NCBI GenBank assembly: GCA_027489895.1
Contig: JAIXZD010000413.1
Location: 1 to 64,000 of the forward strand
DNA: 64,000 nucleotides
Direction: 5' to 3'
Source of the DNA: Planctomycetaceae bacterium
GTDB lineage: Bacteria > Planctomycetota > Planctomycetia > Planctomycetales > Planctomycetaceae
In this document: one piece after another, positions 1 through 64,000 of the stretch
How positions within the stretch are numbered: position 1 is the stretch's first letter
How the letters are laid out: each line of letters opens with the position of its first letter
Translations under genes and position numbers: made by a program
The notes under the pieces: model-generated
Seen by the model: only the letters and a program-made list of their open reading frames with translations
Told to the model about the DNA's origin: nothing
Databases searched by the model: none

Positions 1-1
1 C

Positions 2-2245
2 AATCCGTTTGGATGGCGGGTCTGGCTTGCGCCCTACCAGTTGTACATGCGCGAGTACCCCGCCTTTCGCGATTATCTCCAGGGGGCGGCCGCATCGGGA
101 CCCGCGCTGCTCTACTTCCCGATCACCCAACCTCTGTTCTGGACCGAGTTCGATATCAGCCTGCTGGCCCTGATCGCTCTGACTCTGGCGACCGTCACAA
201 CGCTGATCCTCAACCGTCGCCAACTGCTCTGGGCAGATCTGTCGGTCTTGCTGGCGGTGCTTGTCTTGGGGTGCCTCGCGATTCGCGAGTTGCCGGTGTT
301 TGCCGTGGTGGCCGCGGCCGTGGCTGCCATCAACGGGCAGGTCTGGTATGCGCGGAATTGCCGGTTGACCTACCTGGTCGATTCGCGGGAGCTGCTGTTT
401 TCGCGCGGGGGACGGGCTGCCACCGTGCTGGCCTTCACGGCGATTGCCTTCTTCGGTGCGACAGGGCGACTTCCCGGACCGATCGCGCCGGTCACCGGCC
501 TGGGTCTCGACGAACAGCAGGAGATCACGCTGCGGGGGACGGCCGAAGCCGCCAAACAGTTGCCCGCCCCGGTCACCTTCAACATTCGTCCCCCTCAAGG
601 CGACCAGTTGATCTTCAGTGGCGTGAAGCCATTTTTTGATGGCCGGATTGGCCTCTACGGCGGACGGGGACGCGACAATCTGATCGCCCTCCATCGCAAG
701 GTCCGGACCGCCCTATTGCGCCCCAACCCAGACAATCCCGACGCGGGAGACCCGTCCGTCTGGAAAACCGTGCTGGACAAGTATGGGATTCAGTCGGTCA
801 TGCCCCGCTTGTCGGGCGGCGTGGCCCAGGCTCCCGACCATACACACCTCATCGAACTCATTGCGCAAGGTCAGGCCTGGCAGCTGGTCTATCTTGGCTC
901 GGCCGCCGCCGTGTTCGTTCGAACCGACACCTCCTCGCCAGAACTGGCGACCTTCCTCGAGACGCATCAGTTCGATCTCGATCGGCAGGTCTACAAGACG
1001 GGAACCCCGGCTCCTCCGGCACGCGAACAGTGGGCCCAGCCACCCTCGTTCTATGACCGGTACATCTGGACGCCTCGTCGGGTGATTCCGGGGGAATCGA
1101 TCGAGGCGCTGCACTACTTCCGGTTGCACTCCGAACCGAGTCTCCCCCCCGTCTGGCAGCGACAGCGGCATGCCCTGGCGATTCGGGGTTTGCAGTTGGC
1201 ACAAGCGGGGCTGGCCAGCGATCCCAAGTCTCCGGAGGCCTGGTCAACCCTGGGCACCGGTCAGAGGCTGATGATCAACTGGGAAGGGACAATTGCCCCC
1301 TCCAACCTCGGACCCGAGCCGGCGAATGTCCGCTACTACCTCGCCGTGGCAGCGTTTCGACAGGCGCTGGTTGCCAGTCCCGAACTCGAGTCGGCCCGCA
1401 GCAATCTGATGCAGTTGTATCAGTTCGCCTCCCGGCCCGAACTCGCTCTGCGCGAGGCCCAGGCCTTGACCGACTTGCTGCAGACGAAGCAGCGTTCCAG
1501 TCGCGTGCTGCGGGAAGTTCTTCGAGAACCTCTGGCCGAACTATTCGCGCTGCGCGGCCAGATTTCGAAGGTGGTCAACGCGGCCAAGGAAGAGCTGAAG
1601 CAGTTTTCGGCCGACACGCCCGATCCACTGGCGCAGGTTCAGCGAGCGACACAGCTCGGCCTGTTTGTCACCTCGGTCGACCTGTTGGAACAGTCTCGGG
1701 ACAAGTGGGCCTCGAATCTGCCGATCCGCGCCCTCTATGCCGTCCTGCTGCTGGAACTGGGCCGAATCGAAGAGGCCGGGAACGAATTGCAGCAACTGCA
1801 GTTGCCATCCGACCAGGCGGGCCTGACGTCGTACCGGGAACCGCTGGTGGTGACGTATCTGGCTCAGGGCGACTACGACCGGGCCCTGGCAATCCTGCTG
1901 GAAAGCGTCGACAAGCTGGAACGGTCGACACTCACCGGGCTGTTGCAGACGTTGCCTCCCAAAGGGAACAGTCCCCGCGGTCGCAACTGGCCTCTCGATG
2001 GTCTGTCCATCAGCTTTGCGGCGCTGGGTCCAGGCGACAGCCTCGTCTCCGAAGCGAGGATGTGGGCCGGCGCGGTTGCACTCGAATCGGGAAAACCAGG
2101 TGAGGCCGTGGAGCTCCTAAGACCCGTCGCCTACGGGTTCGGTCGGCCCGACACGCGGGGTTTGGCCGGGTTCTACTTGCAACTGCTGACCGGCGAAAAC
2201 GCCGAAGCGATTCCCCTGCTGTTTGAACCCGACCCGGCCCCATAG
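2..2245 (+). CDS. Membrane-anchored TPR protein, 5' end outside window
   Basis: The reading frame is open from the first bases of the window, with NPFGWRVWLAPYQLYMREYP upstream of the first ATG at 41, so this is the C-terminal part of a longer protein. Four hydrophobic stretches, encoded at about 150-460, look like membrane helices. A globular extracytoplasmic region follows, and from about 1170 to 2230 there are helical tetratricopeptide-like repeats (for example LATFLETHQFDL and ALAILLESVDKLERS). The layout matches large planctomycetal proteins that have a polytopic, glycosyltransferase-like N-terminal half and a TPR tail. That family assignment is inference, because the N-terminal half is missing. 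The stop is TAG at 2243-2245. No operon partner is seen, and a repeat-rich gap follows. Confidence 0.75.
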   Translation, partial: NPFGWRVWLAPYQLYMREYPAFRDYLQGAAASGPALLYFPITQPLFWTEFDISLLALIALTLATVTTLILNRRQLLWADLSVLLAVLVLGCLAIRELPVFAVVAAAVAAINGQVWYARNCRLTYLVDSRELLFSRGGRAATVLAFTAIAFFGATGRLPGPIAPVTGLGLDEQQEITLRGTAEAAKQLPAPVTFNIRPPQGDQLIFSGVKPFFDGRIGLYGGRGRDNLIALHRKVRTALLRPNPDNPDAGDPSVWKTVLDKYGIQSVMPRLSGGVAQAPDHTHLIELIAQGQAWQLVYLGSAAAVFVRTDTSSPELATFLETHQFDLDRQVYKTGTPAPPAREQWAQPPSFYDRYIWTPRRVIPGESIEALHYFRLHSEPSLPPVWQRQRHALAIRGLQLAQAGLASDPKSPEAWSTLGTGQRLMINWEGTIAPSNLGPEPANVRYYLAVAAFRQALVASPELESARSNLMQLYQFASRPELALREAQALTDLLQTKQRSSRVLREVLREPLAELFALRGQISKVVNAAKEELKQFSADTPDPLAQVQRATQLGLFVTSVDLLEQSRDKWASNLPIRALYAVLLLELGRIEEAGNELQQLQLPSDQAGLTSYREPLVVTYLAQGDYDRALAILLESVDKLERSTLTGLLQTLPPKGNSPRGRNWPLDGLSISFAALGPGDSLVSEARMWAGAVALESGKPGEAVELLRPVAYGFGRPDTRGLAGFYLQLLTGENAEAIPLLFEPDPAP

Positions 2246-2569
2246 CGCGGCCAAAGATCCCCGCGCCATGACAACGCTTGCCCGCTGTGGCGAGCCGACC
2301 CTGTCAGGGGTCGGTGGAAATCGCCCGATCCACGCAAGACCTGGAACACGCTTGCCAGCGGAGCGTCTCCCCGCACGCCCGCGTGTCCCACCGACCCCTC
2401 ACAAGGTCGGCTCGCCGGCCTCTCAGTCCGCGTAGTCGCTGCAAACGCTTCGGTCGTTCAGGAAACCCCAGGGAGACCAGAGTTCGACTCGCCGTTCGGT
2501 CGGTCCATGTCCAAAGCTACAGGTCTGACGTTCGGCAGTCGCCTTACTCTGGCCCTGGGGACTTGCGGC
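2246..2569. other. Intergenic gap holding a paired palindromic repeat
   Basis: I see no gene in this 324-base gap. It contains the inverted-repeat element at 2289-2416. The remaining sequence just upstream of the GT2 glycosyltransferase has no convincing promoter. Confidence 0.6.
2289..2416. repeat. REP-B inverted pair (128 bp)
   Basis: The left 29 bp (2289-2317) begin GGCGAGCCGACCCTGTC and end GGGTCGGTGG. The right 29 bp (2388-2416) are its reverse complement with two differences. Each arm is itself a palindrome (CCGACCC...GGGTCGG). Single copies occur at 7192 (cut short), 50488, 55983 and 62809. The doublet is consistent with a REPIN or a small MITE. Confidence 0.8.
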
Positions 2570-3871
2570 ATGTCGAACGAGGCGGAACTGATCGTCGCCG
2601 GACTCGCCTGGGGTCTGGTCGGACTCTGGTGTGCGGCCCTGTGCCTCATGGTTTTGACGGCTCGCACCCGCCGGGTTCTCGGGGCGCCTGATACAAGCGC
2701 CAACCGCACGGCGTCCTCCAAAAATCTCCCGACGGTGACACTGATCGTCCCGGCCCGGAATGAGGCCGATTGCATCGAACGCTGTGTTCGGTCGCTCCTC
2801 GCGCAAGACTACCCCGCACTCCAGGTCGTCGCCGTCAATGACCGCAGCGAAGACGGCACGGGTGAGATTCTCCAGCGACTCGCTGTGGAATTTCCCACTC
2901 GATTCACCGCAGTTGACATCGACCAGTTGCCATCCGGATGGTTCGGTAAGCCTTACGCACTGCATCGAGCGGTCGAGTCCACCGCTTCCGACCTCGTCTG
3001 CTTTACCGATGCCGATTGTCAGTTCCAGACCCCGTCGCTCGTGCGACTGGCCGTCGAGGAACTGTTGGCCCGGCGCCTGGGTCTGTTGACCGTGACGCCC
3101 CGGTTCGTGATGCCCTCCCTCTGGGAGCGGGTCACGGTCCCCTGTTGCACCGAAGCGCTGCTGCTCTGGTTTCAGCCGCGACTGGTCAACAATCCAAATC
3201 ATCCCACCGCCTATGCGAACGGCGCGTTCATTCTGGCCCGCCGGGGCGAGTTGGCACGGATTGGCGGCTGGCGGGCTGTCCGTCGCGAAGTGAGCGAGGA
3301 CCTCAAGCTGGCCCGGCTGGCGAAATCGCAGGGTGTCGCGCTCGGGATGGTCGAGAGTGGCGGTCTCCTGGAGACACGTTCCTACACACGGGCGATCGAC
3401 TCCTGGAACGGATGGACTCGCATCTTCCATGGCGGACTGACGGCCGGGCAACTCGGAGCGACGCTCGCCCGTATGACGGCGATGTTTCTGCTGCCGTTTG
3501 TCGCCGTGCTCGGCATGACCACGACGGGTCTAGTGACCGGCGACTGGTCGCAACTGAAATCGGCCGCGGGCCTCGGTTTGGCCGTCGCCGTCGGGCTGCG
3601 CATTGCGGCCGATGTGGGGACTTGCTGCCTGCTGGGCAACTCCCTCTGGCCCGCGCTGCTGGCCCCCCTGGGAAGGCTGTTTGTGATGGGCACGCTCGTG
3701 CGGGCGCTGTTCGCCAAGTTGGGACTGGCGCAGCTCAGTTGGCGTGGGGCGGTGTTCTCGGCGGGACGGATGATTCATCCGCCGGCGCTGCGGGGGCCTG
3801 CCCATAGCCATGCGACTCCAGCAACCGTGGGGTCCGTCCTTCCCGCAGCAGTTTCTCAACGGTCCGCGTAA
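2570..3871 (+). CDS. Family 2 glycosyltransferase, HpnB-like membrane enzyme
   Basis: Transfers a sugar from an activated donor at the cytoplasmic membrane; the acceptor cannot be read from sequence. After one N-terminal membrane helix, the GT-A fold begins with VTLIVPARNEAD (about residues 44-55), then VNDRSEDGTGEI, and the DxD metal-binding motif FTDADC near residue 145. SEDLKLAR near 243 resembles the base-containing ED motif. Two or three C-terminal helices follow (about 295-390). Architecture and length (433 aa) fit hopene-associated glycosyltransferase HpnB, but no other hopanoid gene is adjacent. I chose ATG 2570 because GGGGA lies about 10 bases upstream; an in-frame ATG at 2507 is possible. 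The last 137 bases overlap the convergent DUF2334 gene. Confidence 0.85.
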   Translation: MSNEAELIVAGLAWGLVGLWCAALCLMVLTARTRRVLGAPDTSANRTASSKNLPTVTLIVPARNEADCIERCVRSLLAQDYPALQVVAVNDRSEDGTGEILQRLAVEFPTRFTAVDIDQLPSGWFGKPYALHRAVESTASDLVCFTDADCQFQTPSLVRLAVEELLARRLGLLTVTPRFVMPSLWERVTVPCCTEALLLWFQPRLVNNPNHPTAYANGAFILARRGELARIGGWRAVRREVSEDLKLARLAKSQGVALGMVESGGLLETRSYTRAIDSWNGWTRIFHGGLTAGQLGATLARMTAMFLLPFVAVLGMTTTGLVTGDWSQLKSAAGLGLAVAVGLRIAADVGTCCLLGNSLWPALLAPLGRLFVMGTLVRALFAKLGLAQLSWRGAVFSAGRMIHPPALRGPAHSHATPATVGSVLPAAVSQRSA

Positions 3872-4532
3872 TCTGCGGCAGAAACCTGCGCTGCAGATCG
3901 AGCGGGTGGAGCGTCACGCAGGGGAGCACTCCCGGGCGAAACCGATGCTGCAGCTCTCCCAGGCGGTACCCCGCCCGGCAGAGCAGCTTGATCGGCGAGA
4001 CATCCCAGATCCACGTGGCAATGGGCGTCGCCTCGCCAGACGAGCAGGTGATGCCGCGATACCCCACCGTGTAATGCATGCCATGCCGGGCCAGGCAGCC
4101 GGGCGTGGCGAGGCCAACCTGGTACGTTGGCGCAATGAACCCGGTCGCCGGTCGACCAAAGTACCGGGTCAGTAACGACTGGCCGAGTTCCAGCCGGCGA
4201 TCGGTCTCCGTGGCATCGAGCCCGTTCATCTCGTCTTTGCCCGAAGCGAACAGGCTGACGAGGCCACGCCCTTTCGGGCGGAAATGCTCGCACCCATGGA
4301 GCTGTATGTTCCCATAGTTGCGGGCCACCCGCTCCAGAAATGGACGATCCGCTTCGTCCAAAGGCTTGCCGCCCCAACAGGGGACGACCGCCGCGGACAT
4401 CGCGGTTCCCACCAGTGGCCCCAGCACGCGCGCAAACTCGTCGACCTCGGCTTCAAAACAAGGAGCGACATCGTGCAGCATGACGCAAAACGACGTGCGT
4501 GGATCGATGGCAGACGAGACAGCAGGGTGCAT
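3735..4532 (-). CDS. DUF2334 polysaccharide deacetylase-like protein
   Basis: This 265-aa protein resembles the DUF2334 branch of the NodB-type (beta/alpha)7 deacetylases, which remove acyl groups from carbohydrates using a divalent metal. The opening strand carries FCVMLHDVAP (about residues 15-24), where the His-Asp pair replaces the TFDDG metal motif of classical NodB enzymes. LHGCEHF (about 78-84) would supply the second metal-ligand cluster. GFIAPTYQVG and LHPLDL are typical late motifs. ATG 4532 gives the expected start shortly before the first strand; the frame stays open further upstream without family sequence. It converges on the GT2 gene and overlaps its 3' end, so both may act on the same cell-envelope glycan, which is inference. 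Substrate unknown. Confidence 0.8.
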   Translation of the reverse strand: MHPAVSSAIDPRTSFCVMLHDVAPCFEAEVDEFARVLGPLVGTAMSAAVVPCWGGKPLDEADRPFLERVARNYGNIQLHGCEHFRPKGRGLVSLFASGKDEMNGLDATETDRRLELGQSLLTRYFGRPATGFIAPTYQVGLATPGCLARHGMHYTVGYRGITCSSGEATPIATWIWDVSPIKLLCRAGYRLGELQHRFRPGVLPCVTLHPLDLQRRFLPQITRTVEKLLREGRTPRLLESHGYGQAPAAPADESSVPPRTPPHAN

Positions 4533-4614
4533 TGCTATGACGGGGATTCGACGGGGTGGTACAGGTGTGAGACGAAGAACACGGAGAGAGAAGTGGGCAG
4601 CGAGGTGACTCCGC

Positions 4615-7035
4615 TCAATCAGAGATCGACAGTTCGATCGTTTTCGTGTTCGCATCAAACTCCTGCGTCAACGGAGTCGTGTCGGGCAACGCATACTTGT
4701 GAGGCACCCCGCCGGCGTTGCGAATCGCAATCTTGGCCGGACCGACTGGGATCGCAATCAGTCGTCCATCGACGCGACGCGGGGCCGCTTCGTCCTGATC
4801 GAGTGGCAGAATCCACGGAACGCCATCCGCATCGGCACCTTGAGGATAAATCGCCAGTTCCCCACGACGAACGGCGGCTCCGTTGTATTGAACGCTCGGG
4901 GTGAAACGGGTCGCTTCCCGACCGGGCTGCAAGTCGCGTCCTACGACCTCAGGTAAAACCCTGACCAGATCGGGCAAAGTCATTGACGTCAATTCTCGAA
5001 AGTCAGTCACGCGGGCTAGGTTCAAAAAGTCGGCCCCGTTCCAATCGAGAGTTCGCTCGGGCGAATTGATCTCAAGCTGCACGACGTGCGGAAACAGCGC
5101 GGCCGCCACCAAAACCGTGGTCGCAGCAGCCCGATTGCCGCGAAGTTGAATCACCGCGAGATTAAACCCTGCCTGTTCCCGCAGCAGCCGAAGGGCGACC
5201 ACCGTGTCCCAGGCACGCATCCCATCGGGGGTTTGCCCCAACAGTTGAAACCGGCGGTGAATCTGCGTCTGTTTTCGTTCGGACGCTGGCCACCCATCCG
5301 GCCCCACACCCCGCGGCGCCAGCCAGACCAACGCCACTGATTGCATCTCCAACTGCCCCTTCCACGCTTTCCAGAGACTGACGCCCCTCTCAGCCGATTT
5401 TGAATCCGGCACGGCAACTGCCCCCGCAAAGTTCTCGGGATACACAGGCTGAAGCGCGTTTGAGAGCAACTGGTAATAGCGAGCATCGAGAAGCTGCAAC
5501 GACAGCGTTTTCACATCGCTGATCTCCAGCCCAGCTCGATGTGCAACCCACAGCGTTGGCCGCACGTCGGGCTGGCTCAGAAACTCGATCCGCGTCAGTA
5601 CGATGCCTTCCGTCTCGTGGCTCGTCTGACGGACGATTGGAATTGTGTCTGGTGCCTCAGGCCAGGCTCGTACCACCTTGTCTTTCAGTGCCTGTTTGAT
5701 CGCCTCAAAACGCTCACTGGCCTCCCCCGGAGATTTCGGCTCTTTCGATGCCGGTCGCAACCCCACCGGCGGCTCTTGCCACGTCGTCGTCCGCTCATCC
5801 GCCGGGGGCGTCTCAAACACCTTCAATCGCTCAGGCGGAAAATGCTTCTCCGCCACGATCGTCACGGGCGACTTCTCGTCCCCCTTCAAAAACCGGTTGA
5901 ACCACCGAAACGCATGAATGTGCAGCTCCTGTGTGTCGTTGTGACCACCTTCAGTGATCTGCAATCCCAACTGCCCATCGGCCCCCAACAGCCGATAGAC
6001 GCGCCGCGTCTTCTCATGCACCCGAACCACCCCTTCCAGCGGAAAGATCCCATCCTTGTCGGTGTTCGAAATCAGCAGCGGCCGCGGAGCCACCAGCGCC
6101 GCCACGTCGGCATAGTCCCACTGATACGTGTTGACCAGGTACATGCAGTCGCAATGCCCTTCCACCACGCCATCGACAACATGGTTTTCAAGATCGGTGA
6201 TTCCCGCCGTCGGAACGGCGGCCGCAATCCGCTCATCAAACGCGGCCAGATACCAACTGTACGCCCCACCCCCCGAGCGACCGGTGACGCCAATCCGCGC
6301 CATGTCGACTTCGGGCCGCGTGGCGAGGTAATCGAGTGCCCGAACACCGTTCCACGTCTCGACACCCGCCGGGGTGTACCCCAGCGAATTCCACCGCCAC
6401 TGCCCGAACCGGTAGGTGCCGTGGTGCAGGCCTTCGAGTTCCCCGAGTTGGATCGTGTCGATGATCAGGCAGACATAGCCATTCCGCGCGTACCAGATGC
6501 CATGATGCTGGTAGTGCGTTTTATTGCCGTAGCTGACGCCCTTCTCTTTCACGAGTCCATGCCCGCAGACGTACAGAATCGCAGGCAGCTTCGTCCCTTC
6601 CGCCACCATTTTCGGGCGATACAAATTCGCCGTGACATACAGCCCGGGCAGCGACTGAAAATGCAGCCGCTCGACAGTAATGGCTCCCTCGGGAAAGTCG
6701 TGGTCGAACGTTCCCACCACCTCCGCGTTGAGCGGCGACCGTGCGGCCGGTTCGGGGAGCGGGTACGGCAGCCCCAGCATCTCCGCCAACTGCCCACGGC
6801 GGGTGGGCACTTCAGCCAGCCAGGCCTCCTTCGTGGTGAGCCCCGTCAGGCAGCGATCCGCAATTTTTCGAGTCTCCGCCGCGAAGTACCGCTTGAGCCG
6901 CGCCTCAGGCGTGTCTTCCACCGCGGCCGGGACAGGTTGAGCCGCCGCCGGTTCGGCCCCGAACAGAGAACCAGCCAACAGCGGCACCGCCAGCCAGACG
7001 GCCATCACAACACCAGGACGCAGCGTTCTCGGCAT
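4615..7035 (-). CDS. Secreted two-domain alpha/beta hydrolase (acetyl xylan esterase type)
   Basis: An 806-aa exported esterase. The signal peptide (MPRTLRPGVV, hydrophobic core to about residue 25, then GAEPAAAQ) directly follows a strong ribosome-binding site, GAGGGAAG, which fixes the start at 7035. The first domain has the nucleophile elbow GRSGGGAYSW (Ser near 253), NTDKDGIFPL (catalytic Asp near 326) and GGHNDTQE (His near 364), as in the acetyl xylan esterase/prolyl-oligopeptidase superfamily. The second half repeats the fold, but the elbow position reads LRGNRAA, so it lacks a serine and is probably inactive. Likely releases acyl groups from polysaccharides in the periplasm or outside the cell. 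Neighbours give no further hint. Confidence 0.82.
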   Translation of the reverse strand: MPRTLRPGVVMAVWLAVPLLAGSLFGAEPAAAQPVPAAVEDTPEARLKRYFAAETRKIADRCLTGLTTKEAWLAEVPTRRGQLAEMLGLPYPLPEPAARSPLNAEVVGTFDHDFPEGAITVERLHFQSLPGLYVTANLYRPKMVAEGTKLPAILYVCGHGLVKEKGVSYGNKTHYQHHGIWYARNGYVCLIIDTIQLGELEGLHHGTYRFGQWRWNSLGYTPAGVETWNGVRALDYLATRPEVDMARIGVTGRSGGGAYSWYLAAFDERIAAAVPTAGITDLENHVVDGVVEGHCDCMYLVNTYQWDYADVAALVAPRPLLISNTDKDGIFPLEGVVRVHEKTRRVYRLLGADGQLGLQITEGGHNDTQELHIHAFRWFNRFLKGDEKSPVTIVAEKHFPPERLKVFETPPADERTTTWQEPPVGLRPASKEPKSPGEASERFEAIKQALKDKVVRAWPEAPDTIPIVRQTSHETEGIVLTRIEFLSQPDVRPTLWVAHRAGLEISDVKTLSLQLLDARYYQLLSNALQPVYPENFAGAVAVPDSKSAERGVSLWKAWKGQLEMQSVALVWLAPRGVGPDGWPASERKQTQIHRRFQLLGQTPDGMRAWDTVVALRLLREQAGFNLAVIQLRGNRAAATTVLVAAALFPHVVQLEINSPERTLDWNGADFLNLARVTDFRELTSMTLPDLVRVLPEVVGRDLQPGREATRFTPSVQYNGAAVRRGELAIYPQGADADGVPWILPLDQDEAAPRRVDGRLIAIPVGPAKIAIRNAGGVPHKYALPDTTPLTQEFDANTKTIELSISD

Positions 7036-7191
7036 GATTCGGGCTTCCCTCGCGATGGTCCACAGGTTGGACTGGTTAACCTCGTCCAGAGCGCGGTCGA
7101 ATCCGCTCATCGACACGACCCGCTCGCTTCCTCTCGGCCTGCACGCAGTGGAGTGTACTGATCTGAGTCCGTCGATTCCTCTCGTGAACAG

Positions 7192-7244
7192 GCGAGCCGA
7201 CCCTGTCAGCCAGGTAGGGTGGGCACTGCCCACCACCGCTCACC
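7192..7244 (+). repeat. REP-B truncated at a REP-A copy
   Basis: REP-B sequence runs from 7192 to CTGTCAG at 7210, which is the middle of its palindrome. It is then replaced by CCA and, at 7214, by GTAG plus the palindrome GGTGGGCACTGCCCACC and ACCGCTCACC (REP-A, to 7244). The missing right half of REP-B suggests a junction created by insertion or recombination of REP-A. Confidence 0.7.
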
Positions 7245-7305
7245 CGTGAACAAACACCAAGCGACCTCTCCCCCGGCTTCAACCGATTCGGAAGTGTGCT
7301 TTTGC

Positions 7306-7512
7306 GTAGGGCAGGCTCCCGCCTGCCTTCCTGGAGTGTAGACTTCGTTCTGTTGTTGCCTGACTCGACTGGGCTCGATTCATTCTGGCCCCGGGGCTGG
7401 TCACAGGTAGTCCCCGTCAGAAGATGAACCCCTCGTCCCTCGATCCAAACGGAATGTGCCTAACGCCGTCACGCCACAACCACCCAGGAAGGCAGGCGGG
7501 AGCCTGCCCTAC
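7306..7512. repeat. REP-C element with perfect 29-bp inverted ends (207 bp)
   Basis: The left end (7306-7334) reads GTAG followed by GGCAGGCTCCCGCCTGCC and TTCCTGG. The right end (7484-7512) is its exact reverse complement. The interior (7335-7483) encodes nothing recognisable. Each arm is GTAG plus a palindrome, as in REP elements. It ends 35 bases before the methyltransferase start, so it forms part of that gene's upstream region. Confidence 0.85.
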
Positions 7513-7547
7513 GTGATGTCTCCCGAAGGATCCTCTCAAAAATCCCC

Positions 7548-8231
7548 ATGAAGCAGTTCCTCGCCGACCATTTCGAGTTCTTCCGGCAGTTTCGACAACG
7601 GTTCGAAACGACCGGATCGATCGCCCCCAGCAGCCGCTTTCTGGCGCGAGCGCTCTGCTCACCACTGGCGCGCGTCGGCAACCCGGCCACGCGCCGCCCT
7701 CTGCGCATTCTCGAAGTCGGGCCGGGGACCGGTGCCGTCACGCGAAAGGTCGTCTCCCTGCTCGGCCCGAACGACCGGCTCGACCTCGTCGAGCTGAACC
7801 CCGAGTTTGTCACCCTGCTCCGCGGCAAGCTCGCGTCCCAGCCCGGCTTCGCGCACGCGGGCGATCGGGTGCTGGTGCACCAGGTGCCGCTCGAAGAGTT
7901 TCAGTCCGACACCGCCTACGACTTTGTGATCTCCGGCCTGCCGCTCAACAACTTCCCGCCAGACCTCGTCCAGAAGGTGTTCGACGCCTACTTCCGACTG
8001 CTCGGCCCTGAGGGCACGCTCTCGTACTTCGAGTACATGGCGATTCGCCCGCTGCGCAAACGGATCGGTCCGCGTCCCGAACGCGCCCGCATGTCGGCCG
8101 TCGACGCCATCATCCGCCCGCATCTCGACACGCGGCGCGTCCGCAAAGACTGGGTCTTCGTGAACTTCCCCCCGGCCTGGGTCCAGCACCTGCAACACAC
8201 GGCCGAAGATCCTTCAGCACCCGCGTCATGA
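7548..8231 (+). CDS. SAM-dependent methyltransferase, phospholipid N-methyltransferase-like
   Basis: A 227-aa class I methyltransferase. Motif I is ILEVGPGTGAV (residues 54-64), with the acidic ribose-binding position in LDLVELNPEF. FVISGLPLNNFPPDLV matches the FxxSGLPLxNF motif of bacterial phosphatidylethanolamine N-methyltransferases (PmtA type) and related rRNA dimethyladenosine-fold enzymes. An amphipathic N-terminus (MKQFLADHFEFFRQF) would suit membrane association. The probable role is stepwise methylation of phosphatidylethanolamine at the cytoplasmic membrane; this substrate is inferred from family resemblance. ATG 7548 opens the conserved N-terminus. It converges on the ECF sigma gene, with a repeat pair between them. 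Confidence 0.75.
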   Translation: MKQFLADHFEFFRQFRQRFETTGSIAPSSRFLARALCSPLARVGNPATRRPLRILEVGPGTGAVTRKVVSLLGPNDRLDLVELNPEFVTLLRGKLASQPGFAHAGDRVLVHQVPLEEFQSDTAYDFVISGLPLNNFPPDLVQKVFDAYFRLLGPEGTLSYFEYMAIRPLRKRIGPRPERARMSAVDAIIRPHLDTRRVRKDWVFVNFPPAWVQHLQHTAEDPSAPAS

Positions 8232-8239
8232 ATCCGGCC

Positions 8240-8312
8240 GTGGGATAGGCTTCCCGCCTGTGATTCCTCTTCAGAGAGCCTCAATACTCGACAGGCTGGA
8301 AGCCTATCCCAC
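8240..8312. repeat. REP-E inverted pair (73 bp) between convergent genes
   Basis: The left arm GTGGGATAGGCTTCC plus CGCCTGTG (8240-8262) is mirrored by the right arm (8290-8312) with two differences. The right arm supplies the TAG stop of the sigma factor gene (GGGATAGGC, read on the minus strand). A single copy is at 51855-51877. The structure could form a bidirectional hairpin between the two gene ends. Confidence 0.8.
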
Positions 8313-8969
8313 GGCTGTTTCGACCACGTCCTTGGGCGGCGTCACTCCCAACCGCTCCAGACGCTGGCGAATCTGGTGCAGCACGTAGCTCTTGTGGTTC
8401 GCGACCTGCTGCTCGGTAATCGCAAGCTGTTCCGCGACGCGTTTGTTGGGCCACCCCAGCACCACGAGCAGTTCCAGGCAGTGCAGCCGTTCGTAGTCGC
8501 CCTTGGCCGTCCACTGGCCGATCAGCTCCGCCAGAATCCCTCGGATCGCCTGCTCATCGCGCCGCTGCTGTTCCCGACTCGCCGCCGCACTCGAAATCCT
8601 CCGTCCCGAAGCGACGGGTTCAAATCCGCCGGTGGCCGTATCGGTCCCGCCGGCCGCCTCAAAGCTCCGCAGCGGCGGGCGACGTCCTTTCTTCCGCAGG
8701 GCGTCAATCACCTTGTGGGCGGCAATCGAAAACAAGAACGATTCGAGCGGCGTCGCTTCGTCGTAGTTAGGCAAGCTCGTCATGAATCCGAGGAACGTTT
8801 CCTGGGCAATGTCTTCGGCCATCCCGCGGTCACCGAGCCGACTCTCCACGAACGCCACAATCCGACCTTCATAGCGGTCGATGCAGTCCTGCCAGGCCGC
8901 CTCGTCGCCAGCACGAATGGCGGCGATCAGGTCGCGGTCAGCCTCGGGGATTGGTGGGAAAGAATCCAT
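8304..8969 (-). CDS. ECF-type RNA polymerase sigma factor
   Basis: A 221-aa sigma-70 family factor of the extracytoplasmic function group, which directs RNA polymerase to alternative promoters. Region 2 spans about residues 15-95, with the typical AEDIAQETFLGFM stretch and FSIAAHKVIDALRKKGRR for -10 recognition. After a variable linker, region 4 (about 160-205) contains the helix-turn-helix PNKRVAEQLAITEQQVANH for -35 binding. I chose ATG 8969 (MDSFPPIPEADRD); a TTG seven codons upstream is less likely. No anti-sigma factor or kinase gene is adjacent, so the signal is unknown. The gene ends in a TAG contributed by a repeat. Confidence 0.88.
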   Translation of the reverse strand: MDSFPPIPEADRDLIAAIRAGDEAAWQDCIDRYEGRIVAFVESRLGDRGMAEDIAQETFLGFMTSLPNYDEATPLESFLFSIAAHKVIDALRKKGRRPPLRSFEAAGGTDTATGGFEPVASGRRISSAAASREQQRRDEQAIRGILAELIGQWTAKGDYERLHCLELLVVLGWPNKRVAEQLAITEQQVANHKSYVLHQIRQRLERLGVTPPKDVVETAVG

Positions 8970-9015
8970 GGTCACGCTACTGGCATTCAATCAGGACATT
9001 GAAACGATTCATCAA

Positions 9016-9039
9016 GAGCCGGAAACTTCAGCGTCCGGA
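9016..9039 (+). repeat. Degenerate REP-I copy
   Basis: GAGCCGGAAACTTCAGCG followed by TCCGGA matches the better conserved copies at 16220 and 50568 with a few changes. It lies in the 143-base space between the sigma factor start and the end of the solute-binding protein gene. Confidence 0.45.
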
Positions 9040-9112
9040 AGCTCGACCGTTCCCTCCGGCAACACCGTGATCCACTACGAGAATCACTCGACGACAACTC
9101 CGACGGCAAGAT

Positions 9113-11557
9113 TCATTCGGGAGGATACCACGCATCCACCTGCCAGCGATCAATCCCCTGAAACAGCGTCATGGGGGCCGCTGGCAAGCCCCGCACCTGC
9201 TTCCGCGTCACAAAGTGGGGCTGAATCTCCCAGAGAGGAACAACAACCGCCTCGGCCCACAACTGCCGTTGCAACCGGTGCAGCAGCCGCGTCGCCGTCG
9301 CCATGTCGCCCACGGTATCCAGTTCCAAAAGCGATCGCCTCAGCCAGACCGGGAACCGATCCAGCGACGACAGTGTCGGGTCCGCCGTCCCCGACAGAAA
9401 CAGCCAGAGTTCCACCAGCGGCTCCGCCATCGCCACCGTTCGGTAAACTACGTCGCTGGAACCGGGATCGGGGTGCTCGGCTTCCGAGCGAACAGTCGCC
9501 TTGATTCCGATCCGGTTCCACGTGGCCGCGATGGCGGCGGCACTCGCGGCGATCTCCGCGCCCAGCGGGTGCCACAGTGTCAGCTCTGGTAACTGTCCGC
9601 CCAGCTCTTTTTTGGCCGCGATTGCCAGCGACAGCGCCACCACCAGATCGGTCGTTGGCAGAACCAGCGACTTGTCGAACGCATAGGATGTCGTCGGCAC
9701 CACCCCGGTGGTCAACCGGGCCAATCCGGGTTCTCCCGCAACGCCAAACGCCTCCGCCAGAATCCGATCACGCGGCAGCGCGTACATCAACGCCCTGCGC
9801 AATGCGCGATTGGCCACCGCTGACGAGGTCGCCGAGAACTGCAACAGGTGCGTTTCTGGCAGCCCGTACGCCAGCGTGAGCACATCCGTCCGCTTCTGAA
9901 ACTCTCGCACAGTCGATTGGGGAATCCGCGAGAGCATGGTCACCTCGCCCCGCAGAAACGATTGAATCGCCCGATCCGCTGTCGGGTAATCGCGAAACAG
10001 CACCTCCACGGGCGGACGCGATCCACTCCCCGTCAAGTTCACGAACGATCGGCGGTAGCGTGCGGACCACACTCCCGAGACATCCGTCGGAGCCGGGCCG
10101 AATCGACGCAGCGACCTCACGCCGTCACCAGAAGACGTCGCATCCCGCCGATTCGGCGCGGGCAACGTCGCGAGCAGCGCCTCGGGCCTCAAGGGAACCG
10201 ACAGCAAGTCGAGTTTGAGAGTGTTCGGCGAGGTCACTTCGAGGCGGTCAATCGTTCCTGCCAGCCGGACGCTGTAGTCGGGCGACTTGGGGTCGAGCAT
10301 CGTCGCCAGTTGTCTCGCGATCCCGCCAGCCGTGAACTGTCGCCCCCGCTCGTCGCGCAGCGTGAACAAGAGCGACCGCCCCAGCTCGGTGGGTTCCCAC
10401 TCGCGAAACCACCGCGATTCAAACCGGGTTGTGCCTTCCGTCCAGCTTCCCGGGGCGAACCACGGCTCCCACTCCAGAGACGCGTCCAATCCCTGGTCAA
10501 GAATTGGCCAAGGCGACGACCGCTGGGCCGAGGGGGCGATCCGCCCCACGCTCACACGGGTCCACTGCAAATGTGCCCGCTGGTACGGCCCGATTAGATT
10601 GGGGGTCGCAGGCCAGACCCGCGCGGCCAGTTCCATCGCATCGAGTGCCGCATCGGGCGAGGCGGACTGCGCGTCGCGAATCAGACCCGCCGCTCGCGAC
10701 GACAACTGCATGACAATCTGTGCTGCGACCGGGTGAGACGGGTACCGTGCCTGGAGCCGCCCCAGAAAGAATCGTGCCCGGCGAAAGTCCCCCGCGGCCA
10801 CGGCCCGGTCGACCTCACCCCGAATCACCTGCCCGTACCGCGAATCGAGATCGGGATACGCGGCGTTTCGACCATATAGTTCATCAAACAGCGCCAGCGC
10901 TTCCTCGGGACGATTCTGGTCCCGCTTCCCCTCGCCCTCGACAAACAGCAGTCGCTGATAACGCTCTTCCAGGCCCGGCCAGTCGGGCTCGCGATCATGG
11001 GTGGCCACCCACAGGGCCAGCGCCTCGGGAAGCTGCTTTTCGTCGAGCAGGCGATCGACGCGCCGCAGCATCAGGTCTTCCCAGTAAATCACCTCACCGA
11101 TCAGCTTGTATTGAATCCGCAGGTCCTCATCGTCTTCTCCCGCCAGCACGAGCGGAACATATTGAAGCGCTCTCCGTTTCGCTTGCGCTTCCGGGGAATT
11201 GCCCGCCGTTTCCGGATTCTTGATCGCCTGTTCGAGTTGCCGATCGATCGCCTCCAGAAGGCCCGGCCGGGGCGAGACCGGCTCGACCACCAGAACCCGC
11301 TTCGACCGCAGCACCAGCCAATCGACCGGAGGCCCCTTCAGCAACGCGACATGCTCGGGGAGTTGCATCGCTTCAAGCAGCGGCAGCTCGTCAGACTCTG
11401 TCGACTCTTCAGCCGGTGGGGGCGTGTCCGGTTCGGTGACTGCGGCCTCTGGCGCGGTTTTCGCCCCGGTTTTGGGTTTTGAGTCCTGGGCATACCCGAC
11501 GTCACAGACAACCAGACCAATCAACACCAGGAGCATCGGCCAGACGATCCTCATCAT
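9113..11557 (-). CDS. ABC transporter family 5 solute-binding protein with helical N-terminal extension
   Basis: An 814-aa secreted protein. The signal peptide MMRIVWPMLLVLIGLVVC ends near AQDS and fixes the start at 11557, although the frame stays open far upstream. Residues about 90-300 are helical and TPR-like (LPEALALWVATHDREPDWPG; RPEEALALFDELYGRN). From about 300 to the C-terminus it resembles the extracytoplasmic oligopeptide/nickel-binding family SBP_bac_5: an FTLRDERGRQFTAG-type opening strand, then VANRALRRALMYALPRDRI and WNRIGIKATVRSE. Such proteins deliver peptides or other solutes to an ABC importer, but no permease or ATPase gene is adjacent. The fusion of a repeat domain to the binding protein is unusual and its ligand is unknown. 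Confidence 0.75.
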   Translation of the reverse strand: MMRIVWPMLLVLIGLVVCDVGYAQDSKPKTGAKTAPEAAVTEPDTPPPAEESTESDELPLLEAMQLPEHVALLKGPPVDWLVLRSKRVLVVEPVSPRPGLLEAIDRQLEQAIKNPETAGNSPEAQAKRRALQYVPLVLAGEDDEDLRIQYKLIGEVIYWEDLMLRRVDRLLDEKQLPEALALWVATHDREPDWPGLEERYQRLLFVEGEGKRDQNRPEEALALFDELYGRNAAYPDLDSRYGQVIRGEVDRAVAAGDFRRARFFLGRLQARYPSHPVAAQIVMQLSSRAAGLIRDAQSASPDAALDAMELAARVWPATPNLIGPYQRAHLQWTRVSVGRIAPSAQRSSPWPILDQGLDASLEWEPWFAPGSWTEGTTRFESRWFREWEPTELGRSLLFTLRDERGRQFTAGGIARQLATMLDPKSPDYSVRLAGTIDRLEVTSPNTLKLDLLSVPLRPEALLATLPAPNRRDATSSGDGVRSLRRFGPAPTDVSGVWSARYRRSFVNLTGSGSRPPVEVLFRDYPTADRAIQSFLRGEVTMLSRIPQSTVREFQKRTDVLTLAYGLPETHLLQFSATSSAVANRALRRALMYALPRDRILAEAFGVAGEPGLARLTTGVVPTTSYAFDKSLVLPTTDLVVALSLAIAAKKELGGQLPELTLWHPLGAEIAASAAAIAATWNRIGIKATVRSEAEHPDPGSSDVVYRTVAMAEPLVELWLFLSGTADPTLSSLDRFPVWLRRSLLELDTVGDMATATRLLHRLQRQLWAEAVVVPLWEIQPHFVTRKQVRGLPAAPMTLFQGIDRWQVDAWYPPE

Positions 11558-12044
11558 CCAGTTTGGAACGCGACGGCGGCCCGAACGCGATTCGACGCGG
11601 TCCGTCGCAGTGTTGAAGTTCGCAGTCAGACGCGATGGGAACACAGGGCGTGCCATGCTTGCACCGTTTCGGGGCAAGCATGCCAACCGCCAGACAGCGC
11701 GGCAGTCACCCAGTCCGCCTGCTTCCTGGAACTCGCCGAAAAACGGGGGTGGCCCGACCACCTCGTGGTCGGGTCGCGCAGCGACAGGAAGCCACACCTT
11801 CCGCGACCAACCACCAAAAAACGCACCTGCGGCAGGAAAGCCGCGCGTGGCAACCGGTTCGCCAACAGAAATCAGACTCGCCATTACCTCGCACGCCGAA
11901 ATGACACGCTCGTGCCCAGCTTCCACTCGGCGATCGCCCGGCGACTTATTCTGCCCCGGTTGTTTCATCGCTAGCGGCGCGTTATCAAACAGCGTTTCCG
12001 ATTTCGCACTCACCGAATTCTCCAAGCACCCGGGAGCCTCGCCG
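11558..12044. other. Intergenic gap with REP-F and a 9-bp hairpin
   Basis: No gene is supported here. The gap holds REP-F (11650-11684) and a perfect 9-bp hairpin CCCGACCAC-ctc-GTGGTCGGG (11753-11773). It lies between divergent genes and should contain both promoters, but none is clear. Confidence 0.5.
11650..11684 (+). repeat. REP-F single copy
   Basis: GTGCCATGCTTGCACC then GTTTCGGGGCAAGCATGCC. The arms ATGCTTGC and GCAAGCAT pair around an 11-base loop. Other copies are at 43756, 43871 (inverted), 60932 and 62909. Confidence 0.8.
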
Positions 12045-12656
12045 ATGCTGTCGTCTCGTTTCACGCTGCTCACGTTCGGATTGCTGCTCGCAGTCCTGAC
12101 CCACCAGATCCCCGCCGCCGATGAGGGCGAGGGCTGGGTCGTCCTGTTCAATGGCAAAGACCTCACCGGCTGGTCGGCCACCGAAGGCGTCGAATGGAAG
12201 GTCGCGGATGGAACGATCGTCACGCCTCCGAAGCGGTCGCATCTGTTCACAGACCAGGAATTTACCAACTTCCATTTCAAGGCGGAGGTGATGACTACGC
12301 CGGGCAGCAATTCCGGCATCTTCTTCCACAGTCAGCCCTTCGAAGGCTGGCCGACCGTGGGCCACGAGACGCAGATCAACAACACCCACAAAGACCCGGT
12401 CAAAACCGGCAGCATCTATTTCATCGTCAAGCTCTACGAAGCGGCCGCCAAGGACAACGAATGGTGGACGCACGAAGTGATCGTCAAAGGCCAGAACATC
12501 GTCATCAAGGTGAATGGCAAAGTGATCGTCGACTACACCGAACCCGAAGGCGTCACCTCGACCCACCGACTCGGCAAGGGCAAGTTCGCGCTGCAAGCCC
12601 ACGACCCGGAAAGCGTCGTGATGTACCGCAACATTCGCGTCAAACCGCTGCCGTAA
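12045..12656 (+). CDS. Secreted DUF1080 (3-keto-disaccharide hydrolase-like) protein
   Basis: A 203-aa protein with signal peptide MLSSRFTLLTFGLLLAVLTH cleaved near PAADEG, then one DUF1080 domain. WVVLFNGKDLTGWSATEG is the hallmark first strand, followed by NFHFKAEVMTTPGSNSGIFF and the terminal HDPESVVMYRNIRVKPL. The concanavalin-like jelly-roll fold of this family binds carbohydrate, and some members hydrolyse 3-keto glycosides. Many copies are typical of planctomycetes that live on polysaccharides. GGGAG lies about nine bases upstream of ATG 12045. The gene appears monocistronic, because a strong hairpin-T terminator follows at 12714-12757. Exact substrate unknown. Confidence 0.88.
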   Translation: MLSSRFTLLTFGLLLAVLTHQIPAADEGEGWVVLFNGKDLTGWSATEGVEWKVADGTIVTPPKRSHLFTDQEFTNFHFKAEVMTTPGSNSGIFFHSQPFEGWPTVGHETQINNTHKDPVKTGSIYFIVKLYEAAAKDNEWWTHEVIVKGQNIVIKVNGKVIVDYTEPEGVTSTHRLGKGKFALQAHDPESVVMYRNIRVKPLP

Positions 12657-12713
12657 CCACTGCCGTAGCCGGTTCCGTCGGACATATTCTCATGCGAGTT
12701 TTGTCGCACTCCC

Positions 12714-12757
12714 CGCCCCGCGTCGCCGGCCCCCTTCCGGTAACGCGGGGCGTTTTT
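12714..12757 (+). terminator. Intrinsic terminator after DUF1080 gene
   Basis: CGCCCCGCGT (12714-12723) pairs perfectly with ACGCGGGGCG (12743-12752), with an inner GCCGG/CCGGT pairing, and is followed by TTTTT. It sits immediately before the redoxin start and overlaps the only possible ribosome-binding sequence (GCGGGG), so it could also act as a leader hairpin controlling that gene. Confidence 0.75.
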
Positions 12758-13462
12758 GTGCGCCGATGCATGGGGTTTGTGCTCGCGGCGCTTTACGCCC
12801 CGGCGGTGCGAGGACAAGAACCTCCCGCACCAGCGAACGCCGAAGCAGGGAAACCTGATCCCCAGGCGTCCCAAGAGAGATCGTCCCGCCCCAAGCCCGC
12901 CAAATTCAATAAGGTGCTGAAGCTGGGTGATCCCGCCCCCAGTTTCCCCGCGCTCGCCGCGGTCGACGGACGCCGCTACGCCCTGACCGATTTCGACGAC
13001 GCACGCCTCCTCGTGCTGATTTTCACCTCTCAGAAGTGCCCGGTCTCCAAGGCCTACGAAGCGCGGTTCGCCGAACTGACCGCCGATTTCGCCGATCGTG
13101 GCCTGCGCGTCGTCGCGCTCTCCGTCGCCACCGCCGCGAACGAGCAGTTGGACAAGGTCCGCGAGCGATTCGAGAAAGATCCACGCCCATACGTCTATCT
13201 GCACGACCCGAGCCAGGCCGTGGGCCGAAGTTTCGGAGCGTATGTCACCCCGCAGGTGTTCGTTCTGGATTCAGAGCGAAAGGTCGCCTACATGGGCGCG
13301 TTCGACGATCACCACGACCGCCGCGAAGTCGTCAAGCATTATGTTGTGGACGCCGTGGACGCGCTCCTCGCCGGTCGCCCGGTCCTCGTCGGCGAGTCGC
13401 TCCCCAAGGGATGCGAAATCGAATACCGCGACGACCCCCGGCCCTCCCCGCCCCAACCGTAG
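12758..13462 (+). CDS. Secreted redoxin / thioredoxin-fold protein
   Basis: An exported thioredoxin-fold protein of the AhpC/TSA-redoxin type. LKLGDPAPSFPALAAVDG begins the fold, LIFTSQKCPVSKAYEARF carries the single peroxidatic-type Cys (CPVSK in place of CxxC), and YVTPQVFVLDSERKVAYMG holds the cis-proline. A further Cys lies in SLPKGCEIEY near the C-terminus. Planctomycetes have many such one-Cys proteins; the oxidant or partner is unknown. GTG 12758 gives a compact signal peptide (MRRCMGFVLAALYAPAVRG) and lies after the terminator hairpin. ATG 12692 and ATG 12770 are alternatives. The stop TAG is part of GTAG followed by the small palindrome CCGAGTCGG. Confidence 0.75.
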   Translation: MRRCMGFVLAALYAPAVRGQEPPAPANAEAGKPDPQASQERSSRPKPAKFNKVLKLGDPAPSFPALAAVDGRRYALTDFDDARLLVLIFTSQKCPVSKAYEARFAELTADFADRGLRVVALSVATAANEQLDKVRERFEKDPRPYVYLHDPSQAVGRSFGAYVTPQVFVLDSERKVAYMGAFDDHHDRREVVKHYVVDAVDALLAGRPVLVGESLPKGCEIEYRDDPRPSPPQP

Positions 13463-13473
13463 CCGAGTCGGCT

Positions 13474-13496
13474 GTAGCGGAACTCGTGAGAGTTCC
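13474..13496 (+). repeat. REP-D copy
   Basis: GTAG, then CGGAACTC-GTGA-GAGTTCC. The copies at 16350, 18914 and 18948 have different but still paired arms. It lies between the convergent redoxin and MMPL genes. Confidence 0.85.
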
Positions 13497-13531
13497 CCTC
13501 TTCGACCGCGTCTCCAAGCCTTCGCACCGCT

Positions 13532-16054
13532 CTACGGCACCAGCGTCGTCGCCGGCAGATCCCGCGGACTGGTCGGGTGCGAATGCCCCAGGTACTTGCC
13601 CAGGCTTCCGAAATGCCCGCCGTGCAGCAGCACAAGGTAGGCCGGGACGAGCAGAGGCCGCACCACAAACGTATCCAGCAGCACGCCGAAGCAGAGGGCG
13701 AAGCCGAGTTGTTTCATCCCGACCAGTTCGCCCCCCATGATCAGCGAGAAGAACGTTCCCGCCATGATGATCCCGCAACTGGAGATGATACTGCCCGTCT
13801 TTGTCACGGCGATGCGAATGCCCTCGATGGCGCCATGCAGTTCCTGCTCTTCTTCGATCCGCGTCATCAGGAAGATGTTGTAGTCCTCGCCGATCGCGAT
13901 CAGGATCGTGAACAGGAACATCGGCACCTTCCAGTCCAGCCCCGCGAAATCGGCTCCGTACCACCACCAGAACGCGACAAACGTCGCACCGAGTGTCACG
14001 AAGTAACTGAAGAAGACGCTCACAATCAGATAGGCCGAAACCGCCGGCTTCCGCAGCAGCGCCACAAGAATCAGAAACACCACGGCCAGGACGAGAATGT
14101 CGATCTTGATCTGGTCATGATCGGTCACCGTCTTCAGGTCGCGAATACTCGCCGTCGGACCCACGAGGTGAATCTCCGACTCTCCCTTGAGTGCCAGCGG
14201 CATGTCCCGTTTCAGAGTCTCGGTGACGGCATTCAACTGGGCGATGCACTCGCGTGAGAACGGGTCGTCGCGAAACACCAGGTCCAGCCGCGAAACGTGA
14301 CCGTCGTACTCCCCCTCGGCCGAGATGTAGTATTCATCCGCCTCGCGGCGGCGCTGGGCATCGACCACGCGCTCGCGGAATCCGCGTGCGGCCGCCTTGA
14401 CGCGGTCCGTGGGGTCCACCTCGGCGGTCGCCTGCCCCTCATGCAGAATGCCCGGCTGCGACCAGCCCAGCGGAAACCGCACGTACCGGACATCCGCCAG
14501 ACCCAATTCCTGACGGTTCGCTTTCAACTGGCTGGCCAGTTCATCGAGCGCCGCCCGGCCTTCCTCGCTCCGAAAATCAATCTGGTTGTTCCGCAGAATG
14601 ATCGTCACCGGACCGGCGGATCCCGCCGGAAAATGCGACTGGACCGCCTTGGCACCAATCACGCTCTGGTTCGAGGGCGACAGCTCGCTCAACAATCCGT
14701 AGCTGAGGTAGTCATGCCAGACCAGCCCCACCACCGCAAACGGCAGCATCGCGGCAATACAGACCACCAGCACCGTCCGCGGGCTGCTCACGACCATCTT
14801 GGCGATCGATTCCCACGCAATCTGGACCCGGTTGCGTTCGATCAGCCGATTGACAAGGCTCGTCCCGCTCAGCCACCCCGTTCCCGCCAGATGCTCGGAC
14901 CGACCATAGGGCCAGAACGCCCAGCGGCCCGTCATCCGCAACAGCGCCGGCGTCAACGTGATCGAGGCGATCGACACGACCACCAGCGACAGCGAGATAC
15001 CAATCCCTGCCTCGCGGAACTTTCCGAACTGGGCAAACACCAGCATCCCGATGCCGCCAATCACCGTCCCCGCACTGGCGATCAGGGCCGCTCCGACTTT
15101 CCCGAGTGTTTCGGGAATCGCCTGCTTGATCCGCAAACCCCGGTCCAGCTCTTCCTTGTACCGGGCAATCAGGAACAGGCAGTAATCCACGCCCGCCCCG
15201 TACACCACTACCGTGATGTACACCTCCATGCCCCAGAAAATCCGGAAGCCCCAGTTGGGAATCTGGGTCAGCAGGATCACCAGGCCCAGCGACACATTCA
15301 CCGCAAAAAACACGGTGATCAGCGGAATCAGCGCCAGTAGCGGCGCCCGGTAGATCGCCAGCAGAAGGATCACCACCAGCGCCGTCGTCCAGGCTTCGGT
15401 TCCGTGGGCCGACTGCTGGTTCGCCACCAGCATGTCGCGCCCAACCGTGGCCGTCCCGCTGATGGCCAGTTCCAGCCCAGGGGGCGTGATCGGTACCGCC
15501 GTCGCCGGATCGACTTCCTTCCGGACGTCGTTCAGGATCTTTTCGATCGCCTCGATCGTTGGCTTGTTTCCGAAATCGAGAAACTCCGACCGCAGCGCGA
15601 CAATCACCAGTGACGCTTTGCGATCCTCGCTGTCGAGCAGTTTGCCCATCAGGGGATCGCGCGACGTCTTCACCGAAACGATCAACTCGGGAGACGTTTC
15701 CTGCAGCGCCTCCAGTCGCGGCCTCAGCACGTCCTGAATAAACCGGTCGTCCTGTTCGACCAGCGGCTGCGTTTCCCGGCGAACCACAACCACCACGCTG
15801 CTGTTCAGCAGGTCGTGCGGGAACGACTTGGCCATCAGCCGTTCACCGACCAGGCTCGGCATCTCCTGCGGGAGATACGCGAATTCCCCATCCTCGATCA
15901 GGTCTTTGAACTTTGGAATGGGATAGCCCCATTCGGTGAACAGCCCGCGTGCGGTCCCAAACCCCCACACCATCGCGACGAGCCACACCACGAGGCAGAG
16001 CCTCCAATGGCGTTCGACCGTCGCTCCAAGCGATTCAAAAAAACGGGGGATCAT
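13532..16054 (-). CDS. MMPL/RND-family membrane transporter
   Basis: An 840-aa polytopic inner-membrane protein with two MMPL repeats. Each has one leading helix, a large periplasmic loop and a bundle of five helices. The first helix is RLCLVVWLVAMVWGFGTARG; a block at about residues 210-370 includes ITVVVYGAGVDYCLFLIARY, the conserved GxDY/F motif of helix 4. The second block (about 690-815) contains ILIAIGEDYNIFLMTRIEEE, its counterpart. Such pumps use the proton gradient to export lipids or hydrophobic molecules to the outer membrane; the HpnN hopanoid exporters belong here, but the cargo cannot be told. ATG 16054 begins MIPRFFESLG. It converges on the redoxin gene. Confidence 0.88.
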   Translation of the reverse strand: MIPRFFESLGATVERHWRLCLVVWLVAMVWGFGTARGLFTEWGYPIPKFKDLIEDGEFAYLPQEMPSLVGERLMAKSFPHDLLNSSVVVVVRRETQPLVEQDDRFIQDVLRPRLEALQETSPELIVSVKTSRDPLMGKLLDSEDRKASLVIVALRSEFLDFGNKPTIEAIEKILNDVRKEVDPATAVPITPPGLELAISGTATVGRDMLVANQQSAHGTEAWTTALVVILLLAIYRAPLLALIPLITVFFAVNVSLGLVILLTQIPNWGFRIFWGMEVYITVVVYGAGVDYCLFLIARYKEELDRGLRIKQAIPETLGKVGAALIASAGTVIGGIGMLVFAQFGKFREAGIGISLSLVVVSIASITLTPALLRMTGRWAFWPYGRSEHLAGTGWLSGTSLVNRLIERNRVQIAWESIAKMVVSSPRTVLVVCIAAMLPFAVVGLVWHDYLSYGLLSELSPSNQSVIGAKAVQSHFPAGSAGPVTIILRNNQIDFRSEEGRAALDELASQLKANRQELGLADVRYVRFPLGWSQPGILHEGQATAEVDPTDRVKAAARGFRERVVDAQRRREADEYYISAEGEYDGHVSRLDLVFRDDPFSRECIAQLNAVTETLKRDMPLALKGESEIHLVGPTASIRDLKTVTDHDQIKIDILVLAVVFLILVALLRKPAVSAYLIVSVFFSYFVTLGATFVAFWWWYGADFAGLDWKVPMFLFTILIAIGEDYNIFLMTRIEEEQELHGAIEGIRIAVTKTGSIISSCGIIMAGTFFSLIMGGELVGMKQLGFALCFGVLLDTFVVRPLLVPAYLVLLHGGHFGSLGKYLGHSHPTSPRDLPATTLVP

Positions 16055-16219
16055 GCGAGATCGCGTCTAGGGTGCCGCCCGGCCCGGAAGCACGGTCGGT
16101 CGAAAAGAGTGACCGAACCCCAGACGCTAACACGATTTGCGCGAAGCGTCAATCATCGGACACGAACCGTCTCAGCCCGGGGGCCGTCGCCGATTTTCAG
16201 GCAACTGTCGTAATCCGAA

Positions 16220-16243
16220 GAGCCGGAAGCGTCAGCGCCCGGA
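16220..16243 (+). repeat. REP-I copy
   Basis: GAGCCGGAAGCGTCAGCG then CCCGGA. A full inverted copy is at 50568-50591 and a degenerate one at 9016. Confidence 0.75.
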
Positions 16244-16349
16244 GGGCCCACGATCCCCGCTCGGCTTTCGCCCTACACCAGTGGGAACCAGCCCCTCCGT
16301 CCCCTCTGTCACCGATTTGGACACTCAATGTGCCATCCCAAGCGCGTCG

Positions 16350-16372
16350 GTAGCGGAACTCGTGAGAGTTCC
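16350..16372 (+). repeat. REP-D copy
   Basis: Identical over 23 bases to the copy at 13474: GTAG followed by CGGAACTC, GTGA and GAGTTCC. Confidence 0.85.
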
Positions 16373-16406
16373 ACGGCCCGCGCCTGGTCACAGCCCGCGC
16401 CTGTGC

Positions 16407-16459
16407 GTGCCAGTGCGAGCGGGAGCACGCAAACAAGGCACTGGCACAGCCAGTGGCAC
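16407..16459 (+). repeat. REP-H copy
   Basis: GTGCCAGTGCGAGCGGG at the left and GGCACAGCCAGTGGCAC at the right. Related copies are at 29495-29547 and 61169-61193 (the short form GTGCCACTGGCTTTGCCAGT). Confidence 0.7.
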
Positions 16460-16495
16460 TCAATCGATAAGGTCCCTTCGGTCTGAACCACTGCT

Positions 16496-18676
16496 CTAGC
16501 CGACCGTCGCCGGTTCCCGCAGCATCCGCGCCTGAGCCGCCGAGGTATCCAGCGACAGCCGAATCACGACCGACCAGAGTCCATCCGCACCCGCGCGAAC
16601 CGTCCACCGCGGCACAATGACGCTGCTCTGGTGGACGCCTTCGTAGCCCCCTTCCGACTGGCTGATCGTCTGAATCGGGAACGTCCAGATGCGGGCCGGT
16701 TCCGAGAAATCCAGACTCACATCCAGCCCCAGCCACTCGTCCACCAGGCCAATCCGGCCCGTATCCGGCAAATCCAATTCGCTCTGCAACTGCCCCAGCG
16801 CCCGCCCATCGGCGTCGTAATAGAACCGGTCCGCCGCGCCGGCGGCCAACCCCGCACAGTTGAACTCCACCGCGAACTCGATCGCCACACCCACCGGCAG
16901 GCCCGATAGCTCGTACAGAAACTCCAACTCCTGACTCGCCGCCGACCGGTCCACATTGACCGTCTTCCGCACAGTCAGTTCGTGCGGCCCCACTTTCCCG
17001 ACGCGGACCATCTCGACCTGGACATGCCCGTCCGCCCGCTTGAGCACAGTATCGTAGACACCGGTGACAAAATCCCCGATCTCGCCCTGCCCCGCCTGGA
17101 ATTGCTCGCGGGTCAGATCCGGGGCCAGAAAATGGTCGACCAGACTCTTCCGTGGGGTCAGATCGTACCCTAGACGCCGATGCAGGTCCGCCTGCTTGTA
17201 CCGCTGCCCATCGTGCTGAGCCGGAAGCCCGCCCTCACCAAAGTTCCGGGCGGCCGCCGCAATCTTCTCGTGATAAGGCTCCGGCCGACGGTTGAGCGTC
17301 GCCAGCAGATTGTGCCGGATCGACCGCAGATCGAGCTCATACAGATGCCCACCCCGAGCCGGGGCAAAGTAGGCCACCAGCCGGTCCGTCGCGAGTCGGA
17401 TCTCCTTCCGTGCATCGAGGTTGTAGTCCCCCGCCTCCACCTCGACCCACGAGCCGGTATGCCCCAGCGCCTGCTCGATCAGCGTGTCCGCCGCGATCAA
17501 ATGCCGATACACAGCGTTCCGCAAGTGCGGCAGATACAGCCCCCCAAACGAGCCATGCCAGTAGCTGCAGTTGCACTGGCCGCGATACAGCTCCATCCGC
17601 GCCCGCTCGAGCAGATCACCCCGCACCTCATCGGGCGAGTCATCTTCCGCGACCGCCAGCCGCTGGCTCACCTCGAGCATCCGCGCGTACATCTCGTTCG
17701 TTTCGGGATACTTCGTTTTGAAATTCCGCCAGTACCCGCCCCGCACAAACGGCTTGATCCGCGGCCACTGCGTATGCCCTGAGAGTTCTCCCGAGACCTG
17801 AAAGTACTCCCGCTGCCGATCCGTGGGCAGCGCCCACTCGGTCATCTCGCGATAACTCGCGTCGGGAATGTAGATCTTCCCGATCGGTGGCACCGAATCG
17901 ACGACCCGCGCCAGCGTCGTTGTCTCCAGCCAGTCGCGGTTGTGCCGCAGCGCCTCGAAGAACCGGTGAATCCAGCCATGCGTGTAGACGTGATGGTACG
18001 TGTCGGGCCAGCTCCCGAACTTCTCTCCATCATCACCAAACGCGACCACCGCGCCCGGGTGCCGGTCCGCAATCCACCGCAGATGGTTGATGCTGTCGTG
18101 CGGCTCCGAAAACGGAATCGTGTACCGCAGCCGCTCGCAGACCGGGAACACCTTCAGCAGCCGGCCTTCATCCTCGGTCAGGTAGTAACCGTTGAGGTCG
18201 TCTTCGCTCAGCCCCGCGTTCTTGAAATGGAAGTCGTCGAGAATCGTGTACTCGATCCCCGCTTCCACCAGATCGCTGGTGAATGACTGTTCCCACACCC
18301 GCTCGGGAACCCACATCCCCCGAATCCGCTGACCAAACAGCGACTCCAGGTACTCGGTGTACGCCCGGATCTGGCCGACCCGGTCCCGCCTGGGTATCGA
18401 GGCGAGGATCGGCTCGAAGAACGGCCCGCCGATGATTTCGACTTGCCCCCGCCCGACCAGCGCCCGCACCCGTTCGACGTACTCGGGCTTCTTGGCCACC
18501 AGCCACTCCATCAGGCTGCCCGACGTGTGCAGCACGACGGGAATGTCCGGATACCGCTCCAGCACTTCCAGAAACGGCAGATAACTCTCCCGATAGGCCG
18601 CTTCAAACACGCCATCAAAATTGCCAATCGGCTGATGATCGTGCAGGGTCAGAACCAGTCGAACACGGCCGGGCAT
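16496..18676 (-). CDS. Glycoside hydrolase family 57 alpha-glucanotransferase/amylase
   Basis: A 726-aa cytoplasmic enzyme of family GH57, which remodels or hydrolyses alpha-1,4-glucans such as glycogen. The (beta/alpha)7 barrel opens with VLTLHDHQPIGNFDGVFEAA. GMWVPERVWEQ (about residues 122-132) carries the catalytic nucleophile Glu, and VVAFGDDGEKFGSW (about 207-220) the acid/base Asp. The C-terminal half matches the helical DUF1925 and beta-rich DUF1926 domains seen in 4-alpha-glucanotransferases of this family. No secretion signal is present. ATG 18676 has AGGAC about nine bases upstream; a TTG eight codons further up is unlikely. The neighbours are not sugar genes. Whether it acts as a transferase or a hydrolase cannot be decided. 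Confidence 0.88.
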   Translation of the reverse strand: MPGRVRLVLTLHDHQPIGNFDGVFEAAYRESYLPFLEVLERYPDIPVVLHTSGSLMEWLVAKKPEYVERVRALVGRGQVEIIGGPFFEPILASIPRRDRVGQIRAYTEYLESLFGQRIRGMWVPERVWEQSFTSDLVEAGIEYTILDDFHFKNAGLSEDDLNGYYLTEDEGRLLKVFPVCERLRYTIPFSEPHDSINHLRWIADRHPGAVVAFGDDGEKFGSWPDTYHHVYTHGWIHRFFEALRHNRDWLETTTLARVVDSVPPIGKIYIPDASYREMTEWALPTDRQREYFQVSGELSGHTQWPRIKPFVRGGYWRNFKTKYPETNEMYARMLEVSQRLAVAEDDSPDEVRGDLLERARMELYRGQCNCSYWHGSFGGLYLPHLRNAVYRHLIAADTLIEQALGHTGSWVEVEAGDYNLDARKEIRLATDRLVAYFAPARGGHLYELDLRSIRHNLLATLNRRPEPYHEKIAAAARNFGEGGLPAQHDGQRYKQADLHRRLGYDLTPRKSLVDHFLAPDLTREQFQAGQGEIGDFVTGVYDTVLKRADGHVQVEMVRVGKVGPHELTVRKTVNVDRSAASQELEFLYELSGLPVGVAIEFAVEFNCAGLAAGAADRFYYDADGRALGQLQSELDLPDTGRIGLVDEWLGLDVSLDFSEPARIWTFPIQTISQSEGGYEGVHQSSVIVPRWTVRAGADGLWSVVIRLSLDTSAAQARMLREPATVG

Positions 18677-18913
18677 GGAGTACGTCCTGAAGGCTCGCAA
18701 CTATCAGACAACGAGTTGAACCGGCAATTTGCGGCCCAACACGCACCCTGAAGTCACGCAGCGATACACATCGAGAGCGGAGCGGCCCGCAATAATCCCG
18801 ACTTCCCGGCATTCCGACAAGCGGGCTTTCGGTTCCCTCGCCACCGAATCCCAAGGCCTCCCCGTTTCCCAGGCACACGCGTCAAGGTTTCACCCCTGCC
18901 AACACCCCTGCCG

Positions 18914-18970
18914 GTAGCGGAACGCGTGAGCGTTCCCACCCAACCTCGTAGCGGAAGCCGTGAGGCTTCC
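18914..18970 (+). repeat. Two tandem REP-D copies with compensated stems
   Basis: The first (18914-18936) is GTAG plus CGGAACGC-GTGA-GCGTTCC. The second (18948-18970) is GTAG plus CGGAAGCC-GTGA-GGCTTCC. Compared with the GGAACTC/GAGTTCC copies, both arms change together, so pairing is kept. Confidence 0.85.
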
Positions 18971-18989
18971 CAACCTGCCCTGCGACACC

Positions 18990-19026
18990 AACGAAAACAC
19001 CCCGGCCAGATCACTGGCCGGGGTGT
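18990..19026 (-). terminator. Intrinsic terminator of rplM-rpsI
   Basis: A perfect 13-bp stem, ACACCCCGGCCAG with CTGGCCGGGGTGT around a four-base loop (18997-19026), is followed on the minus strand by TTTTCGTTGG. It lies 48 bases past the rpsI stop. Confidence 0.85.
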
Positions 19027-19073
19027 GGAAATCTTCAAGTCAGCAGGCAAAACGCCACTCAAACCCAATCAGA

Positions 19074-19667
19074 CTAACGCTTCGAGAACTGGAAGCTGCG
19101 GCGGGCTTTCTTGTGACCGTACTTCTTACGTTCAACCATGCGGTCGTCACGCGTCAGGAACGAATGCTCGGCGAGAATCGGGTGCAGTTCGGCCCGCATC
19201 GCATGCAACGCACGCGCCAGACCCAGCACGATCGCCCCGGCCTGACCAGCCAGCCCACCGCCATTGGCCCGCACCCACACGTCCACGTCGCCACGGACGC
19301 CACACAACTTCAGCGGCGCTTCGACTTCCAGGCGGTAGCGTTCCACCGGGAAGTACTCCGCGAACTCGCGATCATTGATCGTGATCTTGCCTGTACCCTT
19401 CTTGACCCGCACGCGGGCCACGCTCGTCTTGCGACGACCCGTCGCCACGACCGTGCCATCCGGAAGCGTTCGCCCGCGCACCACATGTTGCACCGCGACC
19501 GCGACCGGAGCGTCAGCCGACGACTGCGAGCCGATGTCCAGCGAAGGAACAACCGAGCCGGTCGAACTGTCCGTCGGAGCCACAGCAGCCATCTCAGGGA
19601 CAGCAACTTCGGGAGCAGCCGCTTCAGGGGCGGTCACGTCAGTTTCGGGAAGCACTTCGTCAGCCAT
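19074..19667 (-). CDS. rpsI: 30S ribosomal protein S9 with acidic N-terminal extension
   Basis: Small-subunit ribosomal protein whose C-terminal tail reaches the P-site tRNA. The conserved core begins near residue 76 (ATGRRKTSVARVRVKKGTG), continues through ANGGGLAGQAGAIVLGLARAL and ends in the invariant KKARRSFQFSKR. The first ~75 residues (MADEVLPETDVTAPEAAAPE and following, rich in Ala, Pro, Glu and Ser) are not part of bacterial S9, which is about 130 aa. The frame and ATG 19667 are clear and no later Met fits the core start, so the extension is probably real. It is downstream of rplM in the usual order, and the pair is closed by a strong terminator. Confidence 0.95.
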   Translation of the reverse strand: MADEVLPETDVTAPEAAAPEVAVPEMAAVAPTDSSTGSVVPSLDIGSQSSADAPVAVAVQHVVRGRTLPDGTVVATGRRKTSVARVRVKKGTGKITINDREFAEYFPVERYRLEVEAPLKLCGVRGDVDVWVRANGGGLAGQAGAIVLGLARALHAMRAELHPILAEHSFLTRDDRMVERKKYGHKKARRSFQFSKR

Positions 19668-19810
19668 AAGAATCTCGGTTCAATCAATGGGACGGGGGCA
19701 ATCCATTCGCGGACCCGCACCAGTGTTCGGAAACAACCCCGTTGAAAACTACACCACTCTGACCAACATCGGGTCTGACAAGCATCGGGCTTCGACAGCC
19801 CATCCCCCAC

Positions 19811-20287
19811 CTACAGCGTCACCACTTGCGGTTGCTGGGCGGTGTGCGGGTGCGTCGGACCCGCGTAAATCTTCAGCTTGGCCAGCATGTGCCGACCCAT
19901 GTTCGTCTTCGGCATCATCCGCTTGACGGCCTGCCGGATGATCTCTTCCGGACGGCGGACGATCAGATCGGCCGCGGTGACGGATTTCAGTCCCCCCGGG
20001 TAGCCGGTGTAATGAACATACTGCTTCCGCAGCATCTTCGACGTGAAGTACGGATGCGTGGGGTGCGCCATCGGACGCCCACCAAACCGCACCTTCTCGC
20101 AATTCACGACGATCACGAAATCGCCCGTATCCACGTGCGGCGTGTAGGTTGGCTTATGCTTGCCCATCAGAATGGTCGCGATCCGGGCAGCCAGCCGCCC
20201 CACAACCAGACCATCGGCGTCGATCTGCAGCCACTGCGGCTGAAGCTCGCCCACCTTCGCCAAAAACGTTTTGTTGTGATTAATCAC
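19811..20287 (-). CDS. rplM: 50S ribosomal protein L13
   Basis: An early-assembling large-subunit ribosomal protein that binds 23S rRNA. Recognisable stretches are VVGRLAARIATILMGKHKPT, HVDTGDFVIVVNCEKV and MMPKTNMGRHMLAKLKIYAG, the last carrying the L13 signature. Start choice: GTG 20287 (MINHNKTFLAKVGELQPQW) matches the usual N-terminus of this family and has GGGAA upstream; GTG at 20305 or 20320 would add 6 or 11 residues. It lies 143 bases upstream of rpsI on the same strand, the conserved rplM-rpsI operon. The usual autoregulatory leader could not be identified with confidence. Confidence 0.93.
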   Translation of the reverse strand: MINHNKTFLAKVGELQPQWLQIDADGLVVGRLAARIATILMGKHKPTYTPHVDTGDFVIVVNCEKVRFGGRPMAHPTHPYFTSKMLRKQYVHYTGYPGGLKSVTAADLIVRRPEEIIRQAVKRMMPKTNMGRHMLAKLKIYAGPTHPHTAQQPQVVTL

Positions 20288-20787
20288 GTCGCGTTCCCAA
20301 TCCACTCGTTCACAGCGCACTCATAACAGTGCGCTCAAAACGGTGCACTCGAACATGCACCCGAAACAGTGCCGCTGAACTGCTCCCGTGACCATCCCGG
20401 CCAACTCGCAATCCACGGCAACTGACTCAACCTCTTACGCCGCAACCTGTTCCGACGGCACGCCCAGCGCACCTCGCAACCAGTCCCCGGGAAAAGCCAA
20501 AGCGCTTCCGGAAAGGGGAAACCGGCAGGATACCACCCTCTGCCAGTCCCTTCAATCCCGCCTGCGAATTTTTCGGGACAGACAGCGAAGCGCGAGGACA
20601 GCCAACCCTGATGCGAACGGAGCTTAGACCCGCCTGAACTGCACCAGCAGCGGAGGCACGGGATCGCCACGCTTGGTCCTCGCTCAGCGGTTCAATGATA
20701 ACCGAACTCCTACAAACAAAATCGCGGTGGTTTCCCGGCAATTCCGGAAACCACCGCTTCAGCAGATCCGCGAACACTTCGTGACCG
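20288..20787. other. Intergenic gap upstream of rplM
   Basis: No gene is supported. It must hold the rplM promoter on the minus strand, though no clear -35/-10 pair was found. The right end contains the terminator of the protease gene (20711-20757). Confidence 0.5.
20711..20757 (-). terminator. Intrinsic terminator of the protease gene
   Basis: A perfect 12-bp stem, GCGGTGGTTTCC with GGAAACCACCGC (20724-20757), is followed on the minus strand by GATTTTGTTTGT. It lies 30 bases after the protease stop codon. Confidence 0.75.
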
Positions 20788-21936
20788 CTACGGCGTCCAG
20801 ACAAAGCCCAGCGATTCCTGAATCCGAACCATCGACCGCATCGCGAAGTAGTCACCTTGCCCCGGACGACGCAGGATATCTCCGCCCCAGAGCAGACCCA
20901 CCGCCTCGTCGTTCGAATCGACAACGATCGACCCGGAGTCCCCTCCATCACTCACCTGGCCAGTCGCGCCGGCAAGGGGAACGACGTAGTACGAATCTCC
21001 GGCGGCCTGAGCGACGACCCCTTCGGTAAGCCCCGTGGTCGCACCTGTCTTGCTCACGCGGCTGCCCAGCACCGGTTCCGAAGACCGTCGAATTGCACGC
21101 GGGCCACGGGGCGTATCCAGGAATCGCGTGTAACTGTCGAACCCCCGCCCGTCCAACAATGCGACCACAGCATCCAACCGCGTGTCTACACGCAGTACGT
21201 ATCCGATCCTGTTTCTTCTGGAGACGGGGTAATAGACCTCGGCTCGAGTGGCCCCCCCCCAAACATGATGGTTGGAAATCGCACACGGCCACCCGTCGAT
21301 AAACACGATGCCACCGAGCGTCCCCATTTCGTTTGAGATTGTTGCGCTATTCGTGTAATTGCCCTTCCCCCCACCTTTGACCTGAAGAGCCATGGGGCGG
21401 GGCGCAGAGACCACATCAACCGGAAAACCTCCGACCGACTTCGGCAGCAACGCTCCGTCGGCGATGGCCGATTCATCGTCCTCCTTTCGAATGACGGCGC
21501 ACACGATCGTGGGGATGTTCGTCAGCTGGCCGTTGCTGATTTTCAAACCGTATCCGACCGAAACGACGTCCGGAAACTGCCGCATCAGTTCCGCGCCAAA
21601 GTCAGCCACGGTGCACTTAAGCCTCGCGGTCACCGCCGGTGTCAGTACCGCTTCCGACGGGGCGTGCATCGCGGGAGCTGCGACCGCTTCGGTCACCGAC
21701 TCAAACGAACGAGCTGCAGTTTGAGGAGACACCCCCCCATCAATCTTCGGTTTGGCCAGCCCCAGCTGCTTTGCCACCTCATCAGCAGATTCCACCTCGC
21801 TTGAGGCCACGGTGGGCATGCCGCCAACAAACACGATTTGTCGCGGCGACGATGGAGCCGATCCGGCTCGACTCGTGGGCCGCTTCGCAGCGGCTTTTTT
21901 AGCAGTCGTTTTCTTTGCGGACGCCTTTTTTGCCAT
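20788..21936 (-). CDS. Trypsin-like serine protease with lysine/alanine-rich H1-like N-terminus
   Basis: A 382-aa protein. The N-terminus (MAKKASAKKTTAKKAAAKRP) is a basic, Ala-Lys tail like histone H1 or bacterial H1-like proteins, with no signal peptide. The C-terminal part has a chymotrypsin-like triad in order: AISNHHVWG (His near 221), TRLDAVVALL (Asp near 252) and QVSDGGDSGSIVV (Ser near 332), as in the Nal1-like/trypsin-like group that reads NNHV, VDAA and GDSGS. IPTIVCAVIRKEDD and FPVDVVSAPRP form the linker typical of that group. ATG 21936 begins the basic tail. The gene is single with its own terminator. The protease function is likely but the target is unknown; DNA binding by the tail is only inferred. 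Confidence 0.7.
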   Translation of the reverse strand: MAKKASAKKTTAKKAAAKRPTSRAGSAPSSPRQIVFVGGMPTVASSEVESADEVAKQLGLAKPKIDGGVSPQTAARSFESVTEAVAAPAMHAPSEAVLTPAVTARLKCTVADFGAELMRQFPDVVSVGYGLKISNGQLTNIPTIVCAVIRKEDDESAIADGALLPKSVGGFPVDVVSAPRPMALQVKGGGKGNYTNSATISNEMGTLGGIVFIDGWPCAISNHHVWGGATRAEVYYPVSRRNRIGYVLRVDTRLDAVVALLDGRGFDSYTRFLDTPRGPRAIRRSSEPVLGSRVSKTGATTGLTEGVVAQAAGDSYYVVPLAGATGQVSDGGDSGSIVVDSNDEAVGLLWGGDILRRPGQGDYFAMRSMVRIQESLGFVWTP

Positions 21937-22433
21937 CGAGATGCCCCATCCTAGCAGAAACAAGAGACCGGAACTTCGAGACCCGGCTTGAACGCCGGGA
22001 TGAACTGCGGCGCTGTCCAAATCAACAGGAGTCGTCGACCAATCGTCAGAACTGACAATTCGACTGTCAGTTCCTGAATCTCACTCGCAGCACTCAGCCT
22101 GGAAACCCACACCGAGAGCCCACATTCATCCGCGAGCCCCCATTCAACTGGGTGCAATCAATCACAATTCACAAGAGCCCAAACGCCTTGAGCGGGCGCT
22201 CGACACTTCGAGCACAAGACTGCTGGCGGGAACGAATGCCCCTGAAGCACCAAAACCAGCGACTGCCGCCACGAGATCCAGCGATTCATCACTGACGCAA
22301 GGCGACAGACACCCGCCGGCGGAACCAGGCCTTAAAAAAGCGGTTCACTTCTCCCCGAAAGCGGTTGCTTCCCAGCAGGCACCGCCAATCAAGGTTGCTG
22401 CCAACCTGCAGGCTCCGTCATGGTCTTGGGCGT
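21937..22433. other. Intergenic gap with a dyad upstream of the protease
   Basis: No gene is supported in 497 bases. A 9-bp inverted repeat GAACTGACA-attcgac-TGTCAGTTC (22049-22073) lies 113 bases upstream of the protease start and could be an operator or a hairpin of the leader. The rest (22074-22433) shows nothing I can name. Confidence 0.4.
22049..22073. promoter_or_regulatory. Possible operator dyad
   Basis: Perfect 9-bp arms around a 7-base spacer in AT-richer sequence upstream of the protease gene. It is not GTAG-headed and not repeated elsewhere in the window, which separates it from the REP families. Regulator unknown. Confidence 0.3.
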
Positions 22434-23774
22434 CTACCTGGCTTTTGACTTCACCTCGCTTTGGGGCGTTGCCTCTGGCTTGGGTTTCGCCTCACTTTGG
22501 GGCGCCGCCTCTCGCTTGGGCGCCGCCTCTGGCTTGGGTTTCGCCTGACCTTGGGGTGCAGCCTCTGGCTTGGGCGCCGCCTCGGCCGCAGGAGTCGACT
22601 GAAGCACAGGCGTCGTCGATGAAGGCTCCGGAGGGTTGTCCGCATCTTTTGAACGCACCAACTCTTCCTGAATCATCTTCCGAACCTGGCCATAGAAGGC
22701 TTCTCGGTCGCCAAAATGCTCCGTAAATGCGTTCTTCAACTCCGAAGCGACACTGGCTTGAACCTGCTCCTCAACGATCTTGCGCACCTGCTCTTCATTC
22801 AGCGGCGGTGGCGGTGGCGCAAGATCGAACTGCGGCGGCGGGGTCATTCCCCGCGGCGGCGGCCCGATAGTCTGCGGCGGCCCAAATGGCCCCACCGGCA
22901 GATCGTCTGATATGGGAAGCAAAGGCCCCGTCGGCGTCGCCTGTTCCTTCGCATCGGGCGCAGGCTCAAACGCCGCCGCCAAGTCTCGGGTAATCATCTC
23001 GGTTGTCCGATCAACCAGTCCCGCACCAGCGACAGGCATCGATTGCAGGTGCGGCTGGCTGTCGAGCAAACCAACCACTTTGTCGACAAGCCCGAGCCAG
23101 ATCGGCTGTTTCTCGATTGGCAGTCCGACGGGCGCGAACGTCAACACCGCCCTGGCAATCTCGGACAACGTTTTCACAGTCTCCCGGACACCGTCGATAT
23201 CTAGACGTTTCTTTCCACGGAGCGACCTGGCAATCGCACGTCGATCGGCCACCGTCAGCCTCGTCTCCTTGTTGATTTCCGCGCGCAGCGCCGAGATCAG
23301 GTCGATGGGGTCCGCCGAAACCGGTTTGGTGACGCTCCCTGAACCTTTCAACGCTTCGCAGGACCCCTTCGGCAAGCCGTGCTTCTCTTCCAATGCGCAC
23401 AAGTTCTTTTTGGCTTCGCCGATGTCCGTCTGGAACTTGCTCGCCGTTTCCGTTTTACAGTCCGAATTAGTGTTGCCTCCGCCGGCCCCGCCCCCGCCAC
23501 TGGCTGGAGGGGTGGCATCCCCATCACTGGACCGAGGTCTGGTGATGCCCAATTGATCCGTGAGGTCGGCCGGAGAAAGCGCTTGATTGACGACCACGGA
23601 CTGCCGTCGTGGTCCCGTTGTGAACCGACGTGTTGTCGAAAATCGGTTAGAAAAAACCGTTGACTGCGGCACAACGTAGTAATAGACACCTGAGTCCTGT
23701 GATCGGGCCGGTCCGGCCACGAAAGCCAATTGTGCACCGACAACAACGACCGCCAACCATCCAGCACGACACAT
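22434..23774 (-). CDS. Secreted protein of unknown function with Pro/Ala/Lys repeat tail
   Basis: I do not recognise this 446-aa protein. A signal peptide (MCRAGWLAVVVVGAQLAFVA, cut near ARSQDS) follows a GGGGGG ribosome-binding run, which supports ATG 23774. After it come YYYVVPQSTVFSNRF, a Gly-rich stretch (SGGGGAGGGN) and a middle region with two Cys-containing segments (SDCKTETAS, KNLCALEEKHGLPKGSCEAL). Next is a Pro-rich spacer (MTPPPQFDLAPPPPPLNEEQ), a predicted helix (QVRKIVEEQVQASVASELKN), and a tail of imperfect KPEAAPQ/SEAKPKPEA units. The tail resembles cell-wall-spanning linkers. It may be a periplasmic or surface protein, but no function is claimed. Confidence 0.7.
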   Translation of the reverse strand: MCRAGWLAVVVVGAQLAFVAGPARSQDSGVYYYVVPQSTVFSNRFSTTRRFTTGPRRQSVVVNQALSPADLTDQLGITRPRSSDGDATPPASGGGGAGGGNTNSDCKTETASKFQTDIGEAKKNLCALEEKHGLPKGSCEALKGSGSVTKPVSADPIDLISALRAEINKETRLTVADRRAIARSLRGKKRLDIDGVRETVKTLSEIARAVLTFAPVGLPIEKQPIWLGLVDKVVGLLDSQPHLQSMPVAGAGLVDRTTEMITRDLAAAFEPAPDAKEQATPTGPLLPISDDLPVGPFGPPQTIGPPPRGMTPPPQFDLAPPPPPLNEEQVRKIVEEQVQASVASELKNAFTEHFGDREAFYGQVRKMIQEELVRSKDADNPPEPSSTTPVLQSTPAAEAAPKPEAAPQGQAKPKPEAAPKREAAPQSEAKPKPEATPQSEVKSKAR

Positions 23775-24485
23775 AGAGCCCCCCACGCGACTGAATTCCC
23801 TTGAACGCCGTTTGCCCCCACCGTCGATCATTCCGCGCTGAACCGACCTGAAAATCAGCTCGCGCCATCAAACCTTTGTCCCGACCAGTCTCTCTGGTTC
23901 GTAGTCGGTCTTTGGAGTCGCTTAATCCGATGTTCGTTGAAACTACCGGCACCCGTTCTGGCCCAGCGAAAGCCTGCCACCAAGCCGCGCAAACCCCCTG
24001 ACCCGCAAACTCTAACACTGAGAGTGTCATCTCACTTGATACGAAGATCAAGTCCGCGGGTTTAGGAACTGTGAAGGCGGCATCGCATCAGGTAGCCACC
24101 AGTCCTCAAGCAGTCGGTAGCCTTACCTCATGCCTATCTAGGCGTACCATCCCGCCCAAGCTTACGCACCCCGTGATCTTGTCGATGTGATCGAGGCGGA
24201 TCGCAACGCGGGTGCCCGCCGCCCCACACACACCACCCGTTTTCCGATTGGCGATGCGAACTACGATCCAGACGCACGGCTCATACTCAAACTCGACGAA
24301 TTGCTAAGCCTAGAGGGAATCTGTGCGGGGCCTACCGTCTGGGCGGTACGCCCCGTTTTTCATTCGCGGAGATTCTATAAATCCAGTCACGCAAGATTCA
24401 TGAATAGGACGAACCTATAACACAAGTGGAGTCCAGTACAAGGACTGCGGTCTGTCCTTGAGTCAATATACCGGAGTATCGGACC
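23775..24485. other. Gap with an orphan terminator, possible small transcript
   Basis: The 711-base gap contains no convincing gene. A plus-strand frame at 24187-24420 reads through the terminator at 24326-24360, so it is probably not coding. The terminator has no assigned gene upstream on its strand, which suggests a short untranslated RNA starting somewhere after about 23900. TATAAC at 24416 and a small dyad AAGGAC...GTCCTT just before 24486 may belong to the leader of the next gene. Confidence 0.4.
24326..24360 (+). terminator. Strong intrinsic terminator without an assigned gene
   Basis: CGGGGC-c-TACCG (24326-24337) pairs with CGGTA-c-GCCCCG (24344-24355), with one internal mismatch, followed by TTTTT. 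There is no A-run on the left, so it works on the plus strand. Confidence 0.8.
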
Positions 24486-25121
24486 ATGCAGGTCGCCGTG
24501 CTGAATCGTGGGTTGCTGTGGGCGGTTGTTTCCGCCAGTGTCTGTGTGTCATCTGCGGCGGCCAACGCCGCCGATTGTGCTTGCCCGCCGGTTCCGTCGT
24601 GCGTGGCTCCCGCCTGGTGCGGTCCGAGCTGCGCCGCGCCGCACTATGGTGGTGGCCCGACCAACTCTTGCGTCGCGCAAGGGGCCGGTTGTCAGTGCAG
24701 GAACAATGACGACGGCTGTGATCGCTGCTGCAAAGGCAAGAAATGCTGCGAAAAGCAGCCACGAATTCAGATCAACATCAATCGCATTCGCATGCGTCCC
24801 TGCTGCTACGACGCCCCGTACGCCGTCGTCTCGCAAAGCATGCCCGCCGTGATCACCAATCAGTCGGCGGTGATGCCGTTCGTTCTGCAGGCCGCTGCGT
24901 TTCAGCCGCAACAGCAGAATACCACCGCCAACCAAAGCACAGCCGCGGACAGCGCCAACAAAGAACTGGAAAAGAAAGTCGACCAGCTTCGTGGCGATGT
25001 GGATGAACTGGCCGACGCCACGCGCCGCCTCACGGTCGTGTTGGGCAAGATCGATGAGAAGCTGACGAGCCTGGAATCGAAGGTCAGCACGATCGAAAAG
25101 AATCCCAAGTTGCAGCCTTAG
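24486..25121 (+). CDS. Secreted cysteine-rich coiled-coil protein
   Basis: A 211-aa exported protein I cannot assign to a family. The signal peptide MQVAVLNRGLLWAVVSASVC runs to about residue 28 (AANAAD). Residues about 30-107 contain about 15 Cys, many paired (DCACPPVPSC; CQCRNNDDGCDRCC; KKCC; RPCC), and are then followed by a neutral spacer rich in Gln and Asn (QPQQQNTTANQSTAA). Residues about 157-205 form a heptad coiled coil (KELEKKVDQLRGDVDELADA...GKIDEKLTSLESK). Dense disulfides plus a coiled coil suit a cell-surface or wall component, as expected for proteinaceous planctomycetal walls; this is inference. It lies just before a second Cys-containing coiled-coil gene on the same strand. 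Confidence 0.75.
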   Translation: MQVAVLNRGLLWAVVSASVCVSSAAANAADCACPPVPSCVAPAWCGPSCAAPHYGGGPTNSCVAQGAGCQCRNNDDGCDRCCKGKKCCEKQPRIQININRIRMRPCCYDAPYAVVSQSMPAVITNQSAVMPFVLQAAAFQPQQQNTTANQSTAADSANKELEKKVDQLRGDVDELADATRRLTVVLGKIDEKLTSLESKVSTIEKNPKLQP

Positions 25122-25129
25122 TTTGGACA

Positions 25130-25172
25130 GTAGGGCACCTCTCGGCGGCGGCTTCCACCGCCGAGAGGTGCC
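25130..25172 (+). repeat. GTAG-headed perfect hairpin
   Basis: GTAG (25130-25133) is followed by a perfect 15-bp stem, GGCACCTCTCGGCGG with CCGCCGAGAGGTGCC, and a 9-base loop. No T-run follows, so it looks like another REP-type palindrome rather than a classical terminator. It separates the two Cys-containing protein genes. Confidence 0.75.
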
Positions 25173-25282
25173 ACGGAAATCGAACATCGCTCCAATTGGC
25201 TCCTCGCTAACGACCGTCGTACAAAAGTGCTTAACAGATCGCGTGTCGGCACGACGCTGACCGGAACAACAGGGAGGTTGTC

Positions 25283-26635
25283 GTGGTTCGTCTGTCACCG
25301 AAGCTGCTCGCCGCGCTGACCGTGGGCGCACTCGCGGTTGCCGCGGGGACTGTGCCCGTCGTCGGCGAGCATTGCACGACGCCACACTGCACCACGCAGC
25401 CAGGTCGCCAGTGTACTTGTCCGCCGAAAAACCAGTCCGCCCCGGCACCGGAAGAACAGTCCGCCCCGGCCGATGAGCCTCAGCAGCAGGCTGCAGTGGT
25501 CCCCCAGGCGGGCTCGTATGTTGCCCCCCCGGCAACGGGTGAAGTGGCCGGTGAGTCGCGATCGATGGGTGTCCGTGGACTCGGCATTCGGATTCCCGAA
25601 ATCCGGCTGGAACTGCCGACCGTCCAGCTCCCCAGCCTTGTCAAGTTCCGACGTGGCCCGGAAATGCACATCGAGTCGGGCCGCGCTCCGTTCGTGAATC
25701 AGTCGGCCGCGGCGTTTGGCCAGATCCATACAGGCGGCGTGGCACCTCTAATGCAGTCGGCGCCCGCTCCCGTCCAGCAGTCGGCACCCGCCCCGAAATC
25801 AAAGCCCGATCCGGAACCGCAGTCCGCTCCCGCCCCCACCTGCACCCCTCCGCACTGCACCTCCGAAGCCAAGGTGCGGCAGTTGCGGCGGGAGATGGAG
25901 GCGGCTCGCGAGCGGATTCTGGCGCTGCAGGATTCACTCGAAGAGGCCGTCGCCGAGGTCGAACAGGATCGTGCCGTCGAACCGGTCGAGGCTCTCGAAG
26001 AGACACCCTCCGAGTATCGTTCGAGCACCCGGCAGCGACGTCTGCCCCGTGAATCCGAGTACGATGACCGTCAACACGACTACGATTACGGCCCAGCCGC
26101 CCCGGCCTACGAAGACGAAGAGCTGGAACCGGAAGTTCAGGTCGGAACCCGCCGCCCGGCGCTCCGCTCGGATCGTGGCTATGCCGAGCGGGAATTGGCC
26201 GGCCGCGAGTATGCGACCCGCGAATCCGTCTCTCGCGAGTACAGTGAACCTGTGCGGCGAGCGTCCTCGGCCGTCGAACGGGCCTCGCGCAACTACCGTC
26301 CCGAAGCGGACGAATATGCCCAGGAGCGGTATCGCGAGCGGGCCTCGGCCGAGACCCGTGTCGCACGGACCTACCGTGCCCCGGTCGTGAATGATCAGGT
26401 CGCGAATGACGGAGCGGCCGACTACGACTCGGTCGCCGAAGAACCGGTGGCCACCCGCCGTACGCCCGTTCGATACTCGGAAACCCGCACCCCGACCGCC
26501 CCCAAGACGCAAGCCCGCCGGGCAGTCGAACAAGAGTTCGACGACGAAGCGGCCGTGGCGAGCATTCCGACTCCCCGCACTCTGCCTCGCCCGGTCGTCG
26601 CGGCCCCCAAGCTGCCGACCCGCCGCACGCGGTAA
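25283..26635 (+). CDS. Secreted PHCT-motif coiled-coil protein of unknown function
   Basis: A 450-aa exported protein, unrecognised. The GTG start has a textbook AGGGAGG site just upstream and opens a signal peptide (LLAALTVGALAVAAGTVPV). Two Cys clusters, EHCTTPHCTTQPGRQCTCPP (about residues 31-50) and CTPPHCTSEAK (about 190-200), flank a region with repeated QSAPAP units. A coiled coil follows (VRQLRREMEAARERILALQD to about residue 235). The C-terminal half (about 250-450) is charged and low in complexity, with many Arg, Glu and Tyr (REYATRESVSREYSEPVRR), and is probably disordered. The pairing with the upstream Cys-rich gene suggests a joint structural role. A clear terminator follows at 26682. 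Confidence 0.75.
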   Translation: MVRLSPKLLAALTVGALAVAAGTVPVVGEHCTTPHCTTQPGRQCTCPPKNQSAPAPEEQSAPADEPQQQAAVVPQAGSYVAPPATGEVAGESRSMGVRGLGIRIPEIRLELPTVQLPSLVKFRRGPEMHIESGRAPFVNQSAAAFGQIHTGGVAPLMQSAPAPVQQSAPAPKSKPDPEPQSAPAPTCTPPHCTSEAKVRQLRREMEAARERILALQDSLEEAVAEVEQDRAVEPVEALEETPSEYRSSTRQRRLPRESEYDDRQHDYDYGPAAPAYEDEELEPEVQVGTRRPALRSDRGYAERELAGREYATRESVSREYSEPVRRASSAVERASRNYRPEADEYAQERYRERASAETRVARTYRAPVVNDQVANDGAADYDSVAEEPVATRRTPVRYSETRTPTAPKTQARRAVEQEFDDEAAVASIPTPRTLPRPVVAAPKLPTRRTR

Positions 26636-26681
26636 GCGGACTTCAACGCAAACGACCGACCCATCGGTCAGATCCAAAGAG

Positions 26682-26707
26682 ACCCGTCACACCGTGGCGG
26701 GTTTTTT
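26682..26707 (+). terminator. Intrinsic terminator
   Basis: A 9-bp stem ACCCGTCAC-acc-GTGGCGGGT with one G-T pair is followed directly by TTTTTT. It closes the transcript of the Cys-containing protein genes. Confidence 0.85.
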
Positions 26708-26827
26708 CATTTGAAGGGTCGAAATTGGAGGTGGACAGCGACTTCTCAACTTCGTCCCGGACCCCGACAGCGCTCTCCCTCTGATTCGATCTATCTCGCA
26801 GCGCCACGGCAGGGATACACTTTCGGA

Positions 26828-29461
26828 GTGTCCCCGATCTTTCGCTATGCTCTGGTCAGGTTCGCGCTGTTCGCCGCAGCCCTGAATGCGGACGCGGCGA
26901 TTGCGCAGTCCGAACCCTCCCGTCCCGTCACGAACTTCTCCGCTCCGAATCTGGCGGACCAGGACGACGCGAGTGCCACGGGTCGCTTCCTGGCAGAGCT
27001 CGCCGATCGCCGTCTCGAACGTTCGATCGTCGCCTGGGCGGAAGCGAGACTCGCGCGAACACCGTCCCGCGACGAGCAATTGTCGCTCGTGCTGGCCGCC
27101 CTGCGGGCGCGTCGCTCGCTCGCGCTCGATTCCGCACCAGAAAGCCGCGACAGTCTGTGGGACGAAGCAACCCGTCGGCAGGCGGAATATCTCGCAAACG
27201 TTCCCGAGCCAGACCAGGAGGCGATCCGGCTCGACGCGCTCTGCAGTGAACTGGACCGAGCCACGCTTGAGGCTCGTCTGGCCATAGCGCGTTCGAGCGC
27301 TCCTGCCAGCAGGCAGTCGGCTCGAACGCGTCTGCTCGCCGTGCTGGAACAGTTGGACGAAACGCTCACTCGCAAACCGCGAGTTCCCGATCCGTCCGTG
27401 GCGAAAAAGGCCCCGGCTAAGCGTGTGGCCAGCGACTCCCGGCCTTCGGCCGTTGCGACACAACGGTTGATCGAACGAGACATCGCCTGGGGCTGGTTGA
27501 GCCTGGCGACCTGCTCGACCGACGACCAGACTCTGCGGCAGATCGCGGCCCGGCGCGCGAGCGACGGCTTCGAGCATGAGTTGACTCGCTCAACGACTGG
27601 CGACACGCGCGCCGCAGCATTGCTCGGCCGGGCGATGGCGCTCGCCTGCCTGCCCGAGTCTCCGGAAGCCAACGCCGCTGCACAGCGAGCCGAAGCCGCC
27701 GTCCGCGATCTTCCCGAACTGGTCGATCGCTGGCTGGCCTGGACCCTTTCGCGTGCCGGGACCACCCCGACCGCAGCACTGCTTGAACAGGCCCGCGTCA
27801 GGCTGGCTGGTGATGCCGTACCGCATGTGGACCTCGCGCTCGTCGAGTTCGACCTGATGCGGTCCGCAGCGGCCGACTGCTCTCGAACAGAACCAATCGA
27901 TCCCATCCAAAGGAAGGCGTTTGAGGCTCAACTGGAAGTCGTACTCGCGCGGTTTGCCGTCCGCTATCGGCCACGCTGGGGCCAGATCGCCCAGGTGATG
28001 GCCCAGCGGCTGCGGCTGATCAGTCGCCTGGGCGAACGGGTTGCCGAGGACGTGAACGAGGCCGAGGTCGCCCGCGCCGCCAACGATCGACCGACCGCGG
28101 TCGCTGCGTACCGGCGTGCCATCTCGACGGCCGCGCTCGAACAGCGCCCCGACGCTCTGTTCGAACTCCGGTCTCAGACGGGTTCTGTCCTGATCGAAGC
28201 GGAACAGTGGGACGCCGCCGCTGCCATCTTGCTGGAGGCGGCCACCAACACGTCGCAGGCGCGGTCGGCGGAAGCGCATCTGCTCGCCTGTTATGCCTTG
28301 GGGCGAGCGGCCGACGTCTCTGGCCAGCGGGCGGAGTGGATCGCCGCTCTCGACAACCATCTGACCCGATTCGCCGAAAAACCCACCGCCCTCGAAGCGT
28401 GGTGGCAACGCGGCCAGGCGGCCCTTGCCGATGAGGACTGGGCTGTCGCGATCGCCGCCCTGCAGCATGTTCCCGCCAATCACCGTCGGGCGGGCTCCGT
28501 GCTGGAGGGGCTGGTCGTGGCCTACCGCAAGCTGCTGTCAGGGCTGGCGGACTCCGCGGACGAGCGGGGACGCGTCGTCGCCGATGCCCGCGTCACGCTC
28601 GAACCGCGACTCCAATCCATCACCGAGTGGGGCGAATCAGAAACATCGGCCGCGTTGTTCCTCGCGGAAACTTCGCTCCAGGGGACCACGCCAGACTACG
28701 ACACGGCTGATCGCTGGTTGAAGCGTCTGGAATCGCTTCCCGTCCCAGCGGCCAGCGCGATGACCTCGGCCAGTGCGGCAGAGCGGGAGACGCGGGTCGC
28801 GACGATCAGCCGCTTGAGGATTCTGGCCCTGGCGGGGAAGGGAGAGATCGACGCCGCCCAGACGCGACTCACGGCGCTCAACAATCGCCCCGAGGCGCTC
28901 CTGGAGGTGATGGCGGGGCTGCACGCGCTGGCCAGCGCCCGCCCCGAGGCGCGTGCCGCCATCGCCCGGCTGGAGCGTGATGCCGCCTTGCGCCTGGACG
29001 CCACCCGCGACGCCCTCGCGCCCACCCAGCGGATCGAACTCGACCGCGCCCTGGCCGCGGCCTGTCTGGCGATGGGAGACCGTGACGCGGCGATTCTGCG
29101 ATATCGTCGGGTGATCGAGGCGGTGCCTAACGACCGGCCCACACAGGCCGTGCTCGCCGGACTGCTGGCAGACTCTTCCGAGGTCACGCTGCGGAATGAG
29201 GCCGTCACTCTCTATCGAAAGCTCGAATCGTCTGAAACGGCCGGTTCGATCCCCTGGCTTGAGTATCGACTGGCCGTTTGCCGCACCCTCGCCCGGGATG
29301 ATCGACCCGCCTCTCGGAAACTGGCGCAGGTCACGCGGTTGCTCTACCCAAAACTGGGCACGCCCGAACTCGCGGCCGCCTTCGTGGAACTTGCGACCGA
29401 GACGCCCAATCCCGGCCCGAATCCATCCGCGCCAGCAAAGAAATCACCCGCGAGGAAGTAG
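26828..29461 (+). CDS. Large secreted helical-repeat (TPR-like) protein
   Basis: An 877-aa exported protein made mostly of alpha-helical repeats (for example PTAVAAYRRAISTAALEQRP, AEQWDAAAAILLEAATNTSQ, AWWQRGQAALADEDWAVAIA and RDAAILRYRRVIEAVPNDRP), similar to TPR or Sel1 solenoids that act as protein-protein scaffolds. A signal peptide (FRYALVRFALFAAALNADAA, cut near AIAQSEP) supports GTG 26828; the frame extends upstream to a TTG at 26711 without plausible sequence. No enzyme motif is seen. It begins about 120 bases after a terminator, so it has its own promoter. Its TAG stop lies in GTAGGGCTCCG, the end sequence of repeat family G. Confidence 0.72.
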   Translation: MSPIFRYALVRFALFAAALNADAAIAQSEPSRPVTNFSAPNLADQDDASATGRFLAELADRRLERSIVAWAEARLARTPSRDEQLSLVLAALRARRSLALDSAPESRDSLWDEATRRQAEYLANVPEPDQEAIRLDALCSELDRATLEARLAIARSSAPASRQSARTRLLAVLEQLDETLTRKPRVPDPSVAKKAPAKRVASDSRPSAVATQRLIERDIAWGWLSLATCSTDDQTLRQIAARRASDGFEHELTRSTTGDTRAAALLGRAMALACLPESPEANAAAQRAEAAVRDLPELVDRWLAWTLSRAGTTPTAALLEQARVRLAGDAVPHVDLALVEFDLMRSAAADCSRTEPIDPIQRKAFEAQLEVVLARFAVRYRPRWGQIAQVMAQRLRLISRLGERVAEDVNEAEVARAANDRPTAVAAYRRAISTAALEQRPDALFELRSQTGSVLIEAEQWDAAAAILLEAATNTSQARSAEAHLLACYALGRAADVSGQRAEWIAALDNHLTRFAEKPTALEAWWQRGQAALADEDWAVAIAALQHVPANHRRAGSVLEGLVVAYRKLLSGLADSADERGRVVADARVTLEPRLQSITEWGESETSAALFLAETSLQGTTPDYDTADRWLKRLESLPVPAASAMTSASAAERETRVATISRLRILALAGKGEIDAAQTRLTALNNRPEALLEVMAGLHALASARPEARAAIARLERDAALRLDATRDALAPTQRIELDRALAAACLAMGDRDAAILRYRRVIEAVPNDRPTQAVLAGLLADSSEVTLRNEAVTLYRKLESSETAGSIPWLEYRLAVCRTLARDDRPASRKLAQVTRLLYPKLGTPELAAAFVELATETPNPGPNPSAPAKKSPARK

Positions 29462-29547
29462 GGCTCCGACACGGCCTGCGCCGGGAAAGCCCCCGTGCCA
29501 GTGTGAACGGGATCACGCGGACACGGCACCGGCAGAGCCAGTGGCAC
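29458..29547 (+). repeat. REP-G-type end plus REP-H copy
   Basis: GTAGGGCTCCG at 29458 matches the minus-strand end of the element at 59013. REP-H follows at 29495-29547 (GTGCCAGTGTGAACGGG ... GCAGAGCCAGTGGCAC). The TAG at 29459-29461 is the stop codon of the upstream gene. Confidence 0.6.
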
Positions 29548-29656
29548 ACAACCGCTCAGGTCCCAACTGACGGAATCACTTCGGGACAGCAGTCCAGGGA
29601 TACCCGTGCTGTGACACAGTTCCACCTTCGCATTCGGGAAATACCCGCGGACCAAA

Positions 29657-31045
29657 TCAGGCCTTGAACGTGCGCATGATCATGAACCCCGCCACGGCCA
29701 GAGCCGCGATCACGAACAGGATTGTCCCGACCGTGACATACCACGGTGTGATGGGACGGCCATGGATATCGAGCTTGATGTCCTTGCGCTTGTAGACATG
29801 CTCGGGCGCTTTAGTGACGAGGTCGAGCGATTCCTTGCAGTAGAAGGTGTACTGCCCCAGGCCCCGTGCGGCGAACAGAGTACCGCAGGCCAGCGCGAAC
29901 TGGTTGACAAACAGCAGCGATCCAAACGCGAGGATCGCCAGCCCGCCTTTGAGGTAGCTCACCTGTGCGGCATTGGCCCCTTCGGCTGCTTTCATGAACA
30001 AAGGCAGCACCATCGTGGCCCCAAGCGACGCCCAGAGAAACACGCCGCCGATCGCCACCAGCAGGAACAACAGAGCCCCGAGAAAGAACACCACGCCCCA
30101 CATCAGCGACTGCCCGAAATTCTTGAACGCCATGGGGATCATCATCGGCAGGACCCAGCCCCGCCAGGTCGAGTAGCTCGCCAGATGCGCCATGGCTGGC
30201 GGAACGAACGGAATCAGCAGCAGGATCGGACCGTAAACAATTCCCAGAATGACGAGCGCCTGAACGGGATCGCCCGGCCCCTTCGGTGGACCAGCCAGAC
30301 CGATCAGGAAAAAGGTGGCAATTGATGCCGGCAAAAAGTAGATCCCCGACCAGAGCGTGAACATCACGCCCGAGGCCATTGCCGTCACCAGGTCAAACTT
30401 CGTGCGGAGTTGGGTCTTGCGGGCGAGCGTGGCCAGGATGGTTTCCAGGGTCAGGTGGAAGTACCAACCCGGAATTCCCAGGTAGACGCCCGCGGCGAAC
30501 GCCAGCGAAAACATCCGTGGTGGCATCTGCGTCAGAATTGAGGCCAGCCCGACCAATCCCCCCGCAATCGAGAGCAACAACAGGGTAATCGCCCCCGACA
30601 TGGCCGCCATGCCGAGGTTGGCCAGCATGAATCGCCAGGCATCTCCAATGACCATTCCGTAGTAGTCGTTCGGGTCGGCCCCCTTCAGCGCCCGCTTGCG
30701 AGCGACCCGTGCCGAGAGCTGTCCCGTTCGCGAATCGATGCCGCACTGAGGGCACTCGGTCTGCTCTTCTTCCAGTTGCGCCCCGCACTTGCCGCACACT
30801 CTTGCTTCCGTGTCGACCGACGATTCCAGGTCGAGATTTGCCAGGAAGCTATCACTGTCCGACGATGCCGCGACCGCCTTCTTCTTGGGCTTCACGGCCG
30901 GGTTCGCACCGCTTTTTGCTTCCCCGCCCTGGGCGGGCACGGGAATGCGCTCCTCACACCCCGGACACTTCACGGCTTTGCCACGGGCAGAATCCGGGAC
31001 ATTCAGGACTTTGCTGCACGACGGACAGCGGACCTTGACGGGCAT
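29657..31045 (-). CDS. Zinc-ribbon polytopic membrane protein
   Basis: A 462-aa protein of unknown function. The N-terminus has two short zinc-binding modules: VRCPSCSKVLNVPDSARGK with VKCPGC (about residues 5-30, the MJ0042/zinc-finger type common in planctomycetes), and VCGKCGAQLEEEQTECPQCG (about 85-105). After a basic linker, residues about 140-460 contain seven or eight membrane helices (ITLLLLSIAGGLVGLASIL; VQALVILGIVYGPILLLIPF; FFLGALLFLLVAIGGVFLWA; GTILFVIAALAVAGFMIM). DUF4013-like layout is possible. ATG 31045 begins directly at the first zinc module. It is divergent from the DUF1559 gene. The cytoplasmic Zn domain suggests regulation or protein binding, which is inference. Confidence 0.75.
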   Translation of the reverse strand: MPVKVRCPSCSKVLNVPDSARGKAVKCPGCEERIPVPAQGGEAKSGANPAVKPKKKAVAASSDSDSFLANLDLESSVDTEARVCGKCGAQLEEEQTECPQCGIDSRTGQLSARVARKRALKGADPNDYYGMVIGDAWRFMLANLGMAAMSGAITLLLLSIAGGLVGLASILTQMPPRMFSLAFAAGVYLGIPGWYFHLTLETILATLARKTQLRTKFDLVTAMASGVMFTLWSGIYFLPASIATFFLIGLAGPPKGPGDPVQALVILGIVYGPILLLIPFVPPAMAHLASYSTWRGWVLPMMIPMAFKNFGQSLMWGVVFFLGALLFLLVAIGGVFLWASLGATMVLPLFMKAAEGANAAQVSYLKGGLAILAFGSLLFVNQFALACGTLFAARGLGQYTFYCKESLDLVTKAPEHVYKRKDIKLDIHGRPITPWYVTVGTILFVIAALAVAGFMIMRTFKA

Positions 31046-31520
31046 GGGCACGCGCTCGAGTTTTCGGAATGTTTTCGTCGGAACACAGGCAGAGAGAACA
31101 GCCAAGTCAGTCTACCAGACCGAACCGGCGTTGCACCTGTCTCCATTTCCCCGAATCAGGGAAAACCCTCTGTGACGTTTGAGGCGACGGAGCACGTCAC
31201 TTTCCGCGGGGTCGCGATCGGTGCCACCCCCGCGATTTGAAAACGGGTGACGGTTGATCCCCGAACGACGTGCTCCTCCGGTTTGCAGCGAATTACCGAC
31301 GCGAGCCGCGCGAAGGCTCAAGCGTCTCTTCTGGCCACTCTCCGAGAACCACCTTGAGGGCAGGGAAATTACGAATACAGGGTAATTCCGAGGTCAGGGA
31401 TTGACTTTGCATCAATATCAGGTTATCCGATAAATGGCTAGTTCTGCCGTTCGGCTAAAGAACTGGACAGGTTTCTAAAGCCCGCGCTGTTTTTGCAGAC
31501 CTTTTCCGAGGAGAGTCTCC
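31046..31520. other. Divergent intergenic region
   Basis: No gene is supported. The right part is AT-richer than its surroundings and carries the promoter-like sequence at 31401-31429 and the ribosome-binding site of the DUF1559 gene. Confidence 0.5.
31401..31429 (+). promoter_or_regulatory. Sigma-70-like promoter candidate
   Basis: TTGACT, a 17-base spacer and TATCCG lie about 90 bases upstream of the DUF1559 gene in locally AT-rich sequence. The -35 is close to consensus, but the -10 is weak. Confidence 0.35.
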
Positions 31521-32474
31521 GTGACCAAACCAAAAAACCGTGGATTCACGCTGATTGAGTTGCTTGTGGTGATCGCCATTATCGCGATTCTAATTGCCCT
31601 GCTTCTGCCCGCCGTGCAACAGGCGCGCGAAGCCGCCCGGCGGACACAGTGCAAGAACGGCCTGAAACAGATCGGCCTGGCACTACACAACTACCACGAC
31701 ACGGCGCTCATTTTCCCGCCTGCTGGCACCCCGTACATGACACCCGTTAACCAGCACAACTACAACGAATACTTGCTCCCCTACGTCGATCAGTCGACCC
31801 TGTACAACCTGATCAACTTCAGCATTTCGTCCAACGCGGGCACCAACAACACCAATCTGGGGAACAGAACACTGACCTTCCAGATCTGCCCCAGCAACCC
31901 CTTCGGCGCGACTGCGGGCGGATACGACAACTGTCCTACGAACTCGCACGGTGCCAGCTACATGGTCTGCGCCGGCCCCGTGGCCTACCCGGGATTCAAC
32001 GCAGACACCTACTGCGGAGTGGTCGGTTCGCCCGCGTATTGCGTTGCGAACACGACCAACACGGTCCGATCGGGGATGTTCCCCATGGGCAACACGGCCC
32101 CTGCGTACTGCTGCAAGATCCGCGACATTACCGACGGTACGAGCAACACGATCGCGTTCGGCGAAGTCCGGCCCGAACTGAACACGTACTTCGGGATGTT
32201 CGGCGTCATGGCCAACGGGTTTTCCACGTCGATGCGCATCAACAGCCCCCGGCGTGTGAACGTCACGTCGTCGACCGTGCCCTCGACAGGTTATGCCGCG
32301 GTGGGAACTCCCAATGCATTGGGCCACAACGCGGGGATGTCGAGCTTCCATGTCGGCGGCGCGCATGTCACGCTGGCGGATGGCAGCGTGCGGTTCCTGA
32401 GCGAAAACTTGGACTTCGCCTTGTTCAACTACCTGGGCCACAAGTCCGATGGTCAAACCGTGGGCGAATTCTAA
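31521..32474 (+). CDS. DUF1559 prepilin-like protein
   Basis: A 317-aa secreted or pseudopilin-like protein of the planctomycete-expanded DUF1559 family. The type IV prepilin signal reads [20 protein letters not shown], with cleavage expected after the Gly before FTLIE. It is followed by [15 protein letters not shown] and the family motif [10 protein letters not shown]. The C-terminal H-x-DG motif is [20 protein letters not shown]. Several Cys in the middle probably form disulfides. GTG 31521 has GAGGAGAG upstream. It is followed 92 bases later by a small lipoprotein gene, a pairing often seen in this phylum. It is likely processed by a prepilin peptidase and exported by a type II/IV-pilus-like system; its task is unknown. 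Confidence 0.92.
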
Positions 32475-32566
32475 AACTGCGCCTGCTTCACTTGTCGATT
32501 CAGGATCACGTTCAGGCCTCTGCGGATGTCAGCATCCCGGAGGCCGCTTTAGTTTCAGGACTTGCG

Positions 32567-33028
32567 ATGCAACCGACAGTGCTTTCGATTGCGACTTTGG
32601 TCATTGCTTTGGGGCTCGCTGGTTGCAGCGGGACCGGCAGCCCGCTCGATGACCTTGTGGCCGTGACGGGGACCGTCACGATCGACGGACAACCGCTGTC
32701 CCACGGGACGGTGGCGTTTTCTCCGGTCGATCAAGAGGGCGGGCACGTGGCGACGGGCGAGATCAAGGACGGCAAGTTCACGATGGTCACCTCCGCCTCG
32801 TCACCCGGGGTGGTCTACGGCGACTACAAGGTGCGGATCGTCAGTGTCGAGCAATCGACCCAGGGACCGCTGCCGGCCGATTTCACCCCCAACCCCAATT
32901 CCCCACCCCCAGAGCCCAAGAGCCTGATTCCCAAGAAATATGGCGATATCAATGCGTCCGGACTGGAGGTGTCCGTCCAGACGGGAATGGCGCCGATCGA
33001 ATTCGAACTGAAGTCCTCCGAAAAATAG
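32567..33028 (+). CDS. Small lipoprotein with carboxypeptidase-regulatory-like domain
   Basis: A 153-aa exported lipoprotein. The signal (MQPTVLSIATLVIALGLAGC) ends in lipobox LAGC, so the mature protein would start at Cys 20. The domain VTGTVTIDGQPLSHGTVAFS with DGKFTMVTSASSPGVVYGDY is the beta-sandwich typical of transthyretin/carboxypeptidase regulatory-like planctomycetal proteins, usually found directly after DUF1559 genes. A Pro-rich segment (PNPNSPPPEPKSLIPKKYGD) precedes the last strands. CAGGA lies upstream of ATG 32567. It probably forms a functional pair with the DUF1559 protein in the envelope, though no activity is known. Confidence 0.85.
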   Translation: MQPTVLSIATLVIALGLAGCSGTGSPLDDLVAVTGTVTIDGQPLSHGTVAFSPVDQEGGHVATGEIKDGKFTMVTSASSPGVVYGDYKVRIVSVEQSTQGPLPADFTPNPNSPPPEPKSLIPKKYGDINASGLEVSVQTGMAPIEFELKSSEK

Positions 33029-33333
33029 CCGACCAGAAGAAGCACGCGGAGTCACGCGTGTCCGTTGTCGCCGGTGATGCGCGGGCAGCGCGGCGGGTCG
33101 GTGTTGCCTGGCGGGGCGATGGGCCTGGTTTCGTGCGATGGGTGAATCACGTCTCCCACGTGGCAACGCCAGCTTTGCCGGGCGAGCCAGTCGTGGCACA
33201 CGGTATCGGGACACTGTGACCGGCAACGGCACGGACCGCCTGTTGAAGAATTCTCGGCAGGCCGGTTTAGGGAGGGGGGACGCTGGCTGGGCCAGTGTCG
33301 CTCCTGCCCGGAATCCGGCCGCGTTGAATCTAT
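33029..33333. other. Intergenic gap upstream of the photolyase
   Basis: No gene is supported. GTGGCAACGCCAGCTTTGCC near 33163 contains a GGCAA...TTGCC-type dyad, but no second copy was found in the window. No clear promoter. Confidence 0.4.
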
Positions 33334-34986
33334 ATGCCCACCTCCCCGCGCGGCACACGTCGCAAAACCCACCCGTCGCCGTTTCGGCATCAGCTCGACG
33401 CGCTGCAGACAGGCCATGCCCTGCACCCATTGAGCAGTGCGAGGCCGCGTCGTCTGCATCTGGTCTTTGGGGATCAGCTCGATACACAGGCCCCCTCGTT
33501 ACTGGATCTCGATCGATCGCGCGACCTGCTGTTGCTCGTCGAGGTTCGGGCCGAGGCCGAGCATGTCCCGAGCCACAGGCAGCGAACGGCGCTGTTCCTG
33601 TCGGCCATGCGGCATTTTGCGCTCGAGCGCGCCTCCGAAGGGTTCGCCGTCGACTATGTCGCCCTCGACGATGCCGGGAACACGCAGACGTTTGATGGCG
33701 AGCTGCGTCGCGCCGTCGTCCGCCATCAACCCGCCGAACTCCATGTGGTCCGGTCGGGCGAATGGCGCGTCGAACAGATGGTCGATCACTGGGCCGAAAC
33801 GCTGGCCATACCGGTTAAGCGGCATGAGCCGGCCCATTTCTATCTGACCCCCTCCGAGTTCGCCGGCTGGGCGGCTGGCAGAAAAACCACGGTCCTTGAG
33901 TATTTCTACCGCTGGATGCGCACACGAGAACAGGTGCTGCTGGATGCGTCGGGACAGCCGGTCGGAGGCCGCTGGAACTTCGACCCGGAGAATCGGGAGG
34001 CGGTGACTTCCAAAACGACCTTACCCCAGCCGCCGTTGCGGTTCCCCCCAGATCCTGTGACGCAGGAGGTGCTCGACCTCGTCCGAGCGACGTGGCCAGA
34101 TGGATACGGTGATCTCGCGGCCTTTGCCTGGCCTGTCACCCGCTCCCAGGCGCAAGAGGCCCTCGACGATTTTGTAACGCACCGACTGGCCGACTTCGGT
34201 CGGTTTCAGGATGCGATGGTGACCGGTCAGCCCTGGATGAACCACTCGCTGCTCTCGCCGCTGCTGAACCTGCAACTGCTCGATCCGCGCCAGTGCGTCG
34301 CCGCGGCCGTCGATGCCTGGAATCGGGGTCTCGCGCCCCTCAACTCGGTCGAAGGGTTTGTTCGCCAGATTCTGGGCTGGCGGGAGTTCATCCGCGGCAT
34401 CTACTGGTTCGCTGGCCCCGAGTATGGCTCGGGCAATCATCTCGAATCCCACGGGCGTCTCCCCGACTGGTACTGGACCGGCGACGTCGACATGAACTGT
34501 CTACGTCAGTCACTGGGAGAGGTGCTGGCCCACGGCTACGGGCATCACATTCAGCGGCTGATGGTGACGGGGAATTTTGCCCTCACCGCGGGCATCCAAC
34601 CCCGCGCCATCAGCGACTGGTACCTCGCCATGTATGTCGACGCGGTCGACTGGGTGACGCTGCCCAACACCTTCGGAATGGTGATGCACGCCGACGGGGG
34701 CCAAGTCGGCACCAAACCATATGCCTCAACCGGGAAGTACATCGACCGGATGAGCGACTACTGCGACGGCTGCCGATACAAACCCGACCAGCGGACCGGT
34801 CCCGACGCCTGCCCGTTCACCACGTTCTACTGGGATTTTCTGGCTCGGAACGCGGACCGGTTCAAACGGAATCCACGCATGACGCTGATGCTGAAATCGC
34901 TCGAACGCCTGCCAGAGGCCGAGCAGACGGCCATCGCCCAGCACGCCGAAGCCCTGCGACAGCGTTACGGCATTACGCCAGGGTAG
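33334..34986 (+). CDS. Iron-sulfur photolyase/cryptochrome (PhrB, FeS-BCP type)
   Basis: A 550-aa member of the prokaryotic FeS cryptochrome/photolyase family, which repairs (6-4) UV photoproducts using FAD, a ribolumazine antenna and a [4Fe-4S] cluster. The antenna domain starts RRLHLVFGDQLD (about residue 40). The C-terminal FAD domain includes FVRQILGWREFIRGIYW and GIQPRAISDWYLAMYVDAVD. Cluster ligands are Cys 389 (MNCLRQ), 477 and 480 (YCDGC) and 493 (DACPF); the spacing 88-3-13 equals that of the characterised PhrB. The N-terminal ~35 residues before the fold are extra, so the start could be later than ATG 33334. The stop TAG is inside the GTAG head of REP-A. Confidence 0.92.
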   Translation: MPTSPRGTRRKTHPSPFRHQLDALQTGHALHPLSSARPRRLHLVFGDQLDTQAPSLLDLDRSRDLLLLVEVRAEAEHVPSHRQRTALFLSAMRHFALERASEGFAVDYVALDDAGNTQTFDGELRRAVVRHQPAELHVVRSGEWRVEQMVDHWAETLAIPVKRHEPAHFYLTPSEFAGWAAGRKTTVLEYFYRWMRTREQVLLDASGQPVGGRWNFDPENREAVTSKTTLPQPPLRFPPDPVTQEVLDLVRATWPDGYGDLAAFAWPVTRSQAQEALDDFVTHRLADFGRFQDAMVTGQPWMNHSLLSPLLNLQLLDPRQCVAAAVDAWNRGLAPLNSVEGFVRQILGWREFIRGIYWFAGPEYGSGNHLESHGRLPDWYWTGDVDMNCLRQSLGEVLAHGYGHHIQRLMVTGNFALTAGIQPRAISDWYLAMYVDAVDWVTLPNTFGMVMHADGGQVGTKPYASTGKYIDRMSDYCDGCRYKPDQRTGPDACPFTTFYWDFLARNADRFKRNPRMTLMLKSLERLPEAEQTAIAQHAEALRQRYGITPG

Positions 34987-35013
34987 GGTGGGCACTGCCC
35001 ACCACTGCTCACC
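34983..35013 (+). repeat. REP-A single copy fused to the photolyase stop codon
   Basis: GTAG, the palindrome GGTGGGCACTGCCCACC, then ACTGCTCACC. The following sequence (ACTGGATCGCTAGCC) resembles the interior of the paired element at 42332, so this looks like a left half without its right end. Confidence 0.85.
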
Positions 35014-35378
35014 CGTTCGGACCACCAGACGAAAACTGGATCGCTAGCCAGCAGGGCAATCGACAGTTCCCGTTCACGACTGAACAGGGCAGCCCGCGCC
35101 CAATCAGGGCAGGCATCATCAGGAAAACAAAAAACACGGCTTCGAGACGGCGAAGTGGAGGCGGGGGAAGGGAGATTTTGAAGGGAAGCGTAAGGTGGGT
35201 CTTGGTGGTGCTTAACGACAAGCGGGTCTCTCAGGTCCACTTCCCGACGCGAATGAACTGCGGGGTCCATTCACTGCACCGACTTCACTAACGTGCCTCG
35301 CGGTCTCCACCGCCTCGAAACCATGATCCTTCAAGTTCGTTCTGTTCGGGTCTCTTCACCCGGCGATTCATCAGCCCC
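34987..35378. other. Intergenic gap after the photolyase
   Basis: Apart from the REP-A half element, nothing recognisable is seen. Short frames on the minus strand have no ribosome-binding site or family features. Confidence 0.5.
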
Positions 35379-36275
35379 TCAGGCCGATAACCGCAACTGG
35401 GCTTCTTCTGAATTGAGGGCGACAATCGCGATCCCTAACCGATCGGCCATGTCGAACACCTGCTGCTGATCGAGCACAATCGTCCGTTCACTCTCGATCG
35501 CCAGGCACCGGGCTCCGCTTTCGTACATCGTGCGAATGGAGTCAACCCCGATTGTCGGCACGTCGAACCGCATGTCCTGCTGCGGCTTGGCCACTTTCAC
35601 AATCGTGAACGGGGCACCCCGGCTCAGTTCGCCCGCCCGGCGAATGCACAGGTCGGTCCCTTCGATCGCCTCGACCGCCAGCACCGCCATGTCGCGAATC
35701 GCCACGCTCTGGCCAATATCCAGCCGCCCCATCTCCTTGGCGATTTCCCAGCCCATGCGGATGTCTTTCCATTGGGCAGGGGTGGGACGACGACGCGTCA
35801 GAAATCCATGTTTCACGAGCAGCTCCGGACAGAATTCCAGGGCGGAACGAAAGGCGAGCCGGTCGCGGGCGAATTCGGCAATCACCGCGAGCAGCAGCGT
35901 ATCGTCCTTGTGGTCACGCCGCGCATAAGTCCACAACAGATGCATGGCCCGCCAGTCTGGAAAGAAACGCCAGAACCGGTTGGGCTGAAACAGCACCTTC
36001 TTTTCGATCTTCCCCGCCATCACAATTTCGCGCACGCCCGCTTTGCGGAACAGGCGAATCGCACGGCCGACTTTGGCAATTCCGCACGTCTCGAAGCCCG
36101 AGCAGACGTTCGCGAGCGCCTCGTCGCACATCCCTGCGACACCCACGCAGAACACCTCCAGGCCCCGTTCCCGTGCCGCTTCGGCAAACAGGAATGGAAA
36201 CCGGCCATTCCCCGCCAACAGCCCCACGGGGCCTGCGGGCTGAGTCACCGATCCGAACGAAACGTGCTGATTCAT
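35379..36275 (-). CDS. lpxI: UDP-2,3-diacylglucosamine pyrophosphatase LpxI
   Basis: A 298-aa enzyme of lipid A synthesis that hydrolyses UDP-2,3-diacylglucosamine to lipid X and UMP, in place of LpxH, at the inner face of the cytoplasmic membrane. The N-terminal domain starts VGLLAGNGRFPFLFAEAARE. The C-terminal catalytic domain includes HKDDTLLLAVIAEF, GQSVAIRDMAVLAVEAIEGT and MRFDVPTIGVDSIRTMYESG, where conserved Asp and Glu residues bind metal. Length and motifs fit LpxI (formerly DUF1009) throughout. ATG 36275. It lies 96 bases downstream of lpxD on the same strand, a common lipid A gene arrangement, so both are probably cotranscribed. Confidence 0.93.
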   Translation of the reverse strand: MNQHVSFGSVTQPAGPVGLLAGNGRFPFLFAEAARERGLEVFCVGVAGMCDEALANVCSGFETCGIAKVGRAIRLFRKAGVREIVMAGKIEKKVLFQPNRFWRFFPDWRAMHLLWTYARRDHKDDTLLLAVIAEFARDRLAFRSALEFCPELLVKHGFLTRRRPTPAQWKDIRMGWEIAKEMGRLDIGQSVAIRDMAVLAVEAIEGTDLCIRRAGELSRGAPFTIVKVAKPQQDMRFDVPTIGVDSIRTMYESGARCLAIESERTIVLDQQQVFDMADRLGIAIVALNSEEAQLRLSA

Positions 36276-36371
36276 TGCAACGGGCAGTAACAGGCACAGG
36301 GAAAACAGGCTCGGGGAACTTCACACACTCGAACAGAGAGTTTTGGACGCCGATCGACCAGAGTGGTCGCG

Positions 36372-37451
36372 TCAACCGGCCTTCCGCGATTCCGCCAACG
36401 TGGCCGCTTCAATCGCCTCGACCCGCTGGACCAGATCTCGCACGGTCTTCCGCATCTCGGGCAGTTTCACCGTCGCCATCGCGACTTTGAACGCCTCCTG
36501 CTCGGGCAGTGCGGGATAACCCACCTGGGTCTCGCCCTCGGGCACGTTCTTGTGAACGCCCGATTTTGCCCCCACCGTACTGCCAGTTCCCAGATGCAGG
36601 TGATCGGCCACACCGACCTGCCCCGCGAGGCGGACGTAATCGCCCGTCGTCACCGAACCGGCCAGCCCCACCTGCGACACGAACACATTGTGTTTGCCCA
36701 GTTCGCAGTTGTGGCCAATCATCACCAGGTTATCGAGCTTGCTCCCCTCGCCGATGATCGTCGGGCCAATCATGCCTCGGTCGATCGTCGTGTTCGCGCC
36801 AATCTCGCAGTCCTGCTCGACGCGGACATGTCCCATCTGCGGGATCTTCTCGAACCGGTGGTTGCGGAAGCGGTAGCCGAATCCATCGGCCCCAATCACC
36901 GCCCCGGCATGAATCGTCACCCGGTCACCCACCCAGACGTCGTCATACAGCGTGACCCGCGGGTGGAGCGTGCAGTCGTTCCCGATCTGACAGTCCCGCC
37001 CGATCGTCACCCCCGAGTGAATATCGCAGCCCGAGCCGACCTCGGCCCCGTCATCGATGAACGCCCCGGGGTAGATATTCGTGTTCGGACCGATCTTCGC
37101 CTTCGGGCTGACATAGGCCTGGGGCGAGACGCCAATCGCCGCCCGCTGCCGTTCCGGGCGGAACCGCCGGAGCGTCTTGATGAATGCATCGAGCGGGTCG
37201 GCCACCAGCAGCCAAACCGTTGGCCCTTCGGCAGGCAACTGCCCCTGAGCGGATTCCGGCACCAGACACGCCGCGGCCTGGCACTCGCCAATTTTCCGCA
37301 GATGCTTGGCATCGCCAATGAACGTCACGCAATTCGCGCCCGCCCGATCAAACGGCAGGGCGGCGGTGACCGTGACCTCTCCCGAACCAAGAATCCGGGC
37401 GCCTAATTCCGAGGCAAGCTGCGCGACGCGAACAGACACGATGGGCGGCAT
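36372..37451 (-). CDS. lpxD: UDP-3-O-acylglucosamine N-acyltransferase LpxD
   Basis: A 359-aa enzyme that transfers a hydroxyacyl chain from acyl carrier protein to UDP-3-O-acylglucosamine in lipid A synthesis. An N-terminal uridine-binding domain (SVRVAQLASELGARILGSGE) is followed by a left-handed parallel beta-helix of hexapeptide repeats (IGPNTNIYPGAFIDDGAEVG and following). The catalytic His is in VMIGHNCELG, and GADGFGYRF is conserved. A C-terminal helix (MRKTVRDLVQRVEAIEAATL) completes the trimer-type structure. GGAAAGG immediately precedes ATG 37451. It is followed by lpxI; other lpx genes are not in the window. Confidence 0.95.
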   Translation of the reverse strand: MPPIVSVRVAQLASELGARILGSGEVTVTAALPFDRAGANCVTFIGDAKHLRKIGECQAAACLVPESAQGQLPAEGPTVWLLVADPLDAFIKTLRRFRPERQRAAIGVSPQAYVSPKAKIGPNTNIYPGAFIDDGAEVGSGCDIHSGVTIGRDCQIGNDCTLHPRVTLYDDVWVGDRVTIHAGAVIGADGFGYRFRNHRFEKIPQMGHVRVEQDCEIGANTTIDRGMIGPTIIGEGSKLDNLVMIGHNCELGKHNVFVSQVGLAGSVTTGDYVRLAGQVGVADHLHLGTGSTVGAKSGVHKNVPEGETQVGYPALPEQEAFKVAMATVKLPEMRKTVRDLVQRVEAIEAATLAESRKAG

Positions 37452-37860
37452 CCTTTCCGCTGACGGTCGTTCCCCCGTGCCGCTCCAGCGCACGTCATCG
37501 AGAACGACTCAACCGAATGAAACCAAAGTCATGCATTGCCGACAATGGCAGTTTGCGAAGAATAAGCAAACCGAGACTGGCCAGCGCGCGAACCGTCAGC
37601 CGAGGCCGGTCGGCCAAACCATTGCCCCTGCGACTCCATGTACAGTGAAATCCCTCCCTGAGGATTTGCACGCCCTGCGCGTTTTTGCTTTTCCGCTCTG
37701 GTCGTCACAGTCGATACAATCGATCACGGAGACGCGGCCCAGCGCACAGGCGGGGCCCGACTGTCCATCAGGTTGCGGGCCTAACCCGTTGATTGATAAC
37801 AGGTTGCAAATTGTAGGCGGGGCGGGATGCTCGCGCCGGTGGAAACGGAGAGACGCCGAC
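37452..37860. other. Divergent gap between lpxD and a secreted protein
   Basis: No gene, repeat family or terminator was recognised in these 409 bases. Promoters for both directions are expected here but could not be placed. Confidence 0.4.
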
Positions 37861-39723
37861 ATGGGAACGGAATTCAAGACGCAGGCCGACACGTTCATTT
37901 CTGCGGGAACCTCGCACGTTCGGGGAACGCTGTCGGGCTGGGCACGGTTCTGGCAGCAGGCAGGGTCCGGCCTGGGGCACGCCCGTCAGGGGTTGCTCGC
38001 TGGCGTCGCAGGGCTGGCGCTGGTCTCGGGTGCTCTCATCGAAACGCCTTCGTTCGGCCAGGCAACCGCCAAAAAACCGGCGACCAAAAAGAAAGTCGTC
38101 GCCAAGGTTGAAAAAGGCCCCAGCGCCGCCAAGGGCGGGGTGCTCCCCAAATCGGCCCTCACCATCGTGCTGAAAAGCACTGCGGAAGGCTTCGCCGACA
38201 TCGAGCACTTGTTCAAATTGGCCGCCGCCCCGGAACAGTCCAAGACGCTCGTCGAGACGATCGACCTGTTCCTGAAGGGCGTCAATCGCGAGAAGCCGCT
38301 CGCCGTCCAGAGTTACGTCGCAGGGACGAACCTGAAGCACATGATCTCGCTGCCGATCGCGGACGCGAAAGCCCTCAAAGAGTTCCTGAAGAACCTCAAC
38401 GATGTCGACCTCGGCAATAAGCCGGTTCCCGGGGCGCTCAATCTGTTTGAGATCAAGGGGCTGATCGAAGCCGGGGCGTTCCTGCGGTTCGATCCCAAAA
38501 TCGCTTATGCCGTCATCGCCGAATGGCGGGACGAAGCCGAAGCCTACAAAACAGTCCCCGATGCCGCCCTCCTGGGAACGGATGACCTCGTCGTTCTCGT
38601 CGAAGGCAGTGCCGCCCAGTCGGCCGAGCGCAAGACCGCGTTCGCCCGGTTGCGGAAGGAATCGGTCGACGCGATCAAGCGCGGTCCCAAGGAAACCCAG
38701 GCCGCCTTCGATCTGCGCAAGCAGGCGGTCCTCAACCAGCTCGATGAATTCGAACGGTTCTTCGTTGATGCCGAAACGATTCGCCTGGGCTGGACGACCG
38801 ACACGAAGGCGAACGTCGCCACCCTGACGATCGACCTCACTCCCCTCCCCGGGACCGACCTCGCCCAGAGTGCCGAACTGCTCGGCACCCACGCCAACGA
38901 GTTCCAGGGCCTCTCGGCCGAAGGATCGGTTGTCACGGGCGACATCAACTTCCCGCTCGACACGCTCCGCAAGAAGCAGCTCGCCGCGAACATTCCGCTG
39001 ACCGTCGCCGCCCTCGATGAAGAGACCGATGCCGACACCAAGCTGACCGCGGCCGAAAAAACGGCGGGCAAGCAGCTCTCGGCCGCGGGCGGGGAACTGG
39101 CCGCTGGCTTGGGCCGGATTGGCGTTCTCAACGGGTTCATTCGCATCTACCCGTCGGGTTCAGGCAAGTTTGTCCTGCTGGCCGGGGGCAAGGTCGAAGA
39201 CAGCAGCAAAATGGTCGACCTGCTCAAGGCGGCGGCCGAGCGTCTGGGCGGAGCCGATCGACTGAGCGTCGATGTCGACAGCGAGGGCGACGTGAAAATT
39301 CATGCCCTGTCGCTGGCCGCCTATCAGAAAGACTACCCCGAAATCATCGCCGCTGACGGCAAGATGTACATCGGGCTGACCCCGACGAAGATGTGGCTGG
39401 CCGGTGGCGATGGCGCTCTCGAAAAGCTGAAGGCCGCGATTCAGGCGAATGCCAAAGAGACCCCTTCGACGGCCGGTCCGGTGGCGAAGTTCGACGCGAA
39501 CATCGCTCCCTGGCTCAAGATTCTCGACCGTGAGTTGGGTTCGATTGGCGATCCCACGCTCCGCAAGCTGGCCCTCGAAGCCTTCGCGGCTGGCAAAGAC
39601 ACCTGGGGACTCAGCCTGACCAAGGCTGGCAACAAGGTGACCGTCAGCATTCGCTTCGACGAAGGCGTGCTCCGCATGGCGGGCAAGGTCGGTGCGAAGT
39701 TCGTCAAGGAATCGCTCGAGTAG
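37861..39723 (+). CDS. Exported protein of unknown function
   Basis: A 620-aa protein I do not recognise. A long N-region (MGTEFKTQADTFISAGTSHV, with a possible amphipathic helix) precedes a hydrophobic segment at about residues 43-62 (GLLAGVAGLALVSGALIETP), then GQATAKKPATKKKVVAKVEK, a basic linker. The remainder is alpha/beta and mildly acidic, with repeated similar segments (ALTIVLKSTAEGFADIEHLF; FIRIYPSGSGKFVLLAGGKV) that suggest two related lobes. No catalytic motif is visible. GGAGAG lies just upstream of ATG 37861. It may be a periplasmic protein or one anchored by a single helix. The TAG stop belongs to GTAG at 39720, the start of a repeat element. Confidence 0.68.
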   Translation: MGTEFKTQADTFISAGTSHVRGTLSGWARFWQQAGSGLGHARQGLLAGVAGLALVSGALIETPSFGQATAKKPATKKKVVAKVEKGPSAAKGGVLPKSALTIVLKSTAEGFADIEHLFKLAAAPEQSKTLVETIDLFLKGVNREKPLAVQSYVAGTNLKHMISLPIADAKALKEFLKNLNDVDLGNKPVPGALNLFEIKGLIEAGAFLRFDPKIAYAVIAEWRDEAEAYKTVPDAALLGTDDLVVLVEGSAAQSAERKTAFARLRKESVDAIKRGPKETQAAFDLRKQAVLNQLDEFERFFVDAETIRLGWTTDTKANVATLTIDLTPLPGTDLAQSAELLGTHANEFQGLSAEGSVVTGDINFPLDTLRKKQLAANIPLTVAALDEETDADTKLTAAEKTAGKQLSAAGGELAAGLGRIGVLNGFIRIYPSGSGKFVLLAGGKVEDSSKMVDLLKAAAERLGGADRLSVDVDSEGDVKIHALSLAAYQKDYPEIIAADGKMYIGLTPTKMWLAGGDGALEKLKAAIQANAKETPSTAGPVAKFDANIAPWLKILDRELGSIGDPTLRKLALEAFAAGKDTWGLSLTKAGNKVTVSIRFDEGVLRMAGKVGAKFVKESLE

Positions 39724-39865
39724 TGGTCCGTCTACAGGTCAATGTCAGGCAGAAAGAACAGGTCGGGCCTGCCCGACACCAACACTTTTGCCTTTTGACT
39801 TTTGCCTTTTGACTTGCTCCGTGCTGACGCAACCTGACACCAATCGATGGACGGAGCCTGAGGGG
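39720..39865. repeat. REP-G element with TTTTGAC/TTTTGCC heptads
   Basis: It opens with GTAGTGGTCCGTC (39720) and AATGTCAGGC. The central palindrome GTCGGGCCTGCCCGAC (39761-39776) is followed by heptads CTTTTGCC, TTTTGAC, TTTTGCC, TTTTGAC (39785-39812). The far end (CCTGACACCAATCGATGGAC) is roughly the inverse of the start. The full element recurs at 58876-59013, with partial ones at 56067 and 56938. Confidence 0.75.
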
Positions 39866-39876
39866 GTTTTGGTTCG

Positions 39877-40449
39877 ATGGCAGGCAGGTCCCGGGAATTG
39901 CTCGATCGGCGGTTGAGCCGCGTGGTCGTGATTGACCTGCAGGAACGGCTCGTCCCGGTCATCGCCGGTCGCGAAGAGCTGCTCGCCGACACTCGGCTGC
40001 TCATCGAAGGGGCCCGCGTGTGGGGTGTGCCGGTCACCTTGACCGAGCAGTACCCGCAAGGACTGGGGGGCACCGTCCCGGAGATTCGCGGACTGGTAGA
40101 CGACACTCCCCGCGAAAAACTGCGGATGAGCGCGGCCGACTGTCTGGCGTGGGGCCCCTCGTCGCAGGCCGAGCGGTCGCAGGTGGTTGTGGCGGGCATC
40201 GAAACGCACGTCTGCGTCCAGCAGACCGCGCTCGACCTGCTGGCCATCGGCTATCAGGTCTTCATCGCGGTCGATGCGGTGGGGACCCGTCATCCCCGCG
40301 ATCACGACGTGGCGCTCGCCCGATTGGCCAGTTCCGGGGCGACGCTGACGACCGTCGAATCGATCCTGTTCGAATGGGCCGAACAATCCGGCACCCCCGA
40401 GTTCAAACAGACCAGCGCCCTCGTCAAAGCCCGCTCCGCCCAGAGGTAG
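39877..40449 (+). CDS. Isochorismatase-like cysteine hydrolase
   Basis: A 190-aa member of the isochorismatase/nicotinamidase fold. The catalytic triad is readable: Asp 20 (VVVIDLQERL), Lys 91 (DTPREKLRMS) and nucleophile Cys 113 (VAGIETHVCVQQTALDLL). The last is the cis-peptide and Cys motif of the YcaC-like subgroup, members of which act on amides or remain unassigned. It is cytoplasmic, with no signal peptide. AGGGGG lies upstream of ATG 39877. It sits between two repeat elements and has no pathway neighbours, so the substrate cannot be deduced. The TAG stop is part of the GTAG of REP-A. Confidence 0.85.
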   Translation: MAGRSRELLDRRLSRVVVIDLQERLVPVIAGREELLADTRLLIEGARVWGVPVTLTEQYPQGLGGTVPEIRGLVDDTPREKLRMSAADCLAWGPSSQAERSQVVVAGIETHVCVQQTALDLLAIGYQVFIAVDAVGTRHPRDHDVALARLASSGATLTTVESILFEWAEQSGTPEFKQTSALVKARSAQR

Positions 40450-40624
40450 GGTGGGCACTGCCCACCAGCGCTCACCGGCCCCCATCCACGGACCCGCTCC
40501 TCGATCGCTCTCCAGCACTGGCCACATCGCGCCTGCCCAAAGTCGTTACGAGACCGGAGGAGCAGGGGGTGAGCGATCTGGTGTTTGTAGACGGGTGAGC
40601 ATTGGTGGGCAGTGCCCACCCTAC
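40446..40624. repeat. REP-A inverted pair (179 bp)
   Basis: The 31-bp left end (40446-40476) is GTAG, GGTGGGCACTGCCCACC and AGCGCTCACC. The right end (40594-40624) is its reverse complement with two differences. The interior is not coding. Another 179-bp pair with different interior sequence is at 42332. The left GTAG holds the stop codon of the isochorismatase gene. Confidence 0.9.
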
Positions 40625-40630
40625 CCACGC

Positions 40631-42220
40631 TTAGCGCAGCTCGCCCGACAGTTTGACGCCATCAAACGCGCCGTACAGTCCCTTGCCCAAGCGGATCGAC
40701 TTCCACCCGCGACTACTCGCGACGCGTTCAGCCAGCGGCCCGGTCAATTTGCTGCGGGCCAATTCCTTGCCGTCCTGTCGAATCACCAGCTCGTCGCCCG
40801 AGAGCACGAACTCGAAGCGAGTCGGGCCGGTGGTCCAGGCGGTGTTCGCGCCCAGATGGCCTGGGGCCGACAGCCGATAGACGGCTCCGTACGACTTCCA
40901 CTTCTCCGGGGCCAGAAACGGATTCTTCTCCGGCTCCCAAACGCAAGGATCTTTGGCCGAGGTCGAGACAAATAGATCCGGGCCGATCGTGACGAGACTC
41001 GTCACCCGCTGTCCCCACTGGTTGCTGACGGCGTTCCCCTTGTTCTCGACGTCGTAGGGGTGCGTGATCGCGGTCGATAGCTCCGGATGGGCGAACATTC
41101 GCCGGGCAAACGTCCACGCATCACGGTCGGGGTGATACCGCCACACCTCGCCCCAAGGCCAGACACCCACGTACAGCTCCCCGCCGTAGATGACGGTCGT
41201 CTGCGCCTCGCGGGAGGAACTGGAGACGCCCGGCAGCACCGGTGGCCAGCCCGCCCGGTCGACAATCTTCGCCCCGTCGTATTCGAAAATGCGACCGGTC
41301 GGATACTGCCCCATCACCAGGCGGTCGTTGAAGGCCATCGTCGAGTAGAGCTGGTAACTGACGGCCAGATTCGGGAGCAGCAAACGCGACCAGCGCTTGC
41401 CATCGAACACATAGAACCCGCCCACATTCGAACCAGTGACAACCTGCGTGCCGTACTGCCCCCACGCAAACGTCGTCTCGCCAACGATCGGCAGCGTATG
41501 CACCACCGCCCGGCCCAGATCGACCCGCTCTTCGCCCGGCTTCCACGGGCAGGCATACAGCTTGCTGAAGCCGTCATCGTCGCTCGTCCACGGCCTGTAG
41601 CCACCGTCGCGGCGGTTGATGTGATAAAAGCAGAGGTGTCCACGGGCATAGAAGAAGAGGACGTACGAACCCGACTCGGGATGATTGAGAATCGGCTCGC
41701 CCTTATAGAGCACGCTGCTCCCCGACCACTCCAGCAACCCATCGCCGACGCGCATCGCCTCGCGAGAATCGGCGTCCGGCTGCCAGGTGTTCGCCTGCGG
41801 GTCCCAGACTTTCGTGCCGCCAAACACCGACCGCAGCGTTTCATCGCGGCCGGTGAGATAGGTGCCGCACAGATCGTTGGGACGCGGTAGCTCGTCCGAA
41901 GTCACCACCCGGTCAGCGCTCGTCGAACGGACGAAGAACTGCACCGCATGCCGGTCCGCCCGGTAGTAGGTGTTGTACAGATTCTGGAAACCGGCCCCGA
42001 CAACAAGGTCCCCATCAGCCGAGGTCACTTCAAACAGCGAGCCGAAGCTTTGGCCGACATCTTCACCGCGATCAACCTCGATCGAGATCGTGGTGGCCGG
42101 CGGCTCGGCGCTGAGAACCGGCGAGCCGAACCAGAGCGTCAGACAGGCCAGCCCCAGTGCGGACCAGCGGGAACCGAACGAGTGTTGAATGGGCGTGACC
42201 GCGCGAAAGTCCATCGGCAT
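40631..42220 (-). CDS. Secreted beta-propeller-like protein of unknown function
   Basis: A 529-aa exported protein. The signal peptide (WSALGLACLTLWFGSPVLSA) supports ATG 42220, which has TGGAGA upstream. The body has repeating beta-rich blocks with Trp, Gly and Tyr, each reading like a propeller blade: GDLVVGAGFQNLYNTYYRAD, GGFYVFDGKRWSRL, GRIFEYDGAKIVDRAGWPP and YVGVWPWGEVWRYHPDRDAW. The last ~70 residues resemble a small jelly-roll or concluding beta domain (RFEFVLSGDELVIRQDGKEL). Kelch- or YncE-like folds are possible. No catalytic residues can be named. Possibly a carbohydrate- or surface-binding protein; this is inference from the fold only. Confidence 0.65.
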   Translation of the reverse strand: MPMDFRAVTPIQHSFGSRWSALGLACLTLWFGSPVLSAEPPATTISIEVDRGEDVGQSFGSLFEVTSADGDLVVGAGFQNLYNTYYRADRHAVQFFVRSTSADRVVTSDELPRPNDLCGTYLTGRDETLRSVFGGTKVWDPQANTWQPDADSREAMRVGDGLLEWSGSSVLYKGEPILNHPESGSYVLFFYARGHLCFYHINRRDGGYRPWTSDDDGFSKLYACPWKPGEERVDLGRAVVHTLPIVGETTFAWGQYGTQVVTGSNVGGFYVFDGKRWSRLLLPNLAVSYQLYSTMAFNDRLVMGQYPTGRIFEYDGAKIVDRAGWPPVLPGVSSSSREAQTTVIYGGELYVGVWPWGEVWRYHPDRDAWTFARRMFAHPELSTAITHPYDVENKGNAVSNQWGQRVTSLVTIGPDLFVSTSAKDPCVWEPEKNPFLAPEKWKSYGAVYRLSAPGHLGANTAWTTGPTRFEFVLSGDELVIRQDGKELARSKLTGPLAERVASSRGWKSIRLGKGLYGAFDGVKLSGELR

Positions 42221-42530
42221 GAAGCTGTCTCCAGGATGCGGTCGCGCGGCGCTAGCGACCTCCCGCATATCATGACGAAATCCCACCCCGGACGCACCCG
42301 CAGCGCTCTGCCCCACAAACGCCAGAACGCCGTAGGGTGGGCACTGCCCACCAAGCGCTCACCAGCACGGCCCACCAAAACCAAACTGGATCGCCAACCG
42401 ACTCTGACCGACTCTGGCGGAACAGCGGTTTGTCGGAATCGGTTGAAGCCGGGGGTGTGTGGAATGGTGGTTGGAAACTGGTGAGCAGTGGTGGGCAATG
42501 CCCACCCTACCCCCAGGGACGATGCCCGCG
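42221..42530. other. Intergenic gap filled by a REP-A pair
   Basis: No gene is supported. Most of the gap is the 179-bp REP-A element at 42332-42510. Confidence 0.7.
42332..42510. repeat. REP-A inverted pair (179 bp)
   Basis: Left end GTAG plus GGTGGGCACTGCCCACC and AAGCGCTCACC. The right end (42480-42510) is the inverse with a few changes (GGTGAGCAGTGGTGGGC ... CCCACCCTAC). The interior contains ACTGGATCGCCAACCGAC, which is shared with the single copies at 34983, 53390 and 56783. Confidence 0.9.
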
Positions 42531-43583
42531 TTACGACCACAGCGCCCAGTTCTTGGCGTACTCATCCACGTTCTCCCGCGTCACTTCATCGAGCGGCGCA
42601 AACTCGATCTGCGGTTCCGGGTCTTTCCCCGAAACGAGTTTGTCGACCAGCACATCGACGCACCGCCGACCGAAGTGGTAATAGCGCTGCCCCAGCAGCA
42701 CATGCACATCGCCCTTGCGGATATGGTCCAGTTGCGGAGGCAGCGTATCCATGCTGACGCAGACAACCTCTTCGGGCTTCCACGGGAGGGCTCGCTCGGT
42801 CATCAGCGGCCAGCCGCCGATCATGGCCCAGCCATTGATCTCGGGATGCGCCTGCTGCACGCTCTCGATCTGGGCGTAGGCGTCCTGGGGCGTTTCCTTG
42901 TGGTAGTAGACATCGATCAGTTTGACGTGGCCCTGCCGCGCGGCTTCCGCCTGCGCTCCCTTCACCCGCTTCTGCAGGTTGGTAGCCGTCTGGTTTCCCG
43001 CCAGCACCGCGACCACGGCCGACTTCCCTTCAAGCCGCTTCGCGACCTGCCGCATGACCATCTCACCCGCGGCGAAGTCGTCGGTCCCCACATAACCCAG
43101 CCGCTTGGAATCGGGGGCATCGGAATCGAAACAACTGACGACCACGCCCCGCGCGATCGCGTCGTCAATCGCCCGCGTCACCTTGCTCGCGTCGCTGCAG
43201 GCAATCACGATCGCATTGGCTCCCGAGTTGGCCAACTGCTCGATGAACTCCGCCTGCTTCTGCGCGTCTTCATCGTTGGGCGTCCGCCAGTCGATGGTGA
43301 TCGCGCGGCCCAGTTCCTTCGCCAGTTCGGCCGCCCGCGCTTCCGCCCCTTTGCGGGCCGCGAGAAACACCGGGTTCGACTGACTTTTCGCAATCATCCC
43401 CAACACCAGTGGCCCGGCCGCGGACCCCGCCGGCGGAGTGGCAGCGGAGGCCCCCCCACCGGGAGTTCCCGAGACGGGCGGAGTGGTCACCTCGACCACG
43501 CGGCTGCAGCCTGCCCCCAAGGGGAGCATCGCAGCGGAAGAGATCAGAAAAGAACGTCGGTCGAGAGCAGACCGGCTGAGCAT
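42531..43583 (-). CDS. Sugar-binding lipoprotein of an ABC importer (ribose/rhamnose type)
   Basis: A 350-aa periplasmic binding protein of type I fold (Peripla_BP_4), as used by sugar ABC importers. The N-terminus LDRRSFLISSAAMLPLGAGC has a twin-arginine pair and a lipobox ending at Cys 26, so it is probably a Tat-exported lipoprotein. A Gly/Ala/Pro linker follows, then the fold: LVLGMIAKSQSNPVFLAARK, ANAIVIACSDASKVTRAIDD, ARGVVVSCFDSDAPDSKRLG and DFAAGEMVMRQVAKRL. AAGGACAG stands before ATG 43583. No permease or ATPase gene is adjacent, so it either serves a distant importer or acts as a sensor. Ligand inferred as a sugar from the fold only. Confidence 0.85.
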   Translation of the reverse strand: MLSRSALDRRSFLISSAAMLPLGAGCSRVVEVTTPPVSGTPGGGASAATPPAGSAAGPLVLGMIAKSQSNPVFLAARKGAEARAAELAKELGRAITIDWRTPNDEDAQKQAEFIEQLANSGANAIVIACSDASKVTRAIDDAIARGVVVSCFDSDAPDSKRLGYVGTDDFAAGEMVMRQVAKRLEGKSAVVAVLAGNQTATNLQKRVKGAQAEAARQGHVKLIDVYYHKETPQDAYAQIESVQQAHPEINGWAMIGGWPLMTERALPWKPEEVVCVSMDTLPPQLDHIRKGDVHVLLGQRYYHFGRRCVDVLVDKLVSGKDPEPQIEFAPLDEVTRENVDEYAKNWALWS

Positions 43584-43755
43584 GGCGACTGTCCTTGGAA
43601 CGGGCCCTCAAGTGGGCCTGGAAGATTGGAGAGAGACCCGAGGCGGAGAAGGCTCCTCGCTTTCGCCAGAGTGACCGCGCACCGCAACTCCGTCAACCAA
43701 GCTCCGGCAACCCGCACCGTCGTGGCCGTGCTTAAACGCGAGAGGATCAAGGGCT

Positions 43756-43903
43756 GTGCCATGCTTGCACCGTTTCGGGGCAAGCATGCCAAACATGCGA
43801 GAGCGCGGCCCCACACTCAGGACCGCATGGTTCCCGAATTTCGATTGCGAAGAGAGTCGAGGGCGGAGCGAATGCTTGCCCCGAAACGGTGCCAGCATGG
43901 CAC
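43756..43903. repeat. REP-F inverted pair (148 bp)
   Basis: The left copy (43756-43790) is GTGCCATGCTTGCACC with GTTTCGGGGCAAGCATGCC. The right copy (43871-43903) is its reverse complement (ATGCTTGCCCCGAAACGG, then TGCCAGCATGGCAC) with small changes. Confidence 0.85.
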
Positions 43904-43971
43904 GACGAACGACGAATCCGTGCCACGAGACCCCGTTTCAACGCGGCAAAAGTCCTGCCGTCAGGACCAGC

Positions 43972-44027
43972 CCAAAGAAAGACGCGAGGCGAAGACCAGG
44001 CCACGGACTGCCCGATCTTCGCCTCGC
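43972..44027 (-). terminator. Probable intrinsic terminator of the pilus-type gene set
   Basis: A perfect 12-bp stem GCGAGGCGAAGA with TCTTCGCCTCGC (43984-44027), with a 20-base loop, is followed on the minus strand by GTCTTTCTTTGGG. It lies 100 bases past the TPR/HEAT gene. Confidence 0.6.
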
Positions 44028-44127
44028 GGAAGACCCCGGATACTGGGTCGAGTTACCCGGGGAGTGTTCGTCTGGTGTTACCGTCCAGAGGGACCTCACG
44101 TTCCGACGAACGACTTATAAGAATGAT

Positions 44128-46125
44128 TTAGTTCGGCGTCGGGACGGACGCGTGCTGGGCTTCGATCCGGCTCAGAGCCAGCTTGGCGGCGATACGCACT
44201 TCCTTGTCCGAGTCGCCCAGCAGAATCTTGAGGCTTTGGACCGTGGTGGCCGAGCTGTCGGCCAGTTCACCCAGGGCGAACGCCGAAGCCGCCCGGACTT
44301 CGCTCGTCTGGTCCGACAGGCAGGCCGCGAGCGGCTCGCTGAATTCCGGTCCTTCCAGCTTCAGGTTGGCGAGGGCATACGCGGCCGTCTCACGGACCAT
44401 CGCATCCTGATTCTTGAGCGAGCGGATCAGCACCTGGCGGGCGACGGCGTCGCGACGGTCGATGCGGCAAATCGCTTCGGCCACATACACCCGGACGGTC
44501 GCGTCCTGATCAACAATCGCCGACTTCAGGGCGGGCAGGCTGCCCCCCGCCGGGCGACCAATTTCTCCCAGGGCCGCCGCACAGAACGAGCGGACCCCAG
44601 GCTGAGAGTCTTTGAGTCCGGCCGTGAGAGGCGGGAGGGCCGCATCGACATCGCCGCGAATCTTCCACACAGCAATCGCCGCATGAGTTCGAACGAAGCT
44701 GTCTTCGTCGCGACAGAGTTCCATGACTGCGGGAGCCACGGCCTCAGCCCGAGGCCCCATCCGCCCGGCCCGGTTCACCGCCAGCTTGCGAACGCTCGCC
44801 TCGGGGCTCGACATCTGAGTGCAGAGGGCGAGGAGATCGCCCGTGGCATCCGGGCAGAGGGCGGCGAGGCCCGCTGGGGTTTCGCTTTCAACGGGAGCCA
44901 GCGGCAACGCCGTCGATTCCGGACGAGTCGACTCGGCGGCCACGGGAACCACGGCCGATTCGGTCGGTTCGTCGGGGATCACCTCGGCGACCGACGGCTC
45001 TTCCGCAGGCAGAACGTTGCGTTTCGGTTCAATCACACGCTGCGGCACGGGACGCTGAACAACGACCGGAAGATTGACAGCGGGCACCGGGGCGGCGGGC
45101 GTCGACTCGGCCACGGCGGGTTCTTCCGCGGCCGGCTCGTTCACGGCGGGTTCGGCTTCCACCCGCTCGTCCGCAGCCAGTTCCGGGATCGTCCGTTCCG
45201 TCGAGTCCGCCGTTTCAACCGGTGCGACCTCAGCCACTGGTTCCGCGACCGGTTCCGGCACCGCACGCGAGCGGGTCGCTTCGGCCTGGGCAACCTGTCG
45301 GCGGGGAGTGGTCGCCGCGGGTTCTTCCGGGGCCGCCTCGACCAGCGTTTCGGGCTGACGGGCTTCGGTCTCGACCGGTTCCGCGATCAGTTTCGGTCCG
45401 GCCACCGGCGCGGTCGCGGCGACAGTCTGAACTGCCCCCTTCGCCTCGCGGGCAGCGACCATCGCGGCTTCTTTCTGCTGATTCTGGTGCAACTGGACCA
45501 GCGCGTGACCGGCGACTTTGTTTTCCGGGTCGAGGCTGATCGCCTTCGAGTAGAACTGCTGGGCCCGTTCCAGGTCGCCCTGCTGCGTCAACAGGTAGGC
45601 CACGTTCGAGTGCGCCCGGCCATCACCCACCGACTTCCGGAAGTAGGCCAGCGCCTCGTCATACCGCTTCTGGCTGCCCGCGACCATTCCCATGTTGTTG
45701 AGCGCCCGCTTGTGATCGGGCTGGTAGCGGAGCACTTCGGCCAGCAGACTTTCCGACCGCTCATACTGCTGCTGCGTGTAGAGCAGGTAGGCGTAGTCGG
45801 TCTTGATCTCGATGTTCTTCCCGTCGAGGGCGAGGGCTTTTTCGAAGTAGCCCGTCGCGGCCTGAGTGTCGCCCTGCTTGGCGGCAATGACGCCCAGCCG
45901 GTGGTACGCCACGACGTTGTTTTTGTCGTGCTTGATCAGCTCGAGGTACATCTCCCGGGCCTGGCCCAGGCGTCCCTGCTGCTCGTGGATGCGAGCGACA
46001 TTCAGCTCGGCCTTGGAATCGGCCTCACGATGAATGGCGAACGGCTTGGGCAGGCTCGAGCAGCCAACACTCGTCACCACGGGCACTGCTGCGAGGAGCG
46101 CCATCACCTTGGACATTTTCTTCAT
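44128..46125 (-). CDS. Lipoprotein with TPR and HEAT-repeat domains
   Basis: A 665-aa exported lipoprotein (MKKMSKVMALLAAVPVVTSV, lipobox VGC, then SSLPKP). Residues about 40-220 hold five or six TPR units (GRLGQAREMYLELIKHDKNN; GDTQAATGYFEKALALDGKN; GDLERAQQFYSKAISLDPEN). A long Pro/Ala/Glu/Val-rich linker (about 240-440) follows. The C-terminus (about 455-660) is a HEAT-repeat solenoid (SVRKLAVNRAGRMG; FVRTHAAIAVWKIRG; MVRETAAYALANLK; EVRIAAKLALSRIEA). ATG 46125 has GAGGTGG eight bases upstream. In Tad pilus loci a TPR lipoprotein (TadD) often acts beside the secretin; this gene follows the CpaD-like lipoprotein and secretin genes on the same strand, so that role is inferred. The HEAT part is extra. 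Confidence 0.82.
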   Translation of the reverse strand: MKKMSKVMALLAAVPVVTSVGCSSLPKPFAIHREADSKAELNVARIHEQQGRLGQAREMYLELIKHDKNNVVAYHRLGVIAAKQGDTQAATGYFEKALALDGKNIEIKTDYAYLLYTQQQYERSESLLAEVLRYQPDHKRALNNMGMVAGSQKRYDEALAYFRKSVGDGRAHSNVAYLLTQQGDLERAQQFYSKAISLDPENKVAGHALVQLHQNQQKEAAMVAAREAKGAVQTVAATAPVAGPKLIAEPVETEARQPETLVEAAPEEPAATTPRRQVAQAEATRSRAVPEPVAEPVAEVAPVETADSTERTIPELAADERVEAEPAVNEPAAEEPAVAESTPAAPVPAVNLPVVVQRPVPQRVIEPKRNVLPAEEPSVAEVIPDEPTESAVVPVAAESTRPESTALPLAPVESETPAGLAALCPDATGDLLALCTQMSSPEASVRKLAVNRAGRMGPRAEAVAPAVMELCRDEDSFVRTHAAIAVWKIRGDVDAALPPLTAGLKDSQPGVRSFCAAALGEIGRPAGGSLPALKSAIVDQDATVRVYVAEAICRIDRRDAVARQVLIRSLKNQDAMVRETAAYALANLKLEGPEFSEPLAACLSDQTSEVRAASAFALGELADSSATTVQSLKILLGDSDKEVRIAAKLALSRIEAQHASVPTPN

Positions 46126-46285
46126 CGTGACCACCTCGAGATCGAGAGTCAGAACCTGAATCGCCACGCGCTGTCGCGGACAGGTTGGAGACATTCGGCG
46201 TTGAATCAGACGGTGTTGTGCCAGTGGACGTTGGATCGAGCCTGAAACCGGGTCAGCGTCTCTGACCCGAGGCAGGCCGCTCGGC

Positions 46286-46873
46286 CTAGAACGCGCCGCC
46301 GCCACCACCACCGCCACCGCCACCACCAAAACCACCACCACCGCCACCACCACCGCCTCCGCCCGCCCCAGCGGCGATGATGCCGCGGAAGTAAGCTCCC
46401 TCGGCTTCAGCATCCTGGTAGGGGAACGTGAGGTACGGACCGACGACAACCCGGCGTTCCGCATCGGCAACGCCCATTGCGGCCAGCGCCTCGACGACGA
46501 CCGTCCGGCGTTTCAGGTCCAGCTCTTCGTTGGCATGGACCGGGTAGCCGTACGACGTGTCGTCTTTCGCGGTGATCTTGCTGCGCGCCACGATGACCGG
46601 AAACGGCACGCCTTCCAGTCGCTTGGCGATCTGCTTGACGTGGTCCTGGCCCGCTTCATTCAGCCGGGCACTGTCGCCCTGGAACTCATGTTCATGAATC
46701 ACGAAGTTCGACGCTTCCGCGTTCTCTTCCTGCTTCATGAAGAACGGGTCGACCGTCGACCCCAGCGGGGACGGGTGTTCGGCATACTTGTTCGGGGCAC
46801 ACCCACCGGCGAGGCCCGCCAGTGCGAGCAGTGCGGCGCTCGAACTCACCTTCAGTCGCGGGGCGGATTTCAT
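46286..46873 (-). CDS. CpaD-like/OmpA-like lipoprotein with polyglycine tail
   Basis: A 195-aa lipoprotein: signal MKSAPRLKVSSSAALLALAG with lipobox GGC near residue 25. The core (about 55-150) reads HEHEFQGDSARLNEAGQDHV, FPVIVARSKI, DLKRRTVVVEALAAMGVADA and RRVVVGPYLTFPYQDAEAEG. This is the pattern of an OmpA-like or CpaD-type pilus lipoprotein, in which residues are added to a peptidoglycan- or secretin-associated fold. The last ~26 residues are almost pure glycine with one Phe, encoded by a run of GGX triplets. It sits between the secretin and the TPR/HEAT gene on the same strand, which supports a place in a Tad-like machine. CpaD identity is a hypothesis. Confidence 0.7.
   Translation of the reverse strand: MKSAPRLKVSSSAALLALAGLAGGCAPNKYAEHPSPLGSTVDPFFMKQEENAEASNFVIHEHEFQGDSARLNEAGQDHVKQIAKRLEGVPFPVIVARSKITAKDDTSYGYPVHANEELDLKRRTVVVEALAAMGVADAERRVVVGPYLTFPYQDAEAEGAYFRGIIAAGAGGGGGGGGGGGFGGGGGGGGGGGAF
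46290..46371 (-). repeat. GGX triplet repeat coding a polyglycine tail
   Basis: On the plus strand the tract reads as CCGCC/CCACC triplets with little interruption and encodes 25 or more glycines at the lipoprotein's C-terminus. Such tracts slip easily during replication, but in-frame changes would only alter the tail length. Confidence 0.7.
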
Positions 46874-46978
46874 GGTCTGGATCCTTCCAGAAAAGCTCTT
46901 CCGGGGTGATCGCCGGAAAACAGTGGGCTGAGGGCGGGGTCGGAGTCGGGCGAGAACTCACCCGGTACGAACAGGGCC

Positions 46979-48580
46979 TTATTCCGAGAAGCCGTGGGGG
47001 CCAGACATGTAGTACCCGCTCAGCGGGTCGACACACAGTTCCGGCGTGCCATGGCAACGACGATCTTTGTAGTTCGGCCAGACCGTGCTGCGATGGTGGG
47101 CCGAGGGGTCGCCTTCAATCCGGCGGTAGAGGAAGAACTCGACATCGTCCGGCTCGGTCACTTCCATGCCCGGCAGCAGCGAGGGAACCTGGTCAGGCTC
47201 CATCGGATGAACAAGCTCCGGAGTGACGATGATCACCAGCTCCGTTTCGTCCCGAGAGATCGACTGCGACGAGAACAGCGCCCCGATGAGCGGCAGATCG
47301 CCCGCCAGTGGAACACGAGATTTGTCACCCCGCTGCTGTTCCTGAATCAAACCCGCCAGGGCCAGCGTCTGGCCTTCCCGCAGATCGACGGTGGTACTCG
47401 TCGAACGGGTATCCAGACCGAAGATTCCCTGGACCGAGTTCGCCTGATTGATCGTGCTGAATGTCGGGGCAACCTGCAGCCGGATGCGGTCCTTGTCCAG
47501 CACGGTCGGCGTGAACGAGATCGACGTCCCAAACCCCTTGAACGTCGTACTGACCGCCTGCACCCCCCCGACACCGACCACCGTCGGCACCGCGAACTCC
47601 CCACCCGAGAGGAACGTCGCCGGGCGGCCGCTGAGCGTCACCAGTTTCGGCTCGGCCAGAATCTTGGCATTCCCATTCTGCGAGAGCGCCTCGACGAAGA
47701 GCTGGAACGACGCGTCGTTGAACGTCTGGCTGGCGAGGAAGCTACCCGCTCCACCCACCAGCGAATTGAAGAACAGGTCGCCCAGCTCCATATTGAAGCG
47801 AGCCCCAAACCGGCGGACCGCGGACCGCTTGAGTTCGGCAATCTGCACCTTGAGCATCACCTGGTGTTCACCTGGCGTCTCCAGCAGGCAGACCACCGTC
47901 GTCTGTGGCAACTGGCTGGCATCCGGGAACGGAACCGCGGCCTGCTGGCCAATCCCGGATCCAAACCCGCCGCCCTGACCGCCTCCGGTGTTCTGACGCA
48001 CGATCGACATGATCCGCGTCTGCTCTTCGATGTCGCGGGCTTCGCCGCGGACGATCAGCTTGTCCGCGATCGGAATCAGTTGAACCTTGCTGTCCGGGAA
48101 CATCTCGTTGACCATCGTCTGCAGCTCGCCATATTCCAGGCGGCGGCGATCGTCGACGCTCGTGTCGTGCTGGACGGTGATCAGCACGCTCAGCACCCGG
48201 GTCTGCTCTTCGTTGCCCAGCCAGAGGGTCAGCGAAGTCGAACCGGTCTGCTTGCCGATCACCTCGACCTCGCGGGTGCCGTAGGCGACGATCTCGACCG
48301 TGGCCGGGTCGGCGACAGCCATCCGCATGATGTCGAACTTGGTCCGCACGACTTTCGAGCGACGCAGCGTCACCTCGAACTCAGCTTCCGACTCGCTGAT
48401 TTCTTCGATGAGGTCGTTGACCTTGGCCCGCAGCCGGGGCGAGGCCGGCGACGATTCGGTCGTGACATCGACCGGCGGCTGGGCCTGTACCCCGCCCCCG
48501 ACGATCCCCAACCCACAAACTGCGACGCCGAGAACCTGCCGCGCCCTTAGACTTCCGCGCAAGTTGAACGATCGCAACAT
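46979..48580 (-). CDS. Tad/type II secretion-type secretin (CpaC-like)
   Basis: A 533-aa outer-membrane secretin, forming the pore of a Tad pilus or related system. Signal region: LRARQVLGVAVCGLGIVGGG, cut near VQAQPP. An N-domain follows with the BON/T2SS-N features FDIMRMAVADPATVEIVAYG and QTGSTSLTLWLGNEE. The C-terminal secretin domain (about residues 250-480) includes VMLKVQIAELKRSAVRRFGA, AKILAEPKLVTLSGRPATFL, GTSISFTPTVLDKDRIRLQV and the signature VPLAGDLPLIGALFSSQSIS, then ETELVIIVTPELVHPM. CTGGAGA precedes ATG 48580. It heads a minus-strand set with the CpaD-like and TPR/HEAT lipoproteins. Other Tad genes (ATPase, CpaB, prepilin) are not in view. Confidence 0.92.
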   Translation of the reverse strand: MLRSFNLRGSLRARQVLGVAVCGLGIVGGGVQAQPPVDVTTESSPASPRLRAKVNDLIEEISESEAEFEVTLRRSKVVRTKFDIMRMAVADPATVEIVAYGTREVEVIGKQTGSTSLTLWLGNEEQTRVLSVLITVQHDTSVDDRRRLEYGELQTMVNEMFPDSKVQLIPIADKLIVRGEARDIEEQTRIMSIVRQNTGGGQGGGFGSGIGQQAAVPFPDASQLPQTTVVCLLETPGEHQVMLKVQIAELKRSAVRRFGARFNMELGDLFFNSLVGGAGSFLASQTFNDASFQLFVEALSQNGNAKILAEPKLVTLSGRPATFLSGGEFAVPTVVGVGGVQAVSTTFKGFGTSISFTPTVLDKDRIRLQVAPTFSTINQANSVQGIFGLDTRSTSTTVDLREGQTLALAGLIQEQQRGDKSRVPLAGDLPLIGALFSSQSISRDETELVIIVTPELVHPMEPDQVPSLLPGMEVTEPDDVEFFLYRRIEGDPSAHHRSTVWPNYKDRRCHGTPELCVDPLSGYYMSGPHGFSE

Positions 48581-49052
48581 GTTAAGTTCTCCAGCAGTGA
48601 TGTCGAGACGGGGTCCCAGGAGGGTCTGTCCGAACGGCAATACGCTCTCACCCCGTGGGTCGACCGGCCGGCCGTGGTCTCGACGGCGGGACGATCCAAT
48701 TCCGTCGATCCAGGCCTACCAGGCTCTCCCTTCCGTTCGGAGAGTCCGTCAACCCGGACCGCAGCGGCCCCTGTTCCAGTCATATCGGTCGCTCTTGACA
48801 ATCGGATTAAGCACAACTTGCACGGCGTGCCGTGAAATCCGAAAAGTCAAACTTTGCAGGCTGTGACGAGTCTGCCGGTTGGTCCCGTCGATCCGGACGA
48901 ATCGGTAGTGACAGACGGCGTCGGAGAGCACCGCACCGGCCCTCCCCATCCGATAGAGAATGTGGTTCACGGCCCGGAGAACTCCGGGATTGCAAGCCTG
49001 GCCGGGTGGCGCAGGCTCGCCTGTCGGACGCATCGAATCAGGAGTTCTGCTC
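48581..49052. other. Divergent gap upstream of the secretin
   Basis: No gene is supported. TTGACA at 48795 is a perfect -35-like hexamer on the plus strand but lacks a good -10 at the right distance. The ribosome-binding site of the next gene (AGGAG) ends the gap. Confidence 0.45.
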
Positions 49053-49697
49053 ATGCAAGCCGTTGTCTGTCTGCTGATCGGGCTGTCTGTCGCCCAGACC
49101 CAGCCCATTCCTGAATCCGTCCCAGGCGTCCCGGGCGTGCCGGCTCCTGCCCCGGCCGCAAGCTGCCAGACTCAGGGTTACTCCTATGAGCTGCAGGGGA
49201 ATTACACCGGGGTCGATCCCTGGTCCTGCCCCGAAGTGTCCGACGATTGCTGGATGACCGGCGGGGCATCCACGCCCTTCGTTTCCCAAAAGATGTGCTG
49301 CTGCCGAACCACCGGCGATTTTTACCCCCACTACCCCTACCCCGCGCCGTACTTCGGCTACTACTACTTCCGGCCCTACAACTGGGTCCACGTGGCCGAG
49401 CACCAGGCCACGGCGGTGAAGTGGGGGCTCGACCCGCGGATTCCGTACAGCCACGAACTGTTCAACCGCCTCTACGCCGCGCTGCCCGTCGAACCCCCCA
49501 GCAAGTTCAACCCGCGTCAGGCAGGCTCGCTGCCCCGGTCGCGACGGCTGCCGAACCTGGAAGACTTGCTCGATAAACAACCGGAAGGCGAGTACGACCC
49601 CATCCCCGTTTCCCAACCCGTCTCTCAGCCCGTCGCGCCGCCGCCCGCACCAGAACCCGGCCCGGTGGACCCAGCCACCCCGGCCCCGACAAACTGA
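49053..49697 (+). CDS. Small secreted Cys/Tyr-rich protein of unknown function
   Basis: A 214-aa exported protein, unrecognised. Signal peptide MQAVVCLLIGLSVAQ, then a Pro-rich stretch (VPGVPGVPAPAPAAS). A Cys-containing segment follows (SCQTQGYSYELQG, WSCPEVSDDCW, QKMCCCRTTG) and then an aromatic cluster, YPHYPYPAPYFGYYYFRPYN (about residues 93-112). The C-terminal third is Pro-rich (VSQPVSQPVAPPPAPEPGPV). AGGAG precedes ATG 49053. The composition suits an envelope or surface protein, but there is no family evidence. It reads away from the secretin gene; promoters probably lie in the 472-base gap between them. Confidence 0.7.
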   Translation: MQAVVCLLIGLSVAQTQPIPESVPGVPGVPAPAPAASCQTQGYSYELQGNYTGVDPWSCPEVSDDCWMTGGASTPFVSQKMCCCRTTGDFYPHYPYPAPYFGYYYFRPYNWVHVAEHQATAVKWGLDPRIPYSHELFNRLYAALPVEPPSKFNPRQAGSLPRSRRLPNLEDLLDKQPEGEYDPIPVSQPVSQPVAPPPAPEPGPVDPATPAPTN

Positions 49698-49714
49698 TTC
49701 GCTGCAGCCCAGGC

Positions 49715-49874
49715 GTAGGGTGGGCACTGCCCACCAGCGCTCACCAGCCCCCAACCACCATTCGGCAGTTCTTCCCGCAGGTTGGCAAGGCGTGGTGGGG
49801 GACGCTGGTGAGCGGAAGAAATGAGGCTTGGTCGATGATCGCCGGTGAGCAAAGGTGGGCAGTGCCCACCCTAC
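49715..49874. repeat. REP-A inverted pair (160 bp)
   Basis: The left end (49715-49745) is GTAG, GGTGGGCACTGCCCACC and AGCGCTCACC. The right end (49844-49874) is its inverse (GGTGAGCAAAGGTGGGC ... CCCACCCTAC). The interior differs from the 179-bp elements. It ends 65 bases before coaD. Confidence 0.9.
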
Positions 49875-49938
49875 GGTCGCCCGGTCACCAGAACGTGGTC
49901 ACGCGACGTGGGCGTGCCCGCCTTGTGAAGGGAAGCCA

Positions 49939-50457
49939 ATGCGGTCGCTCGATGCACGACACGCCGTCTATGCCGGCAGCTTCGACCCGATCACCCTCGG
50001 GCATCGCGACATCATTCAACGCGGCGCACGGATGTTCGACCGGCTCACCGTCGCCATCGGCGTGAATCCCGATAAAGAGCCGCTCTTTTCCCCCGGCGAA
50101 CGTGTCGACCTCATCCGCGAGATTGTGAGCGGGCTACCCAATGTCGCGGTGGCCTCATTCACGGGGTTGACGGTCGACTTTGTCCGCCAGGTCGGAGCGG
50201 CGGTGATGCTCCGCGGGCTGCGGACGCTCACCGATATCGAGGCCGAGTTCACCATGACCTTGGCCAATCGGGCGCTGGCGGGCGAAATCGAAACCGTCTT
50301 CCTCATGGCCAGCGAGAAGTACTCGCATATCTCCAGCACGCTGATCAAGCAGATCGCGCGCTTCAGCGACGATCAGTCCCGTTCGATGCTGTCGGCGTTC
50401 GTCCCTCCCGAAGTCGTCGACCCGCTCTGCGCTCGGGTCCGAACCCGAGTCGACTGA
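49939..50457 (+). CDS. coaD: Phosphopantetheine adenylyltransferase
   Basis: A 172-aa cytoplasmic nucleotidyltransferase that converts 4'-phosphopantetheine and ATP to dephospho-coenzyme A. The N-terminus AVYAGSFDPITLGHRDIIQR has the GSFDP and TxGH ATP-binding motifs. RGLRTLTDIEAEFTMTLAN and MASEKYSHISSTLIKQIA (ISSTLI motif) complete the CoaD family pattern. Length is normal. ATG 49939 follows GAAGGGAAG. No operon partner; it is single between a repeat element and REP-B/REP-I copies. Confidence 0.95.
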   Translation: MRSLDARHAVYAGSFDPITLGHRDIIQRGARMFDRLTVAIGVNPDKEPLFSPGERVDLIREIVSGLPNVAVASFTGLTVDFVRQVGAAVMLRGLRTLTDIEAEFTMTLANRALAGEIETVFLMASEKYSHISSTLIKQIARFSDDQSRSMLSAFVPPEVVDPLCARVRTRVD

Positions 50458-50487
50458 TTCGTCGAGGAGATACGAAAGGCGTTCTCA

Positions 50488-50516
50488 GGCGAGCCGACCC
50501 CGTCAGGGGTCGGTGG
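50488..50516 (+). repeat. REP-B single copy
   Basis: GGCGAGCCGACCCCGTC then AGGGGTCGGTGG. It differs from the other copies by one base in the loop region. Confidence 0.8.
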
Positions 50517-50567
50517 AACGCCCCCTCCCCCCCGCCCCCGCAGCAAACCGCGTCTCTTCCCAATTCT

Positions 50568-50591
50568 TCCGGGCGCTGACGCTTCCGGCTC
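50568..50591 (-). repeat. REP-I inverted copy
   Basis: TCCGGGCGCTGACGCTTCC then GGCTC, the reverse complement of the copy at 16220. Confidence 0.75.
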
Positions 50592-50783
50592 TCCTAACGA
50601 GAAGCGTCGGGCAAGTCGGGATCGGTCGCGTGGTTGGCGGGCGGTTGCTACAAATCGGGTCGCGAGATGTTTCGCCGGTCCTCCCGATTGGCGCGCACTC
50701 GCCCGCTGTGCCCTTCGAGAACTGGTTTCGTCGAGAAACCCGTCCAGAAATCCGTTCCGTCGCCCGTTTCCGGAGTGTGTCGC

Positions 50784-51794
50784 GTGTCGACCGATTTCGA
50801 TGTCTACAAAGATTGGCTGGGCATCCCCGAGGGGCCGCGTCCACCCGATCATTACGCGCTGCTCCGCGTCGTCCAGTTCGAGGACGAGACCGACCGGATT
50901 CGCGGCAACTACAAGAAACTGAACGCCCACGTCCGCAAATATGCGACCGGCCAGTACTCGATCCGATCGCAGGAACTGCTCAACGAACTCGCCAAGGCGA
51001 TGCTCTGCCTGACCGACCTCGAGCGGAAACGCGAGTACGACCTCGGCATGGGTCGCGAGTTCGGCGAGGAACTGCCCGGGGGCCGTAAGCTCATGGAGAC
51101 GCTGCTCGTCGAGCAGAAGCACATCTCCCTGCCGCAACTGAAAGAGGCCAAAGAGTACGCCGACAAAGCGGGTCTCGACCTGCGCGATGCCGTCGTCCAG
51201 TTGAAAATGGTCGAACCGGCCATCGCCGCCCAGGCCCTCGCGGCCGAGCGCGGTCTGTCGTACGTCGATCTCGCCGACATGCTGCCCGACGACGACGTGC
51301 TCGACCAGGTGCAGAAACCAATCGTCAAACAGCACTCGATTCTGCCGCTCTTCATTGATGACGATGTGCTGCTCGTCGCCTCGGTCGACCTGATCGAGCC
51401 GAACGTCGAGGAAGAACTGCGGCTGATCTTCGGCACGAAAGTTCGCACCGTGCTCGCCGCCCCCCAGGCCATCAACCAGGGGATCGCCAAGTACTACGCT
51501 CCGGGCGTGCGCAACGAAGCGGTCGCCAAGGCCAAGGGCGGCAAGGCCTCGGCCAAAGCCCCCGCGAAAGGTTCCGCCAAACCCGCCCGGCCCACACGCG
51601 CCAGTTCCGCCGAAGAGAAAAAACAGAATAAGTCGATCGGGATCATCCTGATCTGCTGGAGCATTATCGGCACCTATCTGCTCGACAACTTCGTCGTCAC
51701 GCCCGGCGCGTTCTTCGACTTTTACACGTTTCTGATGGCTCTCGTGATCATTCCCTCCGTCAGCCTGTTCGCCTACTTCAACTACCTCAAATAG
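50784..51794 (+). CDS. J-domain-like, MshEN (GspE N-terminal) and membrane protein
   Basis: A 336-aa protein with a composite architecture. Residues about 8-75 are J-domain-like (FDVYKDWLGIPEGPRPPDHY, then SQELLNELAKAMLCLTDLER) but lack the HPD motif. Residues about 95-235 match the GspE/PulE N-terminal MshEN domain (KLMETLLVEQKHISLPQLKE; GLDLRDAVVQLKMVEPAIAA; EELRLIFGTKVRTVLAAPQA), a fold that can bind cyclic di-GMP. A Lys/Ala linker (KAKGGKASAKAPAKGSAKPA) then leads to two membrane helices (about 283-330). The GTG start has GGAG eight bases upstream; upstream frame sequence is not plausible. No ATPase domain is present. Likely a membrane-attached regulatory or adaptor protein, by inference. 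Confidence 0.75.
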   Translation: MSTDFDVYKDWLGIPEGPRPPDHYALLRVVQFEDETDRIRGNYKKLNAHVRKYATGQYSIRSQELLNELAKAMLCLTDLERKREYDLGMGREFGEELPGGRKLMETLLVEQKHISLPQLKEAKEYADKAGLDLRDAVVQLKMVEPAIAAQALAAERGLSYVDLADMLPDDDVLDQVQKPIVKQHSILPLFIDDDVLLVASVDLIEPNVEEELRLIFGTKVRTVLAAPQAINQGIAKYYAPGVRNEAVAKAKGGKASAKAPAKGSAKPARPTRASSAEEKKQNKSIGIILICWSIIGTYLLDNFVVTPGAFFDFYTFLMALVIIPSVSLFAYFNYLK

Positions 51795-51854
51795 CGGGAT
51801 CGCGTCGTGGCCTTGGAGATCGTCATGTTCTCCCAGGACATGCTCCGGTGAACA

Positions 51855-51877
51855 GTGGGATAGGCTTCCAGCCTGTC
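51855..51877 (+). repeat. REP-E single copy
   Basis: GTGGGATAGGCTTCC then AGCCTGTC, as in the right arm of the pair at 8240-8312. A weak, degenerate inverted partner lies around 51886-51913. Confidence 0.7.
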
Positions 51878-51947
51878 ATTTCCTCCCCGGAAATCTGGAC
51901 GCCCATCCCACACAACATCACAGCCTCTTCGGGCAGGAGCGCAAGGC

Positions 51948-53393
51948 ATGGAGCGAGTTCGCGCGGTGAGCCGGTGGGCCTCAGTCCTCGTGGGCACCTT
52001 GGTTGCAGGGTTGGCCTCTGACCCCCAGACCAGCCTCGCCGCCGAGCGCCTGCCGAATGTCGTGCTCGTCTACTGCGACGATCTCGCCTACGCCGATGTC
52101 GCCTGCTTTCGCGACGCCGGTGCGACCGGCGTCGCCACGCCGCATCTCGATCGCCTGGCGAAAGACGGGATCCGGTTTACCGATTTCTATGTCGCCCAAG
52201 CGGTCTGCTCGGCCTCTCGCACCGCGCTGCTGACAGGCTGTTACCCCAACCGCGTCGGCATTCAGGGGGCGCTCGGTCCCGCCTCCAAAATCGGCATTCA
52301 TGCCGAAGAAACAACGCTCGGTGAGCTCTTCCAATCTCGGGGCTATCAGACCGCCTGCTTCGGCAAGTGGCACCTCGGCCATCTCCCGCAATTCCTTCCC
52401 GAACAGAACGGGTTCCACCGCTACTACGGGCTGCCCTACTCGAACGACATGTGGCCCAAACACCCGGAAGTGGGAAAGTCCTTTCCCGCGCTGCCCCTGA
52501 TCGCAGGCAGCCAGACGATTGCCCTCAATCCCGATCAACGCCTTCTGACCACCACCTACACCACCAAAGCCTGCGACTTCATCCGCGAGCACAAAGCGCA
52601 GCCGTTCTTCGTCTACGTGCCGCACACCATGCCGCATGTCCCGCTGTTCGTTTCCCCGGAGGGGGAAGGCCAGTCGGGCGCGGGATTGTTCGGAGACGTC
52701 ATTCGCGAGATCGATGAATCGGTCGGCCGGATCGTGGCCACCCTCGAGGAACAGGGACTGACCAACCAGACGCTCGTGATCTTCTCCTCGGACAACGGCC
52801 CCTGGCTGTCGTACGGAGATCACGCCGGGTCGGCCGGTCCACTCCGCGAAGGCAAAGGCACCACGTGGGATGGTGGTGTCCGCGTTCCGTTTCTCGCGAA
52901 ATGGCCCGAAAAAATCCCTGCGGGAGCCACCTGCACCGAGCCCGCCATGACGATCGACCTCCTGCCGACCCTGGCAAAACTCATCGCCGCGGAGTTACCC
53001 AAACACAAGATCGACGGGCTGGATATCGGCCCTCTGCTCACGGGCGAACCCAACGCCTCCTCGCCCCACGACGCACTCTTCTTCTATTGGGGCGAAGGGC
53101 TCGAGGCCGTTCGCTCAGGCCCCTGGAAGCTCCACTTTCCGCACGACTACCGCACCCTCGCCGGCGTCCCAAAGGCCACAGGTGGAGTTCCCGCGAAGTA
53201 CAAGCAGGCCAAAACGCCTTTGGCCCTCTACAACCTGTCGACCGATCGCGGCGAAGCAAACGATCTCGCGGCCCAACATCCCGATATCGTCGCCAAGCTG
53301 ACACACCTCGCCCAGGCCATGCGAACCGACCTCGGCGACACCCTCACCAAAACCCCAGGCACCGGCCACCGCGAACCCGGCCGCGCTCCGTAG
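51948..53393 (+). CDS. Secreted type I sulfatase
   Basis: A 481-aa exported sulfatase that removes sulfate esters from carbohydrates. Signal peptide: about residues 8-30, cut near SLAAER. LPNVVLVYCDDLAYADVACF provides the first metal-binding acids. The modification site VCSASRTALLTG (Cys 87) is the C-x-A/P-S-R motif converted to formylglycine by a maturation enzyme. KWHLGHLPQFLPEQNGF and the C-terminal FSSDNGPWLSYGDHAGS motif complete the active site. Substrate class unknown; many planctomycetes use large sets of these against algal sulfated polysaccharides. AGGAG lies upstream of ATG 51948. The TAG stop comes from the GTAG head of REP-A. Confidence 0.93.
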   Translation: MERVRAVSRWASVLVGTLVAGLASDPQTSLAAERLPNVVLVYCDDLAYADVACFRDAGATGVATPHLDRLAKDGIRFTDFYVAQAVCSASRTALLTGCYPNRVGIQGALGPASKIGIHAEETTLGELFQSRGYQTACFGKWHLGHLPQFLPEQNGFHRYYGLPYSNDMWPKHPEVGKSFPALPLIAGSQTIALNPDQRLLTTTYTTKACDFIREHKAQPFFVYVPHTMPHVPLFVSPEGEGQSGAGLFGDVIREIDESVGRIVATLEEQGLTNQTLVIFSSDNGPWLSYGDHAGSAGPLREGKGTTWDGGVRVPFLAKWPEKIPAGATCTEPAMTIDLLPTLAKLIAAELPKHKIDGLDIGPLLTGEPNASSPHDALFFYWGEGLEAVRSGPWKLHFPHDYRTLAGVPKATGGVPAKYKQAKTPLALYNLSTDRGEANDLAAQHPDIVAKLTHLAQAMRTDLGDTLTKTPGTGHREPGRAP

Positions 53394-53420
53394 GGTGGGC
53401 ACTGCCCACCAATGCTCACC
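53390..53420 (+). repeat. REP-A single copy fused to the sulfatase stop codon
   Basis: GTAG, GGTGGGCACTGCCCACC and AATGCTCACC. GGATCGCCAACCGACG follows, as in the interior of the 42332 element. Confidence 0.85.
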
Positions 53421-53486
53421 AGCACAGTCCACCACACAACATTTGGATCGCCAACCGACGCGAACCGAACTCAACAGGGACAAAAA

Positions 53487-54251
53487 ATGTCAGGGACGAC
53501 GATTGGACTGATCCCCGCCCGGCTGGCCTCCACCCGCCTGCCCCGCAAGCTCTTGCTCGCCGACACCGGAAAGCCGCTCATCCAGCATGTCTGGGAGGCG
53601 GCCCGCCGGGCGACGCGCCTCTCCGAACTGGTGATCGCCACCGACAGCGACGAAATCGCCACCGTCTGTCGCGGGTTCGGTGCCCGCGCGGAACTGACCG
53701 GCGACCACCCCAGCGGCACCGATCGCATCGCCGAAGTGATCGCCCGCTCGTTCCCCACTGCGGAACTCGTCGTCAACATCCAGGGCGACGAACCGGAGAT
53801 CGACGCCAACGCGATCAACCAGCTCGTCGACCTCCTCGCAACGCGCCCCGAAGCCGACATGTCCACGCTCGCCACGACGATTCGCACCCCCGAGGCCCGC
53901 GATTCTCACGCCTGCGTCAAAGTCGTCTGTGACGAAACCGGACGGGCCCTCTACTTCAGCCGACACGCGATTCCTTTTTGTCGCGACCGGGACCTGGACG
54001 AGGTCCTGGCCGCCGAATCCCCCTGGCGGCAGCATCTGGGCGTCTACGCCTATCGACGTAAGTTCTTGCTGGAGCTGACGAAGCGTCCAACGTCACGGCT
54101 GGAACGGTTGGAGAAGCTGGAACAGTTGCGCGCACTGGAAGCGGGCGCCACGATTCTCGTCGGGCTGGTCGAGCACGCGGCGGTTGGCATCGACACCCCC
54201 GACGACTATGCTCGCTTCGTCGCCCGAGAGCGCTTGCGGGCTGGCAAGTAA
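53487..54251 (+). CDS. kdsB: 3-deoxy-manno-octulosonate cytidylyltransferase (KdsB)
   Basis: A 254-aa cytoplasmic enzyme that activates Kdo with CTP to CMP-Kdo for LPS core synthesis. [19 protein letters not shown] is the nucleotide-binding start, [12 protein letters not shown] and [20 protein letters not shown] carry the substrate and Mg-binding residues, and [20 protein letters not shown] is a conserved later motif. AGGGA precedes ATG 53487. It lies 77 bases upstream of pyrG on the same strand; the pyrG product supplies CTP, so cotranscription makes metabolic sense. kdsB, lpxD and lpxI together indicate that the cell makes LPS. Confidence 0.95.
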
Positions 54252-54328
54252 ACGCCTTCGACGCGGATCGACTCGGGGAGAGGGTCGTCTCGCTTGGGCT
54301 TCGGGGGCGCACTCACCGCAGGATTGGC

Positions 54329-55963
54329 ATGGCCGCGCATCAGACGAAGCATATCTTTGTGACCGGGGGCGTCGTCAGCTCGCTGGGAAAAGGTCTCACC
54401 AGTGCGGCCATCGGCCTGCTCCTCGAAAAACGCGGCCTCCGCGTCCGGATGCAGAAGCTCGACCCCTACATCAACGTCGATCCGGGGACAATGAGCCCCT
54501 TCCAGCACGGCGAGGTCTACGTCCTCGATGATGGCGGCGAGACCGATCTCGACCTCGGCCACTACGAGCGGTTCACCAACTCGAAGCTGACCAAGGACTC
54601 CAACTTCACCACCGGGCGGATCTACAGCACGGTCATCGCCAAAGAGCGGAAGGGTGAGTATCTGGGGGAGACCGTCCAGGTCGTCCCTCACATCACCAAC
54701 GAAATCAAGGCGAACATCCGCAAGCTCGCCAGCCCCGACGTTGATGTGATCATCACCGAACTGGGCGGCACCGTGGGCGATATCGAAGGCCTGCCCTTCC
54801 TCGAAGCGATCCGCCAGATCCCGCTCGATGTCGGCCGCCAGAACTGCCTGTTCATTCACCTCACGCTCATTCCCTACCTCAAGGCGGCGGGTGAAGCCAA
54901 AACCAAGCCCACTCAGCACAGCGTGGGGCAGTTGCGGCAGATCGGTATCCAACCCGACATTCTCATCGTCCGGACGGAACGCGAGCTGGGCCGCGAGGCG
55001 ACCGACAAGATCGCGCTGTTCTGCAACGTCGAAAAAGACGCGGTCATCGAAGAGCCCGACAAGGAGTACTCGATCTACGAAGTGCCCCTCGGGCTGATGG
55101 ACCACAAGCTGGACCAGTTGATCGTCGACAAGCTCGGGCTGCGGGCCGACCCGATTGATATGTCGCAGTGGGCCGACCTGCTCCACAAGGTGAAGAACCC
55201 CAGCCACGAAGTGACGATCGCGGTCGTCGGCAAGTACATTCAGCACAAAGATGCGTACAAGTCGATCTACGAGGCGCTCGACCATGCCGGGATCGCGCAC
55301 AGCGCGCGGGTGCTCGTCAAACGGATCGAGGCGGAAGAGCTGGAGCGACAAGATGTCGATGTCGTTCTCGGGGGTGTCGATGGCATTCTCGTCCCCGGCG
55401 GCTTTGGCATGCGCGGGATCGAAGGCAAGATCGATGCGATCCGCTTCGCCCGCGAGAACGAGATTCCGTTCTTCGGCATCTGTCTGGGAATGCAGTGCGC
55501 GGTGATCGAGTTTGCCCGCTCGGTCGTCGGCCTGGCCGGTGCGAACTCCACCGAGTTCGATACGCACACGCACCACCCCGTCATTTGCATGCTGCAGGAA
55601 CAGAAGAAGATCGAAGAGAAGGGGGCCACGATGCGGCTGGGAGCACAGCCCTGTCGCCTGACGGGTGGCTCGCGGGCACGCGAGGTCTACAACACCGATC
55701 TGATTTCCGAGCGTCACCGGCACCGCTACGAGTTCAACCCCGTCTACCGCGAGGAGTTCGTCCGGAAGGGGTTCGAAGTCTCGGGCGTGAATCCCGACAA
55801 TGGCCTCGCGGAAATCATCGAGATTCCGAACCACCCCTGGTTCGTCGCGGTGCAGTTCCATCCCGAGTTCAAGTCGAAACCCCCGGCAGCCCACCCCCTC
55901 TTCTCCGGGTTCGTGCAAGCCGCCTGCAGCCGCCACCGCCAGCGCATGGAACTGACGGTGTAA
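54329..55963 (+). CDS. pyrG: CTP synthase
   Basis: A 544-aa two-domain enzyme making CTP from UTP, ATP and glutamine. The synthetase domain opens with [20 protein letters not shown] and contains [20 protein letters not shown] and [14 protein letters not shown]. The class I glutamine amidotransferase domain holds [16 protein letters not shown], the nucleophile Cys 385 in [17 protein letters not shown], and [11 protein letters not shown] with the His-Glu pair. Full length and complete. ATG 54329 has AGGA in front. It is followed by a REP-B hairpin that may end transcription. Confidence 0.97.
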
Positions 55964-55982
55964 ACCCCGTCAAAACAGCCGA

Positions 55983-56011
55983 GGCGAGCCGACCCTGTCA
56001 GGGGTCGGTGG
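55983..56011 (+). repeat. REP-B single copy
   Basis: GGCGAGCCGACCCTGTC then AGGGGTCGGTGG, identical to the left arm at 2289. Confidence 0.85.
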
Positions 56012-56066
56012 AATCCTGCGATTCGTGGGGAACCGTCCATCAACCGATCCCTGTCCGTCAAAAGAA

Positions 56067-56117
56067 CAGGTCGGGCCTGCCCGACACCCTCACTTTTGCC
56101 TTTTGACTTTTGACTTG
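56067..56117 (+). repeat. REP-G core with heptads
   Basis: CAGGTCGGGCCTGCCCGAC at 56067, then ACTTTTGCC, TTTTGAC and TTTTGAC to 56117. The flanking outer ends of the full element are not evident. Confidence 0.75.
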
Positions 56118-56129
56118 CCTCCTCCCCCC

Positions 56130-56786
56130 ATGTTCGCAGTCATCTTCGACGTCGATGGCGTCCTCGTCGATTCCTACGACGCCCACTTCCGGAGTTGGCG
56201 GGACATGGCCCGCGAGGTCGGCCGCGAGTTGACGTCCGAGCAGTTCGCCACGACGTTCGGGCGGACCAGTCGCGAGATCATCGAACATCACTGGGGCCAG
56301 GGCGCGCTCTCGCCCGCCGAGATCAAGGCCTTCGATGACCGCAAAGAGGCGCTCTACCGCGACCTCGTCTGGAATGCCTTTCCCGCGATGGACGGGGCCC
56401 GCGAACTGATCGCCGCGCTCCACGCCGCAGGCATGCCGCTGGCGGTAGGCTCTTCGGGACCGCCCGAGAACGTCGCCCTGGCGATCGATCGACTGGAAGC
56501 CAACGCCTGCATTCAGGCCCGAGTCACCGGCCAGGACGTCACCCGCGGCAAGCCCGACCCGGAAGTGTTTCTGCTGGCCGCAAAGAAGTTAGGGGTCGCC
56601 CCCAGCGCCTGTGCCGTCATCGAAGACGCCCCGGCCGGAATCGCCGCCGCCAACGCCGCAGGCATGCTCAGCATCGCCCTGCAAAGCACCGGCCACACCC
56701 CGGAAGACGCCCGCGAAGCCGACCACGTCATCCACTCGCTCCGCGAACTCTCCCCCGCCCTCATCGCCCGGTGGATCAACCCGTAG
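56130..56786 (+). CDS. HAD-family phosphatase (beta-phosphoglucomutase-like)
   Basis: A 218-aa haloacid dehalogenase hydrolase. Motif I is FDVDGVLVDS (Asp nucleophile at residue 7, acid at 9). A helical C1 cap follows. Motif II is AVGSSGPPENV, motif III Lys in TRGKPDPEVFLLAAKKLG, and motif IV VIEDAPAGIAAANAAGM. This set is typical of subfamily IA phosphatases and phosphomutases such as beta-phosphoglucomutase or phosphoglycolate phosphatase; substrate not determinable. ATG 56130 begins directly at the fold. The TAG stop lies in the GTAG of REP-A. Not linked to pathway genes. Confidence 0.9.
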   Translation: MFAVIFDVDGVLVDSYDAHFRSWRDMAREVGRELTSEQFATTFGRTSREIIEHHWGQGALSPAEIKAFDDRKEALYRDLVWNAFPAMDGARELIAALHAAGMPLAVGSSGPPENVALAIDRLEANACIQARVTGQDVTRGKPDPEVFLLAAKKLGVAPSACAVIEDAPAGIAAANAAGMLSIALQSTGHTPEDAREADHVIHSLRELSPALIARWINP

Positions 56787-56813
56787 GGTGGGCACTGCCC
56801 ACCAGCGCTCACC
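56783..56813 (+). repeat. REP-A single copy fused to the HAD gene stop codon
   Basis: GTAG, GGTGGGCACTGCCCACC and AGCGCTCACC, followed by CTGGATCGCCCATTGG. Confidence 0.85.
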
Positions 56814-56937
56814 AACCCGGCCCACTAGAAATCATCTGGATCGCCCATTGGCGCGGCCAAAAGAACCGGCGGCAACATCTGTTGAAGCCGGGGGCAAAGC
56901 GTCTGGTGATCAAAAACGGGCGAGCCGGCAAAAGGAA

Positions 56938-56986
56938 CAGGTCGGGCACGCCCGACACCATCACTTTTGACTTTTGACTTTTGCCT
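56938..56986 (+). repeat. REP-G core with heptads
   Basis: CAGGTCGGGCACGCCCGAC, then ACTTTTGAC, TTTTGAC and TTTTGCC. The palindrome centre differs from the other copies (AC in place of CT) but the arms still pair. Confidence 0.75.
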
Positions 56987-57029
56987 TACTCCCCGCAAAC
57001 GCCCCCTGCCACCAATCGACGCCTTGAGC

Positions 57030-58235
57030 CTAAGCTCCATACTTCTCGAATCGACCGGCGTGCGCCATCGCCAGCGACATCAGGTACTTCGCCTCGAACT
57101 GCCCCAGCCCGCCCTGCAGGCAGGTCGATTCGCTGAATTCCGTGGCCGCATCGGTCCGGCAGGTGTCCGCCGCCAGCAGCACCGGTACCGGGTGCCAACT
57201 GTGCGACTTCATCTTGCTCGGCGTGCTGTGGTCGCCCGTCACGATCAGCACCGTCGGCCCCAGCTTGGTGATCTTGGGCATCGCGGCATCAAGCTGCTCG
57301 ATCCGTTCGACCTTGGCCGGGAAGTTGCCGTCTTCGCCCGTCGAGTCGGTGTACTTGTAGTGCAGGAAGAAGAAGTCGTAGTCGTTCCAGACTGCTTCCA
57401 GACGGGCACATTGGTCGTCCAGCGTCTGGCCGGCATCGAGCACGTTCATGCTGACGAGCCGGGCCAGGCCCCGGTACATCGGGTAGACGGCGATCGCCGC
57501 GGCCCGCAGTCCATACAACTCTTCAAACGTGGGAATCGAAGGCCGCTTGTCGATCCCGCGCATCGTGAAAAAGTTGGCCGGGGCATCGTTCTTCAGCACC
57601 TCGCGAGCCTGCGCGAGGAACGCCTTGGCGATCTCCGCCGTCTTCTGCGAGGCAGCGTCGCGGGCGACCGGGTCGAGCGGAGCCACGCCGGTCTTTTGCG
57701 GGTCGGTGTCTTCAACGTTCCCGCCCAAGCCTTCCCCACGGAAGACGACCACCAGGCGATACTCTTTCACCGGGCGAACGAACACCTCGACGCCCGGAAT
57801 CTTGATCTGGTCGAGCTTCGCGCACAGCTTGGCACCAATCTCGCTGGCGATCCGCCCCGCCCGGCGATCAGTGATGATCCCCGCCTCATTCAGCGTGCAG
57901 AAGTTGCCACGAATCGCGACATCGTTCGGGCCCAGGTCAAAGTCGATGCCCAGCGCTTCCAGCACCCCGCGGCCAATCTGAAACTGAAGCGGGTCATACC
58001 CGAACAACCCCAGATGGCCCGGCCCAGAACCCGGCGTGATGCCCGGCAGCACCGGCGTGCTCAGGCCCAGCACGCCATTTTTCGCCAGCGTATCGAGGTT
58101 CGGCGTCTTCGCGGATTCCAGTTCCGTCTTGCCACCCGGAGCAAGCGGCAGCCCCCCCAGACCATCCGCCACGCACAGCACGATCTTCGATTCATTCTTG
58201 ATCGCCAGTTTCTTCACCAGATCGTGCAAATCCAT
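57030..58235 (-). CDS. 2,3-bisphosphoglycerate-independent phosphoglycerate mutase (ApgM type)
   Basis: A 401-aa glycolytic enzyme interconverting 3- and 2-phosphoglycerate, of the archaeal-type cofactor-independent family related to alkaline phosphatase. IVLCVADGLGGLPL has a metal-binding Asp, ITPGSGPGHLGLFGYDP the phosphorylated Ser, and VLIVTGDHSTPSKMKSHSWH the second metal cluster (Asp-His ... His). RGNFCTLNEAGIITDRRAGR is a typical substrate loop. Length fits the family. ATG 58235 was chosen over an upstream extension that lacks conserved sequence. It is convergent with the HAD gene; only repeats lie between them. Confidence 0.92.
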   Translation of the reverse strand: MDLHDLVKKLAIKNESKIVLCVADGLGGLPLAPGGKTELESAKTPNLDTLAKNGVLGLSTPVLPGITPGSGPGHLGLFGYDPLQFQIGRGVLEALGIDFDLGPNDVAIRGNFCTLNEAGIITDRRAGRIASEIGAKLCAKLDQIKIPGVEVFVRPVKEYRLVVVFRGEGLGGNVEDTDPQKTGVAPLDPVARDAASQKTAEIAKAFLAQAREVLKNDAPANFFTMRGIDKRPSIPTFEELYGLRAAAIAVYPMYRGLARLVSMNVLDAGQTLDDQCARLEAVWNDYDFFFLHYKYTDSTGEDGNFPAKVERIEQLDAAMPKITKLGPTVLIVTGDHSTPSKMKSHSWHPVPVLLAADTCRTDAATEFSESTCLQGGLGQFEAKYLMSLAMAHAGRFEKYGA

Positions 58236-58377
58236 GAGATGCCGCTCTCTCTTCGCGAAAACCCGAATGTGATTCCAACGCGCCGCACTCTGCGCCGCGA
58301 ATCCGTATTCTCGGGTCCGGAACGAGGGCGTCAAGTTAGAGGGATCGCATCCGCTAATACCAAGGCGTCCCGGCCGC

Positions 58378-58391
58378 GGTGACCGGTCACC
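58378..58391. repeat. Perfect 14-bp palindrome after the thioesterase stop
   Basis: GGTGACCGGTCACC lies directly beside the stop codon of the thioesterase gene. No T-run follows. It could be a protein-binding site or a small hairpin. Confidence 0.4.
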
Positions 58392-58835
58392 TCACGCCAG
58401 GGGAAGACCTTCAATCGCCCGAATCTTCGCCCGCAGATCGTCCGGAATCCGCGTCGACTTCTGCGCCGCGTAGTCGAAGAACACCACCGTCGAATCCCCC
58501 TCGGCCACCAGCCCCTCCCGGCCTTCCACCGCAACCGCATGCGTCATCGTCAGGCTGCTGTTTCCCAGCCGCGTGATGCGTGCCCCCACGAGCGCCGTCG
58601 CCGGGTAACTCACCTGCTGCCGAAAGTCGCAGCGCACCGAGGCCAGGATCGGCCCCAGCTTCCGCTCGCGAAACAGTCGGGCAAAGTCGAGCCGTTCGCC
58701 ATACGCGACCCGGGCCGACTCGAACCAGCGGAAGTAAATGATGTTGTTGACATGGCCATACAGATCCTGCTCACCCCATTGAACGGGCAGCGCAATCACC
58801 ACCTTGTAATCAGCCAGCGCCGAATGCACGGTCAT
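58392..58835 (-). CDS. Acyl-CoA thioesterase, hotdog fold (4HBT family)
   Basis: A 147-aa hotdog-fold thioesterase. LPVQWGEQDLYGHVNNIIYF is the signature, with the Asp and HVNN residues of the 4-hydroxybenzoyl-CoA thioesterase/YbgC family. RWFESARVAYGERLDFARLF and RCDFRQQVSYPATALVGARI follow. It hydrolyses acyl-CoA or acyl-ACP thioesters; the acyl group is unknown. ATG 58835 matches family length. It points the same way as fabI and phosphoglycerate mutase; a REP-G element separates it from fabI. No tol-pal genes are adjacent, unlike many YbgC genes. Confidence 0.88.
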   Translation of the reverse strand: MTVHSALADYKVVIALPVQWGEQDLYGHVNNIIYFRWFESARVAYGERLDFARLFRERKLGPILASVRCDFRQQVSYPATALVGARITRLGNSSLTMTHAVAVEGREGLVAEGDSTVVFFDYAAQKSTRIPDDLRAKIRAIEGLPLA

Positions 58836-58875
58836 CACGTCTCGTCCCAAAAAACATGGCAGGCTTCACCAGGTA

Positions 58876-59013
58876 GTAGTCCGTCGACCAATCAATGTCA
58901 GGCAAAAAACAGGTCGGGCCTGCCCGACACCATCACTTTTGACTTTCGACTTTTGCCTTTTGACTTGCTCAGTGCTGACGCAGCCTGACATCGATCGACG
59001 GACGGAGCCCTAC
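58876..59013. repeat. REP-G full element fused to the fabI stop codon
   Basis: The left end is GTAGTCCGTCGACC ... AATGTCAGGC (58876-58903). The palindrome GTCGGGCCTGCCCGAC is at 58912-58927, and heptads TTTTGAC/TTTCGAC/TTTTGCC/TTTTGAC follow. The right end, read on the minus strand, is GTAGGGCTCCGTCCGTCG ... ATGTCAGGC. The minus-strand GTAG (59010-59013) contains the fabI stop. Confidence 0.8.
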
Positions 59014-59816
59014 TTCGTCGAAGCATTCACCAGCGCCTCGTCGAAGTAATTCGTGCCCATCCCCGCGTCGATCACCAGCCCCTGGGCGTTGATCCCCGAC
59101 GACCGCGGACTCAGCAAGAACGCCACGGCCGACGCGACTTCGTCCGTCTGCACCGCCTTCTTCCTCAACGTCGCCTGCTCGGCATGAAGGTAACTCGGGA
59201 CGTAACCAGGAATCCCCGCCGAGGCAGACGTCTTGAGCAGTCCGGGGCAGACCGCATTGAATCGCACCTTCGAGAACTTCGAGAACGACTTCGCCAGAAA
59301 ACAGACCGACGAATCGAGGGCCGCCTTGATCGGAGCCATGTACCCGTAGTTCTCAGCCGCCATCCGGGTCGTCGAGATCGAAATCGTCACCGCGCTCCCC
59401 TGCTCGGGATCGAGCAGCTTCGAAAACGCGTTGGCAATCGCGATAAACGAGTAGCAGGAGATATCGATCGCCTGCAGAAAGGCCGGCCGCGGCGTCTGAT
59501 GAAACGGCAGCCAACCAGCCGAGTAATCGGCGAACGCGATGGAATGAACGAACCCGCGAATCGTCCCATACTTCTCCGCAAGCGCGTCACGGAGCGCATC
59601 GATCTGCGCCTGGTCCGCCACGTCACACACAAGCACCGGCTGTTCACCCACCAGCGGCTGGATCGCCGCCCGCCGTGCCTCGGAGCGGACAACGTACACG
59701 ACCCGCGCATCGGCCTCCGTCAGCACCTTCGCGACATGCCACGCCACGCTCTTCTTGTTGGCGACTCCGAAGACGACGATCGTCTGACCGGCCAGTTGAA
59801 GAAAGTCTGCGGGCAT
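59010..59816 (-). CDS. fabI: Enoyl-[acyl-carrier-protein] reductase (NADH), FabI type
   Basis: A 268-aa short-chain dehydrogenase-fold enzyme for the last step of the fatty acid elongation cycle, reducing enoyl-ACP. The NAD-binding N-terminus is [20 protein letters not shown] (about residues 14-33), as in FabI, not the classical SDR TGxxxGx[14 protein letters not shown] is the FabI HSIA motif. The catalytic Tyr 157-x6-Lys 164 pattern is in [13 protein letters not shown]. The C-terminal [20 protein letters not shown] is typical. ATG 59816; a TTG three codons upstream is unlikely. The TAG stop lies in the GTAG of a REP-G element. Confidence 0.93.
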
Positions 59817-59874
59817 GGAACGCAATCATTCAAGACGAACTCGTGGAAGAATCAGGCGGGGCGAGGGCGAGAGA

Positions 59875-60798
59875 CTAAAACTCGCCCAGCAGTTCGCCCC
59901 CAGCACGGGTCGAAAGATTCTGATAGAGCTGAAAGTCGATGTTTTCGGAGAGACCGCGAACACTGCCATCGCCCAACAGAAAATTGGCATAGCCCACATG
60001 CGGCGCGGAGACATCCCGGTCGTCGCTCTCCGCATTGTTCGGCGGATGGCCCGTCTGAAACAACGTCATGTGCCCATGGTCGTCGTCGGGTTCGTCCCAG
60101 TCGCGAATCGACCCGGCCCACGCCGTCTCATAAGAGAAGTGATTCCCGTGAATCGCCCCGTTGCGAAACGGGCCGTTCTGCCGTTCGCCACACATCAAGG
60201 TGTTCGTGAGACCATCGGTCACATCCGTAAACCGCGTGCGGCTGTTGCGACTGAAGAGGCCCAGTCGCTGTTCCTGAACCAGATCGAGATCCGGCGGGCC
60301 AAACGACCCGACATAACTGCACATCGCATAACGTTCCGGGGCCGGCCCCATCTCGACAAAGTCGTTGGACGAGACCGTGTCCGTCGGGCAGATAAACACC
60401 GCCAGATGAATCTCCCGCGCCGCCTGGTTCGCCCCCGCATACAGCGGCACATTCCAGTTGAACTGACCATACAGGGGGGCCTGTTCGACGAATGGCAGCA
60501 CCATCGCCCCCCACCCAAACCCCGCTCCATTACTGACAGGGGATGTCGACGATTCGGGCCGGTAAATGTAACCCGGTGGCAGCGTGCGATGTGTGTCGTG
60601 GTAGTTGTGCAGGGCGAGGCCCAACTGTTTCAGATGGTCCCTGCACTGCGTACGCCGCGCCGCCTCCCGCGCCTGCTGAACCGCAGGCAGCAACAGCGCC
60701 ACGAGAATCGCAATGATCGCGATCACCACCAGCAGCTCGATCAGCGTGAAGCCACGTCTGTCGGTCGTTCGGTGGCGTGATTCGGCGAATTCCGTCAT
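59875..60798 (-). CDS. DUF1559 prepilin-like protein
   Basis: A 307-aa protein of the same family as the gene at 31521. The prepilin signal [20 protein letters not shown] is followed by [20 protein letters not shown] and [20 protein letters not shown]. The C-terminal motif is VGYANFLLGDGSVRGLSENI. Between them lie the GWGAMVLPFVEQAPLYGQFN and DVTDGLTNTLMCGERQ blocks. CAGAGGACGAG precedes ATG 60798. Unlike the first copy it has no small lipoprotein beside it. Exported and processed by a prepilin peptidase; function unknown. Confidence 0.92.
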   Translation of the reverse strand: MTEFAESRHRTTDRRGFTLIELLVVIAIIAILVALLLPAVQQAREAARRTQCRDHLKQLGLALHNYHDTHRTLPPGYIYRPESSTSPVSNGAGFGWGAMVLPFVEQAPLYGQFNWNVPLYAGANQAAREIHLAVFICPTDTVSSNDFVEMGPAPERYAMCSYVGSFGPPDLDLVQEQRLGLFSRNSRTRFTDVTDGLTNTLMCGERQNGPFRNGAIHGNHFSYETAWAGSIRDWDEPDDDHGHMTLFQTGHPPNNAESDDRDVSAPHVGYANFLLGDGSVRGLSENIDFQLYQNLSTRAGGELLGEF

Positions 60799-60931
60799 CT
60801 CGTCCTCTGCCAAGGCGGGCCTGCAATAGACCACAAGAGTGTAGCGGCAAGTCCGCCACCAACCCACTTCACGTCACCCCAGGGTCATCGCTCTATTCAC
60901 GATGGCACAAGACGCGAGGCAACCAAGTGGT

Positions 60932-60966
60932 GTGCCATGCTTGCACCGCTTCGGGGCAAGCATGCC
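60932..60966 (+). repeat. REP-F single copy
   Basis: GTGCCATGCTTGCACC, then GCTTCGGGGCAAGCATGCC; one base differs from the other copies. CGACCGTGGGTTG follows, similar to the text after the copy at 62909. Confidence 0.8.
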
Positions 60967-61168
60967 GACCGTGGGTTGATCTGGCACGAACGAAAGCCGC
61001 GTCTTTCCTGAAACTCGACGGTGAAAATCGAGAGCCGCTCGCCTGTTAGCCCCGCAAAGCCGGCGCACGCAGGGCACACCGACTTCACACCAGCGTCTTC
61101 CACAAGGCGAAATCCCGGTCCGCGACCTAACAGCCCGTTAGAAAACTGTTCCATGGCGAATTCGTCGT

Positions 61169-61193
61169 GTGCCACTGGCTTTGCCAGTGCGAG
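61169..61193 (+). repeat. REP-H short copy
   Basis: GTGCCACTGGCTTTGCCAGT then GCGAG. The arms CACTGGC and GCCAGTG pair around three bases. Confidence 0.7.
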
Positions 61194-61471
61194 TCCTTGC
61201 GGGAAAAACCGCGACTTGCGAAACCGTCTTCTCGCGGGACAAGCCCTGGACGGACTTCTTCAACAGGCTGCCAAGCGCCTGGCCCAAACCATCGAGTTGT
61301 CAAAGACGGCGAAGACCGATCGGAAACCCATGTGGGTGCGACCACTATGCCGCACCCGCACGGCGATCTGCCAGAGGATTGCTTCCGGCCAGAAATCCCC
61401 TCCGATAGACTCCTCGTTCCGCCCGGCGAGACGTCTGGCGGGTGATCCACTTCCCAGCAGGCGCGACTCCC

Positions 61472-62785
61472 ATGGCTGAGTTTTTCCCCGACGTCAAACC
61501 GATCGCTTACGAAGGCCCCAAGAGCAAAAACCCGCTCGCCTTCAAGCACTACAACCCCACCGAGCTGGTCGAAGGCCGGTCGATGCAGGACCTGCTCCGG
61601 TTCTCCGTCGCCTACTGGCACACCTTCCGCGGCACCGGGTCCGACCCGTTCGGCCCCGGCACCATGGTCCGCCCCTGGGACGACGGCAGCGAATCGGTCG
61701 AGAACGCCCAGAAGCGGGCCCGCGTCGCGTTCGAGTTCATCACCAAACTCGGGGCCCCCTTTTACTGCTTCCACGACCGCGACGTCGCCCCCGAAGGGGC
61801 CACCCTCGCCGAGTCGAACAAACACTTCGACGCCGTCGCCAAGGTCCTCAAGGAAGAGCAGCAGCGGACCGGCGTCAAACTCCTCTGGGGCACCGCCAAT
61901 CTCTTCTCCAACCCCCGCTTCATGCACGGCGCGGCCACCAGCTGCAACGCCGATGTCTTCGCCTACGCCGCGGCGCAGGTGAAGAAGGCCATCGAAGTGA
62001 CCCACGAACTGGGCGGCGAAAACTACGTCTTCTGGGGCGGTCGCGAGGGGTACATGAACCTCTACAACACCGACATGAAGCGCGAACTCGCCCACCTCGC
62101 CAAGTTCATGCACCTCGCCGCCGACCACGCCAAGGCGATCGGCTTCAAAGGTCAGTTCCTGTTCGAACCCAAGCCCAAAGAGCCGACCAAGCACCAGTAC
62201 GATTTCGACGCCGCGGCCTGCCTCAACTTCCTGCGGGCCAACGGCCTCATGGACAAGGTCAAGCTGAACATCGAAACCAACCACGCCACGCTCGCCGGTC
62301 ACACGATGATGCACGAGCTGCAGTACGCCAGCGATCAGGGCGTCCTCGGCAGCATCGATGCGAACACGGGCGACCTGCTCCTCGGCTGGGACACCGACCA
62401 GTTCCCGACCGACATTTACCTGACGACGCAGTGCATGCTCGTCATCCTCGGCCAGGGCGGCCTCGCTCCGGGCGGCGTCAACTTCGACGCAAAGGTCCGC
62501 CGCGAAAGCTTCGAACCGGTCGACCTGTTCTACGCCCACATCGGCGGGATGGATGCGTTCGCCCGCGGAGCGAAGATCGCCGCCGCAATTCGCAAGGACG
62601 GCCTCCTCGCCGACATCGTCAAGAAGCGTTACCGCTCGTGGGATTCCGGCATCGGTGCGAAGATCGAAGCGGGCACCGTGTCGTTCGTCGACCTCGAGAA
62701 GTACATGCTCGAAAAGGGCAACGCCGACAAGAACGAATCCGGCCGCCAGGAACTGATCGAAAACCTGATCAACGACTACCTGTAA
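61472..62785 (+). CDS. xylA: Xylose isomerase
   Basis: A 437-aa cytoplasmic enzyme converting D-xylose to D-xylulose (and glucose to fructose) with two divalent metals. The class II length and motifs are clear: [20 protein letters not shown] with catalytic His-Asp, [19 protein letters not shown], the signature [18 protein letters not shown], and [14 protein letters not shown] and [20 protein letters not shown], with the metal-binding Glu, Asp and His. ATG 61472 begins [16 protein letters not shown], a typical class II start. No xylulokinase or regulator gene is adjacent. A REP-B copy follows the stop. Confidence 0.97.
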
Positions 62786-62808
62786 GCCTCATCTCCCTGG
62801 AAGCGTCA

Positions 62809-62837
62809 GGCGAGCCGACCCTGTCAGGGGTCGGTGG
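62809..62837 (+). repeat. REP-B single copy
   Basis: GGCGAGCCGACCCTGTC then AGGGGTCGGTGG, 23 bases after the xylA stop; the hairpin could help end transcription. Confidence 0.85.
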
Positions 62838-62908
62838 TACCCGCGCGCCCCTCTGGCACCCCGCGCTCCATTCTCAGATGCGAGCGTGGGGTCAGTCAGA
62901 GGGCGCGC

Positions 62909-62943
62909 GTGCCATGCTTGCACCGTTTCGGGGCAAGCATGCC
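62909..62943 (+). repeat. REP-F single copy
   Basis: GTGCCATGCTTGCACC with GTTTCGGGGCAAGCATGCC, identical to the copy at 43756. Confidence 0.8.
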
Positions 62944-63037
62944 GACCGTGGGGTAGCGTGGCATCAACGAAGACCGCCGACTTCCCTGAATTCGACAACG
63001 AAGAACGTCGCGAGCCGCTCGCGCACTCCCGCCGCGC

Positions 63038-63613
63038 TCACCCGCCCTCCCCCCGCCGATCAACCACCGCCAACCACGGGGCCTCCCCCTCAATCAGCCC
63101 CAACCGCTCCACGCCCCAATCCCGAGGGTCCAGCGTCGCCAGCCACCCCTCCACCGCGCTGCTCTCCGCCGGCCCCCCCACATGCCCCCGATACACAACA
63201 ATCGTCAGCCTCCCTCCCGGCGCCAGCAGACGTGACGCCGCCTCCAGCGCACGGCACGTCGTCTCCCCCTGCGTCACCACCGCATGATCACTCCGCGGCA
63301 GGTAGCCCAGGTTGAACATGATCGCGCGGATCGTTTGCAATCGATCACGTCCCACCCGCTCGACCAGTTCACTGTGGCAGCCCGCGATCAATTCGCACCA
63401 GCCCCAAAGCCCCGCCTCGTCCAGACGAACCCGCGTCCGCTCCAGAGCCACCGGCTGCAGATCGCACGCCCAGACCTTGCCCGTGGGTCCCACCCTGCGG
63501 GCCAGGAACTCGGTGTCACCCCCATTGCCCGCCGTCGCATCAATCGCGAGATCCCCCTCGCGCAACACCTCAGTCATCCGCGCATGCGCCTGCCGCGTCC
63601 ACGATTCCGCCAC
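63038..63613 (-). CDS. MnmM/YtqB-like tRNA methyltransferase
   Basis: A 191-aa class I methyltransferase of the rRNA_methylase (YtqB) family, whose characterised members (MnmM) methylate the wobble 5-aminomethyl-2-thiouridine of tRNA. Motifs: LAIDATAGNGGDTEFLARRV (motif I, about residues 19-38), WACDLQPVALERTR (acidic ribose contact), IMFNLGYLPRSDHAV (NLGYLP signature) and GGRLTIVVYRGHVGG. GTG 63613 has GGGAGGAG just upstream; earlier GTG/TTG starts would add non-conserved residues. It is divergent from the HD gene at the window edge. The tRNA substrate is inferred from family. Confidence 0.85.
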   Translation of the reverse strand: MAESWTRQAHARMTEVLREGDLAIDATAGNGGDTEFLARRVGPTGKVWACDLQPVALERTRVRLDEAGLWGWCELIAGCHSELVERVGRDRLQTIRAIMFNLGYLPRSDHAVVTQGETTCRALEAASRLLAPGGRLTIVVYRGHVGGPAESSAVEGWLATLDPRDWGVERLGLIEGEAPWLAVVDRRGEGG

Positions 63614-63729
63614 GCTCTCCTCCCACCTGCCGCTTTCCCATCGCTGGTCACGCCCCACCAATCGTCTTCAACCCAAACCCTGCTACAATCCCCACCAAAG
63701 AATTCCACCACGGATGCGGTGCTGTAGAC

Positions 63730-64000
<271 letters not shown>

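Follow-up and report, generated by a model that had tools for sequence, protein, structure and literature searches.

Paired stem changes in REP-D, a GTAG-type repetitive extragenic palindrome of a planctomycete, and its predicted RAYT

Introduction

Families of repetitive extragenic palindromes (REPs) with a GTAG head, stems mostly of 6-9 bp, short loops and high copy number have been described in bacteria including Planctomycetes (Di Nocera et al. 2013, PMC3733652). In that account most of these families comprise sub-families whose stems differ by alternative residues that remain complementary, GT pairing is frequent in the stems, dimers in most families preferentially combine unlike units with no obvious explanation, and many REPs are suggested to act in RNA. 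The families are presented there as IUPAC consensus sequences, and the main text contains none of the genus names Pirellula, Blastopirellula and Gimesia. Perfectly palindromic REPs accompany the group 3 TnpA-REP enzymes of Stenotrophomonas and Marinomonas, in whose assays loop bases mattered; replacing the whole stem of the Marinomonas REP by its complement had a moderate effect, whereas a mismatch seriously lowered cleavage, and E. coli REPs need a bulge for activity (Corneloup et al. 2021, PMC8266576). In Pseudomonas and Stenotrophomonas, orthologous REP-associated tyrosine transposases (RAYTs) are flanked by REPs with changed stems, an 'orthoswitch' on whose mechanism the authors could only speculate (Nunvar et al. 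2013, PMC3686654). The inverted REP doublets of P. fluorescens (REPINs) are modelled as one long hairpin (Bertels and Rainey 2011, PMC3116915).

The palindrome described here, REP-D, shares with the GTAG-tagged families the head, the range of stem size, the short loop and the high copy number, and differs from them, as they are set out in the paper, in having been subjected to a covariation test, a test on the RAYT tree and a comparison of G·T with A·C pairs.

Results and discussion

The window, a stretch of 64,000 nucleotides of contig JAIXZD010000413.1 from a Planctomycetaceae bacterium, contains four hairpins which are copies of a GTAG-type REP:

13474..13496, + strand: REP-D copy, stem GGAACTC/GAGTTCC (pattern match); head GTAG 13474-13477, C 13478, 5' arm 13479-13485, loop GTGA 13486-13489, 3' arm 13490-13496
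16350..16372, + strand: REP-D copy, stem GGAACTC/GAGTTCC (pattern match)
18914..18936, + strand: REP-D copy, stem GGAACGC/GCGTTCC (predicted -8.0 kcal/mol as DNA)
18948..18970, + strand: REP-D copy, stem GGAAGCC/GGCTTCC (predicted -7.5 kcal/mol as DNA)

The arms given in an earlier note on this DNA are exact, and its statement that loop GTGA and head GTAG stay constant is true of all four copies, each a palindrome of 23 bases with a C after the head and a fully paired stem. As single-stranded DNA the copy at 13474..13496 is predicted to fold as listed (-6.2 kcal/mol, z -4.4). In terms of mechanically called ORFs, it lies between one ending at 13462 on the + strand and one ending at 13532 on the - strand; the copy at 16350..16372 lies between - strand ORFs 13532-16054 and 16496-18700; and the last two copies form a head-to-tail pair with a spacing of 11 bases, the second of them close to the 3' end of the - strand ORF 19074-19667. 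Dinucleotide shuffles of the window give a chance expectation of 0.01 matches to the pattern, with four or more in 0 of 100 shuffles. The three stem types differ at two of the seven base pairs, which implies at least two paired switches; taken alone, covariation in four copies is suggestive of a selected fold and is not proof of one.

In the whole genome the pattern derived from that note has 484 matches, and 508 REP-D copies are found if the inner triplet of the stem is left free; the backwards-read control gave 0 in both cases. Covariation was analysed in 194 copies, those contained in a sample of 102 stretches (1.13 of 5.93 Mb), by means of G statistics with average-product correction (APC), permutations, slid controls and simulation on the RAYT tree. 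Within these 194 copies the head is conserved as G1 in 192, T2 in 192, A3 in 185 (G in 3) and G4 in 193, so that GT[A/G]G stands directly 5' of the palindrome as in other GTAG-type REPs, and a single, mostly unpaired C separates head from stem. Like those REPs, REP-D is high in copy number and mostly intergenic, with 11 of the 194 copies inside genes as called by a home-made codon-usage model and 17 at contig edges left unclassed, and the same REP flanks a RAYT gene (see below).

The inner stem triplet is fully paired in 182 of the 194 copies, against a mean of 41.6 and a maximum of 63 in 10,000 permutations. After APC correction the three inner stem pairs, 11-18, 10-19 and 12-17, rank highest of all column pairs (279, 228 and 165), while the null, over 60 column permutations, does not exceed 26. 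Among 62 distinct copies from this genome the covariation score is 0.407 against 0.109 after shuffling (reached in 0 of 500) and at most 0.099 in slid controls; two weaker measures, pairs with double changes (119/500) and further pair types (38/500), stayed within the range of shuffling. The earlier claim that both arms change together is thus borne out for the inner pairs, and the absence of significant covariation, which the note had named as its refutation, was not observed in the 194 sampled copies.

Four pairs of non-stem columns within the same six inner columns also lie above the null, at 99 to 103, which reflects common descent of the stem types, and four types account for 154 of the 194 copies. 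REP-D copies are therefore not independent, and the pattern could in principle be a founder effect alone, in which a few masters paired by chance were multiplied and pairing was never required. We regard this as highly improbable. The sample contains 13 paired and 12 unpaired triplet types; eight of the 13 paired types are multi-copy, spread over 3-49 stretches, the other five being single copies, while all 12 unpaired types are singletons (8/13 versus 0/12, Fisher p=0.0016). The 13 paired types would imply at least 12 changes of type within this genome, and the RAYT tree discussed below requires about 48 changes of pair state, with the chosen REP paired at each tip.

Within this genome covariation is limited to the inner three pairs. 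The outer four pairs (GGAA/TTCC) are fixed in sequence, with one compensated copy in 23 departures among the 194 copies. This bears on the proposal that no selection on the fold is involved and that the arms were matched by mutation, one serving as template for the other when the palindrome is replicated or repaired. Such quasi-palindrome correction likewise yields compensated changes, and the five single-copy paired types are more than two independent point mutations would lead one to expect. It should, however, affect every palindrome and every stem pair alike, which the outer pairs of REP-D do not bear out, nor does the REP family GTAGGGTGGGCANTGCCCACC of the same genome, with 0 compensated and 27 other departures (7 pairs, 132 rows, most elements being counted on both strands). 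A smaller family, GTGGCCCGACCAC, does show three compensated rows at two of nine pairs (21 rows), so the contrast between REP families is not absolute; and as GTAGGGTGGGCANTGCCCACC lacks compensated stem changes, a palindrome need not covary to be a REP. Nor are multi-copy stems that contain G·T pairs (see below) the expected outcome of arm templating, and we consider this explanation quite unlikely.

The candidate enzyme is encoded on another contig:

L131:13769-14359, - strand, contig outside the window: predicted cognate RAYT

REP-D copies flank this gene on both sides, at 13675(-), 13688(+), 14420(+), 14592(-) and 14603(+). The AlphaFold2 model of its product (pLDDT 88.9) has the Y1 HUH fold of TnpA-REP: its closest match in the PDB is 4er8, the E. 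coli TnpA-REP in complex with a REP hairpin (Z 14.0 over 147 residues, rmsd 2.7), the next chain scoring 9.8. Direct sequence searches of the PDB with the RAYT gave no relevant match, where the fold search did. With the E. coli enzyme the protein shares the fold, the HUH and tyrosine motifs and the gene-flanking REPs, at 18-20% identity in structural alignments; the stems here are mostly perfect, unlike the bulged E. coli REPs. Residues H73 and H75 (PDHxH) and Y134 are invariant in 25 members of the RAYT clade, and by analogy a catalytic role may be assigned to the HUH motif and Y134. The protein scores 34.1 bits against NCBIfam NF047646, well under its curated cut-off of 80 bits for an equivalog, and 13.8 bits against Pfam PF01797 (Y1_Tnp), under the gathering cut-off of 23 bits; the former nevertheless matches 25 of 25 clade members at E<=0.01 and the latter 21 of 25 at E<=0.1, with a best value of 1.1e-6. 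It is a divergent RAYT.

Association of REP-D with this RAYT is not universal: genomes G008 and G049 hold 20 and 10 copies, respectively, with no match to it at E<=1e-15. A REP-D copy also stands 198 bases upstream of another RAYT of the genome, L012 on contig C80; this RAYT was dropped as the cognate because a different palindrome, CACTGCTGG...CCAGCAGTG, forms both its immediate flanks. A search of 57 loci (L035-L091, comprising relatives of L012 and its own locus), tolerating up to four mismatches and requiring a paired stem, found no REP-D copy except at its own locus. A set of 58 RAYT-like loci (L172-L229), most of them in other genomes that carry REP-D, was searched before relatives of the cognate RAYT were sought and yielded three weak matches but no clear REP-D. 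None of five REP families is directly adjacent to four other transposase genes of the genome (on C278, C280, C525 and C335, that on C280 cut by the contig end); the nearest REP is REP-Y, about 570 bases away.

With up to eight candidates scored per genome, the clade of the cognate RAYT was found in 28 of 397 genomes drawn from the class and in two of 392 drawn from the phylum, both of the window's own family. In other genera its members are flanked by REPs that are built alike but have different stems, which pair as well. At 33 loci of the clade 190 REPs were found and 186 kept, about two being expected from shuffled loci; 32 loci have them, and 31 on both sides of the gene (L240 on one side only, L257 on neither). 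These REPs were chosen by having at least six of seven pairs, so that the percentage paired is partly built in, which is not true of the variety of pair types. When each locus is represented by a single REP (30 of the 33 loci; 26 distinct), double changes occur in eight of eight pairs and the covariation score is 0.858, compared with 0.230 after shuffling and no more than 0.171 in slid controls, the number of further pair types being within the range of shuffling (61/500). On the RAYT protein tree the seven pairs underwent 9, 4, 9, 7, 12, 4 and 3 changes of pair state, about 48 in total, yet all seven are paired at 32 of 32 tips, for the REP chosen at each tip and with G·T counted as paired. 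Simulations of independent change matched this result in 0, 1, 0, 0, 0, 0 and 5 cases, pair by pair, out of 280-1513. Broken stems are not strictly barred, as shown by multi-copy stems with a non-standard pair at L246 (T·T, five copies), L253 (T·T, two) and L251 (A·C, two). As in the orthoswitch described by Nunvar et al., RAYT homologues are flanked by REPs with changed stems; in contrast to the cases presented there, the change is here traced across a class on the RAYT tree, with the chosen REP paired at each tip.

Non-Watson-Crick pairs, read on the GTAG strand over seven stem pairs with four chance-like rows left out, comprise 17 G·T and one A·C in multi-copy stems and 16 and 14, respectively, in single-copy stems (Fisher p=0.0034, a value that ignores ancestry). 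Counted by hand per lineage, the excess of G·T is about seven to one, for which a two-sided sign test gives about 0.07, not significant alone. These figures supersede a first multi-copy count (A·C to G·T 0:15, now 1:17), which had included the four chance-like rows and grouped stems over eight pairs, and with it the Fisher and sign tests (6:0 in the latter) built on that count. Single-copy stems of the window's own genome have six G·T and 11 A·C.

The selected fold might be not that of the single REP but the long hairpin formed by two inverted REPs, as in the published REPIN model (PMC3116915). Inverted doublets are indeed common to the P. fluorescens REPINs described there and the REPs here: tail-to-tail is the commonest close arrangement around RAYTs (59 of 117 close neighbours) and accounts for 16 of 37 in the sample of this genome, and at six of 26 loci the doublets have only like partners. 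The two REPs do not, however, keep up pairing with one another throughout. Unlike stems are present in 43 of the 59 tail-to-tail pairs and at least once at 20 of the 26 loci, and pairing within the single REP holds at 816 of 826 positions, compared with 719 of 826 for the long hairpin. Doublet partners thus often differ while each keeps its own stem, unlike the REPINs, and selection of the long hairpin seems to us very unlikely. An excess of heterodimers within this genome was considered and rejected, five of 17 tail-to-tail pairs being alike (3.7 expected); other close pairs are alike in 12 of 22 (4.8 expected), these being tandem copies. In other genomes unlike partners are in the majority at RAYT loci, although repeats within one locus are not independent events.

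A further alternative is that the hairpin is kept for a role in RNA, such as termination or protection of the 3' end of mRNA, in which case each copy would be selected where it stands and covariation would follow. The GTGA loop with its closing C-G pair fits the GNRA tetraloop type. Using gene calls from a home-made codon-usage model, 79 copies lie in about 41 kb of convergent gaps, 74 in 111 kb of codirectional and 13 in 55 kb of divergent gaps, and orientation is sense-biased overall (100:53, p=0.0002; 89:42 with crude ORFs). The bias nevertheless falls to 42:32 (p=0.3, not significant) between codirectional genes. Another REP family is alike, with 19 of 19 in sense in convergent gaps and 9:11 in codirectional ones, and sense orientation in convergent gaps follows from the geometry of tail-to-tail doublets; strand bias was therefore set aside as evidence for RNA. 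A preference for GNRA loops was likewise rejected: 14 of 22 loop variants in this genome are GNRA, but ten of these are GTAA, and the remaining 4 of 12 are about the chance level for single changes, while of the 186 loops from RAYT loci 112 are not GNRA but GCCA, GTTA or GCTA. An Rfam search of window positions 13000-19500 gave 0 matches at the gathering score, and 3' of the hairpin there is no T run of an intrinsic terminator, the flank being C-rich with T in at most 44 of 194 copies at any of 20 positions. G·T being no commoner than A·C in the single-copy stems of this genome, there is no sign of upkeep in place. An RNA role as the cause of covariation is on these grounds unlikely.

The data are probably better explained by selection that acts, as the RAYT multiplies the REPs, on the hairpin which the GTAG strand of a single REP forms. 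In this model the RAYT, as an HUH-tyrosine single-strand endonuclease, would bind the folded GTAG strand of one REP, exposed as single-stranded DNA, and would cut and rejoin it, so that the REP is multiplied. Copies with broken stems would multiply rarely or not at all, and for that reason new stem sequences would spread once their two arms are complementary. In any one genome the cognate RAYT probably recognises the lower stem (GGAA/TTCC) by its sequence and the three upper pairs mainly by their shape; from one RAYT lineage to another, the entire stem would be replaced in paired form. The behaviour of group 3 TnpA-REP stems, as reported for Marinomonas (PMC8266576), matches what REP-D covariation would lead one to expect, though those enzymes come from another phylum and act on a different loop, and the divergent RAYT here is known from sequence and model. 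Of the earlier proposal that the fold is selected 'in DNA during transposition or in RNA', the selected fold is supported, and the choice is narrowed towards DNA without being closed.

More tentatively, and as a combination that we think doubtful, the REP may be a two-part substrate in which the GTAG head and the GNNA loop, joined in any one genome by the lower stem, form an address read by the transposase, the remaining stem being shape that drifts in paired steps; doublet REPs with different stems may be distinct left and right ends that avoid mutual pairing; and RAYT processing may copy one arm from the other. If true, such arm copying would offer an explanation for the orthoswitch of REP classes.

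Conclusions

Stem covariation in REPs is already known in kind, and REP-D adds a well-documented example to a known kind of mobile repeat. An impression gained from four copies has become a test on 194 copies of one genome and on 32 REP-bearing RAYT loci across the class, and the evidence points to the single REP, folded on its GTAG strand, as the selected unit rather than to RNA or a long doublet hairpin. With a named RAYT and a set of naturally occurring stems, some paired and others not, the model is directly testable in vitro.

REP-D in the window and in the genome

REP-D, a family of GTAG-headed repetitive extragenic palindromes (REPs) 23 bases long (GTAG C GGAA-NNN GTGA NNN-TTCC), has four copies in the window, all on the + strand, where 0.01 would be expected by chance; the earlier note had counted four, and this is confirmed. 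Folded singly as DNA, all three stem types of the window give one common hairpin of seven pairs, at -6.2 to -8.0 kcal/mol. The copies lie between mechanically called ORFs:

REP-D copies in the window
13474, +: gap from the end of a + ORF at 13462 to the end of a - ORF at 13532
16350, +: gap between the - ORFs 13532-16054 and 16496-18700
18914 and 18948, +: two copies 11 bases apart, between ORF 16496-18700 and the - ORF 19074-19667

The genome (5.93 Mb in 575 contigs) holds 484 matches to the first REP-D pattern and 508 when the whole inner triplet, the three upper stem pairs, is left free; backwards controls gave 0 for both. A sample of 102 stretches (the window, the L012 transposase locus and 100 others; 1.13 Mb), many picked for REP-D copies known from genome listings, was scanned with at most three mismatches allowed outside the inner triplets, and yielded 194 copies against one for the reversed consensus. 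Pairing of the triplets was unconditioned, because the scan left them free.

Covariation within the genome

The inner triplet is fully paired in 182 of the 194 copies, compared with a mean of 41.6 and a maximum of 63 when 3' triplets were shuffled. Thirteen paired types occur (GCC 71, CTC 34, CGC 26, GCG 23, GTC 12, GCT 5, ATC 3, AGC 3, and AAC, CTG, TTC, GGC and CCC once each), eight of them multi-copy, whereas all 12 unpaired types are single-copy (p=0.0016). When column pairs of REP-D and its flanks were ranked by corrected G in 193 copies, the inner three pairs of the stem came top, followed by four non-stem pairs within the same six columns (G 99 to 103, null maximum 26), an excess as expected from shared descent. 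Counted on 62 distinct copies, the covariation score was 0.407 against 0.109 shuffled, with two of five measures inside the shuffle range (double-change pairs, 119/500; further pair types, 38/500). The outer four pairs are 96-99% identical, and their 23 departures include one compensated copy. In the 194 sampled copies, the earlier note's claim that the arms change together is supported by significant covariation for the inner three pairs, and not for the outer four.

Other palindromes of the genome provide a comparison:

Other palindromes in the window
7214, 34983, 40446, 42332, 49715, 53390 and 56783, +; 40624, 42510 and 49874, -: second GTAG REP family, GTAGGGTGGGCANTGCCCACC
7306, + and 7512, -: third REP, GTAGGGCAGGCTCCCGCCTGCC
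11749-11777: small third palindrome family, GTGGCCCGACCAC-NNN-GTGGTCGGG
16219, + and 50592, -: repeat GGAGCCGGAAGCGTNAGCGCCCGGAG

The GTAGGGTGGGCANTGCCCACC family is a useful internal contrast: in 132 sample rows, none of its seven stem pairs has a compensated change. As this family lacks compensated change and the outer REP-D pairs nearly do, mutation does not match the arms of all palindromes in the genome alike. In the small third family, 3 of 21 sample rows (both strands counted) are compensated. The repeat GGAGCCGGAAGCGTNAGCGCCCGGAG (88 sample rows) has the head GGAG rather than GTAG, and an internal AA/GC stem mismatch resembling the E. coli REP bulge (described in PMC8266576).

The cognate transposase

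REPs and REP-associated tyrosine transposases (RAYTs) are well known. A PF01797 profile search of the genome found six Y1 transposase places. Two more came from NF047646: a divergent gene on contig C304, with REP-D on both sides, and a stop-riddled remnant on C78.

RAYT loci outside the window
L131:13769-14359 (contig C304), -: REP-D RAYT gene, low-scoring NF047646 match
L131:13675, -; 13688, +; 14592, -; 14603, +: REP-D, GCG type
L131:14420, +: REP-D, GCC type
L131:12805-13635 and 14679-15392: neighbouring ORFs, presumably a response regulator and MobA, respectively
L131:3783-4431: RAYT with good NF047646 fit (187 bits), flanked by GTAGGGCAGGCTCCCGCCTGCC
L012:1370-2061: RAYT with CACTGCTGG...CCAGCAGTG palindromes on both sides
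L152:12826-13011 (contig C187): shortened, 92% identical copy of the L012 RAYT 5' end

These flanks agree with each RAYT having a REP type of its own; none of the five REP types tested was found flanking the other four transposases. The REP-D RAYT protein scores low against profiles, and H73, H75 and Y134 are kept in 25 members of its clade. Its predicted structure (pLDDT 88.9) is closest in fold to E. coli TnpA-REP solved in complex with a REP hairpin (Z 14.0 over 147 residues, rmsd 2.7); the IS608 transposase is the second-best chain (Z 9.8). Its motifs (PDHxH and YIARNP, without WQ) fit none of the signature rows compared, a part of the table in the RAYT classification of Quentin et al. (PMC6006769).

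Covariation between species

Within the order, 11 of 170 genomes have homologues of the REP-D RAYT (38-63% identity across the matched part); draws from the class and from the phylum gave 28 of 397 and 2 of 392 genomes, and all three counts include the own genome. Of the 36 places found, 33 were taken as loci. GTAG hairpins of REP-D build stand at 32 of the 33 (190 found, 186 kept; two expected in shuffled loci), on both sides of the RAYT at 31. Their stems differ among loci (CTGAACTC, CCGCGTTC, CCACCGTC, TGGATCTT and others), each with a matching 3' arm. When 30 loci contributed one REP apiece (26 distinct), two-sided changes appeared at 8/8 pairs and pairing held in 97.1% of cells, with a covariation score of 0.858 against 0.230 shuffled and at most 0.171 slid; further pair types (18) lie within the shuffle range, 61 of 500 shuffles reaching 18.

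On a tree built from RAYT proteins alone, the seven pairs require 9, 4, 9, 7, 12, 4 and 3 pair-state changes with 32 of 32 tips paired (G·T included); a caveat is that tips were scored by the commonest REP per locus and that detection had demanded at least 6/7 pairs. Of 280-1513 simulations with independent columns at matched rates, 0, 1, 0, 0, 0, 0 and 5 reached the observed pairing.

Close REP neighbours at these loci are most often tail-to-tail (59/117), and two different stems meet in 43 of those 59, involving 20 of 26 loci. Pairing is higher within each REP (816/826 positions) than between doublet partners (719/826), and therefore the maintained unit is the single hairpin. Doublets in the own genome mix stem types at about the random rate.

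DNA or RNA

A G·T pair on the GTAG strand is A·C on the opposite strand. Across the RAYT loci and the own genome, stem types with two or more copies include 17 with G·T, one with A·C and two with T·T; single-copy types include 16 with G·T and 14 with A·C (p=0.0034 on types against multi-copy). The contrast suggests selection on the GTAG strand for stems that are multiplied, and free decay of single copies. The G·T excess is a pointer, since by hand count the 17 types represent some seven lineages, and a ratio of seven to one does not reach significance by itself.

The earlier note had left selection of the folded form to either DNA or RNA. Selection on folding is supported, and the choice narrows toward DNA: sense bias of REP-D between codirectional genes is not significant (42:32), the overall bias being explained by doublet geometry; loops at RAYT loci are GNNA, not GNRA; sample copies have no T run 3' of the hairpin; and an Rfam search at the REP-D region of the window gave no match. 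The evidence speaks for single-stranded DNA during transposition, and a secondary RNA effect is compatible with it.

Relation to known REPs

Di Nocera et al. (PMC3733652) already describe REP sub-families whose stem residues differ yet stay complementary, stems containing GT pairs, and dimers made of unlike units; Bertels and Rainey (PMC3116915) describe compensatory changes in REPIN spacers. Nunvar et al. (PMC3686654) describe REP 'orthoswitches' and say that their own view of the mechanism is speculation. For the group 3 enzyme of Corneloup et al. (PMC8266576), stem mismatches seriously hurt cleavage, and swapping the whole paired stem has a moderate effect. By titles and abstract starts, no earlier covariation test on REPs was recognised among the open-licence papers searched. 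The covariation first noted in four copies is upheld as an observation, its interpretation supported and narrowed; REP-D is ordinary in kind, and its evidence is unusually clean.

Follow-up and report, generated by a model that had tools for sequence, protein, structure and literature searches.

The paired elements at positions 40446-40624 and 42332-42510 of a planctomycete contig are head-to-head dimers of a GTAG-type REP with the layout of a REPIN or BIME. They are very probably REPINs, non-autonomous dimers that are dispersed in trans by a RAYT. RAYTs are REP-associated tyrosine transposases of the Y1/HUH type. The 64,000 nucleotides analysed here (the window) are part of contig C236 of a 5.93-Mb genome that is assembled in 575 contigs, is 93% complete and, by its relatives, is probably that of a planctomycete. 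Its pair and position statistics derive from a 1.42-Mb sample in which contigs with motif matches are over-represented. In the proposed mechanism, an inverted REP pair would fold into a hairpin when single-stranded, and the RAYT would cut near the REP ends and mobilise both REPs together with their spacer, a segment that here measures about 150-190 bp. The interiors of the copies would drift afterwards, with the ends staying intact, and decay would proceed either by loss of one end or by collapse to a palindrome of 25 bp with a tag at either end.

Anatomy of the paired elements

Each element end consists of the tag GTAG followed by the palindrome GGTGGGCACTGCCCACC and by ANNGCTCACC, with a conserved GCTCACC after the palindrome. 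Because the first 21 nt form a tagged palindrome, each end is itself a REP, and since the right ends are inverted copies, both GTAG tags point outward. Reading of the sequence confirmed that the first two elements are each 179 bp long and the third (49715-49874) 160 bp, and that their 31-nt ends are inverted and near-identical. The single tagged ends reported at 34983, 53390 and 56783 are also present, and a further single at 7214, of the other arm type, had been overlooked. The features of the window are as follows (the AB family, with its arms A and B, and the second subfamily are described in the next section).

40446..40624, head-to-head REP dimer of 179 bp, AB family (diverged); left REP 40446-40466, right REP 40604-40624, inverted
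42332..42510, head-to-head REP dimer of 179 bp, AB family; left REP 42332-42352, right REP 42490-42510
49715..49874, head-to-head REP dimer of 160 bp, second subfamily; left REP 49715-49735, right REP 49854-49874
34983..35057, + strand, single REP with arm A only (half copy)
53390..53467, + strand, single REP with arm A only (half copy)
56783..56926, + strand, near-complete AB element without the right REP, profile positions 1-150 of 173
7214..7303, + strand, single REP with arm B only
34984..34986, + strand, tag TAG that is the stop codon of a photolyase-related gene (33334-34986)
40447..40449, + strand, tag TAG that is the stop codon of an isochorismatase-family gene (39877-40449)
53391..53393, + strand, tag TAG that is the stop codon of a sulfatase gene (51948-53393)
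56784..56786, + strand, tag TAG that is the stop codon of a HAD-family hydrolase gene (56025-56786)

Genome-wide, the REP motif matched 183 times in forward and 158 times in reverse orientation with up to two mismatches (~340 near-copies in 5.93 Mb), and a reversed control motif gave no match in the genome in the same search. This high copy number and the extragenic location are those of GTAG REPs, which are defined by a tag directly before a perfect or imperfect palindrome of 20-40 nt; 119 of 149 core sites are perfect palindromes. The 1.42-Mb sample contains 131 singly tagged REPs and six double-tagged 25-bp palindromes, two of which are degenerate. Hairpins tagged with GTAG numbered 264, versus 31-49 for five control tags, and the remaining three control tags gave 49, 80 and 117, in counts that partly re-read known REPs. 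The density of REPs is uneven among contigs, with 2 REPs in 248 kb on contigs numbered above C400 and 25 in 503 kb on C237-C400.

The sample holds 38 head-to-head pairs of 152-220 bp (median 172, s.d. 13.8), where 0.2 would be expected by chance, and two wider pairs of 324 and 355 bp. There were no head-to-tail REP pairs below 400 bp in the 1.42-Mb sample and the nearest tail-to-tail pair spans 302 bp; below 300 bp, head-to-head is the only orientation. Distances between inverted copies are thus clustered; the broad, random spread that would have refuted the original prediction was not seen. Its further assumption of a constant length was not borne out: lengths are clustered and not fixed, and they vary between genomes. 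Because the pairs cluster over 152-220 bp and 4 of 38 measure 179 bp (5 of 38 measure 160 bp), the length shared by the two 179-bp elements is a coincidence, and the genome-wide distribution of pair lengths rules out a fixed unit length.

Interiors, folding and single copies

Orientation and alignment placed 26 elements in a single asymmetric family (AB), with GGATCGC in arm A and GAAGC-CGG in arm B, the latter being CCGGCTTCAAC when read from the opposite strand; the element at 42332..42510 has both motifs in these positions. Mean pairwise identity within the family is 99% for the REPs, 84% for the extension and 92% for GGATCGC, but about 50% for the arms and 33% for the centre; outside two short motifs the interior is 33-54% identical. 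The interiors had been described as mostly different, and they are indeed diverged, with the 49715 element in another subfamily, but homology links the interior of 40446 to that of 42332: their alignment has matches at 61 of 116 interior positions, and its score of 12 lies above that of shuffled sequences (-6.9 +/- 4.9, best of 300 = 7.5), which rules out unrelated interiors. The second subfamily, which includes 49715, has seven sampled members that are 84% identical overall, five of them exactly 160 bp long.

The predicted folds contain strong hairpins (z -6.2 to -8.1), but in the AB alignment none of the 29 consensus pairs of the spacer hairpin is changed on both sides. The region gave a single sub-threshold Rfam match, at 43978-44067 (E = 0.39), which we regard as chance. 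As covariation was absent and the Rfam search assigned the region to no family, a conserved structured RNA in the interior was ruled out; the conserved feature is the end sequence, not the interior fold.

In the profile comparison, most single REPs match one arm only. The window's half copies had been described as left halves without right ends; for 56783 this holds for the right REP, but the element retains most of its second arm. Singles are more diverged than doublets, with a mean of 0.31 versus 0.18 mismatches, as is characteristic of REPINs, and the GCTCACC extension is exact in 38 of 55 singles versus 70 of 76 paired ends. Extra mismatches and frequent loss of the extension are what remnants would show, and the comparison of these sequences thus supports the original suggestion that the half copies are decayed pairs. 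The 25-bp forms, in which GTAG, palindrome and CTAC follow one another, would fit a deletion between both palindromes of one dimer.

Position at gene ends and stop codons

At least one gene runs toward the element in 37 of the 38 pairs, and 21 of 38 lie between convergent genes, as does the dimer at 40446..40624 in the window. A gene converges on 96 tagged ends: in 40 of them the tag TAG is the stop codon of that gene, in 51 the stop lies upstream, and in 5 the reading frame enters the element. The REP-terminated proteins tested are not truncated: the ends of the sulfatase and the photolyase coincide with those of their orthologues, and nine others, each with a family match of the full-length type, end within 8 positions of the profile end. 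GTAG is occupied by a REP in 38 of 219 cases at stop codons and in 43 of 204 cases up to 60 nt downstream (Fisher p = 0.39), rates that are only relative because the sample is enriched for REPs. Such equal occupancy at and past stops is what targeting of pre-existing GTAG would give. These findings hint that the elements enter at a GTAG (CTAC on the opposite strand) that was already present, in many cases at a TAG stop codon. We tentatively propose, as a reading that may well need revision, that a TAG stop preceded by G serves as a safe harbour, of which about 1/6 are colonised in the sample, with the protein left unchanged. TAG stops are common in this G+C-rich genome, ending 397 of the 1079 genes scored in the sample, and some of them are supplied by REPs.

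A somewhat doubtful alternative is that the stops arose after insertion, with elements landing anywhere near gene ends and the survivors being those that supply an in-frame TAG or replace a lost stop. Such selection would give a peak at the tag, and it permits an element to have a stop at each end. Double stops of this kind occur in two pairs (L055:7220-7407 and L080:1840-1999) and probably in one collapsed copy (L040:2747-2771), and they are poorly explained by a one-ended target model. The ratio of stop-at-tag to read-through, 40:5, argues against this alternative, since 1:2 is expected for random insertion with in-frame stops in the absence of selection (p about 1e-14), as do the C-terminal ends of the sulfatase, the photolyase and the nine further proteins above and the similar occupancy of GTAG at stops and downstream.

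It is also rather unlikely that these, whatever mobile source they came from, are 3' elements maintained by the host, GC-rich hairpins after the stop that now act as barriers to transcription or mRNA decay and whose ends are kept by host selection. The ends are 99% identical over diverged interiors, the hairpins are predicted to be strong, and nearly all pairs face an incoming gene, more than half of them two. However, the hairpins read in the sequence have no U-run after them, the interior lacks covariation, and conservation of the GTAG tag is explained by recognition by a transposase and not by a terminator. Moreover, the elements were not found at the orthologous genes examined in relatives. 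Empty sites were likewise not found: the 34 relatives of the 561-aa gene that lies between both elements, and the orthologues of two other flanking genes, have no synteny to the window.

RAYT genes, relatives and known systems

The REP is present at up to one mismatch in 13 of 59 related genomes, and its pairs have genome-specific lengths, of about 55 bp in G051 (n=20), 87 bp in G015 (n=10) and 76 bp in G050 (n=4). In one relative (G046, locus L182), a Y1-type RAYT gene starts within about 35 bp of GTAGGGTGGGCACCGCCCACC and has a degenerate inverted REP copy just past its stop. The window's own genome has six Y1 genes, none of which carries the window REP within the 1.5 kb of flank examined, and no cognate RAYT was accordingly recognised among them; three of the six lie near contig ends of the 93% complete assembly. 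Contig C304 bears the one RAYT of the L182 clade that is intact in this genome; a sibling REP, GTAGGGCAGGCTCCCGCCTGCC, lies on both sides of it, and a decayed second copy of its clade is found on C78. The 13 homologues at L202-L214 each have one or both flanks with a GTAGG-tagged palindrome, GTAGGG in 11 of 13. In one of them (L211; G062 C1:572980-573795), the stretch downstream of an intact RAYT contains pieces of the RAYT C-terminus that recur together with REPs at a period of about 221 bp, resembling the case of a RAYT end within a BIME in Nunvar 2010.

Since the REP flanks a RAYT in a relative and sibling REPs lie beside RAYTs, the window REP belongs to the RAYT-linked class, and we infer that a RAYT moved this family. 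The original proposal that the pairs are mobilised as a unit finds support in the strict head-to-head orientation, the clustered spacing, the high copy number, the absence from the orthologous genes examined and the RAYT-flanking REP of the relative. Ordinary MITEs of a DDE-type insertion sequence are likewise small, high-copy, bounded by short terminal inverted repeats and without coding capacity, but this origin is highly improbable, as the ends are tagged palindromes and not plain terminal repeats, the flanks read show no target duplication, and the window REP flanks the RAYT gene at L182. If this genome, once closed, had no GTAGGGTGGGCACTGCCCACC-flanked RAYT, the family would either have lost its mobility or be moved by the C304 enzyme.

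REPINs were defined in Pseudomonas fluorescens SBW25 by Bertels and Rainey 2011 (PMC3116915), who argued that singlets are remnants. The window elements share with them inverted REP doublets, invariant ends, variable spacers, clustered spacing, hairpin potential and singlets that are more diverged than doublets, but are longer (median 172 bp). Compensatory spacer changes are also reported for SBW25 REPINs, where they are said to be common, and the alignment of the window family has none; such changes are not part of the REPIN definition. Di Nocera et al. 2013 (PMC3733652) described GTAG REPs, with Planctomycetes including R. baltica among their hosts, and also head-to-head dimers, a location 3' of genes and between convergent genes, and use of the tag TAG as a stop codon. 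Their families are like ours in tag, palindromic stem, dimer orientation, location and TAG stops, whereas their spacers are mostly 20-100 bp and those of the window family measure about 110-150 bp and contain conserved motifs that are placed asymmetrically; the comparison with their planctomycete family draws on its description. Nunvar et al. 2010 (PMC2817692) listed GTAGGGTGGGCTTcAGCCCACC for Haemophilus influenzae, a REP with the same tag and the same seven-base stem (GGTGGGC/GCCCACC); the loops are unlike (TTc + A versus ACT), and it comes from another phylum. The L182 gene, with its REP and degenerate inverted copy, resembles a REPtron (Nunvar 2010, PMC8266576), the term for a RAYT gene with REPs at its borders, whereas the only intact RAYT of that clade in the window's genome bears the sibling REP. 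The tag has been considered a possible guide for cleavage at CT (PMC8266576). The window elements agree with this body of work. A text search of the literature for the motif GTAGGGTGGGCA returned unrelated papers only.

Publications thus already cover GTAG REPs in Planctomycetes, head-to-head dimers and TAG stops, and the elements are ordinary in kind and unusually clear here. They extend the REPIN/RAYT system by a planctomycete genome for which the statistics are good, show one REP sequence used at different pair lengths in different genera, and offer a quantitative hint on the landing sites of RAYT-moved elements in the equal occupancy of GTAG stops and nearby GTAG.

Other repeats were also observed. 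A second abundant family of GTAG-tagged hairpins, GTAGCGGAA(GC/CT/CG)..., has about 110 copies in 1.19 Mb of the sample (for example L095:13687, L129:11163 and L093:17694). The window contains a repeat family, TGCCATGCTTGCACCGNTTCGGGGCAAGCATG, at 43736-43903, 60912-60973 and 62889-62950, in one case as two inverted copies separated by 84 nt; on contig C335 of the same genome this repeat flanks a different Y1 transposase gene. A palindromic repeat, GGCGAGCCGACCCTGTCAGGGGTCGGTGG, lies at 50485-50539, 55980-56034 and 62806-62860 and is present on many other contigs. Four copies of a 106-nt direct repeat occur at 39753-39858, 56061-56166, 56932-57037 and 58904-59009, two of them 92% identical and two 60-65%. 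Finally, a 164-nt inverted repeat at 31539-31702 and 60593-60756 is 80% complementary over a distance of 29 kb.
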